A DNA stretch of 64,000 nucleotides, taken from Catalinimonas niigatensis. Lineage in GTDB: Bacteria > Bacteroidota > Bacteroidia > Cytophagales > Cyclobacteriaceae. Made by a program: the position numbers and the translations under genes. The DNA lies in contig NZ_CP119422.1 of NCBI RefSeq assembly GCF_030506285.1, forward strand, positions 5,753,501-5,817,500, written 5' to 3'. Below the pieces are notes generated by a model, which was not told the DNA's origin, did not search any database, and was given only the letters and a program-made list of their open reading frames with translations. This document shows, in pieces, positions 1 to 64,000 of the stretch (its first letter is position 1; every line of letters starts with the position of its first letter).

Positions 1-1174
1 CCCGTAGTACATCCATTGCCTGATAGGCAATACTTTCTAAAGCAGCGCGGGCGATATGCCCGGCAGTAGTTCCCCGGGTGATGCCTACGATTGTACCTCT
101 GGCATACTGGTCCCAATGGGGAGCGCCCAGGCCGGTAAGTGCAGGAACCAGGTAAACACCTCCGTTATCTTCTACGCTGTTGGCCAGCGATTCTACTTCG
201 GAAGAGGACTTGATGATACCCAACCCATCTCTCAGCCACTGCACAATGGCCCCTGCAATGAAAATACTGCCTTCTAATGCATAGGTGGTTTTGCCTTCAA
301 TCTGCCAGGCTACGGTGGTCAGTAAATTATTTTTGGAAATGATGGGCTTACTGCCGGTATTCAGCACCACAAAGCTACCTGTGCCATAGGTATTCTTGAT
401 CATACCCGGCTGGGTACACATCTGCCCAAATAGGGCTGCCTGCTGGTCGCCAGCTATGCCTCCTATGGGAATAGCCTCGCCCAAAAGTTTAGGATCAGTA
501 TTTCCGTACTCCTGACTGCTAGGCACTACCTGGGGTAGCATAGACATCGGCACATCAAATTTCTTGGTGATGGTCGTACTCCACCACATCTTATGAATGT
601 CGTAGAGTAAAGTGCGGCTGGCATTGGTGACGTCCGTAATGTGGAGCTTTCCGCCGGTAAGTTTCCAGATCAGAAAACTGTCAATGGTGCCAAAAGCCAG
701 CTTACCTTGATCCGCTTTTTTTCTGGCTTCCGGTACATTTTCCAGAATCCACTTCACTTTAGTACCGCTGAAATATGCATCGGCAATGAGCCCGGTTTTG
801 TTACGGATAGTTTCTTCAAAACCTTCTTCTTTTAGCTGATCACAGTATCTGGAGGTACGGCGATCCTGCCAGACAATCGCCTTGTGGATAGGCTCTCCAC
901 TCTCTTTGTCCCAGACCACAGTGGTCTCACGCTGGTTGGTAATGCCTATGGCAGCAATTTGCGAAGCCTGTATATGCGCTTTCCGGATCACCTCCTGTGC
1001 CACACTGAGTTGGGTATCCCAGATTTCATTGGCGTCATGTTCTATCCAGCCAGGTTTAGGGTAATACTGTTTGAACTCTTTTTGTGCTACAGCGATCATA
1101 GACCCCTGATGGTCAAAAACAATGGCGCGGGAACTGGTGGTGCCCTGGTCTAGAGCAAGGATGTATTTTTCCAT
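1..1174 (-). CDS. glpK: Glycerol kinase (C-terminus outside window)
   Basis: Phosphorylates glycerol to sn-glycerol 3-phosphate with ATP in the cytosol. Reading starts at the ATG at 1174 and gives [17 protein letters not shown], the FGGY-kinase phosphate-binding start, followed by WQDRRT and [10 protein letters not shown], all typical of glycerol kinase. About 391 residues are visible of the roughly 500 usual for the family, so about 110 C-terminal residues lie beyond position 1. No glycerol facilitator or glycerol-3-phosphate dehydrogenase is visible next to it, and the next gene, a permease, is on the same strand about 400 bases upstream. The family assignment is secure from the sequence. 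Regulation cannot be read from the visible leader. Confidence 0.95.
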
Positions 1175-1582
1175 AGGTTAGTTATTGTAAAAAATCTTAT
1201 GCGGTGCCAAAAGGATGTTGCTTAACTTTCATAAAACTGCTTGGAAACAGCAGCTTTCTATTCAGGCACATGATACTAAAAAACTCTTAATTCTATCAAG
1301 AAAAGCCTCTCCTTTTTTAACATACTTTCAGTAGAATAGCTTAAAAAATGGTTCGTAAATCAAAAACAGCAGGACTTATGCTACCTTAGGTAAACCTGAA
1401 GATAAAAACAGAACTGCTGTGATCATCCGAAAGAAATCTATTGACAGGAAAACATTTGATAGGATGGTGTTTTGCTTCAGCTTTCTGAAGATGGTTATTC
1501 AACGACAGAATATAAAGCAAGCAGGTATCAAATGAAAGCTCTAAAGCATACATCCACTCCAGGTTTTTAAAGAAAAACAGAT
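1175..1582. other. Intergenic stretch, no gene recognised
   Basis: About 400 bases between glpK and the permease gene. I read both strands and found only short frames broken by stops. A six-base inverted repeat with a four-base loop lies near 1474-1489, with no T-run after it. Nothing else can be supported. Confidence 0.6.
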
Positions 1583-4009
1583 TTAATCGTTACGTAAAAC
1601 AGTCGCAGGATTGGTAAGTGCAGCCTTGATAGTCTGGCTGCTGATGGTAACCAAAGTGATGACAATAGCCAGCACAGCTGCCAGGAGATAAGTAAAGATG
1701 TTCATCTCCGTATGATATGCAAAGCGGCTTAGCCATTCCCTCATAAAATACCAGGCGACAGGCCAGGCCAGCAAGTTGGCAATAAGTATAAGAAGTAGAA
1801 TCTCTTTGCTGAGCAAACCAAGAATGCTTCCGAGAGGAGCACCCAGTACTTTTCTGATGCTTACTTCTTTGCTCCGCTGGTGGGTGTTGAAGGTAGCCAG
1901 GCCAAACAATCCCATAGAAGCGATGAAGATCGCCAGCCCGGCAAAGATCATGAACAATTCATTCTGGCTTTGCTCGTTATCGTAAAGATGAGCGTAGCGT
2001 TCGCTCAGGAAATTATAAGAAAAAGGAATATCGGGCATAAACTCTTTCCATAGGGATTCAATATGGGCAAGTGCCTCCTGCATTTCAGCCTCAGAGACCA
2101 GCACCGATACATTATTGAAATTATGCTGCCCATGAAATACCACCGGTACTATAGGCTCATGAAGGGATTCAAAATGAAAGTCTTTGACTACTCCAATCAC
2201 TGTTCCTTTGACCGGCCCATTTTGAAGCACCTGACCTATGGCTTCTTCACTGCTCCAGCCCACCATTTTGGCAGCGGTCTCGTTGATGATAAACGCCAGA
2301 GAATCATCGGACTTAATGTCTTTGGAAAAGTTTCTCCCACTCACCAACGGAATCTGGTAGGTATCAAAAAAATCATGGTCGATGCGGACATCTTTCATAG
2401 CTATATCCGTAGCTACCAAACTGTCTCCTTGCTGTACCAATGAGCCCTGATAGTCCAGTAACCTTCCTGTGGGAATGATGCTGGATCGGCTGGCGTTGAT
2501 GATGGATGGACTTTTGGTCAGCTCATGGTAAAAGGTTTCGTAACGTTCATCCATTGCATCATCATAATAAATCCTCACGATCTGATCTTTGGAATAGCCC
2601 AGTTCCCGGTCGTTGAGAAAGTTCAGCTGTTGATAGGTAATGAGTGTGGCAATGATCATGATGATGGAAATAGAAAACTGTACGACCACCAAAGCCTTAC
2701 GGATACCATTGCTGCTTTTTGTGGAAGTGCTCTTTCCTTTTAACATGACAACGGGTTTGAATCCGGAAATCACAAAAGCAGGATAGAGTCCTGCCATGAT
2801 GCCTATCAACAGCATAGCTGTCAGCACAATTGCAATCGCTGCCGGATTGGCATAGTTCTGCAATGCAATGGATTTTCCGGTAAAATCATTGAGCCAGGGC
2901 AGGGCCAGGCTGATCAGTACAATGGCCAGCAGGAAGGAGAAAAAAGCGATAAGTACCGATTCGCTCAGGTGTTGGGTAATCAGCTGCTTTTTAAAAGCTC
3001 CTACTACTTTACGCAAACCTACTTCTTTGCCTCGGGTAGTGGCCCGGGCAGTGGAAAGATTGATAAAGTTGAAGCAGGCAATGAGGATCAGAAAGACGCC
3101 AATGGCTCCCATGGTATACACATGGTTAATGCTTCCGTTAGCTTCAATTTCAGAGTCTAGCTGCGAGTGCAGATGGATAGAGGTCAGGGGCTGTAGGAAC
3201 AGATTGGTCCACATGCTGGGTTGTACAGGATTGTCAGATTGCCCCATGTGTTTATCCAGAAAATCGGGAAACTGAGCTTCTGTCTGCTCAGGATCAAAGT
3301 CTTCGTTGACGAGAATGTAAGTAGCAAAATTGTTATTTCCCCAATTGGTTTCCAGTTGCTCTCTGCCATAAACATTCTCATCATTCAAAGTGTTGAAAGC
3401 GACCAGAATATCCGGATGCCAGTGTGACTGCGCAGGAAAAGCTTCATAAACGCCGGTAATTTCAAACATGTCATCCTCTGCTCTAAAGCGTTTGCCTACT
3501 ACATCTACCGTACCAAAGTACTGTAGTGCGGTGGCATCCGAAACCATCATGGTATTGGGTTTTTCCAAAGTTGTTTTGGTATCGCCAGCCAATATGGGAA
3601 TGGAGAAGATCCTGAATACAGCGGGTTCAGCATAGTAGGAATTTTCTATATAAATACTCTCTTGCATCGTGCCATCTTCTTCAATCAGGCTCAGGGAACG
3701 GTAGAAGCCTCGCGTACGGGCCACCTCTTCAATGTCAGAAAAATCATTTTTGAGCAGAGGGCCAAATGGAGGGGCCAGATGTCCCAGGTGCAGCGTGACG
3801 CTCCCGTCGGGGGAAAGAAAATTTCTGGTGACCCGGTAAACATCATCGGCACGCGTATGATAACGATCATAACTCAGTTCATCCTGTATAAAAATAGCAA
3901 TGAGCAGACCACCCGTTAAGGCAAGAGCAAGTCCCATTACATTGATGGTGCTGATGAGTTTGTTTCTGGCGAATAACCTAAGCGCGATTTTCAGGTAGTT
4001 ATAGAGCAT
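1583..4009 (-). CDS. MacB/FtsX-type ABC transporter permease
   Basis: Large inner-membrane permease of the MacB family, which in Bacteroidota usually works with a separate ATPase in efflux or envelope stress. The ATG at 4009 gives MLYNYLKIALR, the usual start of this family; a TTG 42 bases upstream would add only atypical residues. The 808-residue protein has an N-terminal membrane helix near residues 20-45, a periplasmic MacB-like core, then an FtsX block starting at RGKEVGLRKVVGAF. The arrangement repeats, with a second core and a second FtsX block at RSKEVSIRKVLGAP near the C-terminus. Two MacB halves in one chain are common in this phylum. No ATPase gene is adjacent, so its partner is encoded elsewhere. 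The substrate is unknown. Confidence 0.9.
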   Translation of the reverse strand: MLYNYLKIALRLFARNKLISTINVMGLALALTGGLLIAIFIQDELSYDRYHTRADDVYRVTRNFLSPDGSVTLHLGHLAPPFGPLLKNDFSDIEEVARTRGFYRSLSLIEEDGTMQESIYIENSYYAEPAVFRIFSIPILAGDTKTTLEKPNTMMVSDATALQYFGTVDVVGKRFRAEDDMFEITGVYEAFPAQSHWHPDILVAFNTLNDENVYGREQLETNWGNNNFATYILVNEDFDPEQTEAQFPDFLDKHMGQSDNPVQPSMWTNLFLQPLTSIHLHSQLDSEIEANGSINHVYTMGAIGVFLILIACFNFINLSTARATTRGKEVGLRKVVGAFKKQLITQHLSESVLIAFFSFLLAIVLISLALPWLNDFTGKSIALQNYANPAAIAIVLTAMLLIGIMAGLYPAFVISGFKPVVMLKGKSTSTKSSNGIRKALVVVQFSISIIMIIATLITYQQLNFLNDRELGYSKDQIVRIYYDDAMDERYETFYHELTKSPSIINASRSSIIPTGRLLDYQGSLVQQGDSLVATDIAMKDVRIDHDFFDTYQIPLVSGRNFSKDIKSDDSLAFIINETAAKMVGWSSEEAIGQVLQNGPVKGTVIGVVKDFHFESLHEPIVPVVFHGQHNFNNVSVLVSEAEMQEALAHIESLWKEFMPDIPFSYNFLSERYAHLYDNEQSQNELFMIFAGLAIFIASMGLFGLATFNTHQRSKEVSIRKVLGAPLGSILGLLSKEILLLILIANLLAWPVAWYFMREWLSRFAYHTEMNIFTYLLAAVLAIVITLVTISSQTIKAALTNPATVLRND

Positions 4010-4317
4010 CTGAGTATGAGGTAAGTTGAGAACCCATGAGGTCAAAGCCAAACATCAAGCCAAGCTGTGCTTACCTGTTCAAGGCACTTTTTTGTGCTTG
4101 AGTGAATCTCAACTGTACGTATGAGGACAATGATTGTCCGATTGCGGACTTTTACTATCTTCCGGAACCCTCTATTATAAATTGAGCTAGCCTGCTTCAT
4201 CGGCCAACAAACCTGGGGCACCTGAGTCACATCAAAATGCTTGACAAGCTCAAATACATTTCCTTCACTGTCAGTAAATTTTAAGGTGGCTCATTTTTCA
4301 GGTTTTCATTAAGAAAA

Positions 4318-4524
4318 CTATTTTTTTATAATGCAAGTATTCAGTCCGAGTAAGGTATACAATGGACAGAAACTGACGAGGCTGGTTAGTAGAAAAACTG
4401 CGGCAAAGACTCCCAATACTATAGCCCAGACTCCTGTAAATGTGCCAGAGATGATCAGTGCAGCCACGATCATGGCAATCACTGTTCTGATGATTCTATC
4501 GGCATTTCCCATATTGCGTTTCAT
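4318..4524 (-). CDS. DUF2892 small membrane protein
   Basis: A 68-residue protein with two hydrophobic segments (about residues 11-30 and 32-52) and the opening MKRNMGNADRIIRTVIA typical of DUF2892. This domain also forms the membrane part of YgaP-type rhodaneses, where it is linked to sulfur or cyanide handling. It is divergent from the Crp/Fnr gene, and a palindrome of the CRP type lies in the shared intergenic region with a near-consensus -7 box (TAAATTAG on this strand) at the same spacing as in the sulfur genes to the right. I infer that it belongs to the same regulon. The molecular role is not established. Confidence 0.85.
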   Translation of the reverse strand: MKRNMGNADRIIRTVIAMIVAALIISGTFTGVWAIVLGVFAAVFLLTSLVSFCPLYTLLGLNTCIIKK

Positions 4525-4580
4525 AGCGGTTATATTTTGTTGTGACTAATGTTTTTGAAATCTTTTATCCTAAATGATTA

Positions 4581-4625
4581 CTAATTTACCACCGTTAGCA
4601 TAGAGTATCCGTGACTTATATCACA
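4581..4625 (-). promoter_or_regulatory. Crp/Fnr site and -7 box for the DUF2892 gene (site A)
   Basis: At 4610-4625 the sequence cGTGA-cttata-TCACa forms a CRP-type palindrome. On the reverse strand a -7-like box TAAATTAG (5 of 6 fixed bases of TAnnTTTG) lies at 4581-4588. Its last base is 36.5 bases from the palindrome centre, the same geometry as sites B to G. The site could also act on the divergent regulator gene at 4765 (autoregulation), but no well-spaced -7 box was seen in that direction. Confidence 0.6.
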
Positions 4626-4764
4626 CAGGCTGTATTTGTATTCACTTATTATGCGTTTATTTTCGTGCTTATTTCGTTATGAGACGGGTAAGATGATGAG
4701 CAAATGAAGCACCGTCTTATGGCCTTCATTTTCGTAAAACCAGATAAGTAAAATTGTAATTCTT

Positions 4765-5415
4765 ATGGATATAAACATCAATCAGTTCAGGCAGGCATTT
4801 CATATCAGTCATCCTGAACTATTACAGGAAATAGAAAAGTATGGAAAAGCGATGACATTCCTTCCCGGTGAGACGATCATTAATTATGGCAACTATATCA
4901 AGGTTGTTCCGCTAATTCTCTCCGGATCAGTCAAGGTAATTAAAGAAGATGAGGAAGGTAAAGAAGTTTTTTTATACTATTTAAAACCGGGAGAAACCTG
5001 TGCCATGTCTCTGACCTGCTGTAGTACTTACCAGCCCAGTCAGATCAAGGCAGTCGCAGAAGATGCTACCGAATTGATTGCTATTCCGGTAGAGAAACAT
5101 GAGCAATGGATGAACCACTACAGGGAGTGGAAAGAACTGGTGGGGCGCACTTATGCCAATCGTTTTGATGAATTGCTGCAAACCATTGAGAACATTGCCT
5201 TTAAAAATATGGACGAAAGACTGGTGGAATATTTACAGACCAAATTCCATAACCTTAACACTTCGCTGCTCAATATCACCCACCAGGAGATCGCCAATGA
5301 ACTGGGTACTTCCCGGGAAGTGATCTCCCGCTTACTCAAACAACTGGAGCGCAAGGGTATGATTATCTTAGGCAGAAATAAAGTGATGCTTAAAAAGGAA
5401 AATTCACTGATTTGA
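4765..5415 (+). CDS. Crp/Fnr-family transcriptional regulator
   Basis: A 216-residue DNA-binding regulator with a cyclic-nucleotide-binding-like N-terminal barrel (about residues 25-115), a dimerisation helix (115-150) and a winged helix at the end (about 165-210). The recognition helix reads SREVISR, with R184, E185 and R189 in the spacing of R180, E181 and R185 of E. coli CRP, which read GTGA half-sites. This fits the GTGA-N6-TCAC palindromes found across the island. No FNR-type N-terminal cysteine cluster is present; instead C79, C85 and C86 cluster in the barrel (GETCAMSLTCC). These could form a thiol or persulfide sensor, which is inference. It lies between DUF2892 and sulfur genes and ends in a strong bidirectional terminator. 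Confidence 0.95.
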   Translation: MDININQFRQAFHISHPELLQEIEKYGKAMTFLPGETIINYGNYIKVVPLILSGSVKVIKEDEEGKEVFLYYLKPGETCAMSLTCCSTYQPSQIKAVAEDATELIAIPVEKHEQWMNHYREWKELVGRTYANRFDELLQTIENIAFKNMDERLVEYLQTKFHNLNTSLLNITHQEIANELGTSREVISRLLKQLERKGMIILGRNKVMLKKENSLI

Positions 5416-5419
5416 TCTT

Positions 5420-5464
5420 AAAGGATGCTTGTAACCTGGTTCAGCCAGGTTACAAGCATCCTTT
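5420..5464. terminator. Bidirectional hairpin terminator
   Basis: A perfect 20-base inverted repeat (arms 5420-5439 and 5445-5464) with a 5-base loop separates the converging regulator and DsrE-like genes. Each arm begins with three A and ends in three T on the far side, so both strands present a hairpin followed by a short U-rich tail. Its position exactly between two gene ends supports the terminator role in both directions. Confidence 0.85.
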
Positions 5465-5486
5465 ATAATTAGCATATACTGTTTAA

Positions 5487-5909
5487 CTACAGTTCAATAC
5501 TCAGGTAACCTTTTTTCTGCAACTGAAAACTATACAGCAACCCATTTTCAATCACTTTGATTTGTGTCGGAAGGTCTTGCGGATTTACCTTAAATTTATT
5601 TAGAGAAAAACCGCAGGCTTTTACTTCCACATCTGCTTCTTCTGCCATTTTTAGCCATGACAGCAGCTTTCCTTCCTGAACCAATTCAACTACGGTTTTA
5701 CCACAAACCACCACTTCAAACGCTCCAAAATTTTCACCATCCTCTTCAGCCAATGCTTCTGCAGTAAGCAGGATGGGTTGAAGTTGCTCAATATTTCTGG
5801 TAATCACGATGTAATTTCTGCTTTCATGTTCTGCTTCACTTTGCGCCAGGGTTTTGTCTGAAAATAAACCTGTGATCAGCAAAGTGAAGATTAAAATATA
5901 TACTTTCAT
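5487..5909 (-). CDS. Exported DsrE-like protein
   Basis: A 140-residue protein with a signal peptide (about residues 1-22, ending TLAQ) followed by a DsrE/DsrF-like fold. The conserved part runs through FEVVVCGKTV and VEVKACGFSLNKF, with cysteines near residues 69 and 99, the latter in the position used for sulfur relay in DsrE-type proteins. Sulfur trafficking in the periplasm is therefore plausible but unproven. It follows the DoxD gene by 20 bases on the same strand and probably shares its transcript, so both may act on the same sulfane-sulfur pool. Confidence 0.75.
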   Translation of the reverse strand: MKVYILIFTLLITGLFSDKTLAQSEAEHESRNYIVITRNIEQLQPILLTAEALAEEDGENFGAFEVVVCGKTVVELVQEGKLLSWLKMAEEADVEVKACGFSLNKFKVNPQDLPTQIKVIENGLLYSFQLQKKGYLSIEL

Positions 5910-5929
5910 TTTTGTCTATTTAAATTTGT

Positions 5930-6958
5930 TTAAATACGAGCTGTACTGCTCCATGTAGCCCCGCTGATGTCGGTAAGGGTGAGTTGATAATTTCCTTTGG
6001 GCAACCCAGCCAACTGAGATTCATGGATAAGCAAAGTAGCTTTCGCCCCCAGCGGAATGATCAGGCTATGTTCTCCTGCTTTGACTTTCGTGACATACTT
6101 GTTCTGTATATTTTCTACCGGAAAGTTAGCCAATTGATCGCCATCCAATGTCAGCAGTGTTTCTCCTGCTTCATTTTCCAGACTGATTTCAATGAGAAAA
6201 GAACCGTAAACATCTACGCCTTCAATCCTAAACACCTCAAATGAAAGTTGTCCATCCTTTAGCGTAGCATCTGATATTTCTATTTTGGGCTTTACTGATT
6301 TGTTATGTAAAGTTCCCCAGACACCCCCATGAAAATACTGATTGGTGAAAAGCGTGATCAGAAGGATGAGCATAGAGCCTGCAAACACAAATTTATGCAA
6401 GGCGTTTGGCGCAACGGGCAATACTCCGGAGCCCAACCATCTGAACCATATCTGATCTGTAAATCCTGCCTGTTTTTTGGAAAAGTGGTAATCCAGAGAA
6501 TATTTGCCGCTGCCTGTCAGGAAAATGGTGAAACCCGCAGCAATGCCCAGCACCCCGATTTGCCACTCATCCAGACAGGTGGTACCCAGCCAGCCCGAAC
6601 CCAGCAGGATACCCATGGCTAGGCCAAATACGCCTACACTCATCAATCTAGTGAAAAAGCCAAACATAAAAAGGAGACCTACCACACCTTCAATAATGGT
6701 AAAAGTAGCCATCGCCCACCACAGCCATTCCGGATGGGTGACCAAAAACTCAATGAGCGGTTGTATGCCCAGGGCATTAGGCAAAAAATGATTGAATTTC
6801 TCCCCGATGTAGCCAGCGGCATCGGGGTCTAGTTTATTGGCCAGAAATAATCTGCGCCAAAAAGCTGAAAAGTAAGTCCAGCCGACGACCAGACGTAAGG
6901 CAAGGGTAAACAAACCAGCCAGATGGTAAGGCTGATGCTCTATATTTTGATGATTCAT
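5930..6958 (-). CDS. doxD: DoxD-DoxA fusion, thiosulfate:quinone oxidoreductase-like
   Basis: A 342-residue membrane protein. The first ~170 residues have four hydrophobic segments with DoxX/DoxD motifs (LALRLVVGWTYFSAFWRRL, GFFTRLMSVGVFGLAMG, SGKYSLDYH). A further segment near residues 190-208 leads to a ~130-residue periplasmic domain matching DoxA. In Acidianus DoxD and DoxA are separate subunits that oxidise thiosulfate to tetrathionate and reduce quinone; Bacteroidota often carry them fused, as here. It is followed by the DsrE-like gene and preceded by a lipoprotein and a methyltransferase gene, all on this strand, so one long transcript from site B is possible. The exact substrate is inferred from family and context. 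Confidence 0.85.
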   Translation of the reverse strand: MNHQNIEHQPYHLAGLFTLALRLVVGWTYFSAFWRRLFLANKLDPDAAGYIGEKFNHFLPNALGIQPLIEFLVTHPEWLWWAMATFTIIEGVVGLLFMFGFFTRLMSVGVFGLAMGILLGSGWLGTTCLDEWQIGVLGIAAGFTIFLTGSGKYSLDYHFSKKQAGFTDQIWFRWLGSGVLPVAPNALHKFVFAGSMLILLITLFTNQYFHGGVWGTLHNKSVKPKIEISDATLKDGQLSFEVFRIEGVDVYGSFLIEISLENEAGETLLTLDGDQLANFPVENIQNKYVTKVKAGEHSLIIPLGAKATLLIHESQLAGLPKGNYQLTLTDISGATWSSTARI

Positions 6959-7071
6959 TTTTTTACAAAAATTTAAGATGAAGTCCGATGAAGATCAGAC
7001 ATGCTATAGTCCATCCTCTGCATAGAGAATGATAGATTACGAATAATTTAAAGAGAGAATAAATAGGTAGA

Positions 7072-7458
7072 CTAAACCCAGAACTTCATCTTTTTGTAAA
7101 GAATGTAGAGGGGGACTTTGTGAGCAATATGCTTATCTGAAGCAAGCGCAGATGAGTGGATATTTGCCGCATCAGGGATCAACAGAAATACCTCCAAAAA
7201 AGGAGGTAAATAATCTTGTAAAAATTTGAAGTCAATATGTTTGACCTCATGAAAAGCTACTGCCTGATCAGCATAGACACACTGCGTATGCGCTGAGAAA
7301 GTAGTTTTGGGAGGATTAAAGGAGCGGGTGACCGCCACATCCAGTTCTGCCTGTATGGGCTTTCTGACCGAGCATGAAGAAAAAAGTGTCAATACGACCA
7401 AAAGGACCAGACTAGATCTGATGAATGGCTTTTTTACATATTGCTCTTTTTTATGCAT
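7072..7458 (-). CDS. Small lipoprotein of unknown function
   Basis: A 128-residue protein, not recognised. The ATG at 7458 gives MHKKEQYVKK, then a hydrophobic stretch and the lipobox LFSSC with C29 as the lipidated cysteine; a TTG 54 bases upstream would only lengthen the signal. The mature part has no motif I can name. It stands between the methyltransferase (73 bases upstream) and DoxD (113 bases downstream) on the same strand, which suggests an envelope role tied to sulfur oxidation, but that is context only. Confidence 0.6.
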   Translation of the reverse strand: MHKKEQYVKKPFIRSSLVLLVVLTLFSSCSVRKPIQAELDVAVTRSFNPPKTTFSAHTQCVYADQAVAFHEVKHIDFKFLQDYLPPFLEVFLLIPDAANIHSSALASDKHIAHKVPLYILYKKMKFWV

Positions 7459-7531
7459 ATTGCTTAAAACGAATAATGAGTGGTTTATTGTCTTTGCATT
7501 CGCCGATAACAAAACTTTTGAATGGTGAATT

Positions 7532-8134
7532 TCACTCTTCTAGTTCTCCATACAAACTAATGACATGACCCGGACCCTGATGTCCTTTTCCTTCTTTTAA
7601 CGCTTCAATACGGTCATACGCTTCCAGCCAATGGATACGATCAAATTCCTTCTTTAGCGTATCTATGTCATAAAGCATCTCTGCATCTTTAGGCCCACCA
7701 CTTTCAAAGTTGAGTTGTTCTTTGCCAAATCCGGTCAGGATCAGTTTCCCTCCGGGTTTCAGACTTTTTGCTATCTTTTGGTGCACCATTTTTCGCAATT
7801 CCAGAGGCAGATGAAAAAACATCAAAGCTACCGCATCATAATAATGGGTAGGGTAAGGAAAGCTTTGGGCAGTAGCCAGATGATAATGCAGGTGTTCTCT
7901 TTTTTGTTTAGCCCATAGCAGGGCATTTTCCCGGGCAATTTCGCTCATATCAAAGGCAATAACGGTCCAGCCAAGATAAGCAGCATATACTGCGTTTCTT
8001 CCCTCCCCTTCTCCGGGAAGGAGCAGCCTGCCGACCCGTAATTGCTTGATTTTTTCAGCAAAAAAACGATTGGGCTCCAGTCCGTAAAGCGTTTTTTCCT
8101 CTTGATACCGCTTGTTCCAAAATTCCTGATTCAT
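7532..8134 (-). CDS. Class I SAM-dependent methyltransferase
   Basis: A 200-residue soluble enzyme of the TehB/thiopurine-methyltransferase type. It starts MNQEFWNKRYQEEKTLYG, has a SAM-binding motif I at LLLPGEGEGRNAVYAA (about residues 38-53) and the acidic end of strand 2 at VIAFDMSE. Substrate unknown; in a sulfur island, methylation of a toxic sulfur, selenium or tellurium species is a reasonable guess. A TTG two codons upstream is possible, but the ATG at 8134 fits the family. A CRP-type site (B) and a perfect TAnnTTTG box place the predicted transcript start on or within a base or two of this ATG, so the mRNA may be leaderless. Confidence 0.85.
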   Translation of the reverse strand: MNQEFWNKRYQEEKTLYGLEPNRFFAEKIKQLRVGRLLLPGEGEGRNAVYAAYLGWTVIAFDMSEIARENALLWAKQKREHLHYHLATAQSFPYPTHYYDAVALMFFHLPLELRKMVHQKIAKSLKPGGKLILTGFGKEQLNFESGGPKDAEMLYDIDTLKKEFDRIHWLEAYDRIEALKEGKGHQGPGHVISLYGELEE

Positions 8135-8137
8135 GCT

Positions 8138-8183
8138 CAAATGTATTGAGGAGTGCGTATCCTTTCTGTAACTTTTGTTACAA
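8138..8183 (-). promoter_or_regulatory. Crp/Fnr site B and -7 box for the methyltransferase operon
   Basis: The palindrome TGTAA-cttttg-TTACA lies at 8168-8183. On the reverse strand a perfect TAnnTTTG box (TACATTTG) is at 8138-8145, 37.5 bases from palindrome centre to the end of the box. The expected transcript start falls about 41 bases from the centre, the class II activator position of CRP-type factors, and coincides with the start codon at 8134. Confidence 0.75.
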
Positions 8184-8225
8184 AGGGCTTGTTTTTCTTT
8201 TGTTCTTTCAAAGTATTCTTCCTTG

Positions 8226-8270
8226 TGTGACTTTTGTTGCAGACATTGGCCTCCATCATACCTAGCTTTG
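8226..8270 (+). promoter_or_regulatory. Crp/Fnr site C and -7 box for the TauE gene
   Basis: TGTGA-cttttg-TTGCA at 8226-8241 is a CRP-type palindrome sharing its spacer sequence with site B. A perfect TAnnTTTG box (TAGCTTTG) lies at 8263-8270, 36.5 bases from the palindrome centre. This implies a leader of about nine bases before the ATG at 8284. Confidence 0.8.
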
Positions 8271-8283
8271 TCATAAAATTCTA

Positions 8284-9096
8284 ATGATGGACATAGTATT
8301 GATTATAGGATACATTACTTCTGTGCTGATAGGACTGAGTCTGGGACTTATCGGAGGGGGAGGTTCCATTCTGACCGTCCCGGTGCTGGTGTATATCGTT
8401 GGCATCAACCCCGTTTTATCTACTGCATATTCACTGTTTATTGTGGGCATTACCTCTATGGTAGGAAGTGTAAACTTCATGAGAAAAGGACTGGTGAATT
8501 ATCGGGCAGCAATGGTATTTGCCATCCCTTCTTTTATCGCTGTTTTTCTCACCCGTATGTATCTGGTGCCCGCCATTCCTGACCCTGTATTTTCAATATC
8601 AGGTTACGTGGTTTCCAAGGACATGGCGATTATGGTATTCTTTGCCCTCATTATGTTGGCAGCCTCTTTTACCATGATCAGGGATAAAAAAGTAGATGAG
8701 AGTGACTGTAAAGATTGTGGTGAACCCAAATTTAATTTTCCCCTGATCGCTGTAGAAGGTGCTCTGGTAGGTACGCTTACCGGAATCGTAGGTGCGGGTG
8801 GTGGTTTTCTGATCATCCCGGCCCTGGTATTATTGGCAAAACTTCCCATGAAGAAGGCAGTAGGTACTTCACTGCTGATCATCGCTGCCAAATCACTGAT
8901 TGGTTTTCTGGGTGATGTAGGAACCCAAACGATTGACTGGAACTTCCTGCTGATCTTCACCGCACTCTCTATCGTCGGTATTTTTCTGGGGGGACACTTG
9001 TCTAAAAAAATCTCCGGAGAAAAACTGAAAAAGAGTTTTGGCTGGTTTGTGTTGCTGATGGGTATCTATATCATGCTCAGCGAACTGGTCTTTTGA
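8284..9096 (+). CDS. TauE/SafE-family sulfite/organosulfur exporter
   Basis: A 270-residue inner-membrane permease with two repeat halves, each with the family's glycine motif: GLSLGLIGGGGSILTVPVL (about residues 17-35) and TGIVGAGGGFLIIPALVLL (about 165-183). TauE/SafE members move sulfite, sulfoacetate or related anions; here, next to persulfide oxidation genes whose product is sulfite, sulfite export is the best guess. The loop between the halves carries a CxxC pair (C142, C145), which could be a redox or metal switch. It is the first gene of the rightward sulfur genes and has its own activator site (C). Confidence 0.9.
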   Translation: MMDIVLIIGYITSVLIGLSLGLIGGGGSILTVPVLVYIVGINPVLSTAYSLFIVGITSMVGSVNFMRKGLVNYRAAMVFAIPSFIAVFLTRMYLVPAIPDPVFSISGYVVSKDMAIMVFFALIMLAASFTMIRDKKVDESDCKDCGEPKFNFPLIAVEGALVGTLTGIVGAGGGFLIIPALVLLAKLPMKKAVGTSLLIIAAKSLIGFLGDVGTQTIDWNFLLIFTALSIVGIFLGGHLSKKISGEKLKKSFGWFVLLMGIYIMLSELVF

Positions 9097-9125
9097 TTGT
9101 AAGTTCAAGAAAAAATCCCGGTTCT

Positions 9126-9169
9126 TGTGACAAAGGTCACTGAACGCTTAAGCTCACTAACTATTTTTG
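9126..9169 (+). promoter_or_regulatory. Crp/Fnr site D and -7 box for the thioredoxin gene
   Basis: TGTGA-caaagg-TCACT at 9126-9141 is a near-perfect CRP-type palindrome. A perfect TAnnTTTG box (TATTTTTG) lies at 9162-9169, 35.5 bases from the centre. The predicted leader to the ATG at 9192 is about 17 bases. Confidence 0.85.
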
Positions 9170-9191
9170 AATATCATTTAGAAATACACTG

Positions 9192-9512
9192 ATGGAAAAT
9201 ACAATAAAATTTCAGGACTTGATTCGTGGCAAAAAACCGCTACTGGTGGATTTTTATGCCAGCTGGTGCAGCCCCTGCAAGATGATGCAGCCTGTATTAC
9301 AAGAGCTGGTTTCTATGGTAGGCAATGAGGTAAAAGTAATCAAAATTGATGTGGAAAAGAACCCTCAGATTGCACGATCCCTACGGATTCAGGGAGTACC
9401 TACGCTGATACTTTTTCAGCAGGGAGAGATTTTGTGGCGACAGTCCGGCCTTGTATCTGCACAGCACTTAGCCCAGGTGATACAAAAGCATAGTAAAAAA
9501 ATCCCGGTTTGA
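9192..9512 (+). CDS. Thioredoxin
   Basis: A 106-residue cytosolic thioredoxin with the active site WCSPCK (C26 and C29) after the strand PLLVDFYAS, and the cis-proline loop GVPTL near residue 72. No signal peptide. It has its own Crp/Fnr-type promoter (site D) and sits between the TauE exporter and the persulfide dioxygenase-rhodanese. A likely role is to reduce persulfides or disulfides formed during sulfide handling, which is inferred from position. Confidence 0.93.
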   Translation: MENTIKFQDLIRGKKPLLVDFYASWCSPCKMMQPVLQELVSMVGNEVKVIKIDVEKNPQIARSLRIQGVPTLILFQQGEILWRQSGLVSAQHLAQVIQKHSKKIPV

Positions 9513-9520
9513 TACGCTTC

Positions 9521-9565
9521 TGTGACTTTTGTCATAGTAGGCGTTCCCCTTACTCCTTAATTTTA
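9521..9565 (+). promoter_or_regulatory. Crp/Fnr site E and -7 box for the persulfide dioxygenase gene
   Basis: TGTGA-cttttg-TCATA at 9521-9536 repeats the spacer sequence of sites B and C. A near-consensus -7 box (TAATTTTA, 5 of 6 fixed bases) lies at 9558-9565, 36.5 bases from the centre, leaving a leader of about 38 bases before 9608. Confidence 0.75.
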
Positions 9566-9607
9566 TATCAATTCACAATTATTGAAGATTTTTAAAAAGT
9601 TAATACC

Positions 9608-11017
9608 ATGAAAGTAGAACAAATTTATACAGGATGTCTGGCACAGGGTGCCTACTATATAGAATCAGAAGGTGAAGTGGCCATTGTAGATCCCTTGCGT
9701 GAGATTCAACCTTATCTTAAGAAAGCTGAAAAAGATGGCGCTACAATCAAATATATACTGGAAACACATTTCCATGCCGACTTTGTCTCCGGTCATGTGG
9801 ATTTGGCCAAAGCCACCGGGGCTACCATCGTCTACGGGCCGGGTGCCCAACCCAACTTTGACGCGCATGTCGCTCAGGATGACGAAGTACTGAAGTTAGG
9901 CAAGGTAGAAATCAAAGTGTTACATACGCCTGGACATACCATGGAATCTTCCTGCTATCTGCTGCTCAATGAAAAAGGAAAGCAGGAGGCTGTATTTACA
10001 GGTGATACGCTCTTTATCGGCGATGTAGGTCGTCCTGATCTGGCTCAGAAAGCCGCGCATATGACCCAGGAAGAACTGGCCGCCACGCTTTACCATAGTC
10101 TCAGAAACAAGGTGATGACGCTTAGTGATGATGTTGTCGTCTATCCCGGACATGGCGCAGGCTCCGCCTGTGGTAAAAACATGAGCAAGGATACAGTCTC
10201 TACGATTGGTGCACAGAAACGTACTAACTATGCCTTGCGTGCGGACATGACTGAAGAGGAGTTTGTGAAAGAAGTCACCGATGGTCTATTACCTCCTCCT
10301 GCTTACTTCCCCATGAATGTGCGCATGAACAAAGAGGGTTACGAAAGCATTGACGATGTGCTGTCAAAAGGAGTGAGACCTTTGAGTCCGGAAGCTTTTG
10401 AAGCGGCTGCCAATGAAACAGGCGCGCTGGTACTGGATACCCGTCAGCCTGACCAGTTTGGCAAAGCTTTTATTCCTAATTCCATCAACATCGGTTTGGG
10501 TGGACAGTTTGCACCCTGGGCAGGTGCCCTGATTCCCGAAGGACAGGCGATCCTGCTGGTCACTGAGGAAGGCAAAGAAGAAGAGGCAGTCACCCGACTG
10601 GCCCGGGTAGGTTATGACAATACCCTGGGTTATCTGAAAGGTGGACTGGAAGCCTGGAAAAAAGCCGGTAAAGAAACCGATTCGGTAAGCTCTATAGATG
10701 CCAAAGCATTTGCCCAGCGCTATGAGAAAGAAAAAACGCTAGTGATGGATGTGCGAAAGCCTGGTGAATTTGCTTCCGAGCATGTGGAAAATGCGGTCAA
10801 CTTACCCCTTGATTATATTAATGAGCATCTGGCAGAGTTTCCTAAAGACAAACCTTTCTATCTGCATTGTGCCGGAGGGTATCGCTCTATGATCGCTGCC
10901 TCCATCCTGAAAGCCAGAGGCTGGGATCAGTTCGTCAATGTTGAAGGGGGTTTTGAGGATATCAAAAAAACCGCTGTGCCCAGGACAGATTATGTCTGTC
11001 CCTCCACCTTAAAATAA
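9608..11017 (+). CDS. CstB-like persulfide dioxygenase / rhodanese fusion
   Basis: A 469-residue cytosolic enzyme. Residues 1 to about 240 form an ETHE1-like metallo-beta-lactamase domain with the iron-binding motif HFHADFVSGH (H54, H56, D58, H63), then HTPGHT and GDTLFIGDVGRPDL. A middle rhodanese-like domain (about 255-355) has no cysteine in its loop (LVTEEGKE), so it is a pseudo-rhodanese. The C-terminal rhodanese (about 365-469) keeps the active loop HCAGGYRS with C421. This order matches Staphylococcus aureus CstB, which oxidises persulfides to sulfite and, via its rhodanese, yields thiosulfate. It has its own Crp/Fnr site (E) and ends before a terminator at 11051. It fits beside exporters for the resulting anions. 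Confidence 0.93.
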   Translation: MKVEQIYTGCLAQGAYYIESEGEVAIVDPLREIQPYLKKAEKDGATIKYILETHFHADFVSGHVDLAKATGATIVYGPGAQPNFDAHVAQDDEVLKLGKVEIKVLHTPGHTMESSCYLLLNEKGKQEAVFTGDTLFIGDVGRPDLAQKAAHMTQEELAATLYHSLRNKVMTLSDDVVVYPGHGAGSACGKNMSKDTVSTIGAQKRTNYALRADMTEEEFVKEVTDGLLPPPAYFPMNVRMNKEGYESIDDVLSKGVRPLSPEAFEAAANETGALVLDTRQPDQFGKAFIPNSINIGLGGQFAPWAGALIPEGQAILLVTEEGKEEEAVTRLARVGYDNTLGYLKGGLEAWKKAGKETDSVSSIDAKAFAQRYEKEKTLVMDVRKPGEFASEHVENAVNLPLDYINEHLAEFPKDKPFYLHCAGGYRSMIAASILKARGWDQFVNVEGGFEDIKKTAVPRTDYVCPSTLK

Positions 11018-11050
11018 ATGAGGATTCAATTTCTAAATGGAAACAAAAAT

Positions 11051-11076
11051 GGCAGGGAAGTTTCTCTGCCTTTTTT
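11051..11076 (+). terminator. Rho-independent terminator
   Basis: A nine-base stem (ggcagggaa with ttctctgcc, one G-T wobble) with a one- to two-base loop is followed directly by six T. It lies 34 bases after the persulfide dioxygenase stop codon and before the next promoter. Confidence 0.85.
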
Positions 11077-11095
11077 CTTGAAAAAGAAAGGCTTG

Positions 11096-11140
11096 TGTGA
11101 CGATCATCACTGACATAGAGGCCGAAAAAGAGGACTTTTG
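11096..11140 (+). promoter_or_regulatory. Crp/Fnr site F and -7 box for the porin-YeeE operon
   Basis: TGTGA-cgatca-TCACT at 11096-11111 is a CRP-type palindrome. A -7-like box (GACTTTTG, 5 of 6 fixed bases) ends at 11140, 36.5 bases from the centre. The predicted transcript start (about 11145) is next to the ATG at 11146, so the porin mRNA would be almost leaderless. Confidence 0.75.
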
Positions 11141-11145
11141 TAGGG

Positions 11146-12522
11146 ATGAAAAGATTAGATCTGATATTGATAAGCATATTCATTCTTCTCACATTCCATG
11201 CTCCTGCGATCGGACAGGAAAGCAGGCATGATACAGTGGCTTTGACATCCATACGTCAGTTTCTGGAACAGGGCAAAGTGGATATACATGCCCGGACTTT
11301 CATGATGAGTACAATGAATGATGGTGGGCTCAGCGATTATTATGCCTGGGCAGCAGGTGCAGGTTTGGGCTATCAAAGCCCTTACTACAGGCATTTTCAG
11401 TTTGGCTTAAGCGGGTTCTTTATCTTCAATCTCGCAGATGCGCATCTGGCAGAGCGCGACCCCATCACCGGAGCAGCCAACCGCTACGAGAAGATGCTGT
11501 TCAATCTGCAAGCGCCTGAAGAGAAAAGAGAGCTGGACCGACTGGAAGAGCTTTTCCTGAAGTACCAAACTCAGCGCATGACCATCACTTTGGGAAGGCA
11601 GAAGCTCAATACGCCTTTCCTGAATGAGCAGGATAACCGCATGCGTCCCAATATCTTCTCCGGTATATGGACTGAATACCGCTACGGTAATATGAGTTTT
11701 CAAAACGGATGGATCACCGCTATCACTCCCAGGGGTACTGTGGACTGGTATCGTCTGGAAGATTCTTTTGGCGTATATGGCATGGGTAGAAACATGAACG
11801 GAGAGGCAGCCGCTTATCGGGGAAATATGCATAGCAAGGGGATATGGGTGAGTGGTATCAGTTGGTATCAGCAAGAAAAAAGTAAGCTGAAGCTATGGAA
11901 CTACTTCATAGAAAATGTCTTTAACCTGAGCTTTGTGCAATGGGATCAGCAGCTTAAAAAATGGAAGTTTGGCCTGCAAGGTTTTTATGAAACAGCGATT
12001 GCAGATGCGGGCAATGCTGTGCCTGCACTGCGCTATATACAAGCCGGAGAAAAAACCGCAGGCATAGGAACGCAGTTAGGTTATCAACTGGGCCATACTT
12101 TTCTGAGCGCCAATTATCTGGGTATCTCCCATAGCGGAAGGTATTTGTTTCCCCGCGAATGGGGTGGTGAGCAGTTTTATGCCAGCCTCTCCAGAGAACG
12201 TTTTGAAGGCAATGGCGGTGTGCAGGCCTTCAGCCTGAAAGCCGAAAGCTGGCTCAATCATCAACACACCAGGCTGACAGGAGGACTTGGGCGGGTCAAC
12301 TTGCCCGGGCCTGAAAATTACAAGTTGAACAAATACGGACAGCCTTCCTATTATCATGTGATGGCGGAAGTCAGCCATACTTTAGAAGGAATGTTGGAAG
12401 GTATGTCAGCAAAAATACTGATCGTAAATAAACTGGATAAAAATAATACGCAGGAAGCACTTTATAAGATCAACAACGTAGATATGTGGAACCTAAATTT
12501 GATAGTAGATTATAAATTTTAA
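11146..12522 (+). CDS. OprD-like outer-membrane porin
   Basis: A 458-residue outer-membrane beta-barrel protein with a signal peptide (about residues 1-23, ending APAIGQ). The mature start RQFLEQGKVDIHARTFMM and LSDYYAWAAGAGLGYQSPYY are close to the OprD family of substrate-specific porins. The end (MWNLNLIVDYKF) alternates as in a closing strand with a C-terminal Phe. It is followed 21 bases later by a YeeE/YedE gene, so it may admit a small sulfur compound such as thiosulfate to the periplasm for that transporter; this is inferred from the operon. Its promoter carries Crp/Fnr site F. Confidence 0.85.
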   Translation: MKRLDLILISIFILLTFHAPAIGQESRHDTVALTSIRQFLEQGKVDIHARTFMMSTMNDGGLSDYYAWAAGAGLGYQSPYYRHFQFGLSGFFIFNLADAHLAERDPITGAANRYEKMLFNLQAPEEKRELDRLEELFLKYQTQRMTITLGRQKLNTPFLNEQDNRMRPNIFSGIWTEYRYGNMSFQNGWITAITPRGTVDWYRLEDSFGVYGMGRNMNGEAAAYRGNMHSKGIWVSGISWYQQEKSKLKLWNYFIENVFNLSFVQWDQQLKKWKFGLQGFYETAIADAGNAVPALRYIQAGEKTAGIGTQLGYQLGHTFLSANYLGISHSGRYLFPREWGGEQFYASLSRERFEGNGGVQAFSLKAESWLNHQHTRLTGGLGRVNLPGPENYKLNKYGQPSYYHVMAEVSHTLEGMLEGMSAKILIVNKLDKNNTQEALYKINNVDMWNLNLIVDYKF

Positions 12523-12543
12523 ACGTAGAAACAGAAAACAGAT

Positions 12544-13125
12544 ATGGATCAATTAATAAATTGGATTGTACAACCCTGGCCCTGGTATGTTGCCGGACCG
12601 CTGATTGGGTTGACCGTACCGGCTTTACTTATTTTTGGCAATAAATCTTTTGGCATATCCTCTTCACTCCGGCACATGTGTGCTGCCTGTGTCCCTGCCA
12701 ATATTCCTTTCTTCCACTACGACTGGAAAAAAGAGCTGTGGAACCTGATGTTTGTCCTGGGCATCGCCATCGGTGGCTTCATTGCCACTGCTTTCCTGGC
12801 CAACCCGGATAGCATGGTGATTGCCGAAGCGACCCAGCAGGACCTGGCAGCCCTGGGCATCACCCAATATGATGGCTTGCTGCCTTCTCAGATCTTTAGC
12901 TGGGAGAACCTTTTCACCGCCAAAGGACTGGTCTTTTTTGTGCTGGGTGGTTTTATGGTAGGCTTTGGCACCCGCTATGCTGGCGGATGTACTTCCGGAC
13001 ATGCCATCATGGGACTCAGTAACCTGCAATGGCCCTCTCTGGTCGCTACCATTTTCTTCATGCTGGGAGGATTTGTGATGACTCATCTGCTCATGCCTTT
13101 TATCATGCAGTGGGTAGGATTCTAG
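12544..13125 (+). CDS. YeeE/YedE-family sulfur transporter, first half
   Basis: A 193-residue inner-membrane protein with about five hydrophobic segments. Two cysteine motifs are visible: HMCAACVP (about residue 43) and [18 protein letters not shown] (about residues 140-157), the latter being the signature of YeeE/YedE (TsuA) thiosulfate permeases and Serratia PmpA. The family usually has about 350 residues; here it is split into two adjacent genes, as in PmpA/PmpB-type systems. The second half follows at 13299. The transported compound is probably thiosulfate or a persulfide, by family. Confidence 0.9.
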
Positions 13126-13298
13126 CGGTGCAGGGGAAAGCATAACCCTATTAAAACACTTATTTTCTTTACAGCACGACTTGCTGTGTTAAACTTAGCA
13201 TGCTTATGCTTTGCCTAATTCCTAAAGTTAGCCTATTGTCTAATGAACAAGATGCTGTCGGTGAAGATAAAATATGCAATGAACAAAATGATAAACCT

Positions 13299-13787
13299 AT
13301 GAATTTAATAAAAAAGAAAAATATATCAGCAGCACCCTGTGATGCTCCTAATGCACAGCATACAGCAGAAAACTTCAGCAGTCTGCTCAAATACCTGATA
13401 CTGGGAGTATTGTTCGGTATTGTATTTGTCAAAGCCGAAATCATCTCCTGGTACAGGATACAGGAAATGTTCAGATTGCAGTCTTTTCACATGTACGGGG
13501 TTATTGGCTCCGCCATTCTCACCGGAATGATCTCCCTACAGCTGATCAAAAGGCTGAGCATCAGGAGTATGCAGGGTGAAAAGATCGTGCTGAAAGACAA
13601 GGAGTTCCGCAAAGGACAAATCTACGGGGGCTTTATCTTTGGCTTAGGCTGGGCCATTACCGGAGCCTGTCCGGGTCCTCTATATGCTCAGATCGGCAGT
13701 GGCTATACCGTAGTGTTGGTTACCCTGCTCAGCGCCGTTGCCGGTACCTGGGTCTACGGACGATGGAGCCACAGATTACCGAATTAG
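13299..13787 (+). CDS. YeeE/YedE-family sulfur transporter, second half (DUF6691-like)
   Basis: A 162-residue inner-membrane protein with about four hydrophobic segments and the motif GFIFGLGWAITGACPGPLYAQIG (about residues 113-135), the DUF6691/PmpB signature with its single conserved cysteine. The ATG at 13299 (MNLIKKKNISAAPC) is preferred to an upstream in-frame ATG at 13200, because the extra 33 residues look like leader sequence. It pairs with the preceding gene to make a two-subunit transporter. An inverted repeat (acagca-N5-tgctgt, 13171-13187) lies in the gap and could be regulatory; it does not match the Crp/Fnr sites. Confidence 0.88.
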   Translation: MNLIKKKNISAAPCDAPNAQHTAENFSSLLKYLILGVLFGIVFVKAEIISWYRIQEMFRLQSFHMYGVIGSAILTGMISLQLIKRLSIRSMQGEKIVLKDKEFRKGQIYGGFIFGLGWAITGACPGPLYAQIGSGYTVVLVTLLSAVAGTWVYGRWSHRLPN

Positions 13788-14183
13788 TGCCTGCTGAGTG
13801 TGGATAATATTGCTGCACTTGCCATTATTGCATAAACTGAGCATAGTCTTGGTTTCTCTATGCTTTCTTAAATATAGATAGCATTTGCCCTGATCCGGAT
13901 CATTGTCCAGCAGTATTACATAATTTTCGTTTCTGTCGTAGCGCCGACCCGAAAATTATGTAATACTGTTTTTTTGATCTGATCTGTCTTCACAGGAAGC
14001 GAGCCACTTACTTCCAGCAGCAGATACGGTTCGTCGCTGCGATCAAAGCGAAGCCAAATCCCTCTGCTTGCAGAGGCTGTTCATAGAAATCCAATAATGA
14101 GAATCTCTGTTTCCGTTATAGAAATAGTTACTTTTTGTTTTATCTAAAATGTAAAAGAAATGAAATAGTGTCTTTCTAAAGAC
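13788..14183. other. Intergenic region with several hairpins
   Basis: About 400 bases with no gene. It contains a 12-base palindrome (tgatccggatca, about 13891-13902), a 19-base inverted repeat (listed separately) and a smaller hairpin near 14067-14083 (cctctgc-tt-gcagagg). The density of hairpins suggests a decayed mobile element or a structured RNA, but no known family was recognised. Confidence 0.5.
13911..13968. repeat. 19-base perfect inverted repeat with T-run
   Basis: Arms at 13911-13929 and 13950-13968 are perfect reverse complements (first arm CAGTATTACATAATTTTCG). They enclose a 20-base loop that holds a small inner GTCG...CGAC pair. Seven or more T follow at once on the plus strand, so it can serve as a terminator for the YeeE operon. 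The AT-rich stem and GC-rich loop are unusual for that and would also fit a MITE or REP-like element. Confidence 0.65.
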
Positions 14184-14573
14184 CTATAATTCATTTATTG
14201 CTGCTTGTAACTGCTGTTGAACTTCACCTGCAATTTTGATCAAGGCATCATTTTCAACTGCCTGCATAGAAGCTTTAGGGTCAACAGATGCTACTTCTAC
14301 CGATCCATCTTCCAACTCCTGTACAATGACATTGCAGGGGAGCATGGTGCCAATTTTATTTTCTGTCTGTAAAGCCTGGTAGGCAAAAGAAGGATTACAG
14401 GCTCCTAAAATTTTATACGGCTTAATATCTCTGTCCAGCTTTTTCTTCATGATATCCTGTACATCAATTTCTGTCAATATCCCAAAACCTTTTGTTTTGA
14501 GCACAGTGGCTACTTTTTCTAAGGTTTGATTAAAAGAGATATTCGTTAATTTTTTACTAAAATAGTATGTCAT
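14184..14573 (-). CDS. DUF302 domain protein
   Basis: A 129-residue soluble protein covering the full DUF302 fold, with conserved LKTKGFGILTEIDV (about residues 27-40), YKILGACNPSFAYQAL (about 57-72) and MLPCNVIVQEL (about 82-92). Cysteines 63 and 85 are in the positions usual for the family. DUF302 proteins often accompany YeeE/YedE, rhodanese and DsrE genes, but the activity is not established. The gene is on the opposite strand to the YeeE pair. An IS630 element begins 75 bases upstream of its start codon and separates it from a Crp/Fnr-type site (G). Confidence 0.88.
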   Translation of the reverse strand: MTYYFSKKLTNISFNQTLEKVATVLKTKGFGILTEIDVQDIMKKKLDRDIKPYKILGACNPSFAYQALQTENKIGTMLPCNVIVQELEDGSVEVASVDPKASMQAVENDALIKIAGEVQQQLQAAINEL

Positions 14574-14648
14574 AATTCTTGAGGTTTAAAAAAGTAAAAA
14601 AAGGGAGAATGACTTATAATATTCAGCACTAAAGTTTAATGATATATA

Positions 14649-15781
14649 AGTACTGCGACAGATTTAATTAGTGTATAAATCAAATTGATTAAAAGAGAAG
14701 TTGACATCAAATATTTCTTTTCCTGACTGATTGGCAAAGCTGGTGAATATTTCCTTGAGCCTTCTTTTCAGTGCTGTTTTTGAATTGTAATCTTTAGGTC
14801 TGAGCCATTCGTACTTAATTTTTCTCCATAGTGTTTCAATGAGGTTCATATGAGGACTGTAAGCAGGCAAATGAAAAACATACAAGCCCTGCTGCTGCCA
14901 TTGGTGCAACTTTCCAAAGAAATTTTTGCTCCTATGCCAGGGGGCATTATCAAGCACAATCATTGTTTCTTTGTCTATTTTCTCTGCAAGATCATCAAGT
15001 CTTGTAATCATAAATTCAGTATTGATCATCTCTTTATCTTTGGCAGTATAGGTTATTAGGTGTTTGTTGAGCGGGTTAAGCAAGCCCAGTACATTAGCTA
15101 CCTGCTTCTTTTTAGTAGGGATACCCACCTGATCACCTATCTTCTGCCACCCATAAGGAACATATGGGGTAAGACTAAAACCTGCTTCGTCTACAAAATA
15201 CACATCTACCAACTCCTTTCCCGCTAGCACAAGCAATGCCTTTATTTCTGCTGTTTTGCGCTTCTTTTCAGCCTCTGACGGCTTCTTCTTTATCCATCTT
15301 CTGAATCTCTTCCAGCGGTAGCCAATTTTTTTAAAAACCTCTGAAGGCTCCTCTTGCTCATGGGTGCTATATCCAACTCTGAATATAGCTCCTCTAAAAT
15401 TTGCCTACTGTTCTGAGCATGTTTCTCCACTGCTTTATGCGTAACTTCCACATGCTGAGCATTATTTGCCTGTAAAGTGGCTTTTCTGCCCTGCCCCTTT
15501 TTCCTGATCAGGCCACCAAGGCCTTCTTCTCGCCAGGATTTCATCGCACTATACACAGTGTGCGGAGATACATCCAGCATGTTTATGATTTGCTTAACCT
15601 CATATCCTTTGTAACTCAACAGCAAAATTTGACAACGCTGACGAAAATCGGGTGCAGGACCGTACTTAAAGCCTTGTTCCAGTGTGTACTGCTCCATATC
15701 TGTTAATGCCTCTACAAATCTCTTCTTCCTACTCATACTTAGTCGACAAAACTATTGACCAAATAATTTCGTCGCAGTACT
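14649..15781 (-). mobile_element. IS630-family insertion sequence
   Basis: The 1133-base element starts and ends with the inverted repeat AGTACTGCGAC (14649-14659 and its complement 15771-15781) and is flanked on both sides by TA (14647-14648 and 15782-15783), the target duplicated by the IS630/Tc1 group. It encodes one transposase read by a -1 frameshift. Ends, target duplication and coding frames all look intact, so the insertion may be recent. Confidence 0.92.
14664..15736 (-). CDS. IS630-family transposase, two frames joined by -1 frameshift
   Basis: Frame 1 starts at the ATG at 15736 (MSRKKRFVEALTDMEQYTLE) and encodes helix-turn-helix domains (VKQIINMLDVSPHTVYSAMKSW, then a winged-helix region) up to a stop at 15290. 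Frame 2 is open across this point and continues as IGYRWKRFRRWIKKK, then into the DDE catalytic domain with VDEAGF, VLDNAPWHRS and LPAYSPHMNLIETLWRKIK, ending at 14664. The frames overlap at a run of seven A on the coding strand (15326-15332, A_AAA_AAA in frame), a classic -1 slippery site. I therefore read it as one functional programmed-frameshift transposase; a disabling mutation is the alternative. Confidence 0.85.
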
Positions 15782-15793
15782 TATTATGAAAAG

Positions 15794-15838
15794 TGAATTT
15801 ACATACATCTAAATAGTTTTTTAGTGACAAAAATCACT
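15794..15838 (-). promoter_or_regulatory. Crp/Fnr site G, orphaned from DUF302 by the IS element
   Basis: AGTGA-caaaaa-TCACT at 15823-15838 is a CRP-type palindrome. On the reverse strand a weak -7-like box (TAAATTCA, 4 of 6 fixed bases) lies at 15794-15801, again 36.5 bases from the centre. Removing the IS element and one TA would put this promoter about 120 bases upstream of the DUF302 start codon, in the right direction. Confidence 0.6.
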
Positions 15839-15938
15839 TTTGATGATGATCCTCGGTTAATAAGGTATCGTTTTACTATATTTTGTTGCTACGCATTAGC
15901 CCTAGGTAATACTTAGAATTCAAGGATATTTATTCTGC

Positions 15939-16055
15939 TTACTTTTTTCTCAGTTTTTCAGCCATCAGGTATGGACTGGCTGACTTAATTACAAGGAGTA
16001 AAACAGCCCCAGCAGCAACAAAAAGGAATATATTATAATCCTTAATATAACCCGC
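15939..16055 (-). pseudogene. Possible C-terminal remnant of a membrane transporter
   Basis: On the reverse strand about 38 codons are open between a stop near 16056 and the TAA at 15939-15941. They encode a hydrophobic helix followed by a basic tail (IFLFVAAGAVLLLVIKSA, then MAEKLRKK), the usual end of a multi-helix permease. No start and no upstream coding region remain. The family cannot be named. The rest of 15784-16782 (about 1 kb, AT-rich) shows site G and otherwise no gene I can support. Confidence 0.3.
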
Positions 16056-16782
16056 CCGCTAAAGCTAGATGTCATTGTCAAAGAGATCTATCTATAAAAA
16101 TTCGTCTGTGTTTATCAGATTCAATAATTTTTAATAATTGTGTAGAAATGAAAAAATTACTTAGAATGAAAATAGCGTAATCAAACAAATAAATATGCAT
16201 AAAACTTACTCACACTTTAGCCCTAGAGTAAGCTAGTACAGGAATTCAGATAGGATTAACTTCTAATGGTGAAAAAGTTAATTGCAGTCAAATCAATATT
16301 TTGCTATTGGTATACACTTATTATGGATAGAGAGAAAGCCACGTTTAGTATAAGTATTAATTCCTTTCCCATCTTTCTTATGAAAAAGAACTAATGACCA
16401 TTAGATGCTTAAGATTCACTATTATTACATTAATACCTTAATGGGCTAATGGAAGTATGGTTTATAAATTATGCTACTAAATTTGTTTACCCAAAGAGTA
16501 TAAAAAACTTAACAGTAAATCATGGTCTTATCTTAACAAGATTAATAAAATATTTTGTTGACCAGCTATCATCCTTCAAACTTTGCATATCTTTTCCTAA
16601 TAAAATATCTGATGATTATTGCGCATATAAAGCTTATCAGTAGAGAATATTCTTTTGCGACTGAAGGTAGGAAGAATTAATATTTTGTATAAAAGCTGTA
16701 ACAGATTGTTAGGCTCATTTCAAAATGAGAACGCTATTAAAAGAAATGTGTATCTCAAAATAAACAACTATTAAACAAACTC

Positions 16783-18546
16783 ATGAAATCATTTTCTTTC
16801 TTATCCGGTAAAAAAACAAAGCTTTTAAGTTTATTTCAGGAAATAGATTCCCTTCATTCACAAATTGCCGCTGCTGCTGATTTTATCAGTGAAATAGAAA
16901 AAGGTAATCTTGAAATCAAAATCCAAGAAGTTCAAAGCACTGATTCTGAGTTAAGTAATCAACTTACCAGTTCCTTAATCAATCTTCAAAAACAAATGAT
17001 TAGAGTATCTGCAGAAGAAGAACAAAGGAACTGGGTAGCCGAAACTCGATCTAACTTTATGGATATCCTTCGGAACAGGAATAATGACCTCAACGCATTA
17101 GCAGAAACCATCATCAGAAATCTTATTAAATGCCTTTCTGCCAATCAGGGAGGCTTATATCTCATCAATGATGATGAGACAAATGATGTATATATACAGT
17201 TGTTAGCTTGTTATGCGTATGAGCGGAAGAAATATCTGACGCAACGTATAGAAATGGGAGAAGGCTTGGTAGGACAGGTAGTACTGGAAAAAGAATATAT
17301 CTATCTTACTGAGATTCCGGAAGACTATCTCAAAATCACTTCCGGACTGGGAGAGTCTACACCTCGTCATCTACTCATTGTCCCCTTAAAAATTGAGGAA
17401 AAAGTATATGGTGCTATAGAAATAGCTTCCTTTCATGGAATTAAGGATTATGAAATAGAATTTACGATACAGTTATGTGAAAGCATCGCCTCCACAATCT
17501 CTAATGTCAAAAACAACGCACGTACCCAGCAATTGCTAGAAGATACCCAGCAACAGGCAGAGGAAATGAGATCTCAAGGGGAGGAGTTGCAGCAAAACAT
17601 GGAGGAACTCCAGGCTACCCAGGAAGAGATGCAGCGGAAAGCAAGTGAGATAGAGAGCAGGATGACTGCCATTGATGAAAGTGGCATTGCTTCCATTGAA
17701 TTTGAACTGGATGGCACTATTGTCAAAGCCAATACCAACTTCCTGAAGTTGATGGGCTACAATTTAGAAGAGATTGAAGGGAAACATCATCGTATTTTCG
17801 TTTCAAATGACTATGCACAGTCTGACGATTATGCTCAATTCTGGAAGGGCCTGCGTGAAGGTAAAGCTCGCTTTGGAGAATATGAGCGTTTCGGTAAAGG
17901 TGGCAAGCAAGTTTATATCCAGGGCAGCTACTCTATCCTGAGAGATAGCCAAGGAAAACCTAAGAGTGTGATCAAACTGGCAGCGGATATCACCTCTATG
18001 AAACAAGCTCAGGAGGAGTTACAGCAGCAGACTGAAGAAATGAAAGCTCAGGATGAGGAACTGCGTCAGAATCTGGAAGAACTTTCTGCTACTCAGGATG
18101 AGATGCAACGCATTATGAATGAGGTGCAGAACAATGAAATATTGGCTAAGGGGATATTGGATGCTTCTCCAGATTCAATGTTTGCTGTCAATCAGAATTA
18201 TGAGCTGATCACTTTCAATGAAGTATTTAAAGCAACCTGGGAAGTACAGGGAAAAAAAGTAGAAAAAGGGGTTAAAATTCAATCTTTTTTCAGTCCTAAA
18301 GAGTGGAAGGAGCAGCATGAAGTGCTGTATATCAAAGCATTAGCCGGTGAAGCTTTTACTTTAAATGTATCTAAAAAAGTAGGCAAGAATGAAATGTTCT
18401 TTATTGTCTCCTACAGTCCTATAAAGGACAAAATGAACAGTATAGCAGCGGTATCAATTATTGCAAAGGACATTACAGAAATAGAACTAATGCGAGTAGA
18501 AAATGAAAGGCTCTTGAAAGAGATACAGCATGTTACTAAAAAATAA
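16783..18546 (+). CDS. Soluble GAF-PAS-PAS sensor protein without output domain
   Basis: A 587-residue cytosolic protein. Residues 1-100 are helical and HAMP-like without a membrane segment. A GAF domain spans about 105-245 (MGEGLVGQVVLEKEYIYLTEIP, LIVPLKIEEKVYGAIEIAS). Two PAS domains lie at about 294-405 (GTIVKANTNFLKLMGYNLEEI, a chemoreceptor-type PAS) and 455-575, separated by Gln/Glu-rich coiled coils (EEMRSQGEELQQNMEELQ and a near copy). It ends with a short helix, and no histidine kinase, GGDEF, HTH or receptor signalling domain follows. The intergenic leader is long. It may signal through protein contacts or have lost its output domain; the following DNA is decayed, which fits the second view. 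Confidence 0.8.
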   Translation: MKSFSFLSGKKTKLLSLFQEIDSLHSQIAAAADFISEIEKGNLEIKIQEVQSTDSELSNQLTSSLINLQKQMIRVSAEEEQRNWVAETRSNFMDILRNRNNDLNALAETIIRNLIKCLSANQGGLYLINDDETNDVYIQLLACYAYERKKYLTQRIEMGEGLVGQVVLEKEYIYLTEIPEDYLKITSGLGESTPRHLLIVPLKIEEKVYGAIEIASFHGIKDYEIEFTIQLCESIASTISNVKNNARTQQLLEDTQQQAEEMRSQGEELQQNMEELQATQEEMQRKASEIESRMTAIDESGIASIEFELDGTIVKANTNFLKLMGYNLEEIEGKHHRIFVSNDYAQSDDYAQFWKGLREGKARFGEYERFGKGGKQVYIQGSYSILRDSQGKPKSVIKLAADITSMKQAQEELQQQTEEMKAQDEELRQNLEELSATQDEMQRIMNEVQNNEILAKGILDASPDSMFAVNQNYELITFNEVFKATWEVQGKKVEKGVKIQSFFSPKEWKEQHEVLYIKALAGEAFTLNVSKKVGKNEMFFIVSYSPIKDKMNSIAAVSIIAKDITEIELMRVENERLLKEIQHVTKK

Positions 18547-18556
18547 TAACGTAAGG

Positions 18557-19127
18557 CTTTTGCCTCCGGAACTTACAGAAGCAAGGGCTATTGTAACCAA
18601 TACTCACGGTTGGCAGGTAGCTATTGAGGATCTGTATAACGCATTTTCCTCAGAGGATGAAAGGAAAGAAGTAACTTTTAGACGATGAAGGTAACCTAAT
18701 ATTATTAGATGAATATTATATCAAAAAGTATTGGGATGAAGATGCTGAACCCAATGCCGGGGACTCACAACAAGATTTTCCGGTGATAAGATATTCGGAT
18801 GTACTTTTAACCTATGCCGAGGCACAGGCAGAACTTGGGAATTTTAACGTTGCGAATGAATACCTAAACATGGTGAAGAGCCGGGCAAATCTTCCGGATG
18901 TGGATATCAATAATATTGAGGATTTTAAAGACGAAGTGCTTCTGGAAAGAAGGAAAGAATTTGTGGCTGAAGGTCAACGCTTCTTTGATTTGGTGAGAAC
19001 CGAGACGCTGGAAGAAGAGGTTCAGGAGGCAAAAGGAATTCAGGTGAATCCTATTTATTATTTATTCCCCATTCCTCAACGGGAAAGAGATGTGAACACG
19101 AATTTGCCCCAAAATCCAGGTTATTAA
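18557..19127 (+). pseudogene. SusD/RagB C-terminal fragment, truncated and frameshifted
   Basis: Frame 1 encodes LPPELTEARAIVTNTHGW... to DERKEVTF, then is thrown off at a run of four T (18676-18679). One extra T would restore the frame into LDDEGNLILLDEYYIKKYWD. The rest reads IRYSDVLLTYAEAQAELGN, the conserved C-terminal TPR of SusD, and closes with YYLFPIPQRERDVNTNLPQ, the SusD ending. About 190 codons remain of roughly 500, starting immediately after the sensor gene, and no SusC partner is nearby. It is a dead remnant of a lost SusCD locus. Confidence 0.88.
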
Positions 19128-19779
19128 TAGCGTTTTTTTGCAAGAGTAAGTGATTAAAAAAATATGTTCTTAATCTAAAGTTTAAGGTATAGGCCGCTCC
19201 CCACTGGAGGAGCGGTTTCCTTTTGGATGACATAGCTGAAAAGAAGTGAAATGGATCAAGACTTTAAAAACATAGTACATAAATTTGAAAATACCGGATG
19301 AAATCTTAACCCAAATATTTGGGCAATCAGAGCTTCTATCATACTCCGAAAATTATCCGTTGCTTCATGCGAGACAAATTAATTTGCCACTACTTTTATT
19401 TTATCCTTGAAAGGATATGAAGGGCTGGTTGACAACGCTGGCTGGCTATATTCTTTTTAGATCAATCCACTCTTTAGCCAATCCTCTATCACAGAAAATA
19501 TTTCTGCTGATATGCGCACAAATCTTTTTCCTGCTATACTAGAGAGGATAGGCACTAGGAAACAAGGGTGCTCTATGGGATGGAGTGGAACTTATGGAAG
19601 GCGCAATGGATAAAACAGGCGAATTACCAAAATATCCACTAATATTAAATCAGATAGAAAGTCATTAAAGGAAATGCTTCAAACAGGCTTTTATATTGAT
19701 GTGTTTTTAAAAACAACCTTTATTTTGTTCCTTTCAATAAAATATTTTTATACATTCAAGATATCATTCTTTTTCTTCA
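19128..19779. other. Intergenic region, no gene recognised
   Basis: About 650 bases with a terminator at its left end (19194-19222) and otherwise only short frames. One stretch near 19560-19655 reads openly for about 30 codons (NKGALWDGVELMEGAMDK) and may be a coding remnant, but I could not place it in a family. The sigma factor promoter must lie near the right end. Confidence 0.5.
19194..19222 (+). terminator. Rho-independent terminator
   Basis: A seven-base GC-rich stem (ccgctcc 19194-19200, ggagcgg 19209-19215) with an eight-base loop is followed by a T-rich tail (tttcctttt). It lies about 65 bases after the SusD remnant and would have ended the former SusCD transcript. Confidence 0.75.
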
Positions 19780-20409
19780 ATGCAGAAAGATTACCAAACC
19801 ACTATCAACGAATGGAAAGTGAGCAAACCCAGACATGCTGAGTCTGAGTTGTGGCAGGCTATGAAGGCTGGAAATGAAACTGCCTACATGGTAATTTATC
19901 AAAAATTCTTTTCGGCCTTGTATAATTATGGTTGTAAAATCTGTAGTGACAAAGAAATTGTAAAAGATAGCATACAAGACTTATTTGTAGACCTTTGGAA
20001 ACAGCGAAAGCAACTTGCCGATACGGACTCTATTACTTATTATCTTTATGCTGCGCTCAAACGAAGAATTTTGAGAGAACTTAACAAAATTCAAAGACTT
20101 GATCATAACCCCTCTACACAATTACTCCACATCGCCGATTTAAATGCGGAAGAGAGTATCACAATTGAAGAGATGACTCAAAGGCAGAAGCAAAAGATTG
20201 GTGAGGCCATGAAGAAATTAAGCAAACGTCAGCAGGAAGTGATTGAACTCCGATTTTATCAAAATGCCGGTCACGAAGAAATTGCCAGACATTTATCAAT
20301 CAAAGTAGAATCTGTCTATAACCTGGTTTCCAAAGCCTTAAGTATACTCCGAAAACATTTGACCACTCTATCCTTAGTTACACTCTGTTTTCGTTTACTT
20401 ATTGACTAG
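19780..20409 (+). CDS. ECF sigma factor (FecI-like)
   Basis: A 209-residue RNA polymerase sigma factor of the extracytoplasmic-function class. Region 2 is visible at DSIQDLFVDLWKQRKQLAD (about residues 65-83) and region 4 at LSKRQQEVIELRFYQNAGHEEIARHLSI (about 147-174). It stands directly before a FecR-type anti-sigma gene and a SusC receptor that has an N-terminal STN signalling domain, the standard trans-envelope cascade of Bacteroidota. The regulator probably switches on the SusCD and downstream catabolic genes when the substrate binds. Confidence 0.93.
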   Translation: MQKDYQTTINEWKVSKPRHAESELWQAMKAGNETAYMVIYQKFFSALYNYGCKICSDKEIVKDSIQDLFVDLWKQRKQLADTDSITYYLYAALKRRILRELNKIQRLDHNPSTQLLHIADLNAEESITIEEMTQRQKQKIGEAMKKLSKRQQEVIELRFYQNAGHEEIARHLSIKVESVYNLVSKALSILRKHLTTLSLVTLCFRLLID

Positions 20410-20576
20410 TTCTCATGCTTCTATCGTTATGAATATGATGGTAAAATTGATGATATATTGATGTTTTTTCAAATTGTATATTTCTATTTTGCTTGTATTG
20501 TAAATATTAATTTTTCTTCAAAAAAAACGATGAGGTTTTCTCTATTCTTTGCTTTTGTATGTAGAAGATTTAATTC

Positions 20577-21560
20577 ATGGAGCACAGGCATCATACTGCT
20601 GCTGACTTTGCCCAAGACCCATCATTTCAAAAATGGGTACTACAGCAGGATCAGGAGGCGCATACATATTGGTCAAAATGGCTACTTGAACATCCTGAAA
20701 AAGAGGAAGAAGTGCGTCATGCCATAGCACTGATGGGTACATTGGAATTTGGAGAAGATATTGATACTAATACTGCTTTCATTGGGGTATGGCAAAATAT
20801 TGAAAGGAAAACCTTAAGGAAAACAAAGCAGAAGTACAGCTATCTGCTGGCAGCTGCCTGTACTGGTATCCTTATCATTTGCAGTTTTTTATATATGTGG
20901 TTACTTGATGAGCCGGATCTTTATACATTCAGCGCTGAGGACTCAAGTACAACCTATGTATTGCCTGACAGTAGTACCATTATGCTTAATGCTAATTCTC
21001 AGGTGAAATACATGCTCAATAGCAAGGGCGACAGAGAATTGTGGTTGGAGGGAGAAGCTTATTTTGAAGTGAAAAGGCGGCAACACCAGGATGCTATGCA
21101 ACCTTCATCTTTTACTGTGCATACTGATAATGCAGATATAGAAGTGCTGGGTACAGCTTTTAATTTGTATGAAGACCAGAACAAAACGCAGGTAGTGCTG
21201 ACTCATGGGAAAGTTAAAGTGACTACCAATCAATCACAGGCCATATATTTACAACCCGGTGAATTTGCGGAAGTCAAAGCCAAGGAGCCAGCGATTAAGA
21301 AAAAACAGGTAGATACCAATTTATATATCTCCTGGACCAGTAAAAAGATTAAGTTTGATCAGACTCCTTTGTCAGAGATTGCATACTGGATAGAGGATCG
21401 TTACGATAAAAAAGTGCTTATCCCTAACAGTATGGATACCATCACTTTTTCGGCCACTTTGCCACAAGTAAATCTAGAACTGTTACTCGAGGCCATAAAA
21501 CTTACTTATCAGGTGCAAATTGAAATAAATGAGGATGTAATTATCATCAAAGATATTTAA
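20577..21560 (+). CDS. FecR-family anti-sigma factor
   Basis: A 327-residue inner-membrane protein. It has a short cytosolic N-terminus, one membrane helix near residues 84-106 (YLLAAACTGILIICSFLYMW), then the periplasmic FecR domain (TTYVLPDSSTIMLNANSQVKY, GEAYFEVKR, IEVLGTAFNLYED) and a C-terminal STN-like DUF4974 domain. It would hold the sigma factor encoded 170 bases upstream and receive the signal from the STN domain of the SusC receptor that follows. Confidence 0.93.
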   Translation: MEHRHHTAADFAQDPSFQKWVLQQDQEAHTYWSKWLLEHPEKEEEVRHAIALMGTLEFGEDIDTNTAFIGVWQNIERKTLRKTKQKYSYLLAAACTGILIICSFLYMWLLDEPDLYTFSAEDSSTTYVLPDSSTIMLNANSQVKYMLNSKGDRELWLEGEAYFEVKRRQHQDAMQPSSFTVHTDNADIEVLGTAFNLYEDQNKTQVVLTHGKVKVTTNQSQAIYLQPGEFAEVKAKEPAIKKKQVDTNLYISWTSKKIKFDQTPLSEIAYWIEDRYDKKVLIPNSMDTITFSATLPQVNLELLLEAIKLTYQVQIEINEDVIIIKDI

Positions 21561-21601
21561 TAGGAAACTACTTTATCATTTTTTACGCAACAACTAAACT
21601 T

Positions 21602-24600
21602 ATGCAACAGATAGTATGCTTCCGGCGAAGGGGTATGATGTTATTATGCCTATCCCTCTTTGTTTGCTCAGGCTTGTCAGCACAAAATTTTGTGCCTGCA
21701 GCCAATTCTCAAACTGTAGCAGGTGCTTATAACAGCAAGATTATTCGACAACAGCAGATAAGCCTGGCTTCTGCCTTAAAGAAACTGGAGAAGAAATTCT
21801 CAGTCAGCTTCGGATACACAGATCAGACCATCAGGGGTAAATATGTGACTTCTCAGCATCTGGAAAAGATCAAACTGGAAGAAACCCTCGAGGGTATACT
21901 AGCCCCTCTGAAGCTTGACTATCAAAAAATCGGGGATGAATTTTATCTGATCATTCATGATAGAAGAGAAGAATTTATTCCGGAGAAAATAGACAAGAGT
22001 CAATTAGAGAAACCCGGTTCTTATCAGGGAGTATCAAAAATAAACGCGCTTACGCTGGCCGATCATAGCATGGGGTTGAAACTTGCGCAAACGATCTCCG
22101 GCAAAGTAACCGACAGCAGCAATGGAGAGCCACTTCCTGGAGTGAATATTTTAGTCATGGGTACTACAGTAGGTACAGTAACTGATATCAGTGGAAACTA
22201 TCAGATCAATGCCGATGAGGATGCGTCCTTAACCTTTTCATACATTGGCTTCGTTACCCAGACGGTTGAAGTCAATGGCCGCTCTGTGATCAATGTGGCG
22301 ATGGGGTATGATGATCAGGCACTGGATGAGGTAGTAGTCACTGCACTGGGTATTAAAAAAGAGGCTAAAAGCCTGGGCTATGCTGTAGCTACGGTAAGCG
22401 GTGAAGATATTAATGTAAATCGAACGCCTAACATGATGAGTTCCCTTCAGGGAAAAATGGCAGGGGTTAATATCGCTACCATGTCTACCGGACCAGCCGG
22501 TACCAGCAAAATCCGGATAAGGGGGCAATCTTCTTTCAGTGGTCAGAATAATCCCCTTATTGTCATTAATGGAGTACCGGTAGACAATTCAAATTACGCA
22601 TTGGGAGGAAACTTCGGCAATCGTGCAGCCAACAGTTCGGATGGGGGTGATGGCCTCTCCAGCATCAATCCTGATGATATAGAGACCATGACAGTACTGA
22701 AAGGGGCTACCGCTGCAGCCCTGTATGGCTCAAGGGCCAAAGACGGGGTAGTGATGATTACCACCAAAAGCGGTAGCCGGGGTGCAGGAATGGGCATAGA
22801 ATTTAACAGTAATTTTACAACGGATACTCCCCTGGATTTTACGGATTTTCAGTATGAGTACGGACAGGGAGAAAGAGGTGTACGGCCAACATCACCCTTT
22901 CCTACCTCAGGAGTATGGAGTTTTGGAGAGAAGTTTGAGCCTGGTATGACCCAGATTCTCTTTGATAATGAAGAGTGGCCTTATGCGCCTGTGTATGACA
23001 GGATAAGTAAGTTTTACAATATAGGCACCAATTGGACAAATACGGTGACATTCTCTAATGGCGGAGAAAATGGCAGCTTTAGTCTATCATTTGCCAATAC
23101 GGATAACAAGAGTATTATGCCTAATTCGGATTTTAACCGACAGACTATAAACCTGGGATTTGATCAGAACATTACCAGGAAACTAACAGTGCAGGGAAAT
23201 ATCAATTATTCCAACGAATACAACCGTAACCCTCCCCAAATCAATACCCAGGATTTTGCAGTACCTACAGTGGTTGCTACACTGGCCAATTCCATGCCTC
23301 TAGAAGCATTGGAACAGAACCAAACGCTTCCCAATGGGGATGAATTTGTTTTTTCCAGGTTTCTGGTGCGAAACAACCCTTACTATTCCATCAACCATCA
23401 TTTTGAAAATATCAAGCGAGATAGAATCTTTGGTAATTTGGCCTTGCGTTATCAATTGGCTGACTGGTTGTATTTTCAAGGGAGGATCGCACAGGATTTT
23501 TATGTCAGAAATCAGGATTACAACATCCCCAATGGTTATGCACCTATTCCCAGGGCTCCCGAAGGATTTGTCAATGGCTCCTTTACACAGGATGTACGAC
23601 AGTTCAGAGAAGCAAACTATGATTTTCTACTCGGTGCCAACCGTAGCCTGGGAAGTAATTTTGCCATGGATCTCACCTTGGGAGGAAATCAGCGCTATGT
23701 TCGTATGGAATATAACAGCGTAACGGTAAAAGATTTTATTCAGCCCGATCTATACACAGTAATGAATGGACGGGAAAAAAACCCCTTGTATAGCTTATCA
23801 GAAAGGCAAGTAAACTCTTTGTATGGAGCTGCCGAATTATCTTACAGAGATTATGCCTTTTTGAATGTGACTGCACGTAATGACTGGTTCTCGACACTGG
23901 CACCTGATAACCGCAGTATCCTTTACCCTTCTGTAACGGGTAGCTTTGTCTTTTCTCAGGCATTTGCTGACCTTCCCAATTGGTTGAATTTTGGAAAGAT
24001 AAGGGCTGCGTATGCAGAGGTAGGTGATGATAATGTGGCTCCTTATTCCAACGCCTTATACTATAGTGTTGAGAACAACCTTTTTCCCACACCTTCCGGG
24101 CAACCTGTTCCTATTGGAGGAATCTATACCAATACTATCCCCAACAGTAGCCTCAGACCATTAAGAGTTTCGGAAGCTGAAGTAGGCGTAGAGCTTAAGC
24201 TTTTTGAAGATCTGATTGGATTTGATTTTACGTATTATCGTAAAATTACAGAAGATCAGATACTGGCTGCGCAGGTGCCGGATGTATCAGGGTACACCAA
24301 TAAACTGATCAATGTAGGGCAGAGCCTGAACAGAGGTATAGAAATGTTGCTGACTTTCTCACCGGTAAATCGCGCTGCTTTCAGATGGGATGTAAGCCTG
24401 AATGCGTCTTATAATACCTCAGAAGTGTTAAAGCTCGGAACCGCAGAGGCAGATACCATGATCACCGTTGGAGGCAGCGGGGGCAGCACCCTGAGGCAGG
24501 TAGTGGGCAAACCTATCGGGCAGTTGTTCGTCTTTGGCTACCTCAGGGACGATCAGGGCAGAAAAGTTTTTGACCCTAACAGCGGCCGACCTATTCGTGA

Positions 24601-25159
24601 TCCTTCACCGATCAATGTGGGCAGCGCACTACCCAGATATTTTGGTGGTATAAGCAATACCTTTAATTATAAAGGCATTAGGTTATCCACCCTGATTGAT
24701 TTCAAACTGGGCCATAAGATGATCGCGGGTTCCAATATGAATTATTTACGCCACGGTTTGCACAAGAGAACACTGGTAGGTAGAGAAGAAGGATATGTCA
24801 TAGGGGATGGGGTGAACCCGAATGGAGAGATCAACACGACAAGGTCTGATCTCCAGCCTTTTTATGAAACACCCAACGTACTGGGAATTTATGAAGATTT
24901 TGTCTTCAATGCAGGCTTCTGGAAGTTGCGTCAGGTTACGCTGGGCTATGATTTTACCAAACACCTGCCTGAAAATTTCTTCATCAGAAGTTTAAGACTT
25001 GACGCAGTAGCTAATAATGTGCTGGTATTGAAAAAATGGACAGAAAATATGGACCCCGAAATGGTGAACAACTCATCTGACAATGCTTTGGGATTAGATT
25101 TCTGGCCAAGCTTACCTCCTACCAGAAGTATTGGATTTAACTTGAATGTAAAGTTTTGA
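21602..25159 (+). CDS. SusC/RagA TonB-linked outer-membrane receptor with STN domain
   Basis: A 1185-residue outer-membrane protein. After a signal peptide it has an STN signalling domain (about residues 48-120, ISLASALKKLEKKFSVSFGY), a carboxypeptidase-regulatory-like domain (about 160-240, ISGKVTDSSNGEPLPGVNI), a TonB plug (DEVVVTALGIKKEAKSLGYA; MAGVNIATMSTGPAGTSKI) and a long beta barrel. The STN domain marks it as a signal-transducing receptor that talks to the adjacent FecR/sigma pair. Paired with the SusD gene 37 bases downstream, it would import an oligosaccharide or related ligand. The substrate is suggested only by the sugar-acid enzymes that follow. Confidence 0.95.
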   Translation: MQQIVCFRRRGMMLLCLSLFVCSGLSAQNFVPAANSQTVAGAYNSKIIRQQQISLASALKKLEKKFSVSFGYTDQTIRGKYVTSQHLEKIKLEETLEGILAPLKLDYQKIGDEFYLIIHDRREEFIPEKIDKSQLEKPGSYQGVSKINALTLADHSMGLKLAQTISGKVTDSSNGEPLPGVNILVMGTTVGTVTDISGNYQINADEDASLTFSYIGFVTQTVEVNGRSVINVAMGYDDQALDEVVVTALGIKKEAKSLGYAVATVSGEDINVNRTPNMMSSLQGKMAGVNIATMSTGPAGTSKIRIRGQSSFSGQNNPLIVINGVPVDNSNYALGGNFGNRAANSSDGGDGLSSINPDDIETMTVLKGATAAALYGSRAKDGVVMITTKSGSRGAGMGIEFNSNFTTDTPLDFTDFQYEYGQGERGVRPTSPFPTSGVWSFGEKFEPGMTQILFDNEEWPYAPVYDRISKFYNIGTNWTNTVTFSNGGENGSFSLSFANTDNKSIMPNSDFNRQTINLGFDQNITRKLTVQGNINYSNEYNRNPPQINTQDFAVPTVVATLANSMPLEALEQNQTLPNGDEFVFSRFLVRNNPYYSINHHFENIKRDRIFGNLALRYQLADWLYFQGRIAQDFYVRNQDYNIPNGYAPIPRAPEGFVNGSFTQDVRQFREANYDFLLGANRSLGSNFAMDLTLGGNQRYVRMEYNSVTVKDFIQPDLYTVMNGREKNPLYSLSERQVNSLYGAAELSYRDYAFLNVTARNDWFSTLAPDNRSILYPSVTGSFVFSQAFADLPNWLNFGKIRAAYAEVGDDNVAPYSNALYYSVENNLFPTPSGQPVPIGGIYTNTIPNSSLRPLRVSEAEVGVELKLFEDLIGFDFTYYRKITEDQILAAQVPDVSGYTNKLINVGQSLNRGIEMLLTFSPVNRAAFRWDVSLNASYNTSEVLKLGTAEADTMITVGGSGGSTLRQVVGKPIGQLFVFGYLRDDQGRKVFDPNSGRPIRDPSPINVGSALPRYFGGISNTFNYKGIRLSTLIDFKLGHKMIAGSNMNYLRHGLHKRTLVGREEGYVIGDGVNPNGEINTTRSDLQPFYETPNVLGIYEDFVFNAGFWKLRQVTLGYDFTKHLPENFFIRSLRLDAVANNVLVLKKWTENMDPEMVNNSSDNALGLDFWPSLPPTRSIGFNLNVKF

Positions 25160-25196
25160 TGATAAAAAGATGTTTAAAACATAAATATTCAAAGAA

Positions 25197-26747
25197 ATGG
25201 TAAATATTAAATTATATATACAGGGGATATTCACAACAGTATTGTTGTTGTTGTTTGCTGGTTGTGAAGAAGGTTTTGATGATCTCAATACGGACAAAGT
25301 AAACCCTACTACTCTTGACCCGGTGATCGTCATGAATAAAGGTATCTTGGATGCTACCTACCGTGATGGGTTTGGTACATTACAAATGCTTTCTTATAAC
25401 TTTGGTATTGTACAGCAGATCATTACACCATATGGCAGTTCGTTGGCCGGAGCCAATTATAACCAGACCAATACGGCAAATACGGCTCGTGTGTGGCAGA
25501 ATTTTTATCAGAATGTGATCAAACAGGTAGTAGATGTAGTCGCCAAAACCCAGGATGATCCGGAACGTTCCAACCTCTATCAAATGGCAAGGATATGGAA
25601 GGCTTATTCATTTATGATCGTAACCGACACTTATGGTGACATTCCGTATTTTGAGGCTGGCAGAGGCTTCTTAGAAGATATCACAGCGGCAGTGTATGAT
25701 CCACAGCAAGAAATATACACGGATATATTGAATGAGTTGGCGGAAGCCTCAGCCGGACTGGATGCATCACAAGCCATTGAAACCAGTGATATTTTGTATG
25801 GAGGTGACGTGACTCAGTGGAAACGGCTTGGATATTCTCTCTTGTTAAGGGCTGCGATGCGCCTTTCTAAAGTGGACCCTTCCACCGCCCAGACCTATGT
25901 CACGCAGGCAGTAAATGGTGGATTGATGCAGTCTAATGAAGATAATGCAGTCATCAGACACACTGCTTTGTACAACAATTACATAGGGCAGCATTTAACC
26001 GCCCGTGAAAAAACCAACTATTATCTTGCCGCACCCTTTGTTGACTATCTAAAGGAAAACAACGATCCTCGCCTTAGCTCTTTAGCCATAAGATATGTTG
26101 GGGCAACGGGTGGACCTGAACAAACTATGGACAGGGCTTCTACGGCTCCTGAAGTACAGGTAGGTATGCCTATGGGTTACGATGATGTTTCCATCAACAC
26201 GGTGCTTGCAGAAAACGGCGTAGCTAGTTTGTGGGATTTCTCCCAGGGCAATATCAATACCGTGCTCAAAGTGAATGCCCCTGAGTTTCATGTCACTTAT
26301 GCACAGACACAATTGCTTTTAGCTGAAGCGGTAGTGAGGGGTTGGGCTGATGGCGATGCTGCTGCCCTTTTTGCCAGTGGAATCAGGGCACATATGGAGC
26401 AGATGGCAACTTATGATGTAAATGCGACCATAGAAGAAAGTGCCATTCAGGCTTACCTTGATGCACATCCTTTGGAGACAGCTAATGCCTTGGCACAGAT
26501 CAACACACAATACTGGGTGGCTTCTTTTCTGAATGGCTCAGAGGCATGGGCCAACTTTAGGAGGAGTGATTATCCTGCGCTCTTGCCTAATCCTTATCCT
26601 GGTTCTGAAATCACAGAGGAGTTTATTCGGCGTATGCCTTACCCGGATAGTGAGATCATCACCAATCAGCAAAATGTAAGTGATGCCATCAGTCGGCAGG
26701 GGCCTGACAATTTAGATACACGTATGTGGTGGGATGTGGCGCTTTGA
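25197..26747 (+). CDS. SusD/RagB-type nutrient-binding lipoprotein
   Basis: A 516-residue outer-membrane lipoprotein with lipobox LLLFAGC (cysteine at about residue 23) and the start EEGFDDLNTDKVNPTTLDP typical of the SusD-like group 2 family. The TPR core includes MARIWKAYSFMIVTDTYGDIPYFEA and TYAQTQLLLAEAVVRGWADG. It binds ligand over the SusC barrel encoded just upstream. Confidence 0.93.
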   Translation: MVNIKLYIQGIFTTVLLLLFAGCEEGFDDLNTDKVNPTTLDPVIVMNKGILDATYRDGFGTLQMLSYNFGIVQQIITPYGSSLAGANYNQTNTANTARVWQNFYQNVIKQVVDVVAKTQDDPERSNLYQMARIWKAYSFMIVTDTYGDIPYFEAGRGFLEDITAAVYDPQQEIYTDILNELAEASAGLDASQAIETSDILYGGDVTQWKRLGYSLLLRAAMRLSKVDPSTAQTYVTQAVNGGLMQSNEDNAVIRHTALYNNYIGQHLTAREKTNYYLAAPFVDYLKENNDPRLSSLAIRYVGATGGPEQTMDRASTAPEVQVGMPMGYDDVSINTVLAENGVASLWDFSQGNINTVLKVNAPEFHVTYAQTQLLLAEAVVRGWADGDAAALFASGIRAHMEQMATYDVNATIEESAIQAYLDAHPLETANALAQINTQYWVASFLNGSEAWANFRRSDYPALLPNPYPGSEITEEFIRRMPYPDSEIITNQQNVSDAISRQGPDNLDTRMWWDVAL

Positions 26748-26796
26748 TCCTATATTCACAAAAAATACTTTTTATACTCAAAAAATAATATTCGTA

Positions 26797-28149
26797 ATGA
26801 CTGAAAGAAAGAACAATTGCAATCGTCGGGATTCAATGAAAATGCTTGGGCTGGGCTCAGCGGGATTATTAGGCATGATCGGGGGTATTCCTGGTGCAGC
26901 TTTAGCACAAGAGAAAGATACGCCCGCTTATGCCAGAGGTATGGCTCCTGTTACCATAAAAAGTGTGAAAGCCATAGGCACACGTCCCAGCGGTTCCAAT
27001 TTAATTGTAGTGAAAGTGGAAACCTCAGAACCTGGCTTATATGGTTTGGGTTGTGCTACCTTTACCCAAAGAGCTTTCGCCGTACTTCCTGCCGTAGAAT
27101 ATCTCAATGAGTTTTGTGTTGGAAAAGATGTAGACAATATAGAAGACATGTGGCAGTCTGCCTATGTGAGTTCTTACTGGCGCAACGGACCAGTACTTAA
27201 CAACGCACTAAGTGGTTTGGACCAGGCATTGTGGGACATCAAAGGAAAAAGAGCCAATATGCCCGTACACCAACTTTTGGGCGGTAAAGTGCGTCATGCA
27301 ATTCCTTGTTATGGCCATGCTAATGGCAAAACTCCGGAAGAAGTGGCTACAGATGTTCAAAGCTTTATGGATCGGGGGTATAAGTATATTCGCATCCAGC
27401 AGGGGGGCTATGGCGGTGCTGGCATTTCCGGTACACCTGACTTCAAAAAAGCAGGTTTCGCCAAGGAAACCGATGGATACATGAGTCAGGGTACTTATCT
27501 GCGCTCCGTACCCAAAATGTTTGAAGCTGTACGCAAAGCTTGCGGTGAAGAAATAGAACTCTTACATGATATCCACGAAAGGGTATCACCCATAGATGCC
27601 ATCAACCTGATCAAAAACCTGGAAGATTACCACCCTTTCTTCATTGAAGATCCTTTCTCACCTGAGAATATGGAGTGGTTCAAAGAGCTGCGGGCACAAA
27701 CCAGTGTACCCATCGCGATGGGTGAGTTATTTAATAATATCAATGAGTTCAAAGAGCCTATGGTGAATCACTGGTTTGATTACATCAGAATTCACGTTTC
27801 CCAGATTGGCGGACTTACACCAGCGATGAAAGTGGCTCGCCTGGGTGAGTTTTATGGGATCGCCACAGCCTGGCATGGGCCGGGAGATGTATCTCCGGTA
27901 GGGCATGCAGCTCAGGCGCATATGGACTACGCGATCTGGAACTTTGGTATACAGGAAGCTGCCCATTTTTCAGATGAGCTGCGCGAAGTCTTTCCCGGCT
28001 GCCCGATGATGAATGAAGGCTATATGTCTGTGAATGAAGTACCTGGTTTTGGTGTGGAAATCAACGAGAAGCTAGCGGCTAAATATCCGATGTCTACCAA
28101 ATCCAACTGGACGGTACGGAAAGACGATGGTACCATCATAAGACCATAA
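26797..28149 (+). CDS. Tat-exported enolase-superfamily dehydratase (ManD/RspA-like)
   Basis: A 450-residue enzyme of the mandelate racemase/enolase superfamily, in the D-mannonate dehydratase (ManD/RspA) group. Metal ligands and catalytic residues are visible in DIHERVSP, FIEDPFSPE, IAMGELFNN and the group-specific TAWHGPGDVSPVGHAAQAH. The ATG at 26797 yields a twin-arginine signal (NRRDSMKML, hydrophobic core, ending ALAQ at about residue 38), so the enzyme should be folded first and then moved to the periplasm. Family members dehydrate aldonic acids to 2-keto-3-deoxy acids. The next gene is a second exported relative. Substrate not determined; periplasmic placement is unusual for this group. 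Confidence 0.88.
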   Translation: MTERKNNCNRRDSMKMLGLGSAGLLGMIGGIPGAALAQEKDTPAYARGMAPVTIKSVKAIGTRPSGSNLIVVKVETSEPGLYGLGCATFTQRAFAVLPAVEYLNEFCVGKDVDNIEDMWQSAYVSSYWRNGPVLNNALSGLDQALWDIKGKRANMPVHQLLGGKVRHAIPCYGHANGKTPEEVATDVQSFMDRGYKYIRIQQGGYGGAGISGTPDFKKAGFAKETDGYMSQGTYLRSVPKMFEAVRKACGEEIELLHDIHERVSPIDAINLIKNLEDYHPFFIEDPFSPENMEWFKELRAQTSVPIAMGELFNNINEFKEPMVNHWFDYIRIHVSQIGGLTPAMKVARLGEFYGIATAWHGPGDVSPVGHAAQAHMDYAIWNFGIQEAAHFSDELREVFPGCPMMNEGYMSVNEVPGFGVEINEKLAAKYPMSTKSNWTVRKDDGTIIRP

Positions 28150-28161
28150 AACTACTCAATT

Positions 28162-29469
28162 ATGAAATATACAACCAAAAAGAAAGGTGTCTCCCGACGT
28201 TCTGCCATACAGTCTGTGTTAGGTGTTGCAGGAGTGAGCCTGATGGCACTGCCGCGTACATCCTATGCAGCAAATCCTGGACTGGCGAGTCCCGGACTGG
28301 CGAGTCCCGGACTGGCGAGTCCCGGACTGGCGAGTCCCGGACTGATGCAGGATAGAGAAAAGGTGAGAATCACCCGACTGGAAACTTTTCTGGTGAAGCC
28401 GCGCTGGATTTTTCTGAAAATACATACCGATGCCGGAGTAGTAGGATTAGGGGAACCTCTTCTGGAGGGTAGAGCCCTTACCATACAGACTGCCATCAAG
28501 GAAATAGAACCTTACCTGATTGGGAAAGATCCCCGGCAGGTGGTACACCACTGGCAGGCTATCTACCGCCATGCTTTTTATCGGGGCGGCCCTATTCTGA
28601 CCAGTGCACTCAGCGGCATAGATCATGCTTTGTGGGACATCAAAGGTAAGCTTTTGAATGTACCAGTCTACGAATTGCTTGGTGGACCCACGCGGGACAG
28701 AGTACGCATTTATGGACGTGCCAGCACGCCCGAAGACATGAAGAAGCGGATCGCTGAAGGCTACAAAGTGATTAAAACCGGTGTGGCCAAAGAAAATCCC
28801 GCCCGTATCGTGGAAAATCCCAAATTCATCAAATACGCAGCAGAGAATTTTGCTGCCCTGCGTGAAGCAGCAGGAGATGATATGGACATCGGTATTGACT
28901 TTCATGGTGCTATTTCGCCCCAGACCGCTAAAGTCCTGATCAAAGAACTGGAACCCTTTCAGCCTATGTTTGTAGAAGAACCCTGCCAGGCTCAAAATGT
29001 AGAGGTCATGGCTGAGATTGCCAGGGGAACCCATCTGCCTATTGCTACTGGGGAGAGAATTTTTACCAAATGGGGTTTCCGTGAAATTCTGGAAAAAGGG
29101 GCAGCCAGCATTATTCAGCCAGACCTCTGCCATGCCGGAGGCTTTACAGAGGGGCGTATCATTGCTGGTATGGCGGAAGCATATTATGTGCCGGTTGCAC
29201 CTCACAATCCGATGGGACCCATCTCTCTTGCGGTAGGCATACAGTTAGCGGCTAGCATTCCTAACTTCCTGGTGCAGGAGCAGGTATCTCTGGGAGAAGG
29301 ATATATCAAAAAGCCTTTCAAACTGGAGAAAGATGGAACTGTGCTGGTGCCTACTGCCCCGGGATTAGGAATTGAGCTGGACGAAGAGAAGATGAAAGAC
29401 AAGCTTGGGCACGACTGGAAAAATCCGGAAACTTATGACCCTCGTGACCAATCGGTGGTAGATTGGTAG
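28162..29469 (+). CDS. Tat-exported enolase-superfamily dehydratase (DgoD-like) with PGLAS repeats
   Basis: A 435-residue mandelate racemase/galactonate dehydratase-like enzyme. Visible active-site pieces are VIKTGVAKE, DIGIDFHGAISP, FVEEPCQ, ATGERIFTKWGF and VAPHNPMGPISLAVG. A twin-arginine signal (SRRSAIQSVLGVAGVSLMAL) ends near SYAAN. Just after it comes a run of four PGLAS pentapeptides plus PGL, coded by a 15-base tandem repeat, before the catalytic domain begins at VRITRLETFLVKPR. The gene starts 12 bases after the ManD-like gene, so they are cotranscribed and may handle successive or stereochemically different sugar acids in the periplasm. Confidence 0.88.
   Translation: MKYTTKKKGVSRRSAIQSVLGVAGVSLMALPRTSYAANPGLASPGLASPGLASPGLASPGLMQDREKVRITRLETFLVKPRWIFLKIHTDAGVVGLGEPLLEGRALTIQTAIKEIEPYLIGKDPRQVVHHWQAIYRHAFYRGGPILTSALSGIDHALWDIKGKLLNVPVYELLGGPTRDRVRIYGRASTPEDMKKRIAEGYKVIKTGVAKENPARIVENPKFIKYAAENFAALREAAGDDMDIGIDFHGAISPQTAKVLIKELEPFQPMFVEEPCQAQNVEVMAEIARGTHLPIATGERIFTKWGFREILEKGAASIIQPDLCHAGGFTEGRIIAGMAEAYYVPVAPHNPMGPISLAVGIQLAASIPNFLVQEQVSLGEGYIKKPFKLEKDGTVLVPTAPGLGIELDEEKMKDKLGHDWKNPETYDPRDQSVVDW
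28276..28344 (+). repeat. 15-base tandem repeat encoding PGLAS
   Basis: Four units of CCyGGACTGGCGAGT and a partial fifth, in frame within the DgoD-like gene between its Tat signal and its catalytic domain. Because the unit is 15 bases, copy-number change alters linker length without a frameshift. The near-identity of units (only the first differs, by one base) points to recent expansion by slippage. Confidence 0.95.
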
Positions 29470-29593
29470 GGATATATTTTAGATGAGTGAAAGATTGTAA
29501 AATTGCTGAACTTTATGATAAATTAAGGTTGATTTGATGAAAGGCTGTACTCTTTAATGAAACAGCATTCTGACCATCTGAGGGTGTCGCTTG

Positions 29594-30547
29594 ATGAAGC
29601 GGCATCCTATCTATAAAATACATAAGTATAATTCAACACCTAAAACCTTATTCACTTTGTACATTCGTCAATTTTATCTCTGCTTACTCCTTACACTTTC
29701 TATTGCTGCCTGCACATCCACCGACACTAACTCTGTTGAAGAAAACGATAAAGAGGCCCCGGCTGAAACAGGTATGCTGGTGGATTCTGTCTTGTACTAC
29801 AGGCAGCAGCAGCAGAAAACAGATATCCTCTCACGGCACCTGCCAGAGATTACACGTGAACAAGCCATTGAGATACAACTGGCAATGTTGCAGAAAGAAC
29901 TGGCGGCAGGAGAGGAGCTCATCGGGTGGAAAATGGGAGGTACCATTGCTTCCGATTCAGCTCAGTATGACCCGGTTTTTGGCTATATCCTCAGCAAAAA
30001 TCTGATAAAGCAAGATAGTGTAGTCTCTGCGGAAAACTTTCCGGGAGGAGAGGTGCTGGTAGAAGGGGAAGTGGGGTTTGTGTTGAAAAACGACTTTAGA
30101 AATGGTGTAAGCTCTATTGAGGAACTGAAAGAGGGAATTGACTATGTGGTGGGTGCTGTAGAGTTTGCACAATCCACGGCTATACCGGCTCCCGAGGCAC
30201 CGGATGCTTTCAGCCTTAATCACACCCTGGCCACGGGTATGGGTCAGGCCGGGCTAATCATAGGTAGTGTTCAGAAGGATGTGAATGACTTTGAGATGCA
30301 CAGTGAGACTGTTCAATGTTTTATTGATGGTGAACTGGCTGCTGAAGGTTCGTCCTCACGTGTCTATACAAGTCCCCTGCATGCGCTCTTTTCTTTAGCG
30401 AATATGCTTCCACAACATGGTAACTATTTGAAACAGGGAGATATCGTGGTTACCGGTTCTCTTTATGCCAATCCTACCATTGACAGCACATGTCAGGTAC
30501 GTCTGGAATACAATCATCTGGGCAATATCACTTTTAGTATGAAATAA
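29594..30547 (+). CDS. Exported lipoprotein of the 2-keto-4-pentenoate hydratase/FAH family
   Basis: A 317-residue protein. The ATG at 29594 (a TTG lies one codon before) gives a long N-region, a hydrophobic core (YLCLLLTLSIAAC) and a lipobox with C40. The mature part matches the MhpD/2-oxopent-4-enoate hydratase branch of the fumarylacetoacetate hydrolase fold: AIEIQLAMLQKEL, IGWKMGGT, VLVEGEVGFVLKND, VGAVEFAQS and GDIVVTGSLY. These enzymes are normally cytosolic and need a divalent metal. A lipid-anchored version in an operon with exported dehydratases suggests it acts on a 2-keto-3-deoxy acid outside the cytosol. Function inferred. Confidence 0.82.
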   Translation: MKRHPIYKIHKYNSTPKTLFTLYIRQFYLCLLLTLSIAACTSTDTNSVEENDKEAPAETGMLVDSVLYYRQQQQKTDILSRHLPEITREQAIEIQLAMLQKELAAGEELIGWKMGGTIASDSAQYDPVFGYILSKNLIKQDSVVSAENFPGGEVLVEGEVGFVLKNDFRNGVSSIEELKEGIDYVVGAVEFAQSTAIPAPEAPDAFSLNHTLATGMGQAGLIIGSVQKDVNDFEMHSETVQCFIDGELAAEGSSSRVYTSPLHALFSLANMLPQHGNYLKQGDIVVTGSLYANPTIDSTCQVRLEYNHLGNITFSMK

Positions 30548-30569
30548 TTAGCCGTATCATCCATTATAA

Positions 30570-32768
30570 ATGAAGTACACATTTATATGTCTCATTGCTT
30601 GTGTAGTGTTATCAGGAAGTTGTGGGTCTCTAGAAGAGCATACAGGCTTCAGCGAGCAGCAAAGCCAGGATTGGCCGGTATACGGCGGAAATTCTGAGGG
30701 AAATCGCTACTCTTCTCTTACACAAATCAATAGACATAATGTAGGGCAGCTTCAACTGGCATGGACTTACGATACTGAGGAAAATAATAATCCTGAAGAA
30801 AGGGGACGTGATATTCAATGTCAACCTATTGTGGTCAATGGTATACTCTACGGCACTACTCCCCAGTTAAAACTTTTTGCTGTCAATGCGGCCACCGGAG
30901 AGCAAATATGGAAGTTTGATCCTTTCTCTGATACCAATAAGCCACCCACCTTTCATCCTCTGCGTGGTGTCATGTATTGGGAAGATAGTGATGATAAACG
31001 TATTTTATTCACCGCAGGCGCTTTTCTCTATGCCGTCAATGCCCTTACCGGAGAGCCGATTCTAAGTTTTGGTGAGCAGGGGACAGTAGATCTTCACGAA
31101 GGTCTGGGAGATAAAGAAACCCTAGGACATGAAGTAAACGATCTTAACATCAGATCTACTTCTCCCGGAGTTATTTACGAAGACTTTTTGATTTTAGGTT
31201 CCAGCATGTCTGAATCGGGCAATGCACCTCCCGGTCATATTCGTGCCTTCAACGTTCGCACTGGCAAGCTGGAATGGGTATTTCATACCATTCCTCTTCC
31301 CGGTGAGTTTGGTTACGATACCTGGTCAGAAGATGCGTATCAAAAAATAGGAGGGGCAAACTCTTGGGCAGGAATGGTTCTGGACGAAAAGCGTGGAGTC
31401 ATTTATGCAGGTACCGGCTCTCCTTCCGTTGATTTTTATGGAGGAGACCGTATTGGTAAAAATTTGTTTGCCAATTGTGTGATTGCGCTGGATGCGAAAA
31501 CCGGAAAACGCAAGTGGCACTTTCAAACTGTTCATCATGACCTGTGGGACAGAGATCTGCCTTGCCCTCCCAATCTGGTTACTGTCACCCATGCTGGAAA
31601 GAGAATAGAAGCAGTAGCCCAGGTCACCAAAGATGGATATGTCTTCTTATTTGACCGGGATACCGGTACACCACTCTTTGAGGTCGAGGAAGTAGCAGTG
31701 CCTACTTCTCCTGCTTTGCCTGGTGAGCAACCCTGGCCAACGCAGCCTGTACCGGTGAAACCAGTCCCTTTTGCTATGCAGGAACTCACAGAAGAGAACA
31801 TTACGGATCGTACCCCTGAAGCCCGGGAATATGTTTTAGCTCGATTTCGCAACAGTCTGCATGGAAGTAAATATATGCCTCCTAGTTTAGAAGGTTCATT
31901 ATATTTTGGTTTTGGAGGAGGCGCCGAATGGGGAGGCAACGCAGCTGATCCTGATGGTATACTCTATCTCAATTCCAACAATATGCTTTGGTGGCTACAG
32001 ATGCGGGACATCCGTGAACAAAATAGGAATGCTCAACTTTCCAAAGGTGAATCATTATTTAACGCCAACTGTGCTGCCTGTCATGGAATGGACGATAAAG
32101 CTAAGCCCGCCAGTAATGAAGTTCAGGCCTATCCTACACTCACAGATGTAGAAAAACGAATGAGTAGAGAGCAAATCCGCTCAATCCTGCAAACCGGAAG
32201 AGGAAGAATGCCTTCGTTTCAGTATCTTTCTAAAGATGATCAGGAACAAATCATCAATTTTTTACTAAAAACAGAAACCTCAGATGCTCAGCATGCGGCA
32301 CCCGAAATTACTAAAGCCGGAAAAGGTGTTTTTCCATACATACCTCCATTTTTAAATAATGGTAACATACAGTTTCGTGATCAGGACAATTATCCGGCAA
32401 TCAAACCTCCATGGGGTACGCTGAATGCCATAGACCTCAATATAGGCGAATACCTATGGCAGGTTCCATTAGGTGAGTATCCTGAATTAGCCCAACAGGG
32501 TATCCCAACTACAGGAACTGAAAATCATGGAGGACCTATCGTGACAGCCGGAGGTCTCCTGTTTATTGCAGCTACCTACGATGAAAAGATAAGAGCTTTT
32601 GATAAAAAAACCGGAGAAATCGTCTGGGAGTATGCGTTGCCTGCCGGTGGCTTTGCTACGCCCATCACTTATAGGGTGGATGGCAAGCAATTTCTCGTCA
32701 TCGCGGCTGGTGGTACACGTTACGGATTAAAATCAGGAGGCTCTTACGTGGCTTTTGCTTTACCTTAG
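30570..32768 (+). CDS. PQQ-dependent dehydrogenase with cytochrome c domain
   Basis: A 732-residue exported quinoprotein. The signal ends at lipobox LSGSC, then DWPVYGGNSEGNRYSSLTQI, the typical start of the membrane glucose/quinate dehydrogenase propeller. Blades include YGTTPQLKLFAVNAATGE and NSWAGMVLDEKRGVIYAGTGS. A cytochrome c domain is inserted at about residues 485-575, with CAACH (C501, C504, H505) and a candidate axial Met in GRGRMPSF. The propeller then resumes to the end. It would oxidise a sugar or alcohol in the periplasm and pass electrons through its own haem. No PQQ synthesis genes are in the window. Confidence 0.9.
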   Translation: MKYTFICLIACVVLSGSCGSLEEHTGFSEQQSQDWPVYGGNSEGNRYSSLTQINRHNVGQLQLAWTYDTEENNNPEERGRDIQCQPIVVNGILYGTTPQLKLFAVNAATGEQIWKFDPFSDTNKPPTFHPLRGVMYWEDSDDKRILFTAGAFLYAVNALTGEPILSFGEQGTVDLHEGLGDKETLGHEVNDLNIRSTSPGVIYEDFLILGSSMSESGNAPPGHIRAFNVRTGKLEWVFHTIPLPGEFGYDTWSEDAYQKIGGANSWAGMVLDEKRGVIYAGTGSPSVDFYGGDRIGKNLFANCVIALDAKTGKRKWHFQTVHHDLWDRDLPCPPNLVTVTHAGKRIEAVAQVTKDGYVFLFDRDTGTPLFEVEEVAVPTSPALPGEQPWPTQPVPVKPVPFAMQELTEENITDRTPEAREYVLARFRNSLHGSKYMPPSLEGSLYFGFGGGAEWGGNAADPDGILYLNSNNMLWWLQMRDIREQNRNAQLSKGESLFNANCAACHGMDDKAKPASNEVQAYPTLTDVEKRMSREQIRSILQTGRGRMPSFQYLSKDDQEQIINFLLKTETSDAQHAAPEITKAGKGVFPYIPPFLNNGNIQFRDQDNYPAIKPPWGTLNAIDLNIGEYLWQVPLGEYPELAQQGIPTTGTENHGGPIVTAGGLLFIAATYDEKIRAFDKKTGEIVWEYALPAGGFATPITYRVDGKQFLVIAAGGTRYGLKSGGSYVAFALP

Positions 32769-32844
32769 ACATTAAAAATTCAAGGATCAGTACATCAGGT
32801 TTTTGATTTATATCTGAATTAACTTCTCTTTAATTTTAAAACAT

Positions 32845-34128
32845 ATGCCAGAAAAGATCAAAACCCAGAAAAAACCTTCCTTCCTGCAAAAGGTATGGCT
32901 GGCCCTGCTCAGCATCGGTCCGGGCATTTTCTGCATCGGCTACACCATCGGTACGGGCAGTGTCACTTCTATGGCCAAAGCCGGAAGCCAGTTCGGCATG
33001 CAACTCACCTGGGTGCTGCTGCTCAGCTGTGTCTTTTCCTGGGTTTTGATGGAAGCTTACGGACGCTTTGCTGTCGTCACCGGACTGACTTCCATTTTCA
33101 GTTTCAAAACTAAACTCAAAGGTGGTAAACTCATCGCCATCCTGGTGGTCATCGGTATCATCATCGCCCAGTGGAATTCCCTCTCCGGCATCCTGGGACT
33201 CAGTGCCAATGCTATTTACGAAACTGTGCTGCTCTTTTTTCCTGGCTTACCTGCTGAGAACTACTGGGTGGTGCTGGGCATTGCCATCGCCATCATCCTG
33301 ATCATGTATGCCTTGCTCTGGGTTGGTCAGTATTCCTTTTTTGAAAAAGTGCTCATCATCTTTGTGACCCTGATGGGTCTGTCTTTCCTGATTTCCCTCT
33401 TTGTGGTTTTTCCTGAGCCGGTAGACATCGCCAAAGGACTAGTACCCAGCATTCCTGAGGTAGCCGGAGGCAAACTCCTGGTCGCCGCTTTTGTAGGCAC
33501 CACCATGGCAGCCCCTACCTTTGTGGTGCGTCCCCTGCTGATGAAAGGCAAAGGCTGGAATGCTTCTCACACCAAAGAGCAATCTAAAGATGCCCTGACC
33601 GCTGCCATTCTGATGTTTATCATCAACATAGCTATTATGGCGGCAGCGACAGGGGCGATGTTTTATGAAGGTAAAACCATAGAAAAAGTACTGGACATGG
33701 TGCAGACGCTGGAACCGGTAGCCGGTAAATTTGCTGTGGTCATCTTCATGGTAGGGGCTTTGAGTGCCGGACTTTCCTCCATCTTTCCCATCCTGATGGT
33801 GGCTCCGCTACTGATTGCTGACTACAGAGATGGGGAACTGGATACCAATTCATCAAGATTCAAAAGCCTGACAGCCGTGGCTTGTCTGGTGGGTTTGACC
33901 GTGCCCATTCTGGGAGCCAATCCCATTGCTGCCCAGATTGTGACACAAGTCGCTGGAGTGTTTGTCTTACCGCTGGTGATTGCCTGTATTTTGTATCTGG
34001 TGAACCGCAAAGAACTCATGGGAGAGCACAAAGCAGGACTGGGATTGAACATAGGACTGCTGGCTGCCCTGATTTTTGCCTGTATCATTTCTTACACTGG
34101 TGTCATTGCTTTGGGTGAACTGTTATGA
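32845..34128 (+). CDS. Nramp-fold permease lacking the metal-binding motifs
   Basis: A 427-residue inner-membrane protein with about eleven helices and an overall Nramp layout (LSIGPGIFCIGYTIGTGSV in helix 1). The Nramp metal site, DPGN in helix 1 and MPHN in helix 6, is replaced by TIGTGSVTS and GTTMAAPTFVVR. It therefore probably does not carry Mn2+ or Fe2+ in the usual way. It closes the sugar-acid block, 76 bases after the PQQ dehydrogenase, so uptake of the periplasmic pathway product is a reasonable idea; it remains inference. GC content and codon use look slightly higher than in the neighbours. Confidence 0.75.
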   Translation: MPEKIKTQKKPSFLQKVWLALLSIGPGIFCIGYTIGTGSVTSMAKAGSQFGMQLTWVLLLSCVFSWVLMEAYGRFAVVTGLTSIFSFKTKLKGGKLIAILVVIGIIIAQWNSLSGILGLSANAIYETVLLFFPGLPAENYWVVLGIAIAIILIMYALLWVGQYSFFEKVLIIFVTLMGLSFLISLFVVFPEPVDIAKGLVPSIPEVAGGKLLVAAFVGTTMAAPTFVVRPLLMKGKGWNASHTKEQSKDALTAAILMFIINIAIMAAATGAMFYEGKTIEKVLDMVQTLEPVAGKFAVVIFMVGALSAGLSSIFPILMVAPLLIADYRDGELDTNSSRFKSLTAVACLVGLTVPILGANPIAAQIVTQVAGVFVLPLVIACILYLVNRKELMGEHKAGLGLNIGLLAALIFACIISYTGVIALGELL

Positions 34129-34411
34129 AAAATTCAATACATCTATGGTTGATGAAAGTTCAAAAAGACTCAAGTTTTGCTATCTGGTTTTGCTATCTAT
34201 TAGAGGTAAAATCTAATCAATGTCAACGAATAGAGGATTAGGATAAGGTATTGAAGCAATACTTACTTAACATAAGGGTGCTATGGAATATTAGACTGAC
34301 AACAGGCTTTTAGGGTAGTAAACACTTCCTTTTTATTCATCATGCTCTGTTAGATGGTAAAAACCAAAAAGCGGCATCTCTACTACATTGTTCAAATGTT
34401 TTATGGCGATG

Positions 34412-35136
34412 TTAGGGAAAGATTACCCCGGTAATTTGTTCGCAGACTTGTAGCAATTGTTCCTGTAGTTCAATGTCCTTGGTTTCTGATCTGGGTGATT
34501 GTTGCTGCTGATGATAAAAGTATCCTCCCGATACAAGTGCTTCCTTATCTTGACTTACAGCAAGCCAAGTTTGCGTCTGGTACCCCTTTTGTAAATCTCC
34601 CGGAGCTCCTTCACCGCCCATTTTCGTCGGTACCCAACCCGGGTCCACAGCATTGACGTAGATATCAGGAAACAGTCGAGCTACAGCATTCATAAGGGTG
34701 GTGACATATAATTTGGAGTCTGAATATGTTGCTTTTTTTGGGTCAGTTACCCTGGATAAGGGTGTGCCACCTCGGTGCATATCCGAGCTCAGGTAAATTA
34801 GACGTTCAGGCATATCAATCAGGCTTGTTAGGATGTAAGGAGCCAAGAGGTTTACATTAAAAAGATCTTGGCCTGAACCCCGGTAGATCCCGGCATTATG
34901 GATCACAGCATCAAAAGTACCTAGAGCATTCACATCTTCAGCTAACTGTTTGACCTCTTCCATATTTGCCAGATCACCCATTAACACATCTTTGGCAGCA
35001 GGTAGGTCTTCTATTGCATCCTTTGCTCTTTTTTTGTTTCGGGCATGCAAAAAACCTGATGTCCCTGATTGATCAGAGATTTTGCTGCCAGTAGTCCCAG
35101 ACCTGTGGATGAGCCAGTAATAAATATATTTGCCAT
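34412..35136 (-). pseudogene. SDR-family oxidoreductase gene with a frameshift
   Basis: The ATG at 35136 starts MANIFITGSSTGLGLLAAKSLINQ, the TGxxxGxG NAD(P)-binding start of short-chain dehydrogenases. After VF the frame is lost at a run of six A on the plus strand (35049-35054). A seventh would join it to LHARNKKRAKDAIEDLPAAKD, and the rest (VIHNAGIY, LIYLSSD, YSDSKLY, NAVDPGWV) is a complete SDR, including the catalytic Tyr and Lys. The C-terminal 212 codons are intact. Either a recent one-base loss inactivated it or there is a sequencing error in the homopolymer. No operon partner is visible. Confidence 0.85.
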
Positions 35137-35216
35137 TGTTTAACTTTTTGACTTTGAAAGATGAGTCCAGGCCCTGTGTTTATTTCAAGGTCTGGATAAA
35201 CTCAAACTATCAGCTA

Positions 35217-35372
35217 CTATTTAAAGTTTTGAGGGTGTAAATCATGATTTTTTTTCTGCATAGCAATGGAGATGAGCTCCATAAATTCCGCCATGCTACG
35301 ACCTAACCTGGTAAATTCACTCAGCAGAACGATATCTCCCTTGTTACCAAAAAAGCTACCAAACTCAAAGCC
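35217..35372 (-). pseudogene. Remnant of a serine resolvase N-terminal domain
   Basis: On the reverse strand about 45 codons read GDIVLLSEFTRLGRSMAEF, then MELISIAMQKK, and end at the TAG at 35217-35219. This is the resolvase motif around the conserved SRxxRLGRS helix. No start, no N-terminal strand with the catalytic serine and no C-terminal domain remain. The rest of 35137-35569 shows no gene. It marks an old site-specific recombinase in this patch. Confidence 0.65.
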
Positions 35373-35569
35373 CTAGTGCAGAAGGGAAGAGTGCTTATGC
35401 CATATGTATATAAATCATTCTCACCAATGAGTCCCCACAAAAAATTATATTGTAAAGCCAATAGTGAACCATTATATTGTAGCTAATCACACCAGCTGAG
35501 GCAAAGGTTAACGGAATGCATCTTCTTAAAACAGACTATTACTACTTATAACGAAAAAAGCCATTTAGG

Positions 35570-36535
35570 ATGAAAGCATTTACAAAGACAAAATATGGAG
35601 GACCTGAAGTACTTCAATTGGAAGAGGTAGAAAGCCCCTTATTGAAAGATGGCCATATCCTGGTCAAAGTTATCGCGAATTCAGCCAATCCTGCTGATTG
35701 GCATATTCTTAGGGGAGAACCTTATTTTGCACGATTTTCATTCGGATTGTTCAAACCCACCAATAAAATTCTGGGAGCCGATTTTGCAGGCATTGTGGAG
35801 GAAGTAAGCAGGGATGTAAAGCATTTTAAGGTTGGCGATCGGGTATTTGGAGAATCCCTAGAAGGGGGGGCTTTTGCTGAGTACATCTGTGTACCAGCGA
35901 AGGTTTGTGGCAAAATGCTTGAAGGTACAGGTTTTGCTGAAATGGCATGCGTTCCTATCGCAGGACTAACAGCTTTGCAGGCACTCATTAATCATGGAAA
36001 ACTCAAAGAAGGAGAATCAGTTTTTATCAATGGCTCTTCAGGAGGAGTAGGTCATTTTACAGTGCAAATTGCCAAAGCCTATGGGGCTAAAGTAACTGCT
36101 GTCTGTTCCAGTAAAAACATTGACTTTGTCAAGACATTAGGTGCTGATCAAGTGATTGCATATGACAAAGAAAACATCCATGATCATCATGGGAAATATG
36201 ACCTCATCATTGACACGCATGGCAATCTTTTTTATTCAGATTACAAACGTATGGGCAGGCGAGGTGTCACAGTAGGTTTTACTACATTGGGCCATATGAT
36301 ATCGTTGCTCTTAAAGAGGGCTATAAGTAAATTTCCGCTAAATCAATTTACAGCTGAAGCCAATACCAAAGATTTAGAGACATTGGCATCATTGATTCAA
36401 AAAGGAAAAATTACAATTCACATAGAGAAGACCTATCCTTACCAACAGATACCGGAAGCCATAGGTTACATTGAAGCCATGCGCACCAGAGGAAAAGTGG
36501 CAATGGTTTGGGAAGGCATGGAAGAGACAGCATAG
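35570..36535 (+). CDS. Quinone oxidoreductase-like MDR dehydrogenase
   Basis: A 321-residue cytosolic NAD(P)-dependent enzyme of the zinc-independent medium-chain family. It has the GroES-like start (MKAFTKTKYGGPEVLQLEEVE), VGDRVFGESLEGGAFAEYI, the nucleotide-binding NGSSGGVGHFTVQIAKAYGAKVTAVCS (about residues 153-179) and a C-terminal closing segment QIPEAIGYIEAMRTRGKVAMVW. Catalytic zinc ligands are missing. Likely reduces quinones or enones; no pathway context is visible, since both sides are decayed DNA. Confidence 0.9.
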   Translation: MKAFTKTKYGGPEVLQLEEVESPLLKDGHILVKVIANSANPADWHILRGEPYFARFSFGLFKPTNKILGADFAGIVEEVSRDVKHFKVGDRVFGESLEGGAFAEYICVPAKVCGKMLEGTGFAEMACVPIAGLTALQALINHGKLKEGESVFINGSSGGVGHFTVQIAKAYGAKVTAVCSSKNIDFVKTLGADQVIAYDKENIHDHHGKYDLIIDTHGNLFYSDYKRMGRRGVTVGFTTLGHMISLLLKRAISKFPLNQFTAEANTKDLETLASLIQKGKITIHIEKTYPYQQIPEAIGYIEAMRTRGKVAMVWEGMEETA

Positions 36536-36581
36536 GTTGATGCCATGCCAAAAAGCACATCCTGCTAACACGAGATTTGAG

Positions 36582-36914
36582 TCAAACGCGCGAGTAGCGA
36601 ACTTGATGTCTTGCACGTTTAATCCAACTCAGCGTAAAGTTAAGGGGGCATTGAAGAAATAATCTACCCATCCAACAAGAAGGTTTGATCCAGCCATCCC
36701 ATTTAGGAAGAAGGTCATTTCTGCCTGTCTCTTGTTCTTGTAACCCTAATTCTACAATCTGCTGACTTACCGACAAAACCCGTTTGGCTTTACGCGCTGA
36801 ACTATTGGAATGAGCTACTGTCAAAGCAGCTGCATAGGTACGATGTTCTTGTCCTGTAAGCTTCTCTAAAGCCAAATTGAAGCTCTCAATAACAGAAGGT
36901 GAGAGTGTTTCCAT
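36582..36914 (-). pseudogene. Probable transposase remnant (N-terminal part)
   Basis: A 110-codon frame starting at the ATG at 36914. The first ~65 residues (LALEKLTGQEHRTYAAALT, then RVLSVSQQIVELGLQEQETG) resemble the helix-turn-helix start of ISAzo13-like transposases, while the remainder looks like read-through of non-coding DNA. No terminal repeats were found. The surrounding 36536-37169 stretch holds nothing else I can support. Confidence 0.4.
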
Positions 36915-37169
36915 CGTGCTAAATTATCCTTTATTCTATACCATTGGTGAGGTTATTACTTCAATAGCCCCTAACTATGTTGCACTGCGCAGTAAGTGAT
37001 AAAACGCTAGATGAAGAGAAGAAACTAAATTTTCCTGAATAGTAAGTGTTGAGAAAGTATCCGGAAGATTATGGCTTCTCCATCAATAAATTTTGATTAT
37101 TTTTGACGCAATTCTTCTGATAGTAATTTAAAATTTTGCCCACATCTCTTGTATTCTACCCTACATACT

Positions 37170-38162
37170 ATGAAAAAAACATTCCTGCTCCTGACTGTAT
37201 TTGTGTTGTTCAGCAACCATGATATGTACCTTAAGTTGGATGCCTATTTTTTGCAGCCTGATACACCGGCAACCATTGAGCTTTTTAATGGGACTTTTGA
37301 TAAAAGTGAAAATGTGATTACGCGCGATCGCATGGTAGATATGAGTTTGGTAGGTAATGGTAAGCGCTCTCAGGTAGATTCCGCTCAGTGGAGTGAAAAG
37401 GACAGTGTGACCATGCTGAGTTTTAATACCGGTGAACCAGGAACCTGGATCGCTGGAATTTCTACCGCTCCGCGATCAATAGAATTGCCTGCTGCTGATT
37501 TCAATGATTATCTAGAGCATGATGGTGTACTGGATATGCTGGAGTGGCGACAGGAAAATGATGCGATGGAAGTAGATGCTGTGGAGAGATATTCCAAGCA
37601 TGTAAAGGCTATTTTCCAGGTGGGTGACAAAAGAACGAACGACTGGCAGACTGCATTAGGCTATCCCATTGAATTTATTCCCCTGACTAATCCTTATGAT
37701 TTACATACAGGAGATGAACTACAAGTTCAACTTCTTTTGAGAGGAGAGCCTTTGGCAAACCAACTGGTCTATGCAGACTATAGAACGGGCGAACACGGTC
37801 ACAGCCATGACCAAGAGCATACCCATGGAACAGAAAGCGATCATAGCCATGATGGTGATGCAGCCGCAGACCATCAGCATACGTATGGAACACAACTTCG
37901 CACAGATGACAAGGGGAATTTAACATTATCTCTTTCAGACGACGGAATCTGGTATTTACGAACTATTCATCTGGTTCATTCCGAAGATCCCGAATTTACG
38001 CATGAATCAAACTGGGCGACGCTCACCTTTGAAGTGAGTCATGAGCATGGAGAAAATACCCATACCCACGATCAGGAATCCGGTATTCCAACGTATGCGT
38101 ATTGGATCGGGAGTCTTGTGCTATTAGGCGGTATGTTTTTTTGGTTTAACCGGAAAAAATAA
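37170..38162 (+). CDS. DUF4198-like periplasmic protein with His-rich loop
   Basis: A 330-residue exported, membrane-anchored protein. The ATG at 37170 gives MKKTFLLLTVFVLFSNHD, a signal-like segment. A DUF4198-type beta-rich domain follows (MYLKLDAYFLQPDTPATIELFNG), as in proteins linked to nickel or cobalt uptake. A loop at about residues 208-248 is packed with His (GHSHDQEHTHGTESDHSHD), and a second group (HEHGENTHTHD) precedes a C-terminal helix (YWIGSLVLLGGMFFWFNRKK). The His clusters suggest metal binding. Its stop codon abuts the start of the HupE gene, so the two are coupled. Confidence 0.8.
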   Translation: MKKTFLLLTVFVLFSNHDMYLKLDAYFLQPDTPATIELFNGTFDKSENVITRDRMVDMSLVGNGKRSQVDSAQWSEKDSVTMLSFNTGEPGTWIAGISTAPRSIELPAADFNDYLEHDGVLDMLEWRQENDAMEVDAVERYSKHVKAIFQVGDKRTNDWQTALGYPIEFIPLTNPYDLHTGDELQVQLLLRGEPLANQLVYADYRTGEHGHSHDQEHTHGTESDHSHDGDAAADHQHTYGTQLRTDDKGNLTLSLSDDGIWYLRTIHLVHSEDPEFTHESNWATLTFEVSHEHGENTHTHDQESGIPTYAYWIGSLVLLGGMFFWFNRKK

Positions 38163-38846
38163 GTGGGGCGATCAGGACTAAGATTGATTTTAAGCTCGGC
38201 GCTGCTGCTCTTTCCACTGATGCTTTCAGCACATGGGGTGAGTAGTGCCGACCAGGAAGTACTGAACAATGGAGGGCTTTTAGCCTATATCTATGTTGGC
38301 GCTAAGCATATGGTCACAGGATATGATCATTTGCTGTTTTTAGCTGGCGTCATCTTTTATCTGAGCGGATTCAAAGATATCGTACGTTTTATTACTGCAT
38401 TTACGATCGGCCATAGTATTACACTTATAGGGGCTACTTATTTGGGCATTAAGGCGGATGAACATTTGATTGATGCGGTGATTGCCCTGAGTGTATTGTA
38501 TAAGGGATTTGAGAATTTAGGTGGTTTTCAGAAACAGTTCAAAATACAATCACCAAACCTGTTACTAATGGTTTTTATATTTGGACTCATTCATGGGTTT
38601 GGGTTATCTACCCGGCTACAATCCTTTGAAGTCGGCACTGGGCAGTTTCTGCCAAAAATAATAAGTTTTAACATAGGGGTAGAATTGGGCCAGATTTTAG
38701 CACTCATACCTATCGTGTTCATTATCAACCTATGGAAACGTAAACAGAGCTATCAGGCTTTCTATAAAGCTGCCAACTGTTATTTAGTCATTGCAGGAGT
38801 GATGCTCTTCATTTACCAGATGTATAGTTACCTATATGGGCATTGA
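38163..38846 (+). CDS. HupE/UreJ-family membrane protein
   Basis: A 227-residue inner-membrane protein with a signal-like start and about six helices. The family motif HGV...GAKHMVTGYDHLLFLAGVIFYL is followed by FTIGHSITLIGATYLGI and FGLIHGFGLSTRLQ, all with conserved His and Asp residues typical of HupE/UreJ nickel/cobalt-type secondary transporters. The start is a GTG at 38163 directly after the TAA of the upstream gene; a later ATG would cut the signal segment. Expected to carry a divalent metal bound by the preceding His-rich protein. Confidence 0.85.
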   Translation: MGRSGLRLILSSALLLFPLMLSAHGVSSADQEVLNNGGLLAYIYVGAKHMVTGYDHLLFLAGVIFYLSGFKDIVRFITAFTIGHSITLIGATYLGIKADEHLIDAVIALSVLYKGFENLGGFQKQFKIQSPNLLLMVFIFGLIHGFGLSTRLQSFEVGTGQFLPKIISFNIGVELGQILALIPIVFIINLWKRKQSYQAFYKAANCYLVIAGVMLFIYQMYSYLYGH

Positions 38847-38983
38847 TTTCCTTGTTTTACCCACAATATTCAGAAGTTGACCACATCTTTTTTTATCCCT
38901 GGGAAAATGTCGTCACATTTCTTTGCTCCTTATGCCGGGCACTAGTAGATTTACCCGCTGATACAAGATTGTATAGGGTAACT

Positions 38984-39349
38984 ATGAAACTACTCATTCC
39001 ACTCTTAGCTGTAGTCATGCTGTTGAAGCCCATTTGGCCGATTGTGGATTACATGCTTAACTATGATTACATTATAGAAAAGCTGTGTGAGAATAGAGAT
39101 AAACCCATGCTTCAGTGTCATGGTAAGTGTCATCTGGCCAGGCAAGTAGCAGAAGAAGAGGAAAAAGAGGAGGAGAGTCCATATCATGGGAAAAACTATC
39201 AGGTTGAATTTTCCCTTATTCACTGGTATCACGAGCAAACAATATCATTCCCCATATTGACTTGTATAGTCTATGAATACGTCTGGTGTTCAGAGCTATA
39301 TTCTAGTTTGCTTTCATTTGAGATTTTACATCCGCCACAACACGTTTAA
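38984..39349 (+). CDS. Small CxxxC membrane protein, metal cluster
   Basis: A 121-residue protein starting at the ATG at 38984 (MKLLIPLLAVVMLLKPIWP). The single N-terminal hydrophobic segment is followed by YIIEKLCENRDKPMLQCHGKCHLARQ, with a CHGKCH motif that looks like a metal or haem-type thiol/His site, and an acidic stretch. Short proteins with this N-terminal pattern recur near metal-related TonB receptors in Bacteroidota; no function is assigned. It follows HupE by about 140 bases on the same strand. Confidence 0.65.
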   Translation: MKLLIPLLAVVMLLKPIWPIVDYMLNYDYIIEKLCENRDKPMLQCHGKCHLARQVAEEEEKEEESPYHGKNYQVEFSLIHWYHEQTISFPILTCIVYEYVWCSELYSSLLSFEILHPPQHV

Positions 39350-39618
39350 TACTTTATTTAGAATACCCGATAGGATACCCGGAGAGATTTGCCTATCATT
39401 TCTGTGAAGAATCGGCCTTTGCATGGAACTAGATATGTACAGGAAGGCATCTGTCTGGTGGTATTCTAAACCTATTCTCATTAAGATTTATCTAACAATT
39501 ATAGGTTAGATGGGCTGTTTTGTCAACCGGATTTGTGTTGCCATGTCATTTAGAATAAAATGCATTATGCCGGTTTTCATTATAGTCTAAACCCTATTCA
39601 TCCAAATCCCATTACACA

Positions 39619-42600
39619 ATGTACTTATTCAGCGTGTGCAGGAGATACCATACTCTTTGCATCATAAAATCAATCATTAAACCAGCTGTACTGCTGCTCA
39701 GTATTGCGCTCTTTCAAGTAAGCGCATACGGCATTGAAGCCAAAACTTTAACCATACCTCAAGAAGTAGTAAGCGGCACCGTTCAGAGCGAAGCAGGAGA
39801 GCCATTGATTGGAGCTACCATTGTAGAAAAAGGCACCAGCAATGGCACGATTACCGACATAGAGGGGAATTTTACATTAGATGTGAATCCTGACGCTACC
39901 TTAATCATTTCTTATCTGGGGTATCTCACTCAGGAAGTGGCTGTAAACGGGCAAAGCACGCTTACCATTACTTTAAGCGAAGATGCTACAAGCCTGGATG
40001 AGGTGGTGGTAACTGCCTACGGAACATCCAACAAAAGAAGTTTTACCGGCTCAGCCAAAAAAGTAGAAACCGAAACCTTAACCAGAACTGCCAACCCCAG
40101 CTTTGAAGCCGCCTTGCAAGGCAATGTAACAGGTGTCAATGTATATGCCTCAGGCCAGCCGGGCGGCAGTTCTAATGTGCAAATCAGGGGAATAAGCTCC
40201 ATCAACGGCTTGACACAACCCCTCTATGTGCTGGATGGTGTGGTCATCAATACCGATAACGCCTCAAGGATTGGAGGCAGTGGGGCAGTTAATCAGATCA
40301 ATCCCTTGTCAACCATCAATACCAATGATATTGAAAGCATTACTGTGCTAAAAGATGCAGCGGCTGCCTCCTTATATGGTTCAAGGGCTGCCAATGGGGT
40401 GATTGTCATTACAACCAAAAAAGGAAAGAATGGGGAAACCGAAATTAATTTCAATTCCGAACTGGGGCTTACGCACAACCTGACCCAGGAGAAGATGATC
40501 AACAATCAGCAGTTTAAGGAATTGTGGCAGGAAGGTCAGTTGCATCAATATATCCAAAATAATGAGAATGGTGAGTATTTCAGGGTATATGAGGATAGTG
40601 ATTTGTATACTCAATATCAAAATATGGCTCAGAGTGATTATGAGGCGATTTACGGAACTACCGATACCAATTCGGATTGGCTGGATGCCATTTACCGTCA
40701 GGGTTCTATTCAAAAGCACAGTCTTTCTGCCAGTGGCGGTAGTGATAATACGAGGTTTTTCATTTCAGGCGAATACTTCAATCAGGAAGGTACCATCATT
40801 GATTCTGACTACCGGCGATACTCAGGGAGAATCAATTTGGAAAACAAAGCCAAAGATTGGCTCACGTTGGGAATGAATTTGTCTATAGCAAAATCTGAGC
40901 GTAATACCGGTCAGTATGACGGGGATTATGCCAGTGGTCTGAATCCCCTTTATATGGCGCGTGTACTTCCGCCAGCCGCGCCCATTTACGATCCTGATGG
41001 TTATCAAGGCATAGCGGACCTGCCCAATGACATTGAGAAAAATGCCAACCCAATAGGAGTTATTAAAGTGGGACAATATGCCAATAATCAGTTTAGGGTG
41101 AGAGGGGATGTATTTGCTGAATTACAATTGCTGAAAGATTTGAAGTTCAAGACCACTTTTGGTGTGGATCAGCAAACCAATGAAGAATCGCTGTATGACA
41201 ACAAGGAGTTTGGTGCCGGTGGTGGTACCTGGAATGGGGTTTTGTATGTGGCCCAGGGCGAAGTTTTTCAATACACTTCCTCTAACCTGTTTACCTATGA
41301 TAAAAAAATGAACAAACACGGATTCGGAGGTTTACTGGGTTTTGAGTCGCAGGTATCCAATATGAAATCCATCAATAATTCGGGTTATGATATCCTGGAT
41401 AGCGAGCTCCTGTCTTCCAGCAGTATTGGGGCTTTGTGGTCCTGGACAGGTTATTCCGAGAACTACGCTTTATTGTCTTATTTTTCAAATTTCAATTATA
41501 ATTACGATCAGAAATATTATCTGGCGGCAAGTTACAGAAGAGATGGTTCTTCCAGATTCGGAGAAGATACACGCTGGGGAGACTTCTGGTCAGTGTCCGG
41601 GGGCTGGATAGCCTCTGAAGAGGATTTTTTTAAGCTGGATGCCATGAATTACCTCAAGCTCAGGGCCAGTTACGGTACCAATGGTAACCTGCCACCGGAT
41701 TACTATGCAGCTCTGGCATTTTTCAATACGGATGGTAAGGGCTATGGGGGTTCCTCAGGACTCTCTTATGGGCAGTTGGCCAACCCGGATCTTTCCTGGG
41801 AATTGAGCTATAGTTTTAACATTGGTTTTGATGCTGTGGTGTTTGATAAAGTAAATTTCACTTTAGAGTACTTCTCCAAGCATACCAAAGACCTTTTGCT
41901 GAATATCCCTGTTTCTGCCACTACCGGCTTTGCCAACCAGTTGCAGAATTTTGGCGAAATGAAAAATACCGGTTGGGAGCTTTCCCTGGGATATAATCCC
42001 ATAACGAACGCTGATTTTTCATGGAATACCAGACTCAACCTGAGCATACTCTCCAATGAGATTACCAGGCTAAAATCAGATTTAGTGCCCAGCTATAATT
42101 CGCAGTATGGACAGGACCCAACCATTATCAAAGTAGGTGAAAGCATCAATTCTTTTTATCTGAGAGAGTATGCAGGCGTAAACGAAACCAATGGCTTGGC
42201 GGAATATTATGTTTTGGAAAATGGCAAAAGAACGGATGAACTCACTACAAATGCGGAAGAAGCCGGATTCGGTATATTTGGAGATGCTCTTCAGGATGTA
42301 CAAGGCGGTTTTTATAATCAGTTTCAGTACAAGAATTTCAGTCTGGACTTCTTATTCACTTTTGGAATAGGTGGCAAGGCTTATGACCGTACGGCATTCA
42401 AAAGAGATGATGATGGATATGCCCCTCAATTCTCTAACACCAAAGCACAGCTAAACCCCTGGAATCCAAACAATACAGAGTCCAGTGTACCCATCAGGAT
42501 CAATGGAAACCCTACGTTTTCCAATGATGTCTCTACCCGTCATTTGTACAGTGCAGATTATTTAAAATTCAGAAACATAAAACTCAGCTATCTTTTACCT

Positions 42601-42765
42601 CGCTTTACATTCCTGCAGGGCGGCTCTGTTTATGTACAGGGTGATAATTTATTACTCCTCACCAAACTGGACGATTATGACCCGGAGGCTGTGACCGATG
42701 GCGTCAGTTTCTTTCAGGTGCCTACCGTATCCAGTGTAATCATAGGAGTGAATTTGAAACTTTAA
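39619..42765 (+). CDS. SusC/RagA TonB-linked outer-membrane receptor
   Basis: A 1048-residue outer-membrane protein. After a signal peptide it has a carboxypeptidase-regulatory-like domain (about 50-125, VVSGTVQSEAGEPLIGATI), a TonB plug (LDEVVVTAYGTSNKRSFTG; VLKDAAAASLYGSRAANGVI, the SusC signature) and a barrel to the end. No STN domain, so unlike the receptor at 21602 it does not signal to a FecR. Its SusD partner starts four bases after its stop codon. Substrate unknown; the metal-type genes upstream are separated by about 270 bases. Confidence 0.95.
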   Translation: MYLFSVCRRYHTLCIIKSIIKPAVLLLSIALFQVSAYGIEAKTLTIPQEVVSGTVQSEAGEPLIGATIVEKGTSNGTITDIEGNFTLDVNPDATLIISYLGYLTQEVAVNGQSTLTITLSEDATSLDEVVVTAYGTSNKRSFTGSAKKVETETLTRTANPSFEAALQGNVTGVNVYASGQPGGSSNVQIRGISSINGLTQPLYVLDGVVINTDNASRIGGSGAVNQINPLSTINTNDIESITVLKDAAAASLYGSRAANGVIVITTKKGKNGETEINFNSELGLTHNLTQEKMINNQQFKELWQEGQLHQYIQNNENGEYFRVYEDSDLYTQYQNMAQSDYEAIYGTTDTNSDWLDAIYRQGSIQKHSLSASGGSDNTRFFISGEYFNQEGTIIDSDYRRYSGRINLENKAKDWLTLGMNLSIAKSERNTGQYDGDYASGLNPLYMARVLPPAAPIYDPDGYQGIADLPNDIEKNANPIGVIKVGQYANNQFRVRGDVFAELQLLKDLKFKTTFGVDQQTNEESLYDNKEFGAGGGTWNGVLYVAQGEVFQYTSSNLFTYDKKMNKHGFGGLLGFESQVSNMKSINNSGYDILDSELLSSSSIGALWSWTGYSENYALLSYFSNFNYNYDQKYYLAASYRRDGSSRFGEDTRWGDFWSVSGGWIASEEDFFKLDAMNYLKLRASYGTNGNLPPDYYAALAFFNTDGKGYGGSSGLSYGQLANPDLSWELSYSFNIGFDAVVFDKVNFTLEYFSKHTKDLLLNIPVSATTGFANQLQNFGEMKNTGWELSLGYNPITNADFSWNTRLNLSILSNEITRLKSDLVPSYNSQYGQDPTIIKVGESINSFYLREYAGVNETNGLAEYYVLENGKRTDELTTNAEEAGFGIFGDALQDVQGGFYNQFQYKNFSLDFLFTFGIGGKAYDRTAFKRDDDGYAPQFSNTKAQLNPWNPNNTESSVPIRINGNPTFSNDVSTRHLYSADYLKFRNIKLSYLLPRFTFLQGGSVYVQGDNLLLLTKLDDYDPEAVTDGVSFFQVPTVSSVIIGVNLKL

Positions 42766-42769
42766 GAAC

Positions 42770-44233
42770 ATGAAAATGACTCGCATACCATATCTGAAAA
42801 TAATCTGTTTGTCAGTTATCTTGTTTACGCACCAGGGGTGCAGCGAAGATATATTGACACAAACACCCGACCATGTGATCTCAGAATCTCTAGTGGTGAA
42901 TTCGGTGGAAAAATTACAAAATTTGCTTACCGGATCGTATAATGAGATTTCCAGCGAAGCCTATCTTGGGCGTGCTTTGTACAAACGTGCCGCAGTAAAA
43001 GGTCCTGATTTCAGGTTTGTCAAAACGACCTATAATCCCAGAAACTATGAGCAGACCGAATACCGCTATGAAGAGAGCAGCAATAACAATGGAAGCGGCT
43101 ATGACATGTGGTTGCAATGCTACAAGGCCATCGGTAACCTCAACCTTATTCTGGATAATATTGATGCTGCCGAAGGCAATGATAGCGAACGCCAGCAGAT
43201 TAAAGCAGAAGCTTTGGCCCTCAGAGGGATGGTATATTTTGACCTTGCCAGAACATTTGCCTATCCCTGGATCAAAGAAGGTGGTAGTGCTCAGGGGCTT
43301 CCTTTAAAACTGACTTCTTCAGAGCTTGTCGTAGAGCGAAGCAGTCTGGAAGAAACCTATGAACATATCATTTCAGATTTGGAAGCTGGAGCAGAACTTA
43401 TAGAAGAGAATACCTGGACAGCGGAAAGCACCAAATACATGACCCGAACTGGGATTCATGCCTTGCTGGCTAGGGTGTATTTATACAAACAGGACTGGGA
43501 GAATGCGCTCCAATATGCACAAATGGTGTTGGCAGTAAAAGGAGAAGCTGATTTGATGGGCGTCAACGCTTATGTATTTAATGACTACACTTCCGAATCA
43601 CTGTTTGAGATTAGCATTGACAGTGAAAATTCTGTGGGAAGCAACGGTTTAGGTGCTCAATTTGATTTTCGTGAGGGAGGACAGGGAGATGTGATTGCCA
43701 CCCAGACTTTTGTAGACCTGCTCCAGACGTATGAAGGCGATCCCAGGGCTGCCTTACTCACCGGGGATAAAGAGGGTGCCAATGCCGCTTTTGTCAAGTA
43801 CATCAACAGAGAAGGAGGTTCGGGCCTGAGTATACATAATGTACCGGTGATACGACTTTCTGAAATTTATTTGATCGCAGCAGAAGCTTGTGCCCATGGA
43901 GCTACCGGAGGTGAATCTCAGGCTTTGGTATATTTAAATATGCTGATCAGCAAAAGAACTACTGATTTTGATGTACACAAAGCCACAGAATCAGGCGAAG
44001 CCCTCAGGGACCGTATTGCGCAGGAAAGGAGAAGAGAACTTGCTTTAGAAGGGCATGGAGTCTATGATTTTATCCGAACCGGAAGAGATATCATCAGACT
44101 GGAATCGGACCATGTGAACACCGGAGTCAATGCGAATAACCTGGATATTTCGGCATCATCCTATAAAACGATATATCCTATTCCTGCCAGCGAAATTGAA
44201 GCTTCAGGTATGAAACAGACCGAAGGGTATTAG
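42770..44233 (+). CDS. SusD/RagB-type nutrient-binding lipoprotein
   Basis: A 487-residue outer-membrane lipoprotein with lipobox LFTHQGC (about residue 24) and the SusD TPR core (YKAIGNLNLILDNIDAAEG, IKAEALALRGMVYFDLARTFAYPW, VIRLSEIYLIAAEACAHGA). It ends in the family-typical KTIYPIPASEIEASG. Partner of the SusC receptor encoded just upstream. Confidence 0.95.
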   Translation: MKMTRIPYLKIICLSVILFTHQGCSEDILTQTPDHVISESLVVNSVEKLQNLLTGSYNEISSEAYLGRALYKRAAVKGPDFRFVKTTYNPRNYEQTEYRYEESSNNNGSGYDMWLQCYKAIGNLNLILDNIDAAEGNDSERQQIKAEALALRGMVYFDLARTFAYPWIKEGGSAQGLPLKLTSSELVVERSSLEETYEHIISDLEAGAELIEENTWTAESTKYMTRTGIHALLARVYLYKQDWENALQYAQMVLAVKGEADLMGVNAYVFNDYTSESLFEISIDSENSVGSNGLGAQFDFREGGQGDVIATQTFVDLLQTYEGDPRAALLTGDKEGANAAFVKYINREGGSGLSIHNVPVIRLSEIYLIAAEACAHGATGGESQALVYLNMLISKRTTDFDVHKATESGEALRDRIAQERRRELALEGHGVYDFIRTGRDIIRLESDHVNTGVNANNLDISASSYKTIYPIPASEIEASGMKQTEGY

Positions 44234-44613
44234 TCCATGAATCCTGTTATATTGATATCCTGGATAAAGAACTAATATAAAAGCTGGAAGAAAAGACTTA
44301 AGTTTTGATTATCTCCTAAAAAACATAGGGCTTTCGCACCAAATTTTATTGATTAACTATGCTTGCAGTAAACTAAACAAAAAAGCTTCAGCCAAACGCT
44401 CAACACAATCTGTCTAAAGATAACAGCTTTCAAAGCTATGGGTGATGGATCATTTCACCTGTAGTTTGAGAAAGTGTTGTTTTAAGAGATTCAAAGAAGG
44501 GAGAAAGCAGAGGAGGCTACTGACCCCAAACTTTAAATCACTGATGTGTAAGCTAAAGATCAGTAACTCATGAATATCATAGTGAGTCCTCTGGTAATAT
44601 AGTAAAGCCTTAC
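44234..44613. other. Intergenic region between converging genes
   Basis: About 380 bases between the SusD stop and the PepSY gene stop. I see no reading frame of interest, only a short palindrome (agctttcaaagct, about 44429-44441) without a T-run. Confidence 0.5.
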
Positions 44614-46248
44614 TTACTCGTTTGTCAATACCAGTGGCCGTTTGCTTGCCGCTGGCCGTGCTTTTGCTTTACCGCTATCTTTTCTTTTTAACCTGATGGC
44701 TACAACGAAAGTAATCACAGAGAGTATCAGCCAAAATAGGTCTATCAACAAAATATCATCATAACTCCTGACATAGGTAATCCAAATCCAGTTTCCTGAA
44801 ATGATTCCGTTGGCTATCGGTACCAGAAAACCCAACACGGCGCCTATAATCAGGCAAAATTGGTTGGTGAAAAAGTTATCTCTCTTGGCAGTAAACAAGA
44901 CAATGAAAGCTAGCCAGGAATAGAAGAAGATTTGATAAATGGATGTCATACGGGTGGCATCAAACTCAAAGACAAAGAGTTTTACGACCAGGAAGGTGAA
45001 AGCAGTAGCAGGGTACATGCTGAGGCAGATGGACAGGTAAACCCAGCCCAGCCAGGCATTGAACTTGCGCTTTTTTTCCTCTACATTTTTTTTGTCCCTA
45101 GCCACCAGCCAGATCAGTACTCCGGAAATGATGACAAAGCAGGAGACGATTCCCAGAATGAAGTACACAACTCTTAGTCCTACACCACCGAAATCTCCGA
45201 AGTGTAATCTGTACAAAATACCGGATGCACCATCCACGTAGGAGCTTTGTTGGAAAGGTTCTTTTTCAGAAACGATCTCTCCACTATTCGCTTTGAAAAC
45301 CAATTCTCCTTCTCCCAAAAGCTTTGAGGAATATTCCGGATGGCCAGTTACTGCCACATGCATATTGGCGTCTCCGTAGTTGTATACATGGACAGCTTTG
45401 ATGTAAAAATCAGGCCAGCGTTCTTTTGTCAAGGCAACGAAGCTATTGAGATCTACCTCAGCTTCCTGTTTTTCCATCGCCATGGGAAACTCCTTGGTAC
45501 CAAAACCAAAGTCATCGTACATTTTTTCGGTATTTCCGTCATGGATGATTGACAAAACGGGAGGCGACATGATGGTAGTACCTACGATCAGGAAAACACC
45601 CGTAACCGCAAAGATAAACTGATAGGGAAGGCCCAAAATCCCTAAAGCCGTATGAGCGTCTGTCCAAACATTTTTAAGACTTGCCTTTGGCCTGAAAACA
45701 TAAAAATTGGACACGATCTTTTTCCAGTGCACCAGCACGCCGGTGACAATCGCAAACAGAAAAAAGAAGGAGACAATCCCTGCAATCAAATAACCTGATC
45801 TTCCGTAAAGATTGAGCTGTGCAAGAAAATGTAAACGATATAAAAACTCGCCTATGGAGTAGTTGCTGGCATAGTTATAGGTTTTGAAGTCATCAATACC
45901 CAGATAAAAGAAATCGCCTCTTCTCCCTCTGCCTTCCTGCTGAGCCGTAGTATCCTTCGGAGCCGAGAGATTGACGGCAATTCTTCTGTCTTCCAGGTAT
46001 TTGGAAAAAGAAATGTCTCTGCCATAGGTTTCGTGTCTCTGATTGAGGGTATCCATCATCACATTGAGATCCAGATCCGGAATGCTGCTTTCTTTGACAG
46101 CTTCGTTTCTCTCCCAACTGATGATTTCATCTCTGAAGAATGAAAAAGAGCCGGCAAAAAAGATAACGTAAAGCACCGCGCTGATCACAATTCCGCTGAT
46201 GGTGTGGATGTGAAATAATATGTTATACACTCTCTTGCTCATCTTCAT
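44614..46248 (-). CDS. PepSY-domain inner-membrane protein (XusC-like)
   Basis: A 544-residue inner-membrane protein with an N-terminal helix (FHIHTISGIVISAVLYVIFF), PepSY-type periplasmic parts, His-bearing helices (YRLHFLAQLNLYGRSGYLIAGI, DAHTALGILGLPYQFIFAVTG, LYRLHFGDFGGVGLRVVYFI) and a C-terminal set of helices. PepSY-TM proteins of this kind act as ferric-siderophore reductases in the inner membrane; the Bacteroides XusC protein belongs here. Its start overlaps the stop of the preceding small gene by four bases. The C-terminal tail is basic (RLKRKDSGKAKARPAASKR). Confidence 0.88.
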   Translation of the reverse strand: MKMSKRVYNILFHIHTISGIVISAVLYVIFFAGSFSFFRDEIISWERNEAVKESSIPDLDLNVMMDTLNQRHETYGRDISFSKYLEDRRIAVNLSAPKDTTAQQEGRGRRGDFFYLGIDDFKTYNYASNYSIGEFLYRLHFLAQLNLYGRSGYLIAGIVSFFFLFAIVTGVLVHWKKIVSNFYVFRPKASLKNVWTDAHTALGILGLPYQFIFAVTGVFLIVGTTIMSPPVLSIIHDGNTEKMYDDFGFGTKEFPMAMEKQEAEVDLNSFVALTKERWPDFYIKAVHVYNYGDANMHVAVTGHPEYSSKLLGEGELVFKANSGEIVSEKEPFQQSSYVDGASGILYRLHFGDFGGVGLRVVYFILGIVSCFVIISGVLIWLVARDKKNVEEKKRKFNAWLGWVYLSICLSMYPATAFTFLVVKLFVFEFDATRMTSIYQIFFYSWLAFIVLFTAKRDNFFTNQFCLIIGAVLGFLVPIANGIISGNWIWITYVRSYDDILLIDLFWLILSVITFVVAIRLKRKDSGKAKARPAASKRPLVLTNE

Positions 46249-46544
46249 TGCAGAATGGGGTTATAAATTTTACCGATATAGATGAATACAGAAAAAAACA
46301 AGGTGATCAGGAGATAAATACCCCAGATTTTCCAACCATTTTTTACCAGAAAGGCTACAATCAACAGGCCTGCCCAAAGGATAAATCCGCCGAACCGTAG
46401 CGTCATGATCACATTCACATGATTGACCCAATACGCCAGTGCCAGATGCAGTGACATGGTGACCATATAGCCGCCTAAAAGCCCGGCGGTTATTTTGGCA
46501 AAGCGCTGTGTAGGGGTAGATAAATATTTTTGATTTGCAGGCAT
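46245..46544 (-). CDS. DUF3649-like iron-uptake membrane protein
   Basis: A 99-residue protein with three hydrophobic segments (ITAGLLGGYMVTMSLHLALAYW, RFGGFILWAGLLIVAFLV, IYLLITLFFSVFIYIG). Size, topology and position between a DUF3325-like and a PepSY gene match the small membrane protein of siderophore-utilisation operons described as DUF3649. Its exact role is not established. Starts with ATG four bases after the upstream gene's stop. Confidence 0.65.
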   Translation of the reverse strand: MPANQKYLSTPTQRFAKITAGLLGGYMVTMSLHLALAYWVNHVNVIMTLRFGGFILWAGLLIVAFLVKNGWKIWGIYLLITLFFSVFIYIGKIYNPILQ

Positions 46545-46548
46545 ATTT

Positions 46549-46875
46549 TCAAATGATTTCTAGCAGGATGGAGAATAAAAACACCAATGAGACAGTCTTA
46601 TAGTTGACATATTGTAAGGGAGATAACAGCACAATCAGGCTGCCTACTGTCATGAGGATAACGAAAAATGAAAAGATCCCTGAACCCACGCCAAAATAAA
46701 GGATACTTAGTACCACCGCCACGATAAATAGCAAGCAGCCGATGTATTTGCTGACCTGATGATGGTCCTGTACCCATATTTCCAGTATACCTGAACGGTT
46801 TAGGTCAGCTTTTTTGGAAGTGTTGTAAAACAGATAAAACCCTGTAAATGTGATCAAGACGATGAGTGTAGTCAT
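46549..46875 (-). CDS. DUF3325-like iron-uptake membrane protein
   Basis: A 108-residue protein with an N-terminal helix, a hydrophilic piece including SKKADLNRSGILEIWVQDHHQVSKY, and two or three more helices. This layout fits DUF3325, the usual neighbour of DUF3649 and PepSY genes in iron operons. Identification rests on length, topology and synteny more than on a firm motif. Confidence 0.6.
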   Translation of the reverse strand: MTTLIVLITFTGFYLFYNTSKKADLNRSGILEIWVQDHHQVSKYIGCLLFIVAVVLSILYFGVGSGIFSFFVILMTVGSLIVLLSPLQYVNYKTVSLVFLFSILLEII

Positions 46876-46901
46876 GCGTATAGCTGATTTTTAAAAAGCA
46901 C

Positions 46902-47624
46902 TTAAATTTCAAATTTCTGAGTGGCACAGCGCCAGACCGACTGATAAGCCGCTTTTTTGGTTTTGCCAGCTTCGTCTTTGTGATAAATGGTAGCTTCCAG
47001 AAAATAGACGCCTTGTTCTCCGATGTCAATTTTTAATACGCCGTCTGCATTGCTTTCTACCTCTTTTTTATCACCTGAGGGTAAAAACACTGTCGCGGAT
47101 ATCTTTCCTTTGAGTTGACCATTCAGATAGGTCTTGAAGGTTTTGGTTTTATTGTTTTTCAGTGATGATCCATCTTCAATTAAAGACAATACATTATTGT
47201 GGGTAGTGATTGGTGGTACCGCAGAAAGCCTGCCTACCTGCACGTGGGCAAAGGCATTGAACTGGTAAGCTGTCTGATCTCCCGGATCTTCTGCCGTGTG
47301 GTTGATTTCCAACCGATAAAAACCTTCTTTTTCAGGCAAAAACTCAGCTACAAAATGGTCTTCCTGAGCAGTGGTTGACAGCTTGGTTTTATTTCCTGCC
47401 GGGTCTACCAGCCAGAGTTCAAATTTTGCTACGTCAGAGTACCAGTCGCTCACTTTTTCTACTGTTCTATCTGCAAATTCACTGTAGTAGACCTTTACTT
47501 CGTGTTTTGAAGCAAGCTTCCCCTGCACCTGGGTATCAATATAAAGGGCATGGGCAAAGCAAAAGCTGATACTTAAGCTTGAGAACAGAAAAACTAAGAA
47601 AGAGTATTTTATATATTGTATCAT
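46902..47624 (-). CDS. DUF4198-like periplasmic protein
   Basis: A 240-residue exported protein with a signal peptide (about residues 1-25, ending CFAHA) and a beta-rich domain starting LYIDTQVQGKLASKHEVKVYYSEF, similar to DUF4198 domains near metal and iron receptors. It has no membrane anchor at its end and no His-rich loop, unlike the DUF4198-like protein at 37170. Likely part of the iron operon; the 26-base gap to the next gene suggests cotranscription with it. Confidence 0.7.
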   Translation of the reverse strand: MIQYIKYSFLVFLFSSLSISFCFAHALYIDTQVQGKLASKHEVKVYYSEFADRTVEKVSDWYSDVAKFELWLVDPAGNKTKLSTTAQEDHFVAEFLPEKEGFYRLEINHTAEDPGDQTAYQFNAFAHVQVGRLSAVPPITTHNNVLSLIEDGSSLKNNKTKTFKTYLNGQLKGKISATVFLPSGDKKEVESNADGVLKIDIGEQGVYFLEATIYHKDEAGKTKKAAYQSVWRCATQKFEI

Positions 47625-47710
47625 GATAGCTGTTCAGTTAATGTTATGTTGTAATAGAGTAAATGTTGTTTTCAGGTGTGTATAGATGAAGTTTTAAACA
47701 AAAGTGAAAA

Positions 47711-47741
47711 AACAGCATAATCTATATAAGATTACGCTGTT
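47711..47741 (-). terminator. Hairpin terminator inside the iron operon
   Basis: A 13-base stem (47711-47723 with 47729-47741, one mismatch) and a five-base loop lie about 10 bases after the stop of the DUF4374 gene. On the coding strand a T-run (TTTTTT) follows the stem, so it should end or reduce transcription between the receptor-binding protein genes and the membrane genes. Confidence 0.75.
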
Positions 47742-47753
47742 TTGGGACACAGC

Positions 47754-48995
47754 TTAGTAGGTTAGTTTATTAATAGCCGTGATTTGCCCCCCTTCTACTT
47801 CAATTCCTTGTGTGGCGGTCGCCGTGCTGGCATCAAACTCATACACGTAGCTGCCCTCCTGCGTAGTGATTCCGACATAGGCAGTACCATTTTCCACCAG
47901 ATTGGTTCTGGTAACATTGGTAATGGTAGCCGGATCAGGTGCACCATCCACCCAGGTGATCGTTTGAGTATACACATCTGCGATGGCAAAACGATTTCCG
48001 ACGGTGTAGGCAGCTTTTTCTTCCACATCAGATAACATCACCAGCATCTTTCCATTGCCCAGATAGTGTTGCAGAGTGACATAGTAGCCATTGGTAGCTT
48101 CTTCAATGTCAAAGAAATAGTCCTGGTCAAATGCTAGCTCGCCGCTATTGATTCTCACGATGGCAGAAGGTTTGGTGGAAGTGTATTCTCCGTTGTTGGT
48201 AGCCACTGCCGATGAAAAGGCATACACATCACCGTTTTCATCCACAGATAAACCTTCCGTAAAATACCTGCCGATAAAGCTGGTACGATCATCTTTAATG
48301 ACAGTATTCAGGCTCATGTCAGGGTAGTTAAAGACGGCTATCCAACTGCTGTCAGGATACTGAGTACCGAAAACATCGTCGCAGCAACCTTTGATGCTGA
48401 AGTAAGGGGCAAAGACTTTATCTCCCACCTGGGTAAGCCAGGAGAAGTGCGCACGTTCCCCATTGTTGGCCAGTTCCACCACATTGATCTGCCCTTCATC
48501 TACGATCTCAATGTCTTGGGTATTGATCCGGTACCAGAGAGCGTTTTCATCACCGGAACGGGGAACTTTAGTCATCAGGATATCATCTCCAATCGCGGCA
48601 AAGGCCTGCACGGTTTCTGACTGGAAATCAGACAATTCGGTGAGTTCACCTTCCTCATCCAATTCGTAAGTGGTAACCGCTCCTGGATTTCCCTGCCCAT
48701 AGAGCATGCTGAAAAACCTGTTGTTGTTGGTGACATAATAACGGTAAGTTCCATCCTGCTCTTTACCATTACCTACTGTGCTGACAGTTCCTTCCATCAG
48801 ATTATCTACAGTGAGCAAATAATCTGCTACGCCCTCAGAAGCAAGAGGATATGACGATATGATGTATTTTACACCACCGGTAGGGTCACCATCTCCATCA
48901 TCGGGAGTGGGGTTTTCATCTTCACTACATGAGACTACAAAAAGTACTGCGAGCAGTAAAAAAACAGAGGAAAGAAAATTATTGTGTTTTAACAT
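47754..48995 (-). CDS. DUF4374 lipoprotein (XusB-like)
   Basis: A 413-residue surface lipoprotein with lipobox VLFVVSC (C23) and an acidic linker (SEDENPTPDDGDGDP). The mature part (GGVKYIISSYPLASEGVADYLL, FFSMLYGQGNPGAVTTYELDE) matches DUF4374 beta-propeller proteins. The Bacteroides thetaiotaomicron member XusB captures xenosiderophores such as enterobactin. It is encoded directly after a TonB receptor gene, the same order as xusA-xusB. Ligand unknown here. Confidence 0.88.
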   Translation of the reverse strand: MLKHNNFLSSVFLLLAVLFVVSCSEDENPTPDDGDGDPTGGVKYIISSYPLASEGVADYLLTVDNLMEGTVSTVGNGKEQDGTYRYYVTNNNRFFSMLYGQGNPGAVTTYELDEEGELTELSDFQSETVQAFAAIGDDILMTKVPRSGDENALWYRINTQDIEIVDEGQINVVELANNGERAHFSWLTQVGDKVFAPYFSIKGCCDDVFGTQYPDSSWIAVFNYPDMSLNTVIKDDRTSFIGRYFTEGLSVDENGDVYAFSSAVATNNGEYTSTKPSAIVRINSGELAFDQDYFFDIEEATNGYYVTLQHYLGNGKMLVMLSDVEEKAAYTVGNRFAIADVYTQTITWVDGAPDPATITNVTRTNLVENGTAYVGITTQEGSYVYEFDASTATATQGIEVEGGQITAINKLTY

Positions 48996-49029
48996 TATTG
49001 GATTGATTTAAGAAATATAGCGTTGTGAA

Positions 49030-51423
49030 TTATTGACTGATAAAGTATCTGAGTTTGAGCATGAAGCTCCGACCGGGTTTTTGCAGGCTGAAGTTGTCAT
49101 AGAGCTTGGCATCGGCCAGGTTCCTGCATTCTACCGTCATATTATATTTGCCATCGGCCATCGCATAGGTAAGGCTGAGATCGTGTGAAAGCTGTTCCGG
49201 GATATCCAGTTTATCACTTCCCAGGCTGGGCCAGTAGAGATAGAAAGCATGTACATATAAAAGATTGTAGCTCAGGGTTAGTGCGTCACCCGCCTTCCAT
49301 AAGTCGCGCAGGAAAAAAGACAGATCTGTATTTCCAAACAGGTACGGCATATTGGGAATGCGATCTCTGTAAACGATGCTTTCTGTGCTTTGCCCATCTT
49401 CGTATTTTGTGTTGTTGCGGAGGTTCTGATAGGTCATATTCACTCCTGCGGTCAGCAGTCTTCGGTAAGAATAGCGGATTTCGCCATCCACCCCGGCATT
49501 GGTCACATTAAAGAGATTATCCATGACCTGCATCGTCTGGTTGTTGTTCAACCTCGCCCTGATAAAATCTTCGGCATCTCGGTACAGTATATTGCTACTG
49601 AAGCTGAACTGATGCGCTTTGTTGATGCTGGTCTGGAAGCTGGCACCCAGGTTGAAGTTATTGCTGGTTTCAGGATCAAGTGCTATGTTACCTTGCAGGT
49701 TGACCAGATCTCCGTACAGTTCCTCGGTTTCCGGCAGGCGGTAGCTTTTTTCATAGGAAGCTTTGAGCTGTAAGTGATTGTTAATGAAGAAGGTACTGGC
49801 TGCCCCGTAGCCGAACTTGCTGAAATTATTTTCCTGCTCCAGGTAGGCCTCATCTCCCCAGTTGCCGCTTGGGTTATACACCTGGCTATATCGGTTGGTC
49901 TGTGCATAATGCTTGACAAAAATACTGGTGCTCCAGCGTTCATTCAGCTCATATTTATATCCCAGCCCACTGATGTTCTTGAGGCTGATTCTGGGCTGGT
50001 CATAGCTGTCATTTTCAGGGTACAGTGCATCACTACCTTTGCGGTTGAAAGTATTGTACACATGGTTCAGGGAGATAGCCTGCCTATCGCTGATCTGATA
50101 GTTGAGATTGGCCGTGACCACCCCATTGTTGTTGCTGTACTTGTACATGGAGCGGGAGCGTTCGCTACCTTCGCCTTCATACTGCTTGTATTCTCCAAAC
50201 CAGTTATAGCGACGGTAAACGGTGTCTATATTCTGCTCCGTTCCAAAATTATAGTTGGCATTCATGGTCAGATCCAGTCCCTTCAGCAGCAAGTCTGTCT
50301 TCTTGTACTTGAAAGTTGGCATGAGGATATTTCCTCTTCTGTGCCAGTCGCCAAAGACACTGACCAGACGGGCACCGGTCTGTATCTCCGAATAGTTTTG
50401 TCCCAGCGTGACGCCCACCAGCATCTGGTCGGCAAAAGACTTATCTACTATGCCTAGCTTGGCGATGATGGTTTCGTTATGGTAAGTGTCGTGAAACCTT
50501 CTTACCCGCTGGTCTGGATAATATTTACCGCTGTTGATGTCGGCCACATCCACATCCACCCAATAATTATTGTCCGAGTAATTTTGAAAGGCATTCAGTT
50601 GTAGGGTGAAACCCGCGTCGGATGTATAACCTGCATTGACCACTGTACGATGCGTGTTGAAAGAACCGTAGGCATAAGAGGCATCCAGGTAGGTGCGGAG
50701 ATTGTCATTGGTAACGATGTTGACAGCTCCTCCCAGTGCATCAGATCCCAGCCAGATTGGTACCACACCTTTGTAGATTTCAATGCGTTCAGCCAGGTTT
50801 ACCGGAATATTATTGAGCTGAAAAGAAGAGCCAAAATTATCCATCGGCACCCCATCAATAAAGAATTTGACCTGCCTGCCAGTGAAGCCATTGAGAGAGA
50901 AATTCATTCGTGAGCCTACGCCTCCCGTTTCCCGGACCCGCACTCCGGAAACTCTGTCCAGCGTATGGCCTAAGTCCAGCGTGGTATTGTGCAATGCTTT
51001 CGCATTGATAGCCTGTACTTCATACGCCAGTTCTTTGGTTTCCTGTAATGCGCTTTTGCCAAATACTGTCACCGTTTCCAGCTCTGTATAAGCCTCTTCC
51101 AGTTCCAAATCCAGCTTGAGGGTTTGTCCTGCCTGTATGCGAATGGTGTCGCTGATGGTTACGTACCCCAGAGAAGAAACCAGTAAAATATATTTACCCG
51201 CAGGAATCCCTTTCATCTGATAAAAGCCCGAAACATCCGAAGCGGTGCCCATGCGGGTATCTTTGATAGAAACCGTGGTTCCGGGCAGTGCCTGTCCTGA
51301 GGTCTTGGTATAGCCCTGCAATGTGCCTGTCTGATTTTGCTGGGCATTTGAGATTAAAGTAAATACAAAGCTGATACTCAATAATATGCATATTTTGAGC
51401 ATGCAGATTTTCAATCGTGTCAT
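49030..51423 (-). CDS. TonB-dependent siderophore-type receptor (XusA-like)
   Basis: A 797-residue outer-membrane receptor. The ATG at 51423 gives MTRLKICMLKICILLSISF; a TTG upstream would add seven residues. After the signal come a carboxypeptidase-regulatory-like domain (TGTLQGYTKTSGQALPGTTV), a TonB plug (ALHNTTLDLGHTLDRVSGVRVRE; VPIWLGSDALGGAVNIVT) and a 22-strand-type barrel ending KLRYFIS. It lacks the SusC signature and is of the classical siderophore/metal type. First gene of the iron operon, 34 bases before the DUF4374 lipoprotein gene. Confidence 0.92.
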   Translation of the reverse strand: MTRLKICMLKICILLSISFVFTLISNAQQNQTGTLQGYTKTSGQALPGTTVSIKDTRMGTASDVSGFYQMKGIPAGKYILLVSSLGYVTISDTIRIQAGQTLKLDLELEEAYTELETVTVFGKSALQETKELAYEVQAINAKALHNTTLDLGHTLDRVSGVRVRETGGVGSRMNFSLNGFTGRQVKFFIDGVPMDNFGSSFQLNNIPVNLAERIEIYKGVVPIWLGSDALGGAVNIVTNDNLRTYLDASYAYGSFNTHRTVVNAGYTSDAGFTLQLNAFQNYSDNNYWVDVDVADINSGKYYPDQRVRRFHDTYHNETIIAKLGIVDKSFADQMLVGVTLGQNYSEIQTGARLVSVFGDWHRRGNILMPTFKYKKTDLLLKGLDLTMNANYNFGTEQNIDTVYRRYNWFGEYKQYEGEGSERSRSMYKYSNNNGVVTANLNYQISDRQAISLNHVYNTFNRKGSDALYPENDSYDQPRISLKNISGLGYKYELNERWSTSIFVKHYAQTNRYSQVYNPSGNWGDEAYLEQENNFSKFGYGAASTFFINNHLQLKASYEKSYRLPETEELYGDLVNLQGNIALDPETSNNFNLGASFQTSINKAHQFSFSSNILYRDAEDFIRARLNNNQTMQVMDNLFNVTNAGVDGEIRYSYRRLLTAGVNMTYQNLRNNTKYEDGQSTESIVYRDRIPNMPYLFGNTDLSFFLRDLWKAGDALTLSYNLLYVHAFYLYWPSLGSDKLDIPEQLSHDLSLTYAMADGKYNMTVECRNLADAKLYDNFSLQKPGRSFMLKLRYFISQ

Positions 51424-52346
51424 AGGTAAAGTGTAGTAATACAATGCGTGTAGGCTGGCTCAGACCATGCTCACTGCATAGCAATTATTATTCTCTGGTT
51501 TTTGAATTTTTTTACCAAAGGTGAACCTTCTGTTTTCTCTCTGCCTGCTTACATGCCTGACAAATTATTTAGAATGGTTCAAAATTATATCGCAGGCAGT
51601 CAGTTGTCAATGCCTACCATTGGCCGAATTGAGTAGCTATCGTTAGTTTATAATACAACTACTATTAGTAAGCTTACTAATAGCAGTAGCTAAACATACA
51701 TGAAGACTATATACAAAGTAGAGTATTCTAAGCATTTTGGTTAAATTAAAAACACCTTTTGTTGCAACAGAAAGAGTTTTGTTGCCTGCTAAACCAAGCT
51801 TTAATCCACCGCAAATTCTGCTATTCAAGCATTGTAAATAGGCAAAGTCATTTTTATTTATGCACCTGAACGAGGTGTTTTTCATACTGAAAGTTTAATA
51901 TTGTCACTTTGATTCTTTTTAGACAGAAGTGTTGGGAGGAAAGTACGACCCAGATTTGCAATGAAGAGAATCTATTTCCTGAGATAAACTTATTTACTTT
52001 GTTTTATTATCGGATCAAAGGAAAGATGATTTTATGAGTTTGATTCATTGTTGTTTATTTTGATGTGCACATTTTTTAATGACTTTCTATCCGTGATAAA
52101 TGTATACAAATAGCGAAATATCAATTGAACAGCAATTAGCTTCCTCACCATCAGAATTTAATCCTGTCTAACTTCCTGTATTAAGTTAATCTAGGGATGT
52201 AGCAAGTGAGTTTTATCTCTATTTGATTAAATTATTTTTATTCTAAGTAATTTTTATATTTAACGTAGTGTTAATCTGCCACTCATATGAAGAAGCTATT
52301 CTATAATTATCATTCATTTATCCTTGTAAATAACAAAACTTAACCT
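51424..52346. other. Long divergent intergenic region
   Basis: About 920 AT-rich bases between the receptor gene and the DUF2071 gene. I find no gene to support; an 80-codon reverse frame at 51643-51885 has no features. It holds a perfect 22-base palindrome (listed separately). Promoters for both flanking genes must be here, but I could not place them with confidence. Confidence 0.5.
51662..51683. repeat. Perfect 22-base palindrome
   Basis: The sequence is its own reverse complement over 22 bases (half-site CTATTAGTAAG). It lies about 240 bases upstream of the TonB receptor start. A symmetric site of this length without a loop is more like an operator or a recombination site than an RNA hairpin. 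Confidence 0.6.
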
Positions 52347-53054
52347 ATGAACTTCTTGACAGCCGAATGGAGAAAACTTGTTCTTGCCAATTACGCCATT
52401 GATCAGGAGGTATTAAAAAAATATATCCCTCATCAAACGGAATTAGATATATGGGAAGATACTTGCTATATCAGCTTGGTAGGATTTATGTTTCAAGACA
52501 CCAGGCTGTTGGGTGTCAAGGTTCCTTTGCATACCACATTTGAAGAGGTGAACTTACGGTTTTATGTAAGGTATAAAGAAGACAAACAATGGAAAAGAGG
52601 AGTGGTCTTTATCAAAGAACTGGTGCCTAAAACTGCATTAACATGGGTGGCAAATACGCTATACAAAGAACACTATCAAACAGTGCCTATGAATCACCAC
52701 TGGCTGGATAAAGGTGATACATTGGAAGTTGAGTATAGTTGGATGTATAATAAGACCCCGCAGTTTTTAAAAGTTATTGCTAATAATACTTTGACCGACA
52801 TTGCGATGGATAGTGAAATGGAATTTATCACTGAGCACTATTGGGGATATACCCGGATCAGTAAAAACAAGACATTTGAGTATGAAGTCACCCATCCCAG
52901 ATGGCAGGCTTATCCAGTCATAGGTTACAAAATAGATGTTGACTTTGGTTTGGTCTACGGCCAGGACTTTGGTTTTATCAACCGACTTACTCCTCAATCG
53001 GTCATGCTGGCAGAAGGCTCAAAAATCAGCGTGAGGAACAAAAAAGAAATATAG
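52347..53054 (+). CDS. DUF2071 (YqjF-like) family protein
   Basis: A 235-residue soluble protein with the DUF2071 pattern: MNFLTAEWRKLVLANYAIDQEVL, LKKYIPHQTELDIWEDTCYISLVGFMF, and a strand-rich end with YPVIGYKIDVDFGLVYGQDFGFI. The family is related to acetoacetate decarboxylase folds but its activity is unknown. It converges on the TPR/anti-sigma gene with only about 30 bases between them and looks unrelated to that system. Confidence 0.85.
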   Translation: MNFLTAEWRKLVLANYAIDQEVLKKYIPHQTELDIWEDTCYISLVGFMFQDTRLLGVKVPLHTTFEEVNLRFYVRYKEDKQWKRGVVFIKELVPKTALTWVANTLYKEHYQTVPMNHHWLDKGDTLEVEYSWMYNKTPQFLKVIANNTLTDIAMDSEMEFITEHYWGYTRISKNKTFEYEVTHPRWQAYPVIGYKIDVDFGLVYGQDFGFINRLTPQSVMLAEGSKISVRNKKEI

Positions 53055-53085
53055 AAACCATCTACTTCAGAGCATATACTTTATG

Positions 53086-53820
53086 TCACTGTAACTTTGA
53101 TAAGATCTCCTGACTTTCTTCACGATAAGCACTTTCTTTCTCTGTTAATGAGGATAAGATTTCTTTGGCCTTCGCTGGCTGCTCATTTTGAAGATAAGCC
53201 AGGGCGAGATACCATTGTGCATCAATGTGATAGACAGAAAGCGTATTCTCCTCCACTTTATTAAGATACTCAATGGCTAAGTCAGCTTGTTCTTCAGCTA
53301 AAGATGCTATGCCCACATAAAAGTTAAGGGTGTCATTCTCAGGATCAGCTTCCAGCAGTGGCTGCCACCATTCCCTGGCTTCGGCATAATCACCGAGTTT
53401 ATAAGAGATCATACCTTCGGAGAATTGGGCATTACGGGTGTAACTCAGCGTAGTAGGTAGCCCGGCTGCCGGACTAAAGTAAGCGCTATACAAGGCGGTT
53501 GGCGAAGACTGCTGCGATGTGAAATACCACCAACCTATTACTAAAAGCGATAAAGAAGCGGCCACTGCCATGTAGGGTAAGAAACGCTGACGCTGGATAG
53601 ATACAACAGGCGTTTCTTCGGCAAAGTTTTCTTCATGAATTTGCTCCAGAAGCTGACGCAGCGATTCGGTTTCAATAGAATGTATGAGTTCCTGCTGTAA
53701 AGTCACCTCGGCAGCCAATTCCTCGTTTTCTGCCAGATTAGCTTCAAAAAGCTCTCGTTCTTCGGGCGTAAGCTGGCCCTGAAGGTAGGCTTCTATTTTT
53801 TCAAATAATAACTCGTCCAT
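53086..53820 (-). CDS. Membrane TPR protein, probable anti-sigma partner
   Basis: A 244-residue protein starting at the ATG at 53820. The acidic cytosolic N-terminus (MDELLFEKIEAYLQGQLTPEERELFEANL) has the zinc-free anti-sigma look of Bacteroidota membrane anti-sigma factors. One helix follows (residues 81-100, LPYMAVAASLSLLVIGWWYF), then TPR repeats (about 140-244, including AREWWQPLLEADPENDTLNFYVG). It starts 18 bases after the sigma factor gene, in the usual sigma/anti-sigma order. The TPR part would sense an envelope partner; that is inference. Confidence 0.8.
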   Translation of the reverse strand: MDELLFEKIEAYLQGQLTPEERELFEANLAENEELAAEVTLQQELIHSIETESLRQLLEQIHEENFAEETPVVSIQRQRFLPYMAVAASLSLLVIGWWYFTSQQSSPTALYSAYFSPAAGLPTTLSYTRNAQFSEGMISYKLGDYAEAREWWQPLLEADPENDTLNFYVGIASLAEEQADLAIEYLNKVEENTLSVYHIDAQWYLALAYLQNEQPAKAKEILSSLTEKESAYREESQEILSKLQ

Positions 53821-53837
53821 GGCTTCTTTCTTCAATC

Positions 53838-54407
53838 TTATTTTTGCACTATTTTTTTTAGCCGCTGCATGCAACGGTATTTCTCATTTTTGGCGGTAGC
53901 TTCTCCGATATTCATGGTCAATGCAATTTCCTGTAGACTTTCTTTCATGAAATAAAACCGCTTTAAAAGATCCTGACAACGATCACCTAGCTGAGCAAAA
54001 TGCTGCTGAAACTGATCCTGCTCTTCCCGGTCAATCCACTCTGTGATAAATTCCGGCTCCTGCTGACTTTCGGGAAGCACCTCTTTTCTCAATTCATAGC
54101 GGTGGCTTGCCTTCTTCATCCGGTCCATCCACCGCAACTTACAGATCTGTATCAGATAAGTGCTTAATTTTACCCCTTCTCTGAGTTGAAAACTGCCGGA
54201 TTGCGTATTTTTCCACAGTGCAATCATACCTTCCTGAAAAATATCTTTTGCATCATCTGCTGTTCCTCCGTAGTGAGTAACTTGCTGGCGAACAGCAGGG
54301 TATAATTTTTTATATAGGATCTCAAAACATTTCGTGTCATTGTGGAGCAGTCCCTGATAAAGAGACTCGTCGCTTAGTTCGGATGTTCTTACAGTTCGGA
54401 TCGTCAT
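53838..54407 (-). CDS. ECF-type sigma factor of the CHAT/protease block
   Basis: A 189-residue sigma factor (an alternative ATG at 54434 would add nine residues). Region 2 is visible at DAKDIFQEGMIALWKNTQ and QICKLRWMDRMKK, region 4 at LGDRCQDLLKRFYFMKESLQEIALTMNIGEATAKN. It is followed by the membrane TPR gene. Four promoters with an identical two-block sequence lie upstream of genes of this block (54480-58590), and this factor is the obvious candidate to read them. It does not have such a promoter itself. Confidence 0.9.
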   Translation of the reverse strand: MTIRTVRTSELSDESLYQGLLHNDTKCFEILYKKLYPAVRQQVTHYGGTADDAKDIFQEGMIALWKNTQSGSFQLREGVKLSTYLIQICKLRWMDRMKKASHRYELRKEVLPESQQEPEFITEWIDREEQDQFQQHFAQLGDRCQDLLKRFYFMKESLQEIALTMNIGEATAKNEKYRCMQRLKKIVQK

Positions 54408-54479
54408 AATCGCAGAAGGTAGCTCATAGCACATCAGGTGGGGACATACGATGAGTAAACAAACTACGAAATATACGCA

Positions 54480-54920
54480 TTAATAGCCGTAATTCAAGCC
54501 TTCTTTTTGCTGGTAATTTTCATTCTGGGCATTGGGGTAAGCATTAAGAGTACTCGAAGGATAGTAACTGCCAGACTCATTAGGATAACCTCTATTCTCT
54601 TGTGCCTGTGGCATCTGGTTATTCATCTGTTGCTGGAACTGCATTGCGGGCTGTTGTGAGGAGGCAGCAGGAAAGGACTGGTTACCGGGCTGATACGGTA
54701 CATCCTGCTGAGCCGGTTGCTGTAAAGGCTGCGAATATTGCTGCTGTATGGAAGGTGTATACTCTTCTGGCCGTAAATAAGGATTTCCCATGGTCTGGTA
54801 AGAGTAGGTGTCGAGAAGTCCATAGGCAGCAATCATCCCAAGGGCCACGACCCAAACCATCATATTCATAGAGCCGAATTGTGATAAATAAGCTTGAAAG
54901 AGTTGTTTAAAAGATTTCAT
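54480..54920 (-). CDS. Gln/Pro/Tyr-rich membrane-anchored protein
   Basis: A 146-residue protein, not recognised. It opens MKSFKQLFQAYLSQFG, with a helix at about residues 19-37 (MNMMVWVVALGMIAAYGLL), then a long low-complexity tail rich in Q, P, Y, N and S (PSIQQQYSQPLQQPAQQ) ending NYGY. It would sit in the inner membrane with its tail in the periplasm. The MKxFKxL start resembles those of the larger proteins at 57358, and its promoter carries the shared ECF motif. Confidence 0.7.
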   Translation of the reverse strand: MKSFKQLFQAYLSQFGSMNMMVWVVALGMIAAYGLLDTYSYQTMGNPYLRPEEYTPSIQQQYSQPLQQPAQQDVPYQPGNQSFPAASSQQPAMQFQQQMNNQMPQAQENRGYPNESGSYYPSSTLNAYPNAQNENYQQKEGLNYGY

Positions 54921-54951
54921 GGTAGTGTGTGTTTAATTTGGTTTTGATTAT

Positions 54952-54980
54952 GTATAGAACTCATGTATATAAGGTCATCA
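54952..54980 (-). promoter_or_regulatory. ECF promoter P1 (Gln/Pro/Tyr-rich protein gene)
   Basis: On the reverse strand TGATGACCTT (54971-54980) and TTCTATAC (54952-54959) are separated by 11 bases. Start codon 31 bases downstream of the second block. Matches P2 exactly in both blocks. Confidence 0.75.
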
Positions 54981-54997
54981 TCACACAAAATTTTTTA

Positions 54998-55510
54998 TTA
55001 TGCTGGTGTGCCAACAACGATGGACCTGCTCCATTTCCAGGACTTATACAACACTTCAGGATGCTGTACATAGGTTTGCCCGTTGGCAGGATCACTGACA
55101 ACGATCAGGTTATTGGTAGCTATTTTTTGCAGGATGATAAAATGACCCACGCTTGGATTGTCGGTAGGATTGACAAAAGCGATTAATTTCCAGCCACTGG
55201 CTAGAGTGGAATACAATTGCTCAGGAGAAGCAGGGTAATCCACGCTCCAGGCTCTAAAGCGATAGGATTGTAAAAGTTGCACCACTTCATTGATGTGGGC
55301 TGGTCTGTTTTGTGGATAACCGGTGAGCCTGGCTACGATCTGGGATTGGCTTTGGTAAACATTGGCCTGATCCAATGCGCTTTGTATGCAGGAGGCCCAG
55401 CACCACATACTGTTTTCCTGTGGCCTGATTTGAGCATAGCCCTGACTTACTCCTAATGAGCATAACAGTGATATCAAAAACAAAACTTTAGGAAGGCTTA
55501 TCGTTTTCAT
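54998..55510 (-). CDS. Secreted papain-like cysteine protease
   Basis: A 170-residue exported enzyme starting at the ATG at 55510, with a signal peptide ending GYAQ (about residue 27). The papain-like set is complete: Q31 and C37 in PQENSMWCWAS, H123 in VGHFIIL and D140 in VVSDPANG. The spacing matches the AvrRpt2/C70-type papain-like family. No propeptide is visible beyond the signal. Targets unknown. It shares a transcript with the small upstream gene (62-base gap) under promoter P4, so the ECF factor is likely to control it. Confidence 0.88.
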   Translation of the reverse strand: MKTISLPKVLFLISLLCSLGVSQGYAQIRPQENSMWCWASCIQSALDQANVYQSQSQIVARLTGYPQNRPAHINEVVQLLQSYRFRAWSVDYPASPEQLYSTLASGWKLIAFVNPTDNPSVGHFIILQKIATNNLIVVSDPANGQTYVQHPEVLYKSWKWSRSIVVGTPA

Positions 55511-55572
55511 TGTAGATAATTTTTTGAGAATTAACATGTGGTTTTTTAGTTATTTCACTGATTATGTCTTCT

Positions 55573-55773
55573 TCATTCGTTTTGATACAGGTAAAGAGTA
55601 TCAGCAGAAACATGAGAACTAGCCAGATGCATAGCATTGGTGTTTGCATATAGCTGTATGTGAGCAGTTGCTGGATTTATAGCGATTGTAGGTGTATGAT
55701 CTGTATTGCTTAAGCCAAAGAAGGCCTTCATTACTACAATCATAAGGAGCAAAAGTATTCGAGAATGGTTCAT
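55573..55773 (-). CDS. Small secreted peptide
   Basis: A 66-residue product starting at the ATG at 55773: signal-like MNHSRILLLLMIVVMKAFFGLS followed by a short polar part with no recognised motif. Support for its reality is the ECF promoter P4 38 bases upstream and its place ahead of the protease gene. It could be an inhibitor or substrate of the protease; there is no sequence evidence for either. Confidence 0.5.
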   Translation of the reverse strand: MNHSRILLLLMIVVMKAFFGLSNTDHTPTIAINPATAHIQLYANTNAMHLASSHVSADTLYLYQNE

Positions 55774-55810
55774 GATGATGTAGATTTATGTAGTGAAGTA
55801 GTATACTGAT

Positions 55811-55839
55811 GTATAGCTTATCGCGGTCCAAAGTCATCA
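55811..55839 (-). promoter_or_regulatory. ECF promoter P4 (small peptide-protease operon)
   Basis: On the reverse strand TGATGACTTT (55830-55839) and AGCTATAC (55811-55818) are separated by 11 bases. Two or three positions differ from P1 and P2 but the spacing is identical. Confidence 0.65.
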
Positions 55840-55859
55840 TATACAAGCTGTTTTTTCAT

Positions 55860-55893
55860 AAAAAAAAGCCCACCGCAACAGTGTACGGTGAGC
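55860..55893 (-). terminator. Hairpin terminator, copy 1
   Basis: On the reverse strand an eight-base stem (GCTCACCG with CGGTGGGC, one wobble) is followed by seven to eight T, 24 bases after the stop of the 399-residue protein gene. A close copy sits behind the paralogous gene at 57211-57245. Confidence 0.85.
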
Positions 55894-55916
55894 TCATGAA
55901 ACACAGGATTTTCCAA

Positions 55917-57116
55917 CTAATATGCGGGCCGCGAAGGCGTGATTTCCTGCCAGTCATCCTGCAAAGAATCGGCCTTGACCCCTGGGTCGTAAGTATCGTT
56001 TTTATGGTGATAAGAATAATCAAATTGATCGCCTTCCTCTTTGATCATCTGATCATTATCCGGCTCTATAATAGAAGAATCCTCCCTGATCAGATCAATA
56101 TAGTCCTGATGACTCCGCTTATTGCCTGGAGAATGATAGTAGGTACTGTATATATAGTTATCCTTCCATATTCTGTTACAAGGGTCTTCCTTTTTTTTCA
56201 AAGTCCCTGTTTTATTATCCTTGTAAAAGTCTAACATGACACCCCTCGCACAAGGTGAGTTGCGCCGCCGCTCCTCCTGTTGAATTTGTCTTACACGCTG
56301 TTCAAAAACAGGATTTTCTTCAAAGCTATGGTCAATTTGTTCCGTAATATGCAGTGTCTGAGCAAACAGCTTGGCCGGAGCAAGAGCAAAGCCTGCCATC
56401 AATGTCCCCACGTCGGGAACATGGGGCAGGATTAAATGGGTAATCCGAACTACTCCCTGGTATGCTTGTCCTTGACTGAAACCAGAGAGACTAGCTTCCA
56501 GATAGTGCAATTGATAGCCCATGCTGCTGAGTTGATCTGCATACTTCTTCACTGCATCATTGGTAGGCAGATGCTTTCTAGGCTTCAAATCACCTAAAAT
56601 GATCTCATTAAGTTTGTCTTGTAAACCAGTTCTAACAGTTTGTCTCCAGCTTTGCTCCAGGTCCATTCCTGCATTGGCATCGTAGGCAGTAATTCCCAGG
56701 TTGCGAATCAGTTCTCCCTGAGGCCCCAGGATATCCAGCTTATTTCGCAGTAGTGCGCCAGTGTAGGAATCGGTAGCCAGGTCCTGAACCAACTTCCATC
56801 CTTTAGGAATGACATATGAGCCTCTTGACATTTGTAAACCCTGGTCATAGAGTTCTACTTTCTGCCCATCATTTCCCTGTCCTGGTGCTTGTTTCGCTCC
56901 TGTACCTGATTGAGGATGTTGATCAGCCACATAGGAGGTAAAGGTAAGCGCTTCCTGATCACTATTAGTCCCGGCAGTATGGTTAGAAATAGGAGAAGCA
57001 ATTCCATTATCAGATGCATCTTCCTGAAACATGAATGCAAAACAAACGATAAGAAGCAGACCAGATACAAGAATAAAGATCTGTTGGGCAGGTGACAAGC
57101 TTTGATGAGGTTTCAT
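55917..57116 (-). CDS. Membrane-anchored protein, paralogue A
   Basis: A 399-residue protein with one N-terminal helix (residues 12-31, IFILVSGLLLIVCFAFMF), a low-complexity linker, then a domain from about residue 85: YDQGLQMSRGSYVIPKGWKLVQDLAT, NKLDILGPQGELIRNLGI. The C-terminus reads SLQDDWQEITPSRPAY. It is clearly homologous to the 410-residue protein of the next upstream gene across the central domain and the tail, so the two arose by duplication. No known family recognised. Expected in the inner membrane, facing the periplasm. Promoter P3 precedes it. Confidence 0.8.
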   Translation of the reverse strand: MKPHQSLSPAQQIFILVSGLLLIVCFAFMFQEDASDNGIASPISNHTAGTNSDQEALTFTSYVADQHPQSGTGAKQAPGQGNDGQKVELYDQGLQMSRGSYVIPKGWKLVQDLATDSYTGALLRNKLDILGPQGELIRNLGITAYDANAGMDLEQSWRQTVRTGLQDKLNEIILGDLKPRKHLPTNDAVKKYADQLSSMGYQLHYLEASLSGFSQGQAYQGVVRITHLILPHVPDVGTLMAGFALAPAKLFAQTLHITEQIDHSFEENPVFEQRVRQIQQEERRRNSPCARGVMLDFYKDNKTGTLKKKEDPCNRIWKDNYIYSTYYHSPGNKRSHQDYIDLIREDSSIIEPDNDQMIKEEGDQFDYSYHHKNDTYDPGVKADSLQDDWQEITPSRPAY

Positions 57117-57160
57117 GAGGATTTAATTTTATGGCTATGGGTAGATAGTTATTTTCTTAT

Positions 57161-57189
57161 GGATAGAAGGCAGCAAGCATAGGTCATCA
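57161..57189 (-). promoter_or_regulatory. ECF promoter P3 (paralogue A gene)
   Basis: On the reverse strand TGATGACCTA (57180-57189) and TTCTATCC (57161-57168) are separated by 11 bases, 45 bases before the start codon. Confidence 0.7.
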
Positions 57190-57210
57190 TGGGAGCTTGC
57201 ATTTGATCAT

Positions 57211-57245
57211 AAAAAAAGGCCCACCGTAGCCGTGTACGATGAGCC
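57211..57245 (-). terminator. Hairpin terminator, copy 2
   Basis: On the reverse strand a ten-base stem (GGCTCATCGT with ACGGTGGGCC, two wobbles) is followed by seven T. It lies about 110 bases after the stop of paralogue B and is nearly identical to copy 1, as expected if gene and terminator were duplicated together. Confidence 0.85.
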
Positions 57246-57357
57246 TGTAAAATAAAGAGCTTGACTATTAAGCACCAGTGCTATTTCACTCCAACCTAAA
57301 ATGTTGTACGTCAACCTTTTATAGCAAAGAAATACCTTATTATTTATGCTCAGCTAC

Positions 57358-58590
57358 TTAATAGCCGGGATTCAGAGGAGTGATTTCCTGCCAGTCACCC
57401 TGCAAAGAATTGGGATTGAAACTGGGGTCATTGGTGCGATAATACTCTCCTAATCCATTGGTATAGTTGTAATCGTATTGTCCATCCATATTTTGCTGCT
57501 GGCCTGACCAGGGGTCATCAAAAGTGCTGCGTTCGTGGATTCCATCAATGTAAGCATCATGGCTGCCATATCCGCTGCTGGAAGAAGAGTTATAAGAACC
57601 ACTGCTTATAGGGTCACTCATATAGCGTTTGTGTTGGGCATCCTGTAGCTGACTCATGTCTCTCATCCTGCCCTGGTGAGCATCAAAGGCAGCCTGGTTA
57701 TCGGCCATTCTTTGCTGGTGCGCTGCACTGGAATTTGCCATTTGTTGATTATGGAAAGCAGCATTACGTTGCAAGACTGCCTGCTGAATCTGCTCTCTAC
57801 GCTGCTCATAAGCTGGGTTGTACTCAAGGCTATTGTCTATCTCTGATTTTATCTTCATAAGGGAAGCAGTGTTACCAGCCGGGGCAATCGCTCCAATTGC
57901 AGATAATGCTCCCATTTGTGCACCTACCTGAGTGACCTGGATGACCCCTTCGTAATGCTGACCATTGCGGTAGCCGGAAACAGGGGCCTTCATACATTGT
58001 ACCTGAGTACCATTGTTGATCATACGCTGATAAATGCTGAATCGCATTAGTCTCTGTTGCGCCTCAGGATCTTGTTCCATATTGCCTACCTGCACTTGCT
58101 CGAGTTCCAGGCGGCTAAGTACTCTCTGTAAGCCTTGCATAAAGTCTATGCCTGTCATACCTCCGTACTGGCTACTTCCCAATGCCCGGATAAGCTCTCC
58201 TTTTGGGCCAACGATATCTAATTTATCTCTCACAGGCTGATTAGTAGAAGGGTCTACAGCAATGTCTTGTATGAGCTTCCAGCCTTGAGGAATATGATAA
58301 GTGCCAACGGGCATTTGCAAGCCCTGATCCATAACCACTATGGGCTGCGTTGATCCGGATTTAGTAGTTGTTGAAGAAGTAGATTGCATAGGATTAGAAG
58401 TTGTCTGGTTTGAACTTGAATAGTCAGTATTATTGGAAGCAGGATAAGCAGATTCCTCATAGATGGGATAGCCCCCCATGTCTGAAGTATTCGCATCGTC
58501 ATTGTTGAGTGCATAATAACCGATGACCAGCAGCGATACGACTACAGTAAGAATCTGCTGAGTGCGGGATAAGTTTTTAAAAGCTTTCAT
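57358..58590 (-). CDS. Membrane-anchored protein, paralogue B
   Basis: A 410-residue protein with an N-terminal helix (about residues 12-28, ILTVVVSLLVIGYYALN), a Ser/Thr/Asn-rich linker (SNQTTSNPMQSTSSTTTKSG), and the domain shared with paralogue A (MDQGLQMPVGTYHIPQGWKLIQD, KLDIVGPKGELIRALG). A Gln/Ala/Asn/Met-rich helical section (about 255-310) follows, and the tail is SLQGDWQEITPLNPGY. Unknown family. The promoter (P2) matches P1 exactly. The conserved tail suggests a binding or processing signal. Confidence 0.8.
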   Translation of the reverse strand: MKAFKNLSRTQQILTVVVSLLVIGYYALNNDDANTSDMGGYPIYEESAYPASNNTDYSSSNQTTSNPMQSTSSTTTKSGSTQPIVVMDQGLQMPVGTYHIPQGWKLIQDIAVDPSTNQPVRDKLDIVGPKGELIRALGSSQYGGMTGIDFMQGLQRVLSRLELEQVQVGNMEQDPEAQQRLMRFSIYQRMINNGTQVQCMKAPVSGYRNGQHYEGVIQVTQVGAQMGALSAIGAIAPAGNTASLMKIKSEIDNSLEYNPAYEQRREQIQQAVLQRNAAFHNQQMANSSAAHQQRMADNQAAFDAHQGRMRDMSQLQDAQHKRYMSDPISSGSYNSSSSSGYGSHDAYIDGIHERSTFDDPWSGQQQNMDGQYDYNYTNGLGEYYRTNDPSFNPNSLQGDWQEITPLNPGY

Positions 58591-58618
58591 ACTATTGTAG
58601 GTTAGTTAATTTAGTGAT

Positions 58619-58647
58619 GTATAGAATCGATCTGTTCAAGGTCATCA
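58619..58647 (-). promoter_or_regulatory. ECF promoter P2 (paralogue B gene)
   Basis: On the reverse strand TGATGACCTT (58638-58647) and TTCTATAC (58619-58626) are separated by 11 bases, 29 bases before the start codon. Confidence 0.75.
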
Positions 58648-58758
58648 CAACGGGACATAAAATATTAAATTAATTTTTTCTGATAGGTGAAACTATGCTT
58701 CAAATTAGATTCAATTGAAAGCTATCTATCTGACTTTTAACTATTTGCTTATAATATT

Positions 58759-61700
58759 CTATACCTTTTTTCTTGATTTCAGTACAGCCCACACCAAAAG
58801 TATTGCTCCCAATAAACCCAATAAAAGTATCAGGATATTTTGGCGTGTCATCCAGGGAGAGGATGCCTGCACACTTTGGTTTTCGCCGGTAAGCACCAGG
58901 CCAGCCCAATAATAGGGTGCCCGGTAATCCGCTTCAGGATCATCCAGATAAGCCAGTTTGGCTGCACGCAATGCCTGGGCCAGCGTCATATCCTGTTGAA
59001 GGTTCTGGTAGAATAACTCGGCGATCTGGTTAGACTGCTGGTCATCAATACTCCACAGGCTATAAATGACACTGGGGCAGCCGGCATAACGAAAGGCATG
59101 GGCCAGAGACAGCACTCCTTCTCCGCGACGATAGCTTCCCAGACCGGTCTCACATGCGGTAAGTACTGCCAATCTGGCTTGTAAGGGCTGGTGATACAAT
59201 TCGTAAGTATGTAAGTATCCGTCTTCCTGGCTGGTAATGTCAGGCGTAAGTGCCAGAAAACTGTACAAAGGTTTTTCATTTTCTAAGCGGGCATGGGTGC
59301 CAAAATGTAGAATGTTTGCCTGAATGCTTTTTTCCAGATACTGTTTCTCTGTGGCTGCATGTGCTGTCAAAGCATCGCCCCAGCCTTTACGGGGAAGCTG
59401 CTGTACAAATGAAGTAGACCAGGGGGTTCGCAGCCAGTGTAAAAACAGTGAGTCGGGATGCTGATCAGCCGTCAGGCTTTTTTGATAATCCGATTTTAAA
59501 GCCTGGGAAAAACCAGGTGCTACCCCCAGAATGTTTTCCCGTTCCAGCGAGCTCGTTATTGCACTACTCGGAAGGCTATGCCCATAGAATATACAATACT
59601 CCCGGATAAGCCAGGGCCAGCGTGCAGGGGAAGAGGCCAGTGCTGGCAGTTGGGAAAGTAGCGTCTCAAAGTTGAGATAATAGAGCGGGCCATCGGCCAG
59701 CACCTTTACCTGCATTTTGAGTGAGGCAGATAACGGTGCCCATAAGTGTTGATAGAGAAAGTAGCCTAAATGTGCCTGCCGCTCTAGTTCGCTTTGGGTC
59801 TGAATCAGTGCATGGTAAGCATAGAGCGAATCCTGCCAACCCCCAGGCATGCTCAGCCAGTGCGTTTGAAAGGTATCGGCAGAGGCATGTAGTACCAGCA
59901 GCGCTGTATCCAGATGAAAGTACGCCAGCAGAGATTGGTCATCCTGCTGTAAGGCCTTTTGCAGATCGTCGGGACTGACGGTAGGAGACTCAAATCGGGT
60001 CTGGTAATAGTCGGGATAATGTTTTTCTAAGTGCTGCTGAAAGTTTTGCCATTCCTGGAACAATGCTACCTGTTGTTCAGGCATCTCTTGTGCCTCTCCT
60101 TCCTCATCGGCAATCTTCTGCTGACGGGCAAAGACAAATCGGAGTTGTTGTCGGAGCAACTGGCCCTGCTGTACCAGGGAATCAGGTACACCGGCAAAAC
60201 GAATAGCCTGCCGGTCACGAAAAGCCGACTGAATGGTAGTACCCCGGCTGGCTTGTATACAGTCCAACAGCAGGGATTGCCAGCCTTTAGGTGCAATATT
60301 GGGCTCAAGTAAGGCATAGTGCGCCAGTACGGCCCCTTGTCGGTAAACTTCCTGCACCGGATCAGCCACAGATTCACCCAGCGACTCGTCGTTAAACAGG
60401 GAGAGAAAAGTAGGTAGCCAGTTTTGGACGCGCTCTAAGATAAACCTGCCGATCGTTAGTTCCTGTGCTGATATGGTGACAGGATGTCTCAGCAGATGAC
60501 TAAGATGAAAATTTGCCAATGTGAGCACCTGTGGATGATATTGGCTGATATTGATAGTGTCCAGAGCCATCATGTCCGGTAGGCCCTGGTTAAGACCGCA
60601 GACACTTCCCCAGGCGAGTTGAAGATAAAATTGTGTACTGTCCGTCTCCTCAAGTGCTGCAAAAACCTCGGCCAGTTGCAGCAGATTTTCCAGCGTATGG
60701 TGATGCGCAAGGCCAAAGCTTTGACGATAAATACGCAAGGAAGTGCGCCATTGCCGGATCGCTGCTGTCTGTCGGTTATTTTTCCAATCAATCTCGGCCA
60801 GTTGGTATAGCGCATCCGCTCGTTTGGGATGGTCTGCTCCCAATGTGGCCTTTCGAATTTGTTCCGACTTGTTAAAATATTCTCTGGCCAATGGCCACTG
60901 TTCTCTTTCCAGCGCAATCAAGCCAACATTATACATGCTCTGGCCAATTTCTGCATGCTGGTTTTCGTATAGCTCCTGCTTCTCTTCTAAAGCAAGTTTG
61001 AATAGAGAGTCCGCCTGCTCCAGTTGATCCTGCTGATAATAAACGGCTCCCAAGGCGTCTCTGAGATTGGCACGATAATAATCAGGGTACTCAATCAGCG
61101 TATCCGCAATGGTCCATGCCTGCTGAAAATAAGACTGGGCGGTCCTGCTTTCATCTAAATTCATATACAGTGTTCCGAGATTCACATAATTGAAAACCAG
61201 AGGATACCACCGCTTCCCGGCACGGTTAGAAGCTATCGCCTTCTGTAGGTAGTTTTTTGCGTTTTGAGGATCTCCCATATCCATCAGATGACTGCTGTAA
61301 TTATTGGCAATGATGGCGACATGCGGGTGATCCTGGGGTAGCTGATGGTTAAGAATTTGCCAGGCTTCAGCCAGCACGGTATCCGCACTGTACAACTCAC
61401 CCAGGGTGGATAAGATGATATAAAGGGTATTGGCACTATATCCCAACTCTTTGTCCAGGGGAGGTAAAAACGACTTTCGTAGCTTGTGGGCTGCTGTGGC
61501 CCATGTTTTGGCAGCCGCATACTCTTGCCGCTGCATGTGAATAAACCCCTTTAATTCATAACTTTTAGCCAGTTGAAAGCTATCGGTGCTCGACCGCTCT
61601 GTCTCCGTGCTGATGCTTTTTTCAACATATTCAAGGGCTTGCTGAAAGTCTGCTTCCCCCACATAAGTATAGCCAATTTCATGGTAAACTGGACTTAGCA

Positions 61701-62001
61701 AAGCAGAATCCAGAGGGGGAGTTTTCCATGAGAGTATCGCCTCTAATAAAGACCTGGCTTTCTGGTACTCATATTCCTGTATGTAGCTTTTTGCTTCTCT
61801 TAGCTGATAATATCGGGCACTGTCAGCATTTTTTACATTTTGCCAAGCGATTACCAGTTCATGGTAGGCAAGGGCAGCCTGAGGAAATTGCCCCTGCTGG
61901 TACAAACGATCCGCTGCTGTGGGCACAGGATTTTCCTGGGCAAACACGCTGAAGCAGAGGTTGCTTAAGAGGAGTGCAAGCAAAAATAAGAATGGGCGCA
62001 T
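58759..62001 (-). CDS. TPR-CHAT (caspase-like) protein with C-terminal membrane helix
   Basis: A 1080-residue exported protein starting at the ATG at 62001 (MRPFLFLLALLLSNLCFSVF, signal ending FAQ). A long TPR superhelix (about residues 20-520) contains repeats such as ALEYVEKSISTE and DHPHVAIIANNYSSHLMDMG. After a helical linker, the CHAT domain (about 750-1035) has the caspase-like dyad H903 in ILHFGTHARLENEKP and C950 in LTACETGLGSYRRGEGV. A membrane helix near the end (about 1055-1073) is followed by KSRKKV. It would be a periplasm-facing, membrane-tethered protease scaffold. It has no shared ECF promoter of its own that I can see; weak -10-like sequence only. Confidence 0.9.
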   Translation of the reverse strand: MRPFLFLLALLLSNLCFSVFAQENPVPTAADRLYQQGQFPQAALAYHELVIAWQNVKNADSARYYQLREAKSYIQEYEYQKARSLLEAILSWKTPPLDSALLSPVYHEIGYTYVGEADFQQALEYVEKSISTETERSSTDSFQLAKSYELKGFIHMQRQEYAAAKTWATAAHKLRKSFLPPLDKELGYSANTLYIILSTLGELYSADTVLAEAWQILNHQLPQDHPHVAIIANNYSSHLMDMGDPQNAKNYLQKAIASNRAGKRWYPLVFNYVNLGTLYMNLDESRTAQSYFQQAWTIADTLIEYPDYYRANLRDALGAVYYQQDQLEQADSLFKLALEEKQELYENQHAEIGQSMYNVGLIALEREQWPLAREYFNKSEQIRKATLGADHPKRADALYQLAEIDWKNNRQTAAIRQWRTSLRIYRQSFGLAHHHTLENLLQLAEVFAALEETDSTQFYLQLAWGSVCGLNQGLPDMMALDTINISQYHPQVLTLANFHLSHLLRHPVTISAQELTIGRFILERVQNWLPTFLSLFNDESLGESVADPVQEVYRQGAVLAHYALLEPNIAPKGWQSLLLDCIQASRGTTIQSAFRDRQAIRFAGVPDSLVQQGQLLRQQLRFVFARQQKIADEEGEAQEMPEQQVALFQEWQNFQQHLEKHYPDYYQTRFESPTVSPDDLQKALQQDDQSLLAYFHLDTALLVLHASADTFQTHWLSMPGGWQDSLYAYHALIQTQSELERQAHLGYFLYQHLWAPLSASLKMQVKVLADGPLYYLNFETLLSQLPALASSPARWPWLIREYCIFYGHSLPSSAITSSLERENILGVAPGFSQALKSDYQKSLTADQHPDSLFLHWLRTPWSTSFVQQLPRKGWGDALTAHAATEKQYLEKSIQANILHFGTHARLENEKPLYSFLALTPDITSQEDGYLHTYELYHQPLQARLAVLTACETGLGSYRRGEGVLSLAHAFRYAGCPSVIYSLWSIDDQQSNQIAELFYQNLQQDMTLAQALRAAKLAYLDDPEADYRAPYYWAGLVLTGENQSVQASSPWMTRQNILILLLGLLGAILLVWAVLKSRKKV

Positions 62002-62119
62002 GGCGCTAGGGGTTATTGAATCAGTTAAAATAATAAAATAATAGAAAATTAATGCATGCGTTCTCACAATAGACCGGCTAAGCTTCCGACTCGTATCTTA
62101 AGTCCTGCATTCCGAACTT

Positions 62120-62860
62120 TTAATAAAAATCACTTCCGCCATCAAAATCACTTCCATCTGCTCCAACCCCTCCGTCTCCAAAACTGCCACCACCTAAGTC
62201 AAATGAATCAAAACCTTCATAATCATAATATGGGTGAGACAAACCCTGTGCATTCCACGCCAGGTTTTCTTTACTGTGAAATTGGCTAATGGCAGACAAT
62301 TCTTGGAGTAGCTGACTATCTACTTTGCCCAGGAGAAATATATTCAATCCCAGTCTGCTTGTCGTTTCTGCAAGCCTGTTCAAATCCTTGTCTCCTTTTT
62401 TTAATTCTTTTTCAGACGATTTTAGTAAGGATTTCAAGTGTGCCTTACAGGCTTTCCCTTTCTTTGAGCGTTTATAAAGGTATATTTTAGTGAAAACCGA
62501 ATCTACAAAAAAGCCATCCTGTACTAAAGATTCATACACTTGTTTTTTAAAGTTTTGTACATCTTTGCGAGACTTAAACAGTGCGTTCACCAATACCCTG
62601 AGAGGGATCCTGATATTTTTCTTTTTGAAAGGGCTCAAAAAAACAGCATGATAGGCCTTCACCTGGATCGTATCAAAATTGTCACCTCTATGGATATGAT
62701 AGTGTTTTAATTTAGGCGATTTTTTGGCGACAAGCAGTACTTTCAAATGCATCAATTCTAACAAAGTAAATTTGATGAGTTCTCTACCGGATGCAGTGAT
62801 TGGACGCAAAAGCATGACTGACTCAGTAGGATAAATATCGTTCAGGTTCATTGAAATCAT
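62120..62860 (-). CDS. Unknown protein with Gly/Asp-rich tail
   Basis: A 246-residue protein, not recognised. The body is basic and helical (ASGRELIKFTLLELMHLKVL, KKGKACKAHLKSLLKSSEKEL) with no signal peptide. The last ~40 residues are low complexity (DSFDLGGGSFGDGGVGADG) and end GSDFY. Start at the ATG at 62860, or three codons later. The stop of the beta-propeller gene is nine bases upstream, so the two are cotranscribed, and the CHAT gene follows about 120 bases later. Confidence 0.6.
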   Translation of the reverse strand: MISMNLNDIYPTESVMLLRPITASGRELIKFTLLELMHLKVLLVAKKSPKLKHYHIHRGDNFDTIQVKAYHAVFLSPFKKKNIRIPLRVLVNALFKSRKDVQNFKKQVYESLVQDGFFVDSVFTKIYLYKRSKKGKACKAHLKSLLKSSEKELKKGDKDLNRLAETTSRLGLNIFLLGKVDSQLLQELSAISQFHSKENLAWNAQGLSHPYYDYEGFDSFDLGGGSFGDGGVGADGSDFDGGSDFY

Positions 62861-62869
62861 GTTGTTTTT

Positions 62870-64000
62870 TTATCGTAATGGTCCGGCAATGAATACCCGT
62901 GCATTTTGAGGAGAAACAATTCCTGTGACATCTGCCGGACCGCTGATGTAGGTAACAAACCTTCCGTCGCTGGAGAGCACCGGATTTACACTGGCCTGAT
63001 TGCTTCCCAACGTCAGGTTGACCAATTGCCCATTGATAAAAGCGTATATATCATAAGTGAAGTTATTATCAGCTACGCCCAGATTATTGGCCGAAGAAGA
63101 GAAAACGATCACATTACCGTCGGCTGAAATATCCGGTGTGTGGCTAAATCCATTGGCATCCACAGGGGTAAGTCGGGTATAGCGGGGAATCGTCTGATCA
63201 AAGAGAAAAATATCTACCAGTCCATTCCCATCTTCTGCCCCCGTAAGATCACCCATCTCTGACTCAAACACAATCAGCCTGCCATCCCCACTGATCCTGG
63301 GGCTATCAGAATAGGCTGTAGAGCGTGTAATGGGAATATTGCTGCCATTGGCTGCATCATACAGCCAAACCGAAGGAGACTGCTGGGGACTAAGCTGATC
63401 CACATTGACCCAGGTATGGAAACGTCCGTTGGTAGAAAAATCCACAGGTTGTCCATTGCTGATCACCGGCCCCTGCAAAGTATTTAGTGGAGCTACGATA
63501 TGATTCAAATTGATACTTACGGCCAGTTGTTGCCCGTCAGGAGAGATGATATTGGAGAAGGCTACCAGAGGCGTAATCAGAGGTATGGGTGATGACGGGT
63601 CCTGAGCTCCTTGCTGTATGGGTCGTACTGTATTATTTTCCCATAAGTAGATGGCCGTAGGACTTGAAGGAAGTGCCGGGCTTTGTGAAGCAGTAAACAA
63701 GACACGGTCGCCAGTGTCAGAAATGCTTGCTGATAAAGCATTACTCACCAGGTTAGGAGAAAGTAACAACCAGGTATTATTTTGCCGGTCAAGTCGGTAC
63801 ACATCTATAAAATTATCCTGATCATTAGGGACCAGACGGGCAGAGGTAGTCAACACAATAAAGCGACCATTCCCGGAAATAGCCAGGTTGAACAGTTCAC
63901 CATTTGCTAACTCGTTGGGCAAGGCAGTGTTGGCAAATCCTGAGGGTAAGTTGGCAGCAGGGTTGTTGCCTGTATCAGGAGCAGGGTCATCTTCCGATTG
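62870..64000 (-). CDS. Beta-propeller (TolB/WD40-like) protein, N-terminus outside window
   Basis: The frame is open through position 64000, so the start lies beyond the window; 376 residues are visible. The first visible stretch is an acidic, Pro/Asn-rich linker (SEDDPAPDTGNNPAANLPSG). Repeats then show TolB/PD40-type blades such as FNLAISGNGRFIVLTTSARL, ISDTGDRVLFTASQS, ISGDGRLIVFESEMG, ISADGNVIVFSSSAN and LSSDGRFVTYISGPA. Likely secreted or lipid-anchored and used for protein contacts. It precedes the Gly/Asp-tail and CHAT genes on the same strand. Confidence 0.8.
   Translation of the reverse strand, partial: QSEDDPAPDTGNNPAANLPSGFANTALPNELANGELFNLAISGNGRFIVLTTSARLVPNDQDNFIDVYRLDRQNNTWLLLSPNLVSNALSASISDTGDRVLFTASQSPALPSSPTAIYLWENNTVRPIQQGAQDPSSPIPLITPLVAFSNIISPDGQQLAVSINLNHIVAPLNTLQGPVISNGQPVDFSTNGRFHTWVNVDQLSPQQSPSVWLYDAANGSNIPITRSTAYSDSPRISGDGRLIVFESEMGDLTGAEDGNGLVDIFLFDQTIPRYTRLTPVDANGFSHTPDISADGNVIVFSSSANNLGVADNNFTYDIYAFINGQLVNLTLGSNQASVNPVLSSDGRFVTYISGPADVTGIVSPQNARVFIAGPLR

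What the first reader, a model, noticed from the sequence alone, without database searches (positions are those of the whole stretch)
54952..58647. Four promoters with TGATGACCTT-N11-TTCTATAC: a dedicated ECF regulon
At 54952, 55811, 57161 and 58619 the same two blocks occur on the reverse strand with exactly 11 bases between them, 29 to 45 bases before start codons. P1 and P2 are identical in both blocks; P3 and P4 differ at two to three positions. The spacers are unrelated, so this is not a simple duplication. The adjacent ECF sigma factor is the natural reader. The genes controlled are the Gln/Pro/Tyr-rich protein, the peptide-protease pair and both paralogues.
Basis: partly seen in the sequence, partly recalled or inferred. 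Interest (0 to 1): 0.85.

Follow-up and report, generated by a model that had tools for sequence, protein, structure and literature searches.

The report
Private promoter set of one regulator
A bacterium of the phylum Bacteroidota keeps a private set of on-switches for a row of exported proteins, very likely flipped by its own neighbouring regulator and perhaps triggered by a caspase-like enzyme at the cell envelope; relatives keep the same switch sequence, but no experiment has been done yet.

Summary
The four sites are real: 4 matches in 64 kb against 0.06 expected. A fifth lies 106 bases past the window edge. Spacing is fixed: over 18 cluster loci TGATGACC-Nk-CTAT occurs 35 times at the finding's spacing, 0 times at the 16 other spacings from 9 to 25, once at 8. 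Four other genomes with an orthologous sigma factor carry the motif before most cargo genes and before the sigma operon. Of 13 further loci picked by sigma homology alone, 9 have exact sites, reversed control 0. A sister clade of the sigma factor has a variant, TGATGACA-N14/15-C.ATG; this is one evolutionary change. The adjacent ECF factor is therefore the likely reader. A TPR-CHAT protease with intact His/Cys is encoded in the same locus; I infer, not show, that it triggers sigma release. No transcript or binding data exist. An ECF regulon is a known kind; this wiring is a new variant.

The parts
54952..54980 (-). Promoter P1 (TGATGACCTT-N11-TTCTATAC), before the QPY, sigma and anti-sigma genes
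   Evidence: 0 mismatches; 37.5 bits
55811..55839 (-). Promoter P2, before the 66-aa peptide and papain-like protease genes
   Evidence: 3 mismatches; 23.3 bits; a weaker site (4 mismatches) at the same place in G001
57161..57189 (-). Promoter P3, before paralogue B
   Evidence: 2 mismatches; 32.3 bits
58619..58647 (-). Promoter P4, before paralogue A
   Evidence: 0 mismatches; 34.5 bits
53838..54407 (-). ECF sigma factor, 189 aa (start set by alignment to relatives at MTIRT; the ORF listing gives 54434)
   Evidence: (TIGR02937 72.3 bits, cut-off 42.9)
53086..53820 (-). Putative membrane anti-sigma: N-terminal helical domain, one TM, outer TPR domain
54480..54920 (-). Gln/Pro/Tyr-rich protein with one N-terminal TM; first gene behind P1
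54998..55510 (-). Secreted papain-like protease (Peptidase_C39/C70-like), 170 aa from MKTISLP; the ORF listing gives 55537
   Evidence: (PF03412 E 4.7e-5)
55573..55773 (-). 66-aa peptide with a hydrophobic N-terminus
   Evidence: counterpart in G001 (E 1.7e-4)
55917..57116 (-). Paralogue B: TM anchor and the same domain as A (32% identity)
57358..58590 (-). Paralogue A: TM anchor, PsbP/LpqN/DcrB-like domain, coiled coil, conserved tail
58759..62067 (-). TPR-CHAT protease with signal peptide and C-terminal TM; His925/Cys972 in the numbering of the 1102-aa frame (likely start at 62001); no motif directly upstream
62120..62860 (-). 246-aa protein with Gly-rich tail, no family found; lies between the PD40 and CHAT genes with short gaps
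62870..64000 (-). PD40 beta-propeller lipoprotein (gene runs to 64054); promoter P5 beyond the window at 64106-64132
   Evidence: PD40 named by Pfam on the G147 orthologue
55866..55895 (-). Intrinsic terminator between paralogue B and P2
   Evidence: z -4.8
57217..57246 (-). Intrinsic terminator between paralogue A and P3
   Evidence: z -5.4

Best explanation
The motif is the -35/-10 promoter of one small ECF regulon and the adjacent ECF sigma factor reads it. TGATGACC is the -35 block (read by sigma region 4), YTCTATA the -10 block (region 2), with an invariant gap. The sigma factor is held by the membrane protein encoded just downstream (cytoplasmic helical domain, one TM, outer TPR domain). 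On a signal at the envelope it is released, transcribes its own operon (positive feedback) and exported cargo: two anchored PsbP/LpqN-fold proteins, a peptide plus secreted papain-like protease, a Gln/Pro/Tyr-rich membrane protein and a PD40 lipoprotein. Shown by sequence: motif, spacing, conservation, linkage, one motif/sigma covariation. Inferred: binding, anti-sigma action, order of events. Most speculative step (about 0.5): the exported, membrane-anchored TPR-CHAT protease cuts the outer part of the anti-sigma and so starts release. The confidence given here is for promoter and reader, not for the CHAT step.
For: Chance excluded. 35 sites at one spacing, 0 at 16 others from 9 to 25, 1 at spacing 8. 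40 of 40 sites in those loci have an ATG of a frame of 60 aa or more within 117 nt downstream, against 645 of 2160 random positions. Motif before cargo and sigma operon in four further genomes. Loci chosen only by sigma homology: 9 of 13 have exact sites, 18 in all, reversed control 0. In 390 family genomes the stringent motif occurs 16 times in 6 genomes, reversed control 0; five of the six have the sigma and cargo, the sixth (G209) is one site in a coding frame. The sister clade has [TC]GATGACA-N14/15-C.ATG, 13 sites in 5 loci, and no TGATGACC-N-CTAT. A predicted unlinked member in G001 is a lipoprotein whose 72% identical counterpart sits inside the G026 cluster. A matrix from 18 sites of other genomes ranks the four window sites first, 23-38 bits, next best 8.2. 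Anti-sigma: NCBIfam model E 1.1e-8. CHAT pair in 15 of 15 aligned, signal peptide and C-terminal TM in the window protein.
Against: No transcript or binding data. The motif/sigma change is a single event on the tree. In the sister clade only 3 of 5 sigma genes have a TGATGAC site within 450 nt upstream. L101 has the sigma but no good site upstream; L097, L099 and L104 have only degenerate -10 blocks. The matrix was trained on sites picked with the window's consensus, so it is not fully independent, and P5 (16.4 bits) is near the best of ten random sequences (16.2). The anti-sigma model score, 35.3, is far below its cut-off of 100, and the 50 fold matches listed of 1252 are nearly all TPR proteins with no anti-sigma among them. 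CHAT has no motif directly upstream in any of the five close clusters and no CHAT gene was found in the stretch held for 4 of 13 sigma loci (L100, L102, L103, L106). No call links CHAT to cleavage.
Confidence: 0.88

Rival explanations
1. The motif is the site of another reader (a different sigma factor or a DNA-binding activator) that also controls the sigma operon; the adjacent sigma factor acts elsewhere.
For: Only sequence evidence exists; the genome has 12 matches to this sigma at E up to 0.001. The -10 block is unlike the CGT box of the inferred Flavobacterium ECF motif.
Against: The motif follows the sigma factor across families and changes with it; none of 22 other, more distant ECF genes tested (L042-L063) has the bipartite motif within 450 nt upstream; a fixed two-block geometry suits a sigma factor.
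Confidence: 0.07
2. The promoter and sigma reading is right, but the TPR-CHAT protease is not the trigger: it is a neighbour or a downstream effector, and the anti-sigma is released by general site-1/site-2 proteases or by ligand binding to its TPR domain.
For: CHAT lacks a motif of its own, was not found in the stretch held for L100, L102, L103 and L106, and in L105 is a distant opposite-strand gene.
Against: sigma, anti-sigma and CHAT share one locus in all five sister-clade loci (adjacent in four, about 3.7 kb apart in L068) and in all five close clusters (4-6 kb apart); a CHAT hit is in 9 of 13 further loci; catalytic pair conserved and exported topology in most.
Confidence: 0.42
3. The repeated sites are leftovers of local gene duplication rather than kept promoters.
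For: Paralogues A and B are 32% identical and both have a site.
Against: Spacers are unrelated; sites also precede unrelated genes (QPY, peptide, PD40, unlinked lipoprotein) and other cargo in other families (FHA-trypsin, PP2C).
Confidence: 0.01

Closest known systems
ECF sigma factor / membrane anti-sigma pairs (RpoE-RseA, SigW-RsiW; recalled, also named in the PMC10028731 passages)
   Same: Small sigma factor with regions 2 and 4, adjacent membrane partner, self-activating promoter, envelope cargo.
   Different: Outer domain is TPR; motif TGATGACC / YTCTATA; cargo mostly without named families; a caspase-like protease gene belongs to the locus.
Type III-E CRISPR Craspase/CASP (Csx29 TPR-CHAT, Csx30, CASP-sigma; PMC10028731, passages read)
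   Same: TPR-CHAT protease, a sigma-binding inhibitor and an ECF factor with sites in its own locus.
   Different: No CRISPR family among the locus genes scanned apart from the weak III-E sigma match; here CHAT is exported and membrane-anchored and the inhibitor spans the membrane; sigma scores 33 bits on the III-E model, cut-off 100.
SM6 promoters of Flavobacterium psychrophilum (PMC9723704, passages read)
   Same: Same phylum; promoter class tied by the authors to an ECF/anti-sigma pair.
   Different: [quoted passage not shown] here the -10 block is YTCTATA.
EACC2/caspase systems with an ECF factor and a TPR protein (PMC8195603, passages read)
   Same: Proposed link of a caspase-fold peptidase, a TPR protein and an ECF factor.
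   Different: Other domains (EACC2, DUF1822); no promoter motif in the passages read.

Membership tests
ECF (group IV) sigma factors | Regions 2 and 4 only, above the superfamily cut-off | tested here: met
   Sigma70_r2 41.6 bits (cut-off 24); TIGR02937 72.3 (cut-off 42.9); Sigma70_r4 22.2, just under its own cut-off of 24.1
ECF (group IV) sigma factors | Recognises its own operon's promoter | tested here: inconclusive
   Motif upstream of sigma operons; recognition itself not assayed
Membrane anti-sigma factor | N-terminal helical domain, single TM, outer domain | tested here: met
   AlphaFold model (mean pLDDT 83) and hydropathy; orientation assumed
Membrane anti-sigma factor | Score above a curated anti-sigma model | tested here: not met
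   NF052375 35.3 bits, cut-off 100; zf-HC2 E 0.089: may work like one, membership unproven
Membrane anti-sigma factor | Binds and inhibits the sigma factor | not testable with these tools
   No complex prediction or assay
TPR-CHAT proteases | CHAT domain with His/Cys pair after TPR repeats | tested here: met
   PF12770 150 bits; pair in 15 of 15 aligned; activity not assayed
Type III-E CRISPR CASP-sigma | Score above the III-E sigma model | tested here: not met
   NF041236 33.1 bits, cut-off 100
Type III-E CRISPR CASP | Cas7-11/gRAMP and CRISPR array present | not tested
   None among the locus proteins scanned; genome not searched for it
Bacteroidota housekeeping promoter (TAnnTTTG) | TAnnTTTG box near the start codon | tested here: not met
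   None in the 150 nt before the ATG at P1-P4; at P5 one at about 150 nt, upstream of the motif

The most novel reading that the evidence does not exclude
A CRISPR-free, envelope-facing counterpart of Craspase signalling: an exported TPR-CHAT caspase-like protease is a dedicated site-1 protease that pairs with the outer TPR domain of a membrane anti-sigma and switches on a private ECF promoter class, found in at least two classes of Bacteroidota with exchangeable cargo.
Probability: 0.4. Interest if true: 0.82.

Novelty: new variant of a known kind. Interest (0 to 1): 0.62.

Why it matters
It gives a sharply defined promoter class, a named reader and a short cargo list, so the pathway can be tested with a few reporters. 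If the TPR-CHAT protease is the trigger, the sigma/inhibitor/CHAT circuit known from type III-E CRISPR would have an envelope-signalling relative in ordinary Bacteroidota, which would bear on where that CRISPR module came from. The sister-clade motif change (TGATGACC to TGATGACA, -10 CTATA to mostly CGATG) beside the region 4 change from NEKYRC to NNKYRC or NTKYRC offers a natural specificity switch to dissect.

Tried and rejected
Of the weak matches elsewhere in the window's genome, the one other exact hit (L012) is antisense inside a 487-aa frame; L014 and L023 (2 mismatches) are intergenic but 178 and 229 nt from a start and were not counted; most others examined lie in coding frames. At up to 2 mismatches the reversed control has more hits (27) than the pattern (21), so only exact matches there are informative. 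Two of the twelve hits (5971595, 6731574) came without a locus and were not examined. Relaxed motif hits in the sister genomes G002 (2) and G120 (1) lie in or antisense to coding frames. Duplication was rejected (unrelated spacers and cargo). Defence-system reading: PADLOC gave 0 hits for 7 proteins. The fold search for the anti-sigma gave no anti-sigma match. The fold match of paralogue A is modest (LpqN E 3.9e-4, target TM-scores about 0.4-0.5). The terminator scan found 10 against 5.1 by chance; only the two with long stems were used, and the stretch between the CHAT gene and P4 folds no better than shuffles, so read-through from CHAT into paralogue A is possible. The G147 unlinked site precedes only a 43-codon frame and is not counted as a member. 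Row L064:5422-6213 in alignment A1 is not a member of the paralogue family (18% identity), so its matches (G026 193508, G001 6622533) are not counted as paralogues. Of the 16 loci, three (L092-L094) are the G026, G197 and G147 clusters by equal contig length and were left out of the 13. The sigma search was run on 59 genomes, not on all 390, and not on G120 or G176. The ECF reclassification paper (Casas-Pastor 2021; recalled, and in a reference list seen) is not held, so whether this group is already numbered there is unknown. Paper searches that listed no paper describing this locus type: (open-licence library only); passages were read of three papers, the others were seen as listings.
Full report
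Observation. The window is positions 5753501-5817500 of a single 7.13-Mb contig. Four minus-strand sites match TGATGACCTT-N11-TTCTATAC: 54952 (0 mismatches), 58619 (0), 57161 (2) and 55811 (3); 0.06 expected by shuffling. The gaps to the ATG are 28-44 bases. A fifth site (TGATGACTTT-N11-TTCTAT) lies just past the window; the ATG of a PD40 lipoprotein gene begins 52 nt downstream of it. Genome-wide, TGATGACYTT-N11-TTCTAT has four exact places; three are in this cluster and the fourth is antisense in a coding frame. TGATGACY-N14-YCTAT has six, four in the cluster and two in coding frames; reversed control 1. So the regulon in this genome appears to be local.

Is it a promoter? No housekeeping box TAnnTTTG lies in the 150 nt before the ATG at P1-P4; at P5 one lies upstream of the motif. 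Strong intrinsic terminators stand between paralogue A and P3 and between paralogue B and P2, so the genes behind P2 and P3 need promoters of their own. Over 18 cluster loci (334 kb) TGATGACC-Nk-CTAT occurs 35 times at k=15, the finding's spacing, once at k=8, and 0 times at k=9-14 and 16-25. Of 40 sites TGATGAC[CT]-N15-CTAT in these loci, 40 have an ATG of a same-strand frame of at least 60 aa within 117 nt, against 645 of 2160 random positions; L107:7636 lies inside a longer frame and is probably chance. A matrix from 18 sites of other genomes, picked there with the consensus, gives the four window sites 37.5, 34.5, 32.3 and 23.3 bits, the next best place 8.2, and the best places of ten random 64-kb sequences 5.3-16.2; P5 scores 16.4, first in its 19.9-kb stretch but near the random maximum. 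P5 is backed by sites before the orthologous PD40 gene in G147 and G197.

Relatives. Close sigma orthologues lie in G026 (82%), G001 (69%), G147 and G197 (67%). By equal contig length G026 is Catalimonadaceae bacterium JC749, and G147 and G197 are uncultured Flammeovirgaceae MAGs. In G026 sites precede a paralogue-A gene, a 291-aa lipoprotein and the QPY gene; in G001 five genes have a site with 1-4 mismatches; G147 and G197 have five and six candidate sites before cargo, the sigma gene and PD40, with 1-3 mismatches to a longer pattern. None lies directly before CHAT in the five clusters; in the window CHAT is third behind P5 with short gaps. The stringent motif occurs 16 times in 6 of 390 family genomes, reversed control 0 in all. 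Five of the six have sigma and cargo; the sixth (G209) is one site in a coding frame. Three genomes of the same genera (G002, G120, G176) lack the paralogue family: of 12 genomes tested 5 have it, the same five. An unlinked site in G001 stands before a lipoprotein 72% identical to the 291-aa lipoprotein of the G026 cluster; G197 has a shorter one (54% over 101 residues) with a site. The window genome has no match to that lipoprotein.

Loci chosen by sigma homology alone. The genome scan gave 16 loci; leaving out the three close clusters, 13 belong to Saprospiraceae, Bacteroidia or Bacteroidetes MAGs with sigma at 37-56% identity. Nine of 13 hold exact sites, 18 in all, reversed control 0; the 8-mer TGATGACC occurs 27 times, its reverse 4 times. 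L097, L099 and L104 have TGATGACC at the right place with a degenerate -10 block; L101 has none. Their cargo differs: L103 has FHA-trypsin and PP2C genes behind sites, and a protein kinase gene next to the PP2C gene. Catalimonadaceae and Saprospiraceae belong to different classes, Cytophagia and Saprospiria.

Covariation. Five more distant sigma factors (L066-L070) have NNKYRC or NTKYRC in region 4 where the other 18 have NEKYRC. Their loci have no TGATGACC-N-CTAT; instead [TC]GATGACA-Nk-C.ATG occurs 9 times at k=14, 4 at k=15 and 0 elsewhere from 8 to 21, before sigma, lipoprotein and other genes, though only 3 of 5 sigma genes have a TGATGAC within 450 nt upstream. None of 22 other ECF genes (L042-L063) has such a bipartite site within 450 nt upstream. 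The two classes fall on the two sides of one branch of the sigma tree, support 100/99. It is one change, not many.

Partners. The gene after sigma encodes a protein with an N-terminal helical domain, one TM and a TPR domain; an NCBIfam anti-sigma model matches at E 1.1e-8 but below its cut-off. The CHAT protein has a signal peptide, TPR repeats, a CHAT domain, a C-terminal TM and a basic tail; the His/Cys pair is kept in 15 of 15 aligned. Paralogue A is predicted as a TM-anchored PsbP/LpqN/DcrB-like domain plus a coiled coil (pLDDT about 90 in the domain; best match LpqN, E 3.9e-4).

Mechanism. Best reading: envelope signal, then release of sigma from the membrane protein, then transcription of its own operon and exported cargo. 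Sequence supports promoter and reader strongly; anti-sigma action is inferred from architecture and linkage; the CHAT step is inferred from linkage, topology, intact catalytic residues and the parallel with Craspase, where TPR-CHAT Csx29 cuts Csx30, an inhibitor of an ECF factor with sites in its own locus (PMC10028731, passages). Here no CRISPR family was met above cut-off among the locus proteins scanned, and the sigma fails the III-E model (33 vs 100 bits).

Known or new. ECF regulons with private promoters are a known kind. In Flavobacterium psychrophilum the inferred ECF motif has a CGT box (PMC9723704, passages), unlike YTCTATA here. Seven searches of the open library listed no description of this locus type, but the main ECF classification paper is not held. 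Hence: new variant of a known kind, with moderate to high interest because it is directly testable.

Noticed in passing
L066-L070: The sister clade of the sigma factor has its own promoter class, [TC]GATGACA-N14/15-C.ATG, before lipoprotein genes (one of beta-lactamase fold in L066) and a large protein without Pfam match (L067).
   Followed up: partly
L103:1407-9234 and L105:6850-14217: The same promoter class stands before FHA-trypsin and PP2C genes (protein kinase gene next to the latter) and, in L105, before a beta-barrel protein gene, in Saprospiraceae-type genomes.
   Followed up: partly
window 57358-58590 and 55917-57116: Family without Pfam hit: predicted PsbP/LpqN/DcrB-like fold with TM anchor, long coiled coil and a conserved C-terminal tail.
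   Followed up: partly
window 62120-62860: 246-aa protein with Gly/Asp-rich tail and no family match, between the PD40 and CHAT genes.
   Followed up: no
L107:488-7088: Two TPR-CHAT genes in tandem upstream of the sigma gene.
   Followed up: no
G147:C62:67944 (L142): Good promoter motif before what is only a 43-codon frame resembling the start of the G197 lipoprotein gene; possibly a decayed regulon member.
   Followed up: partly
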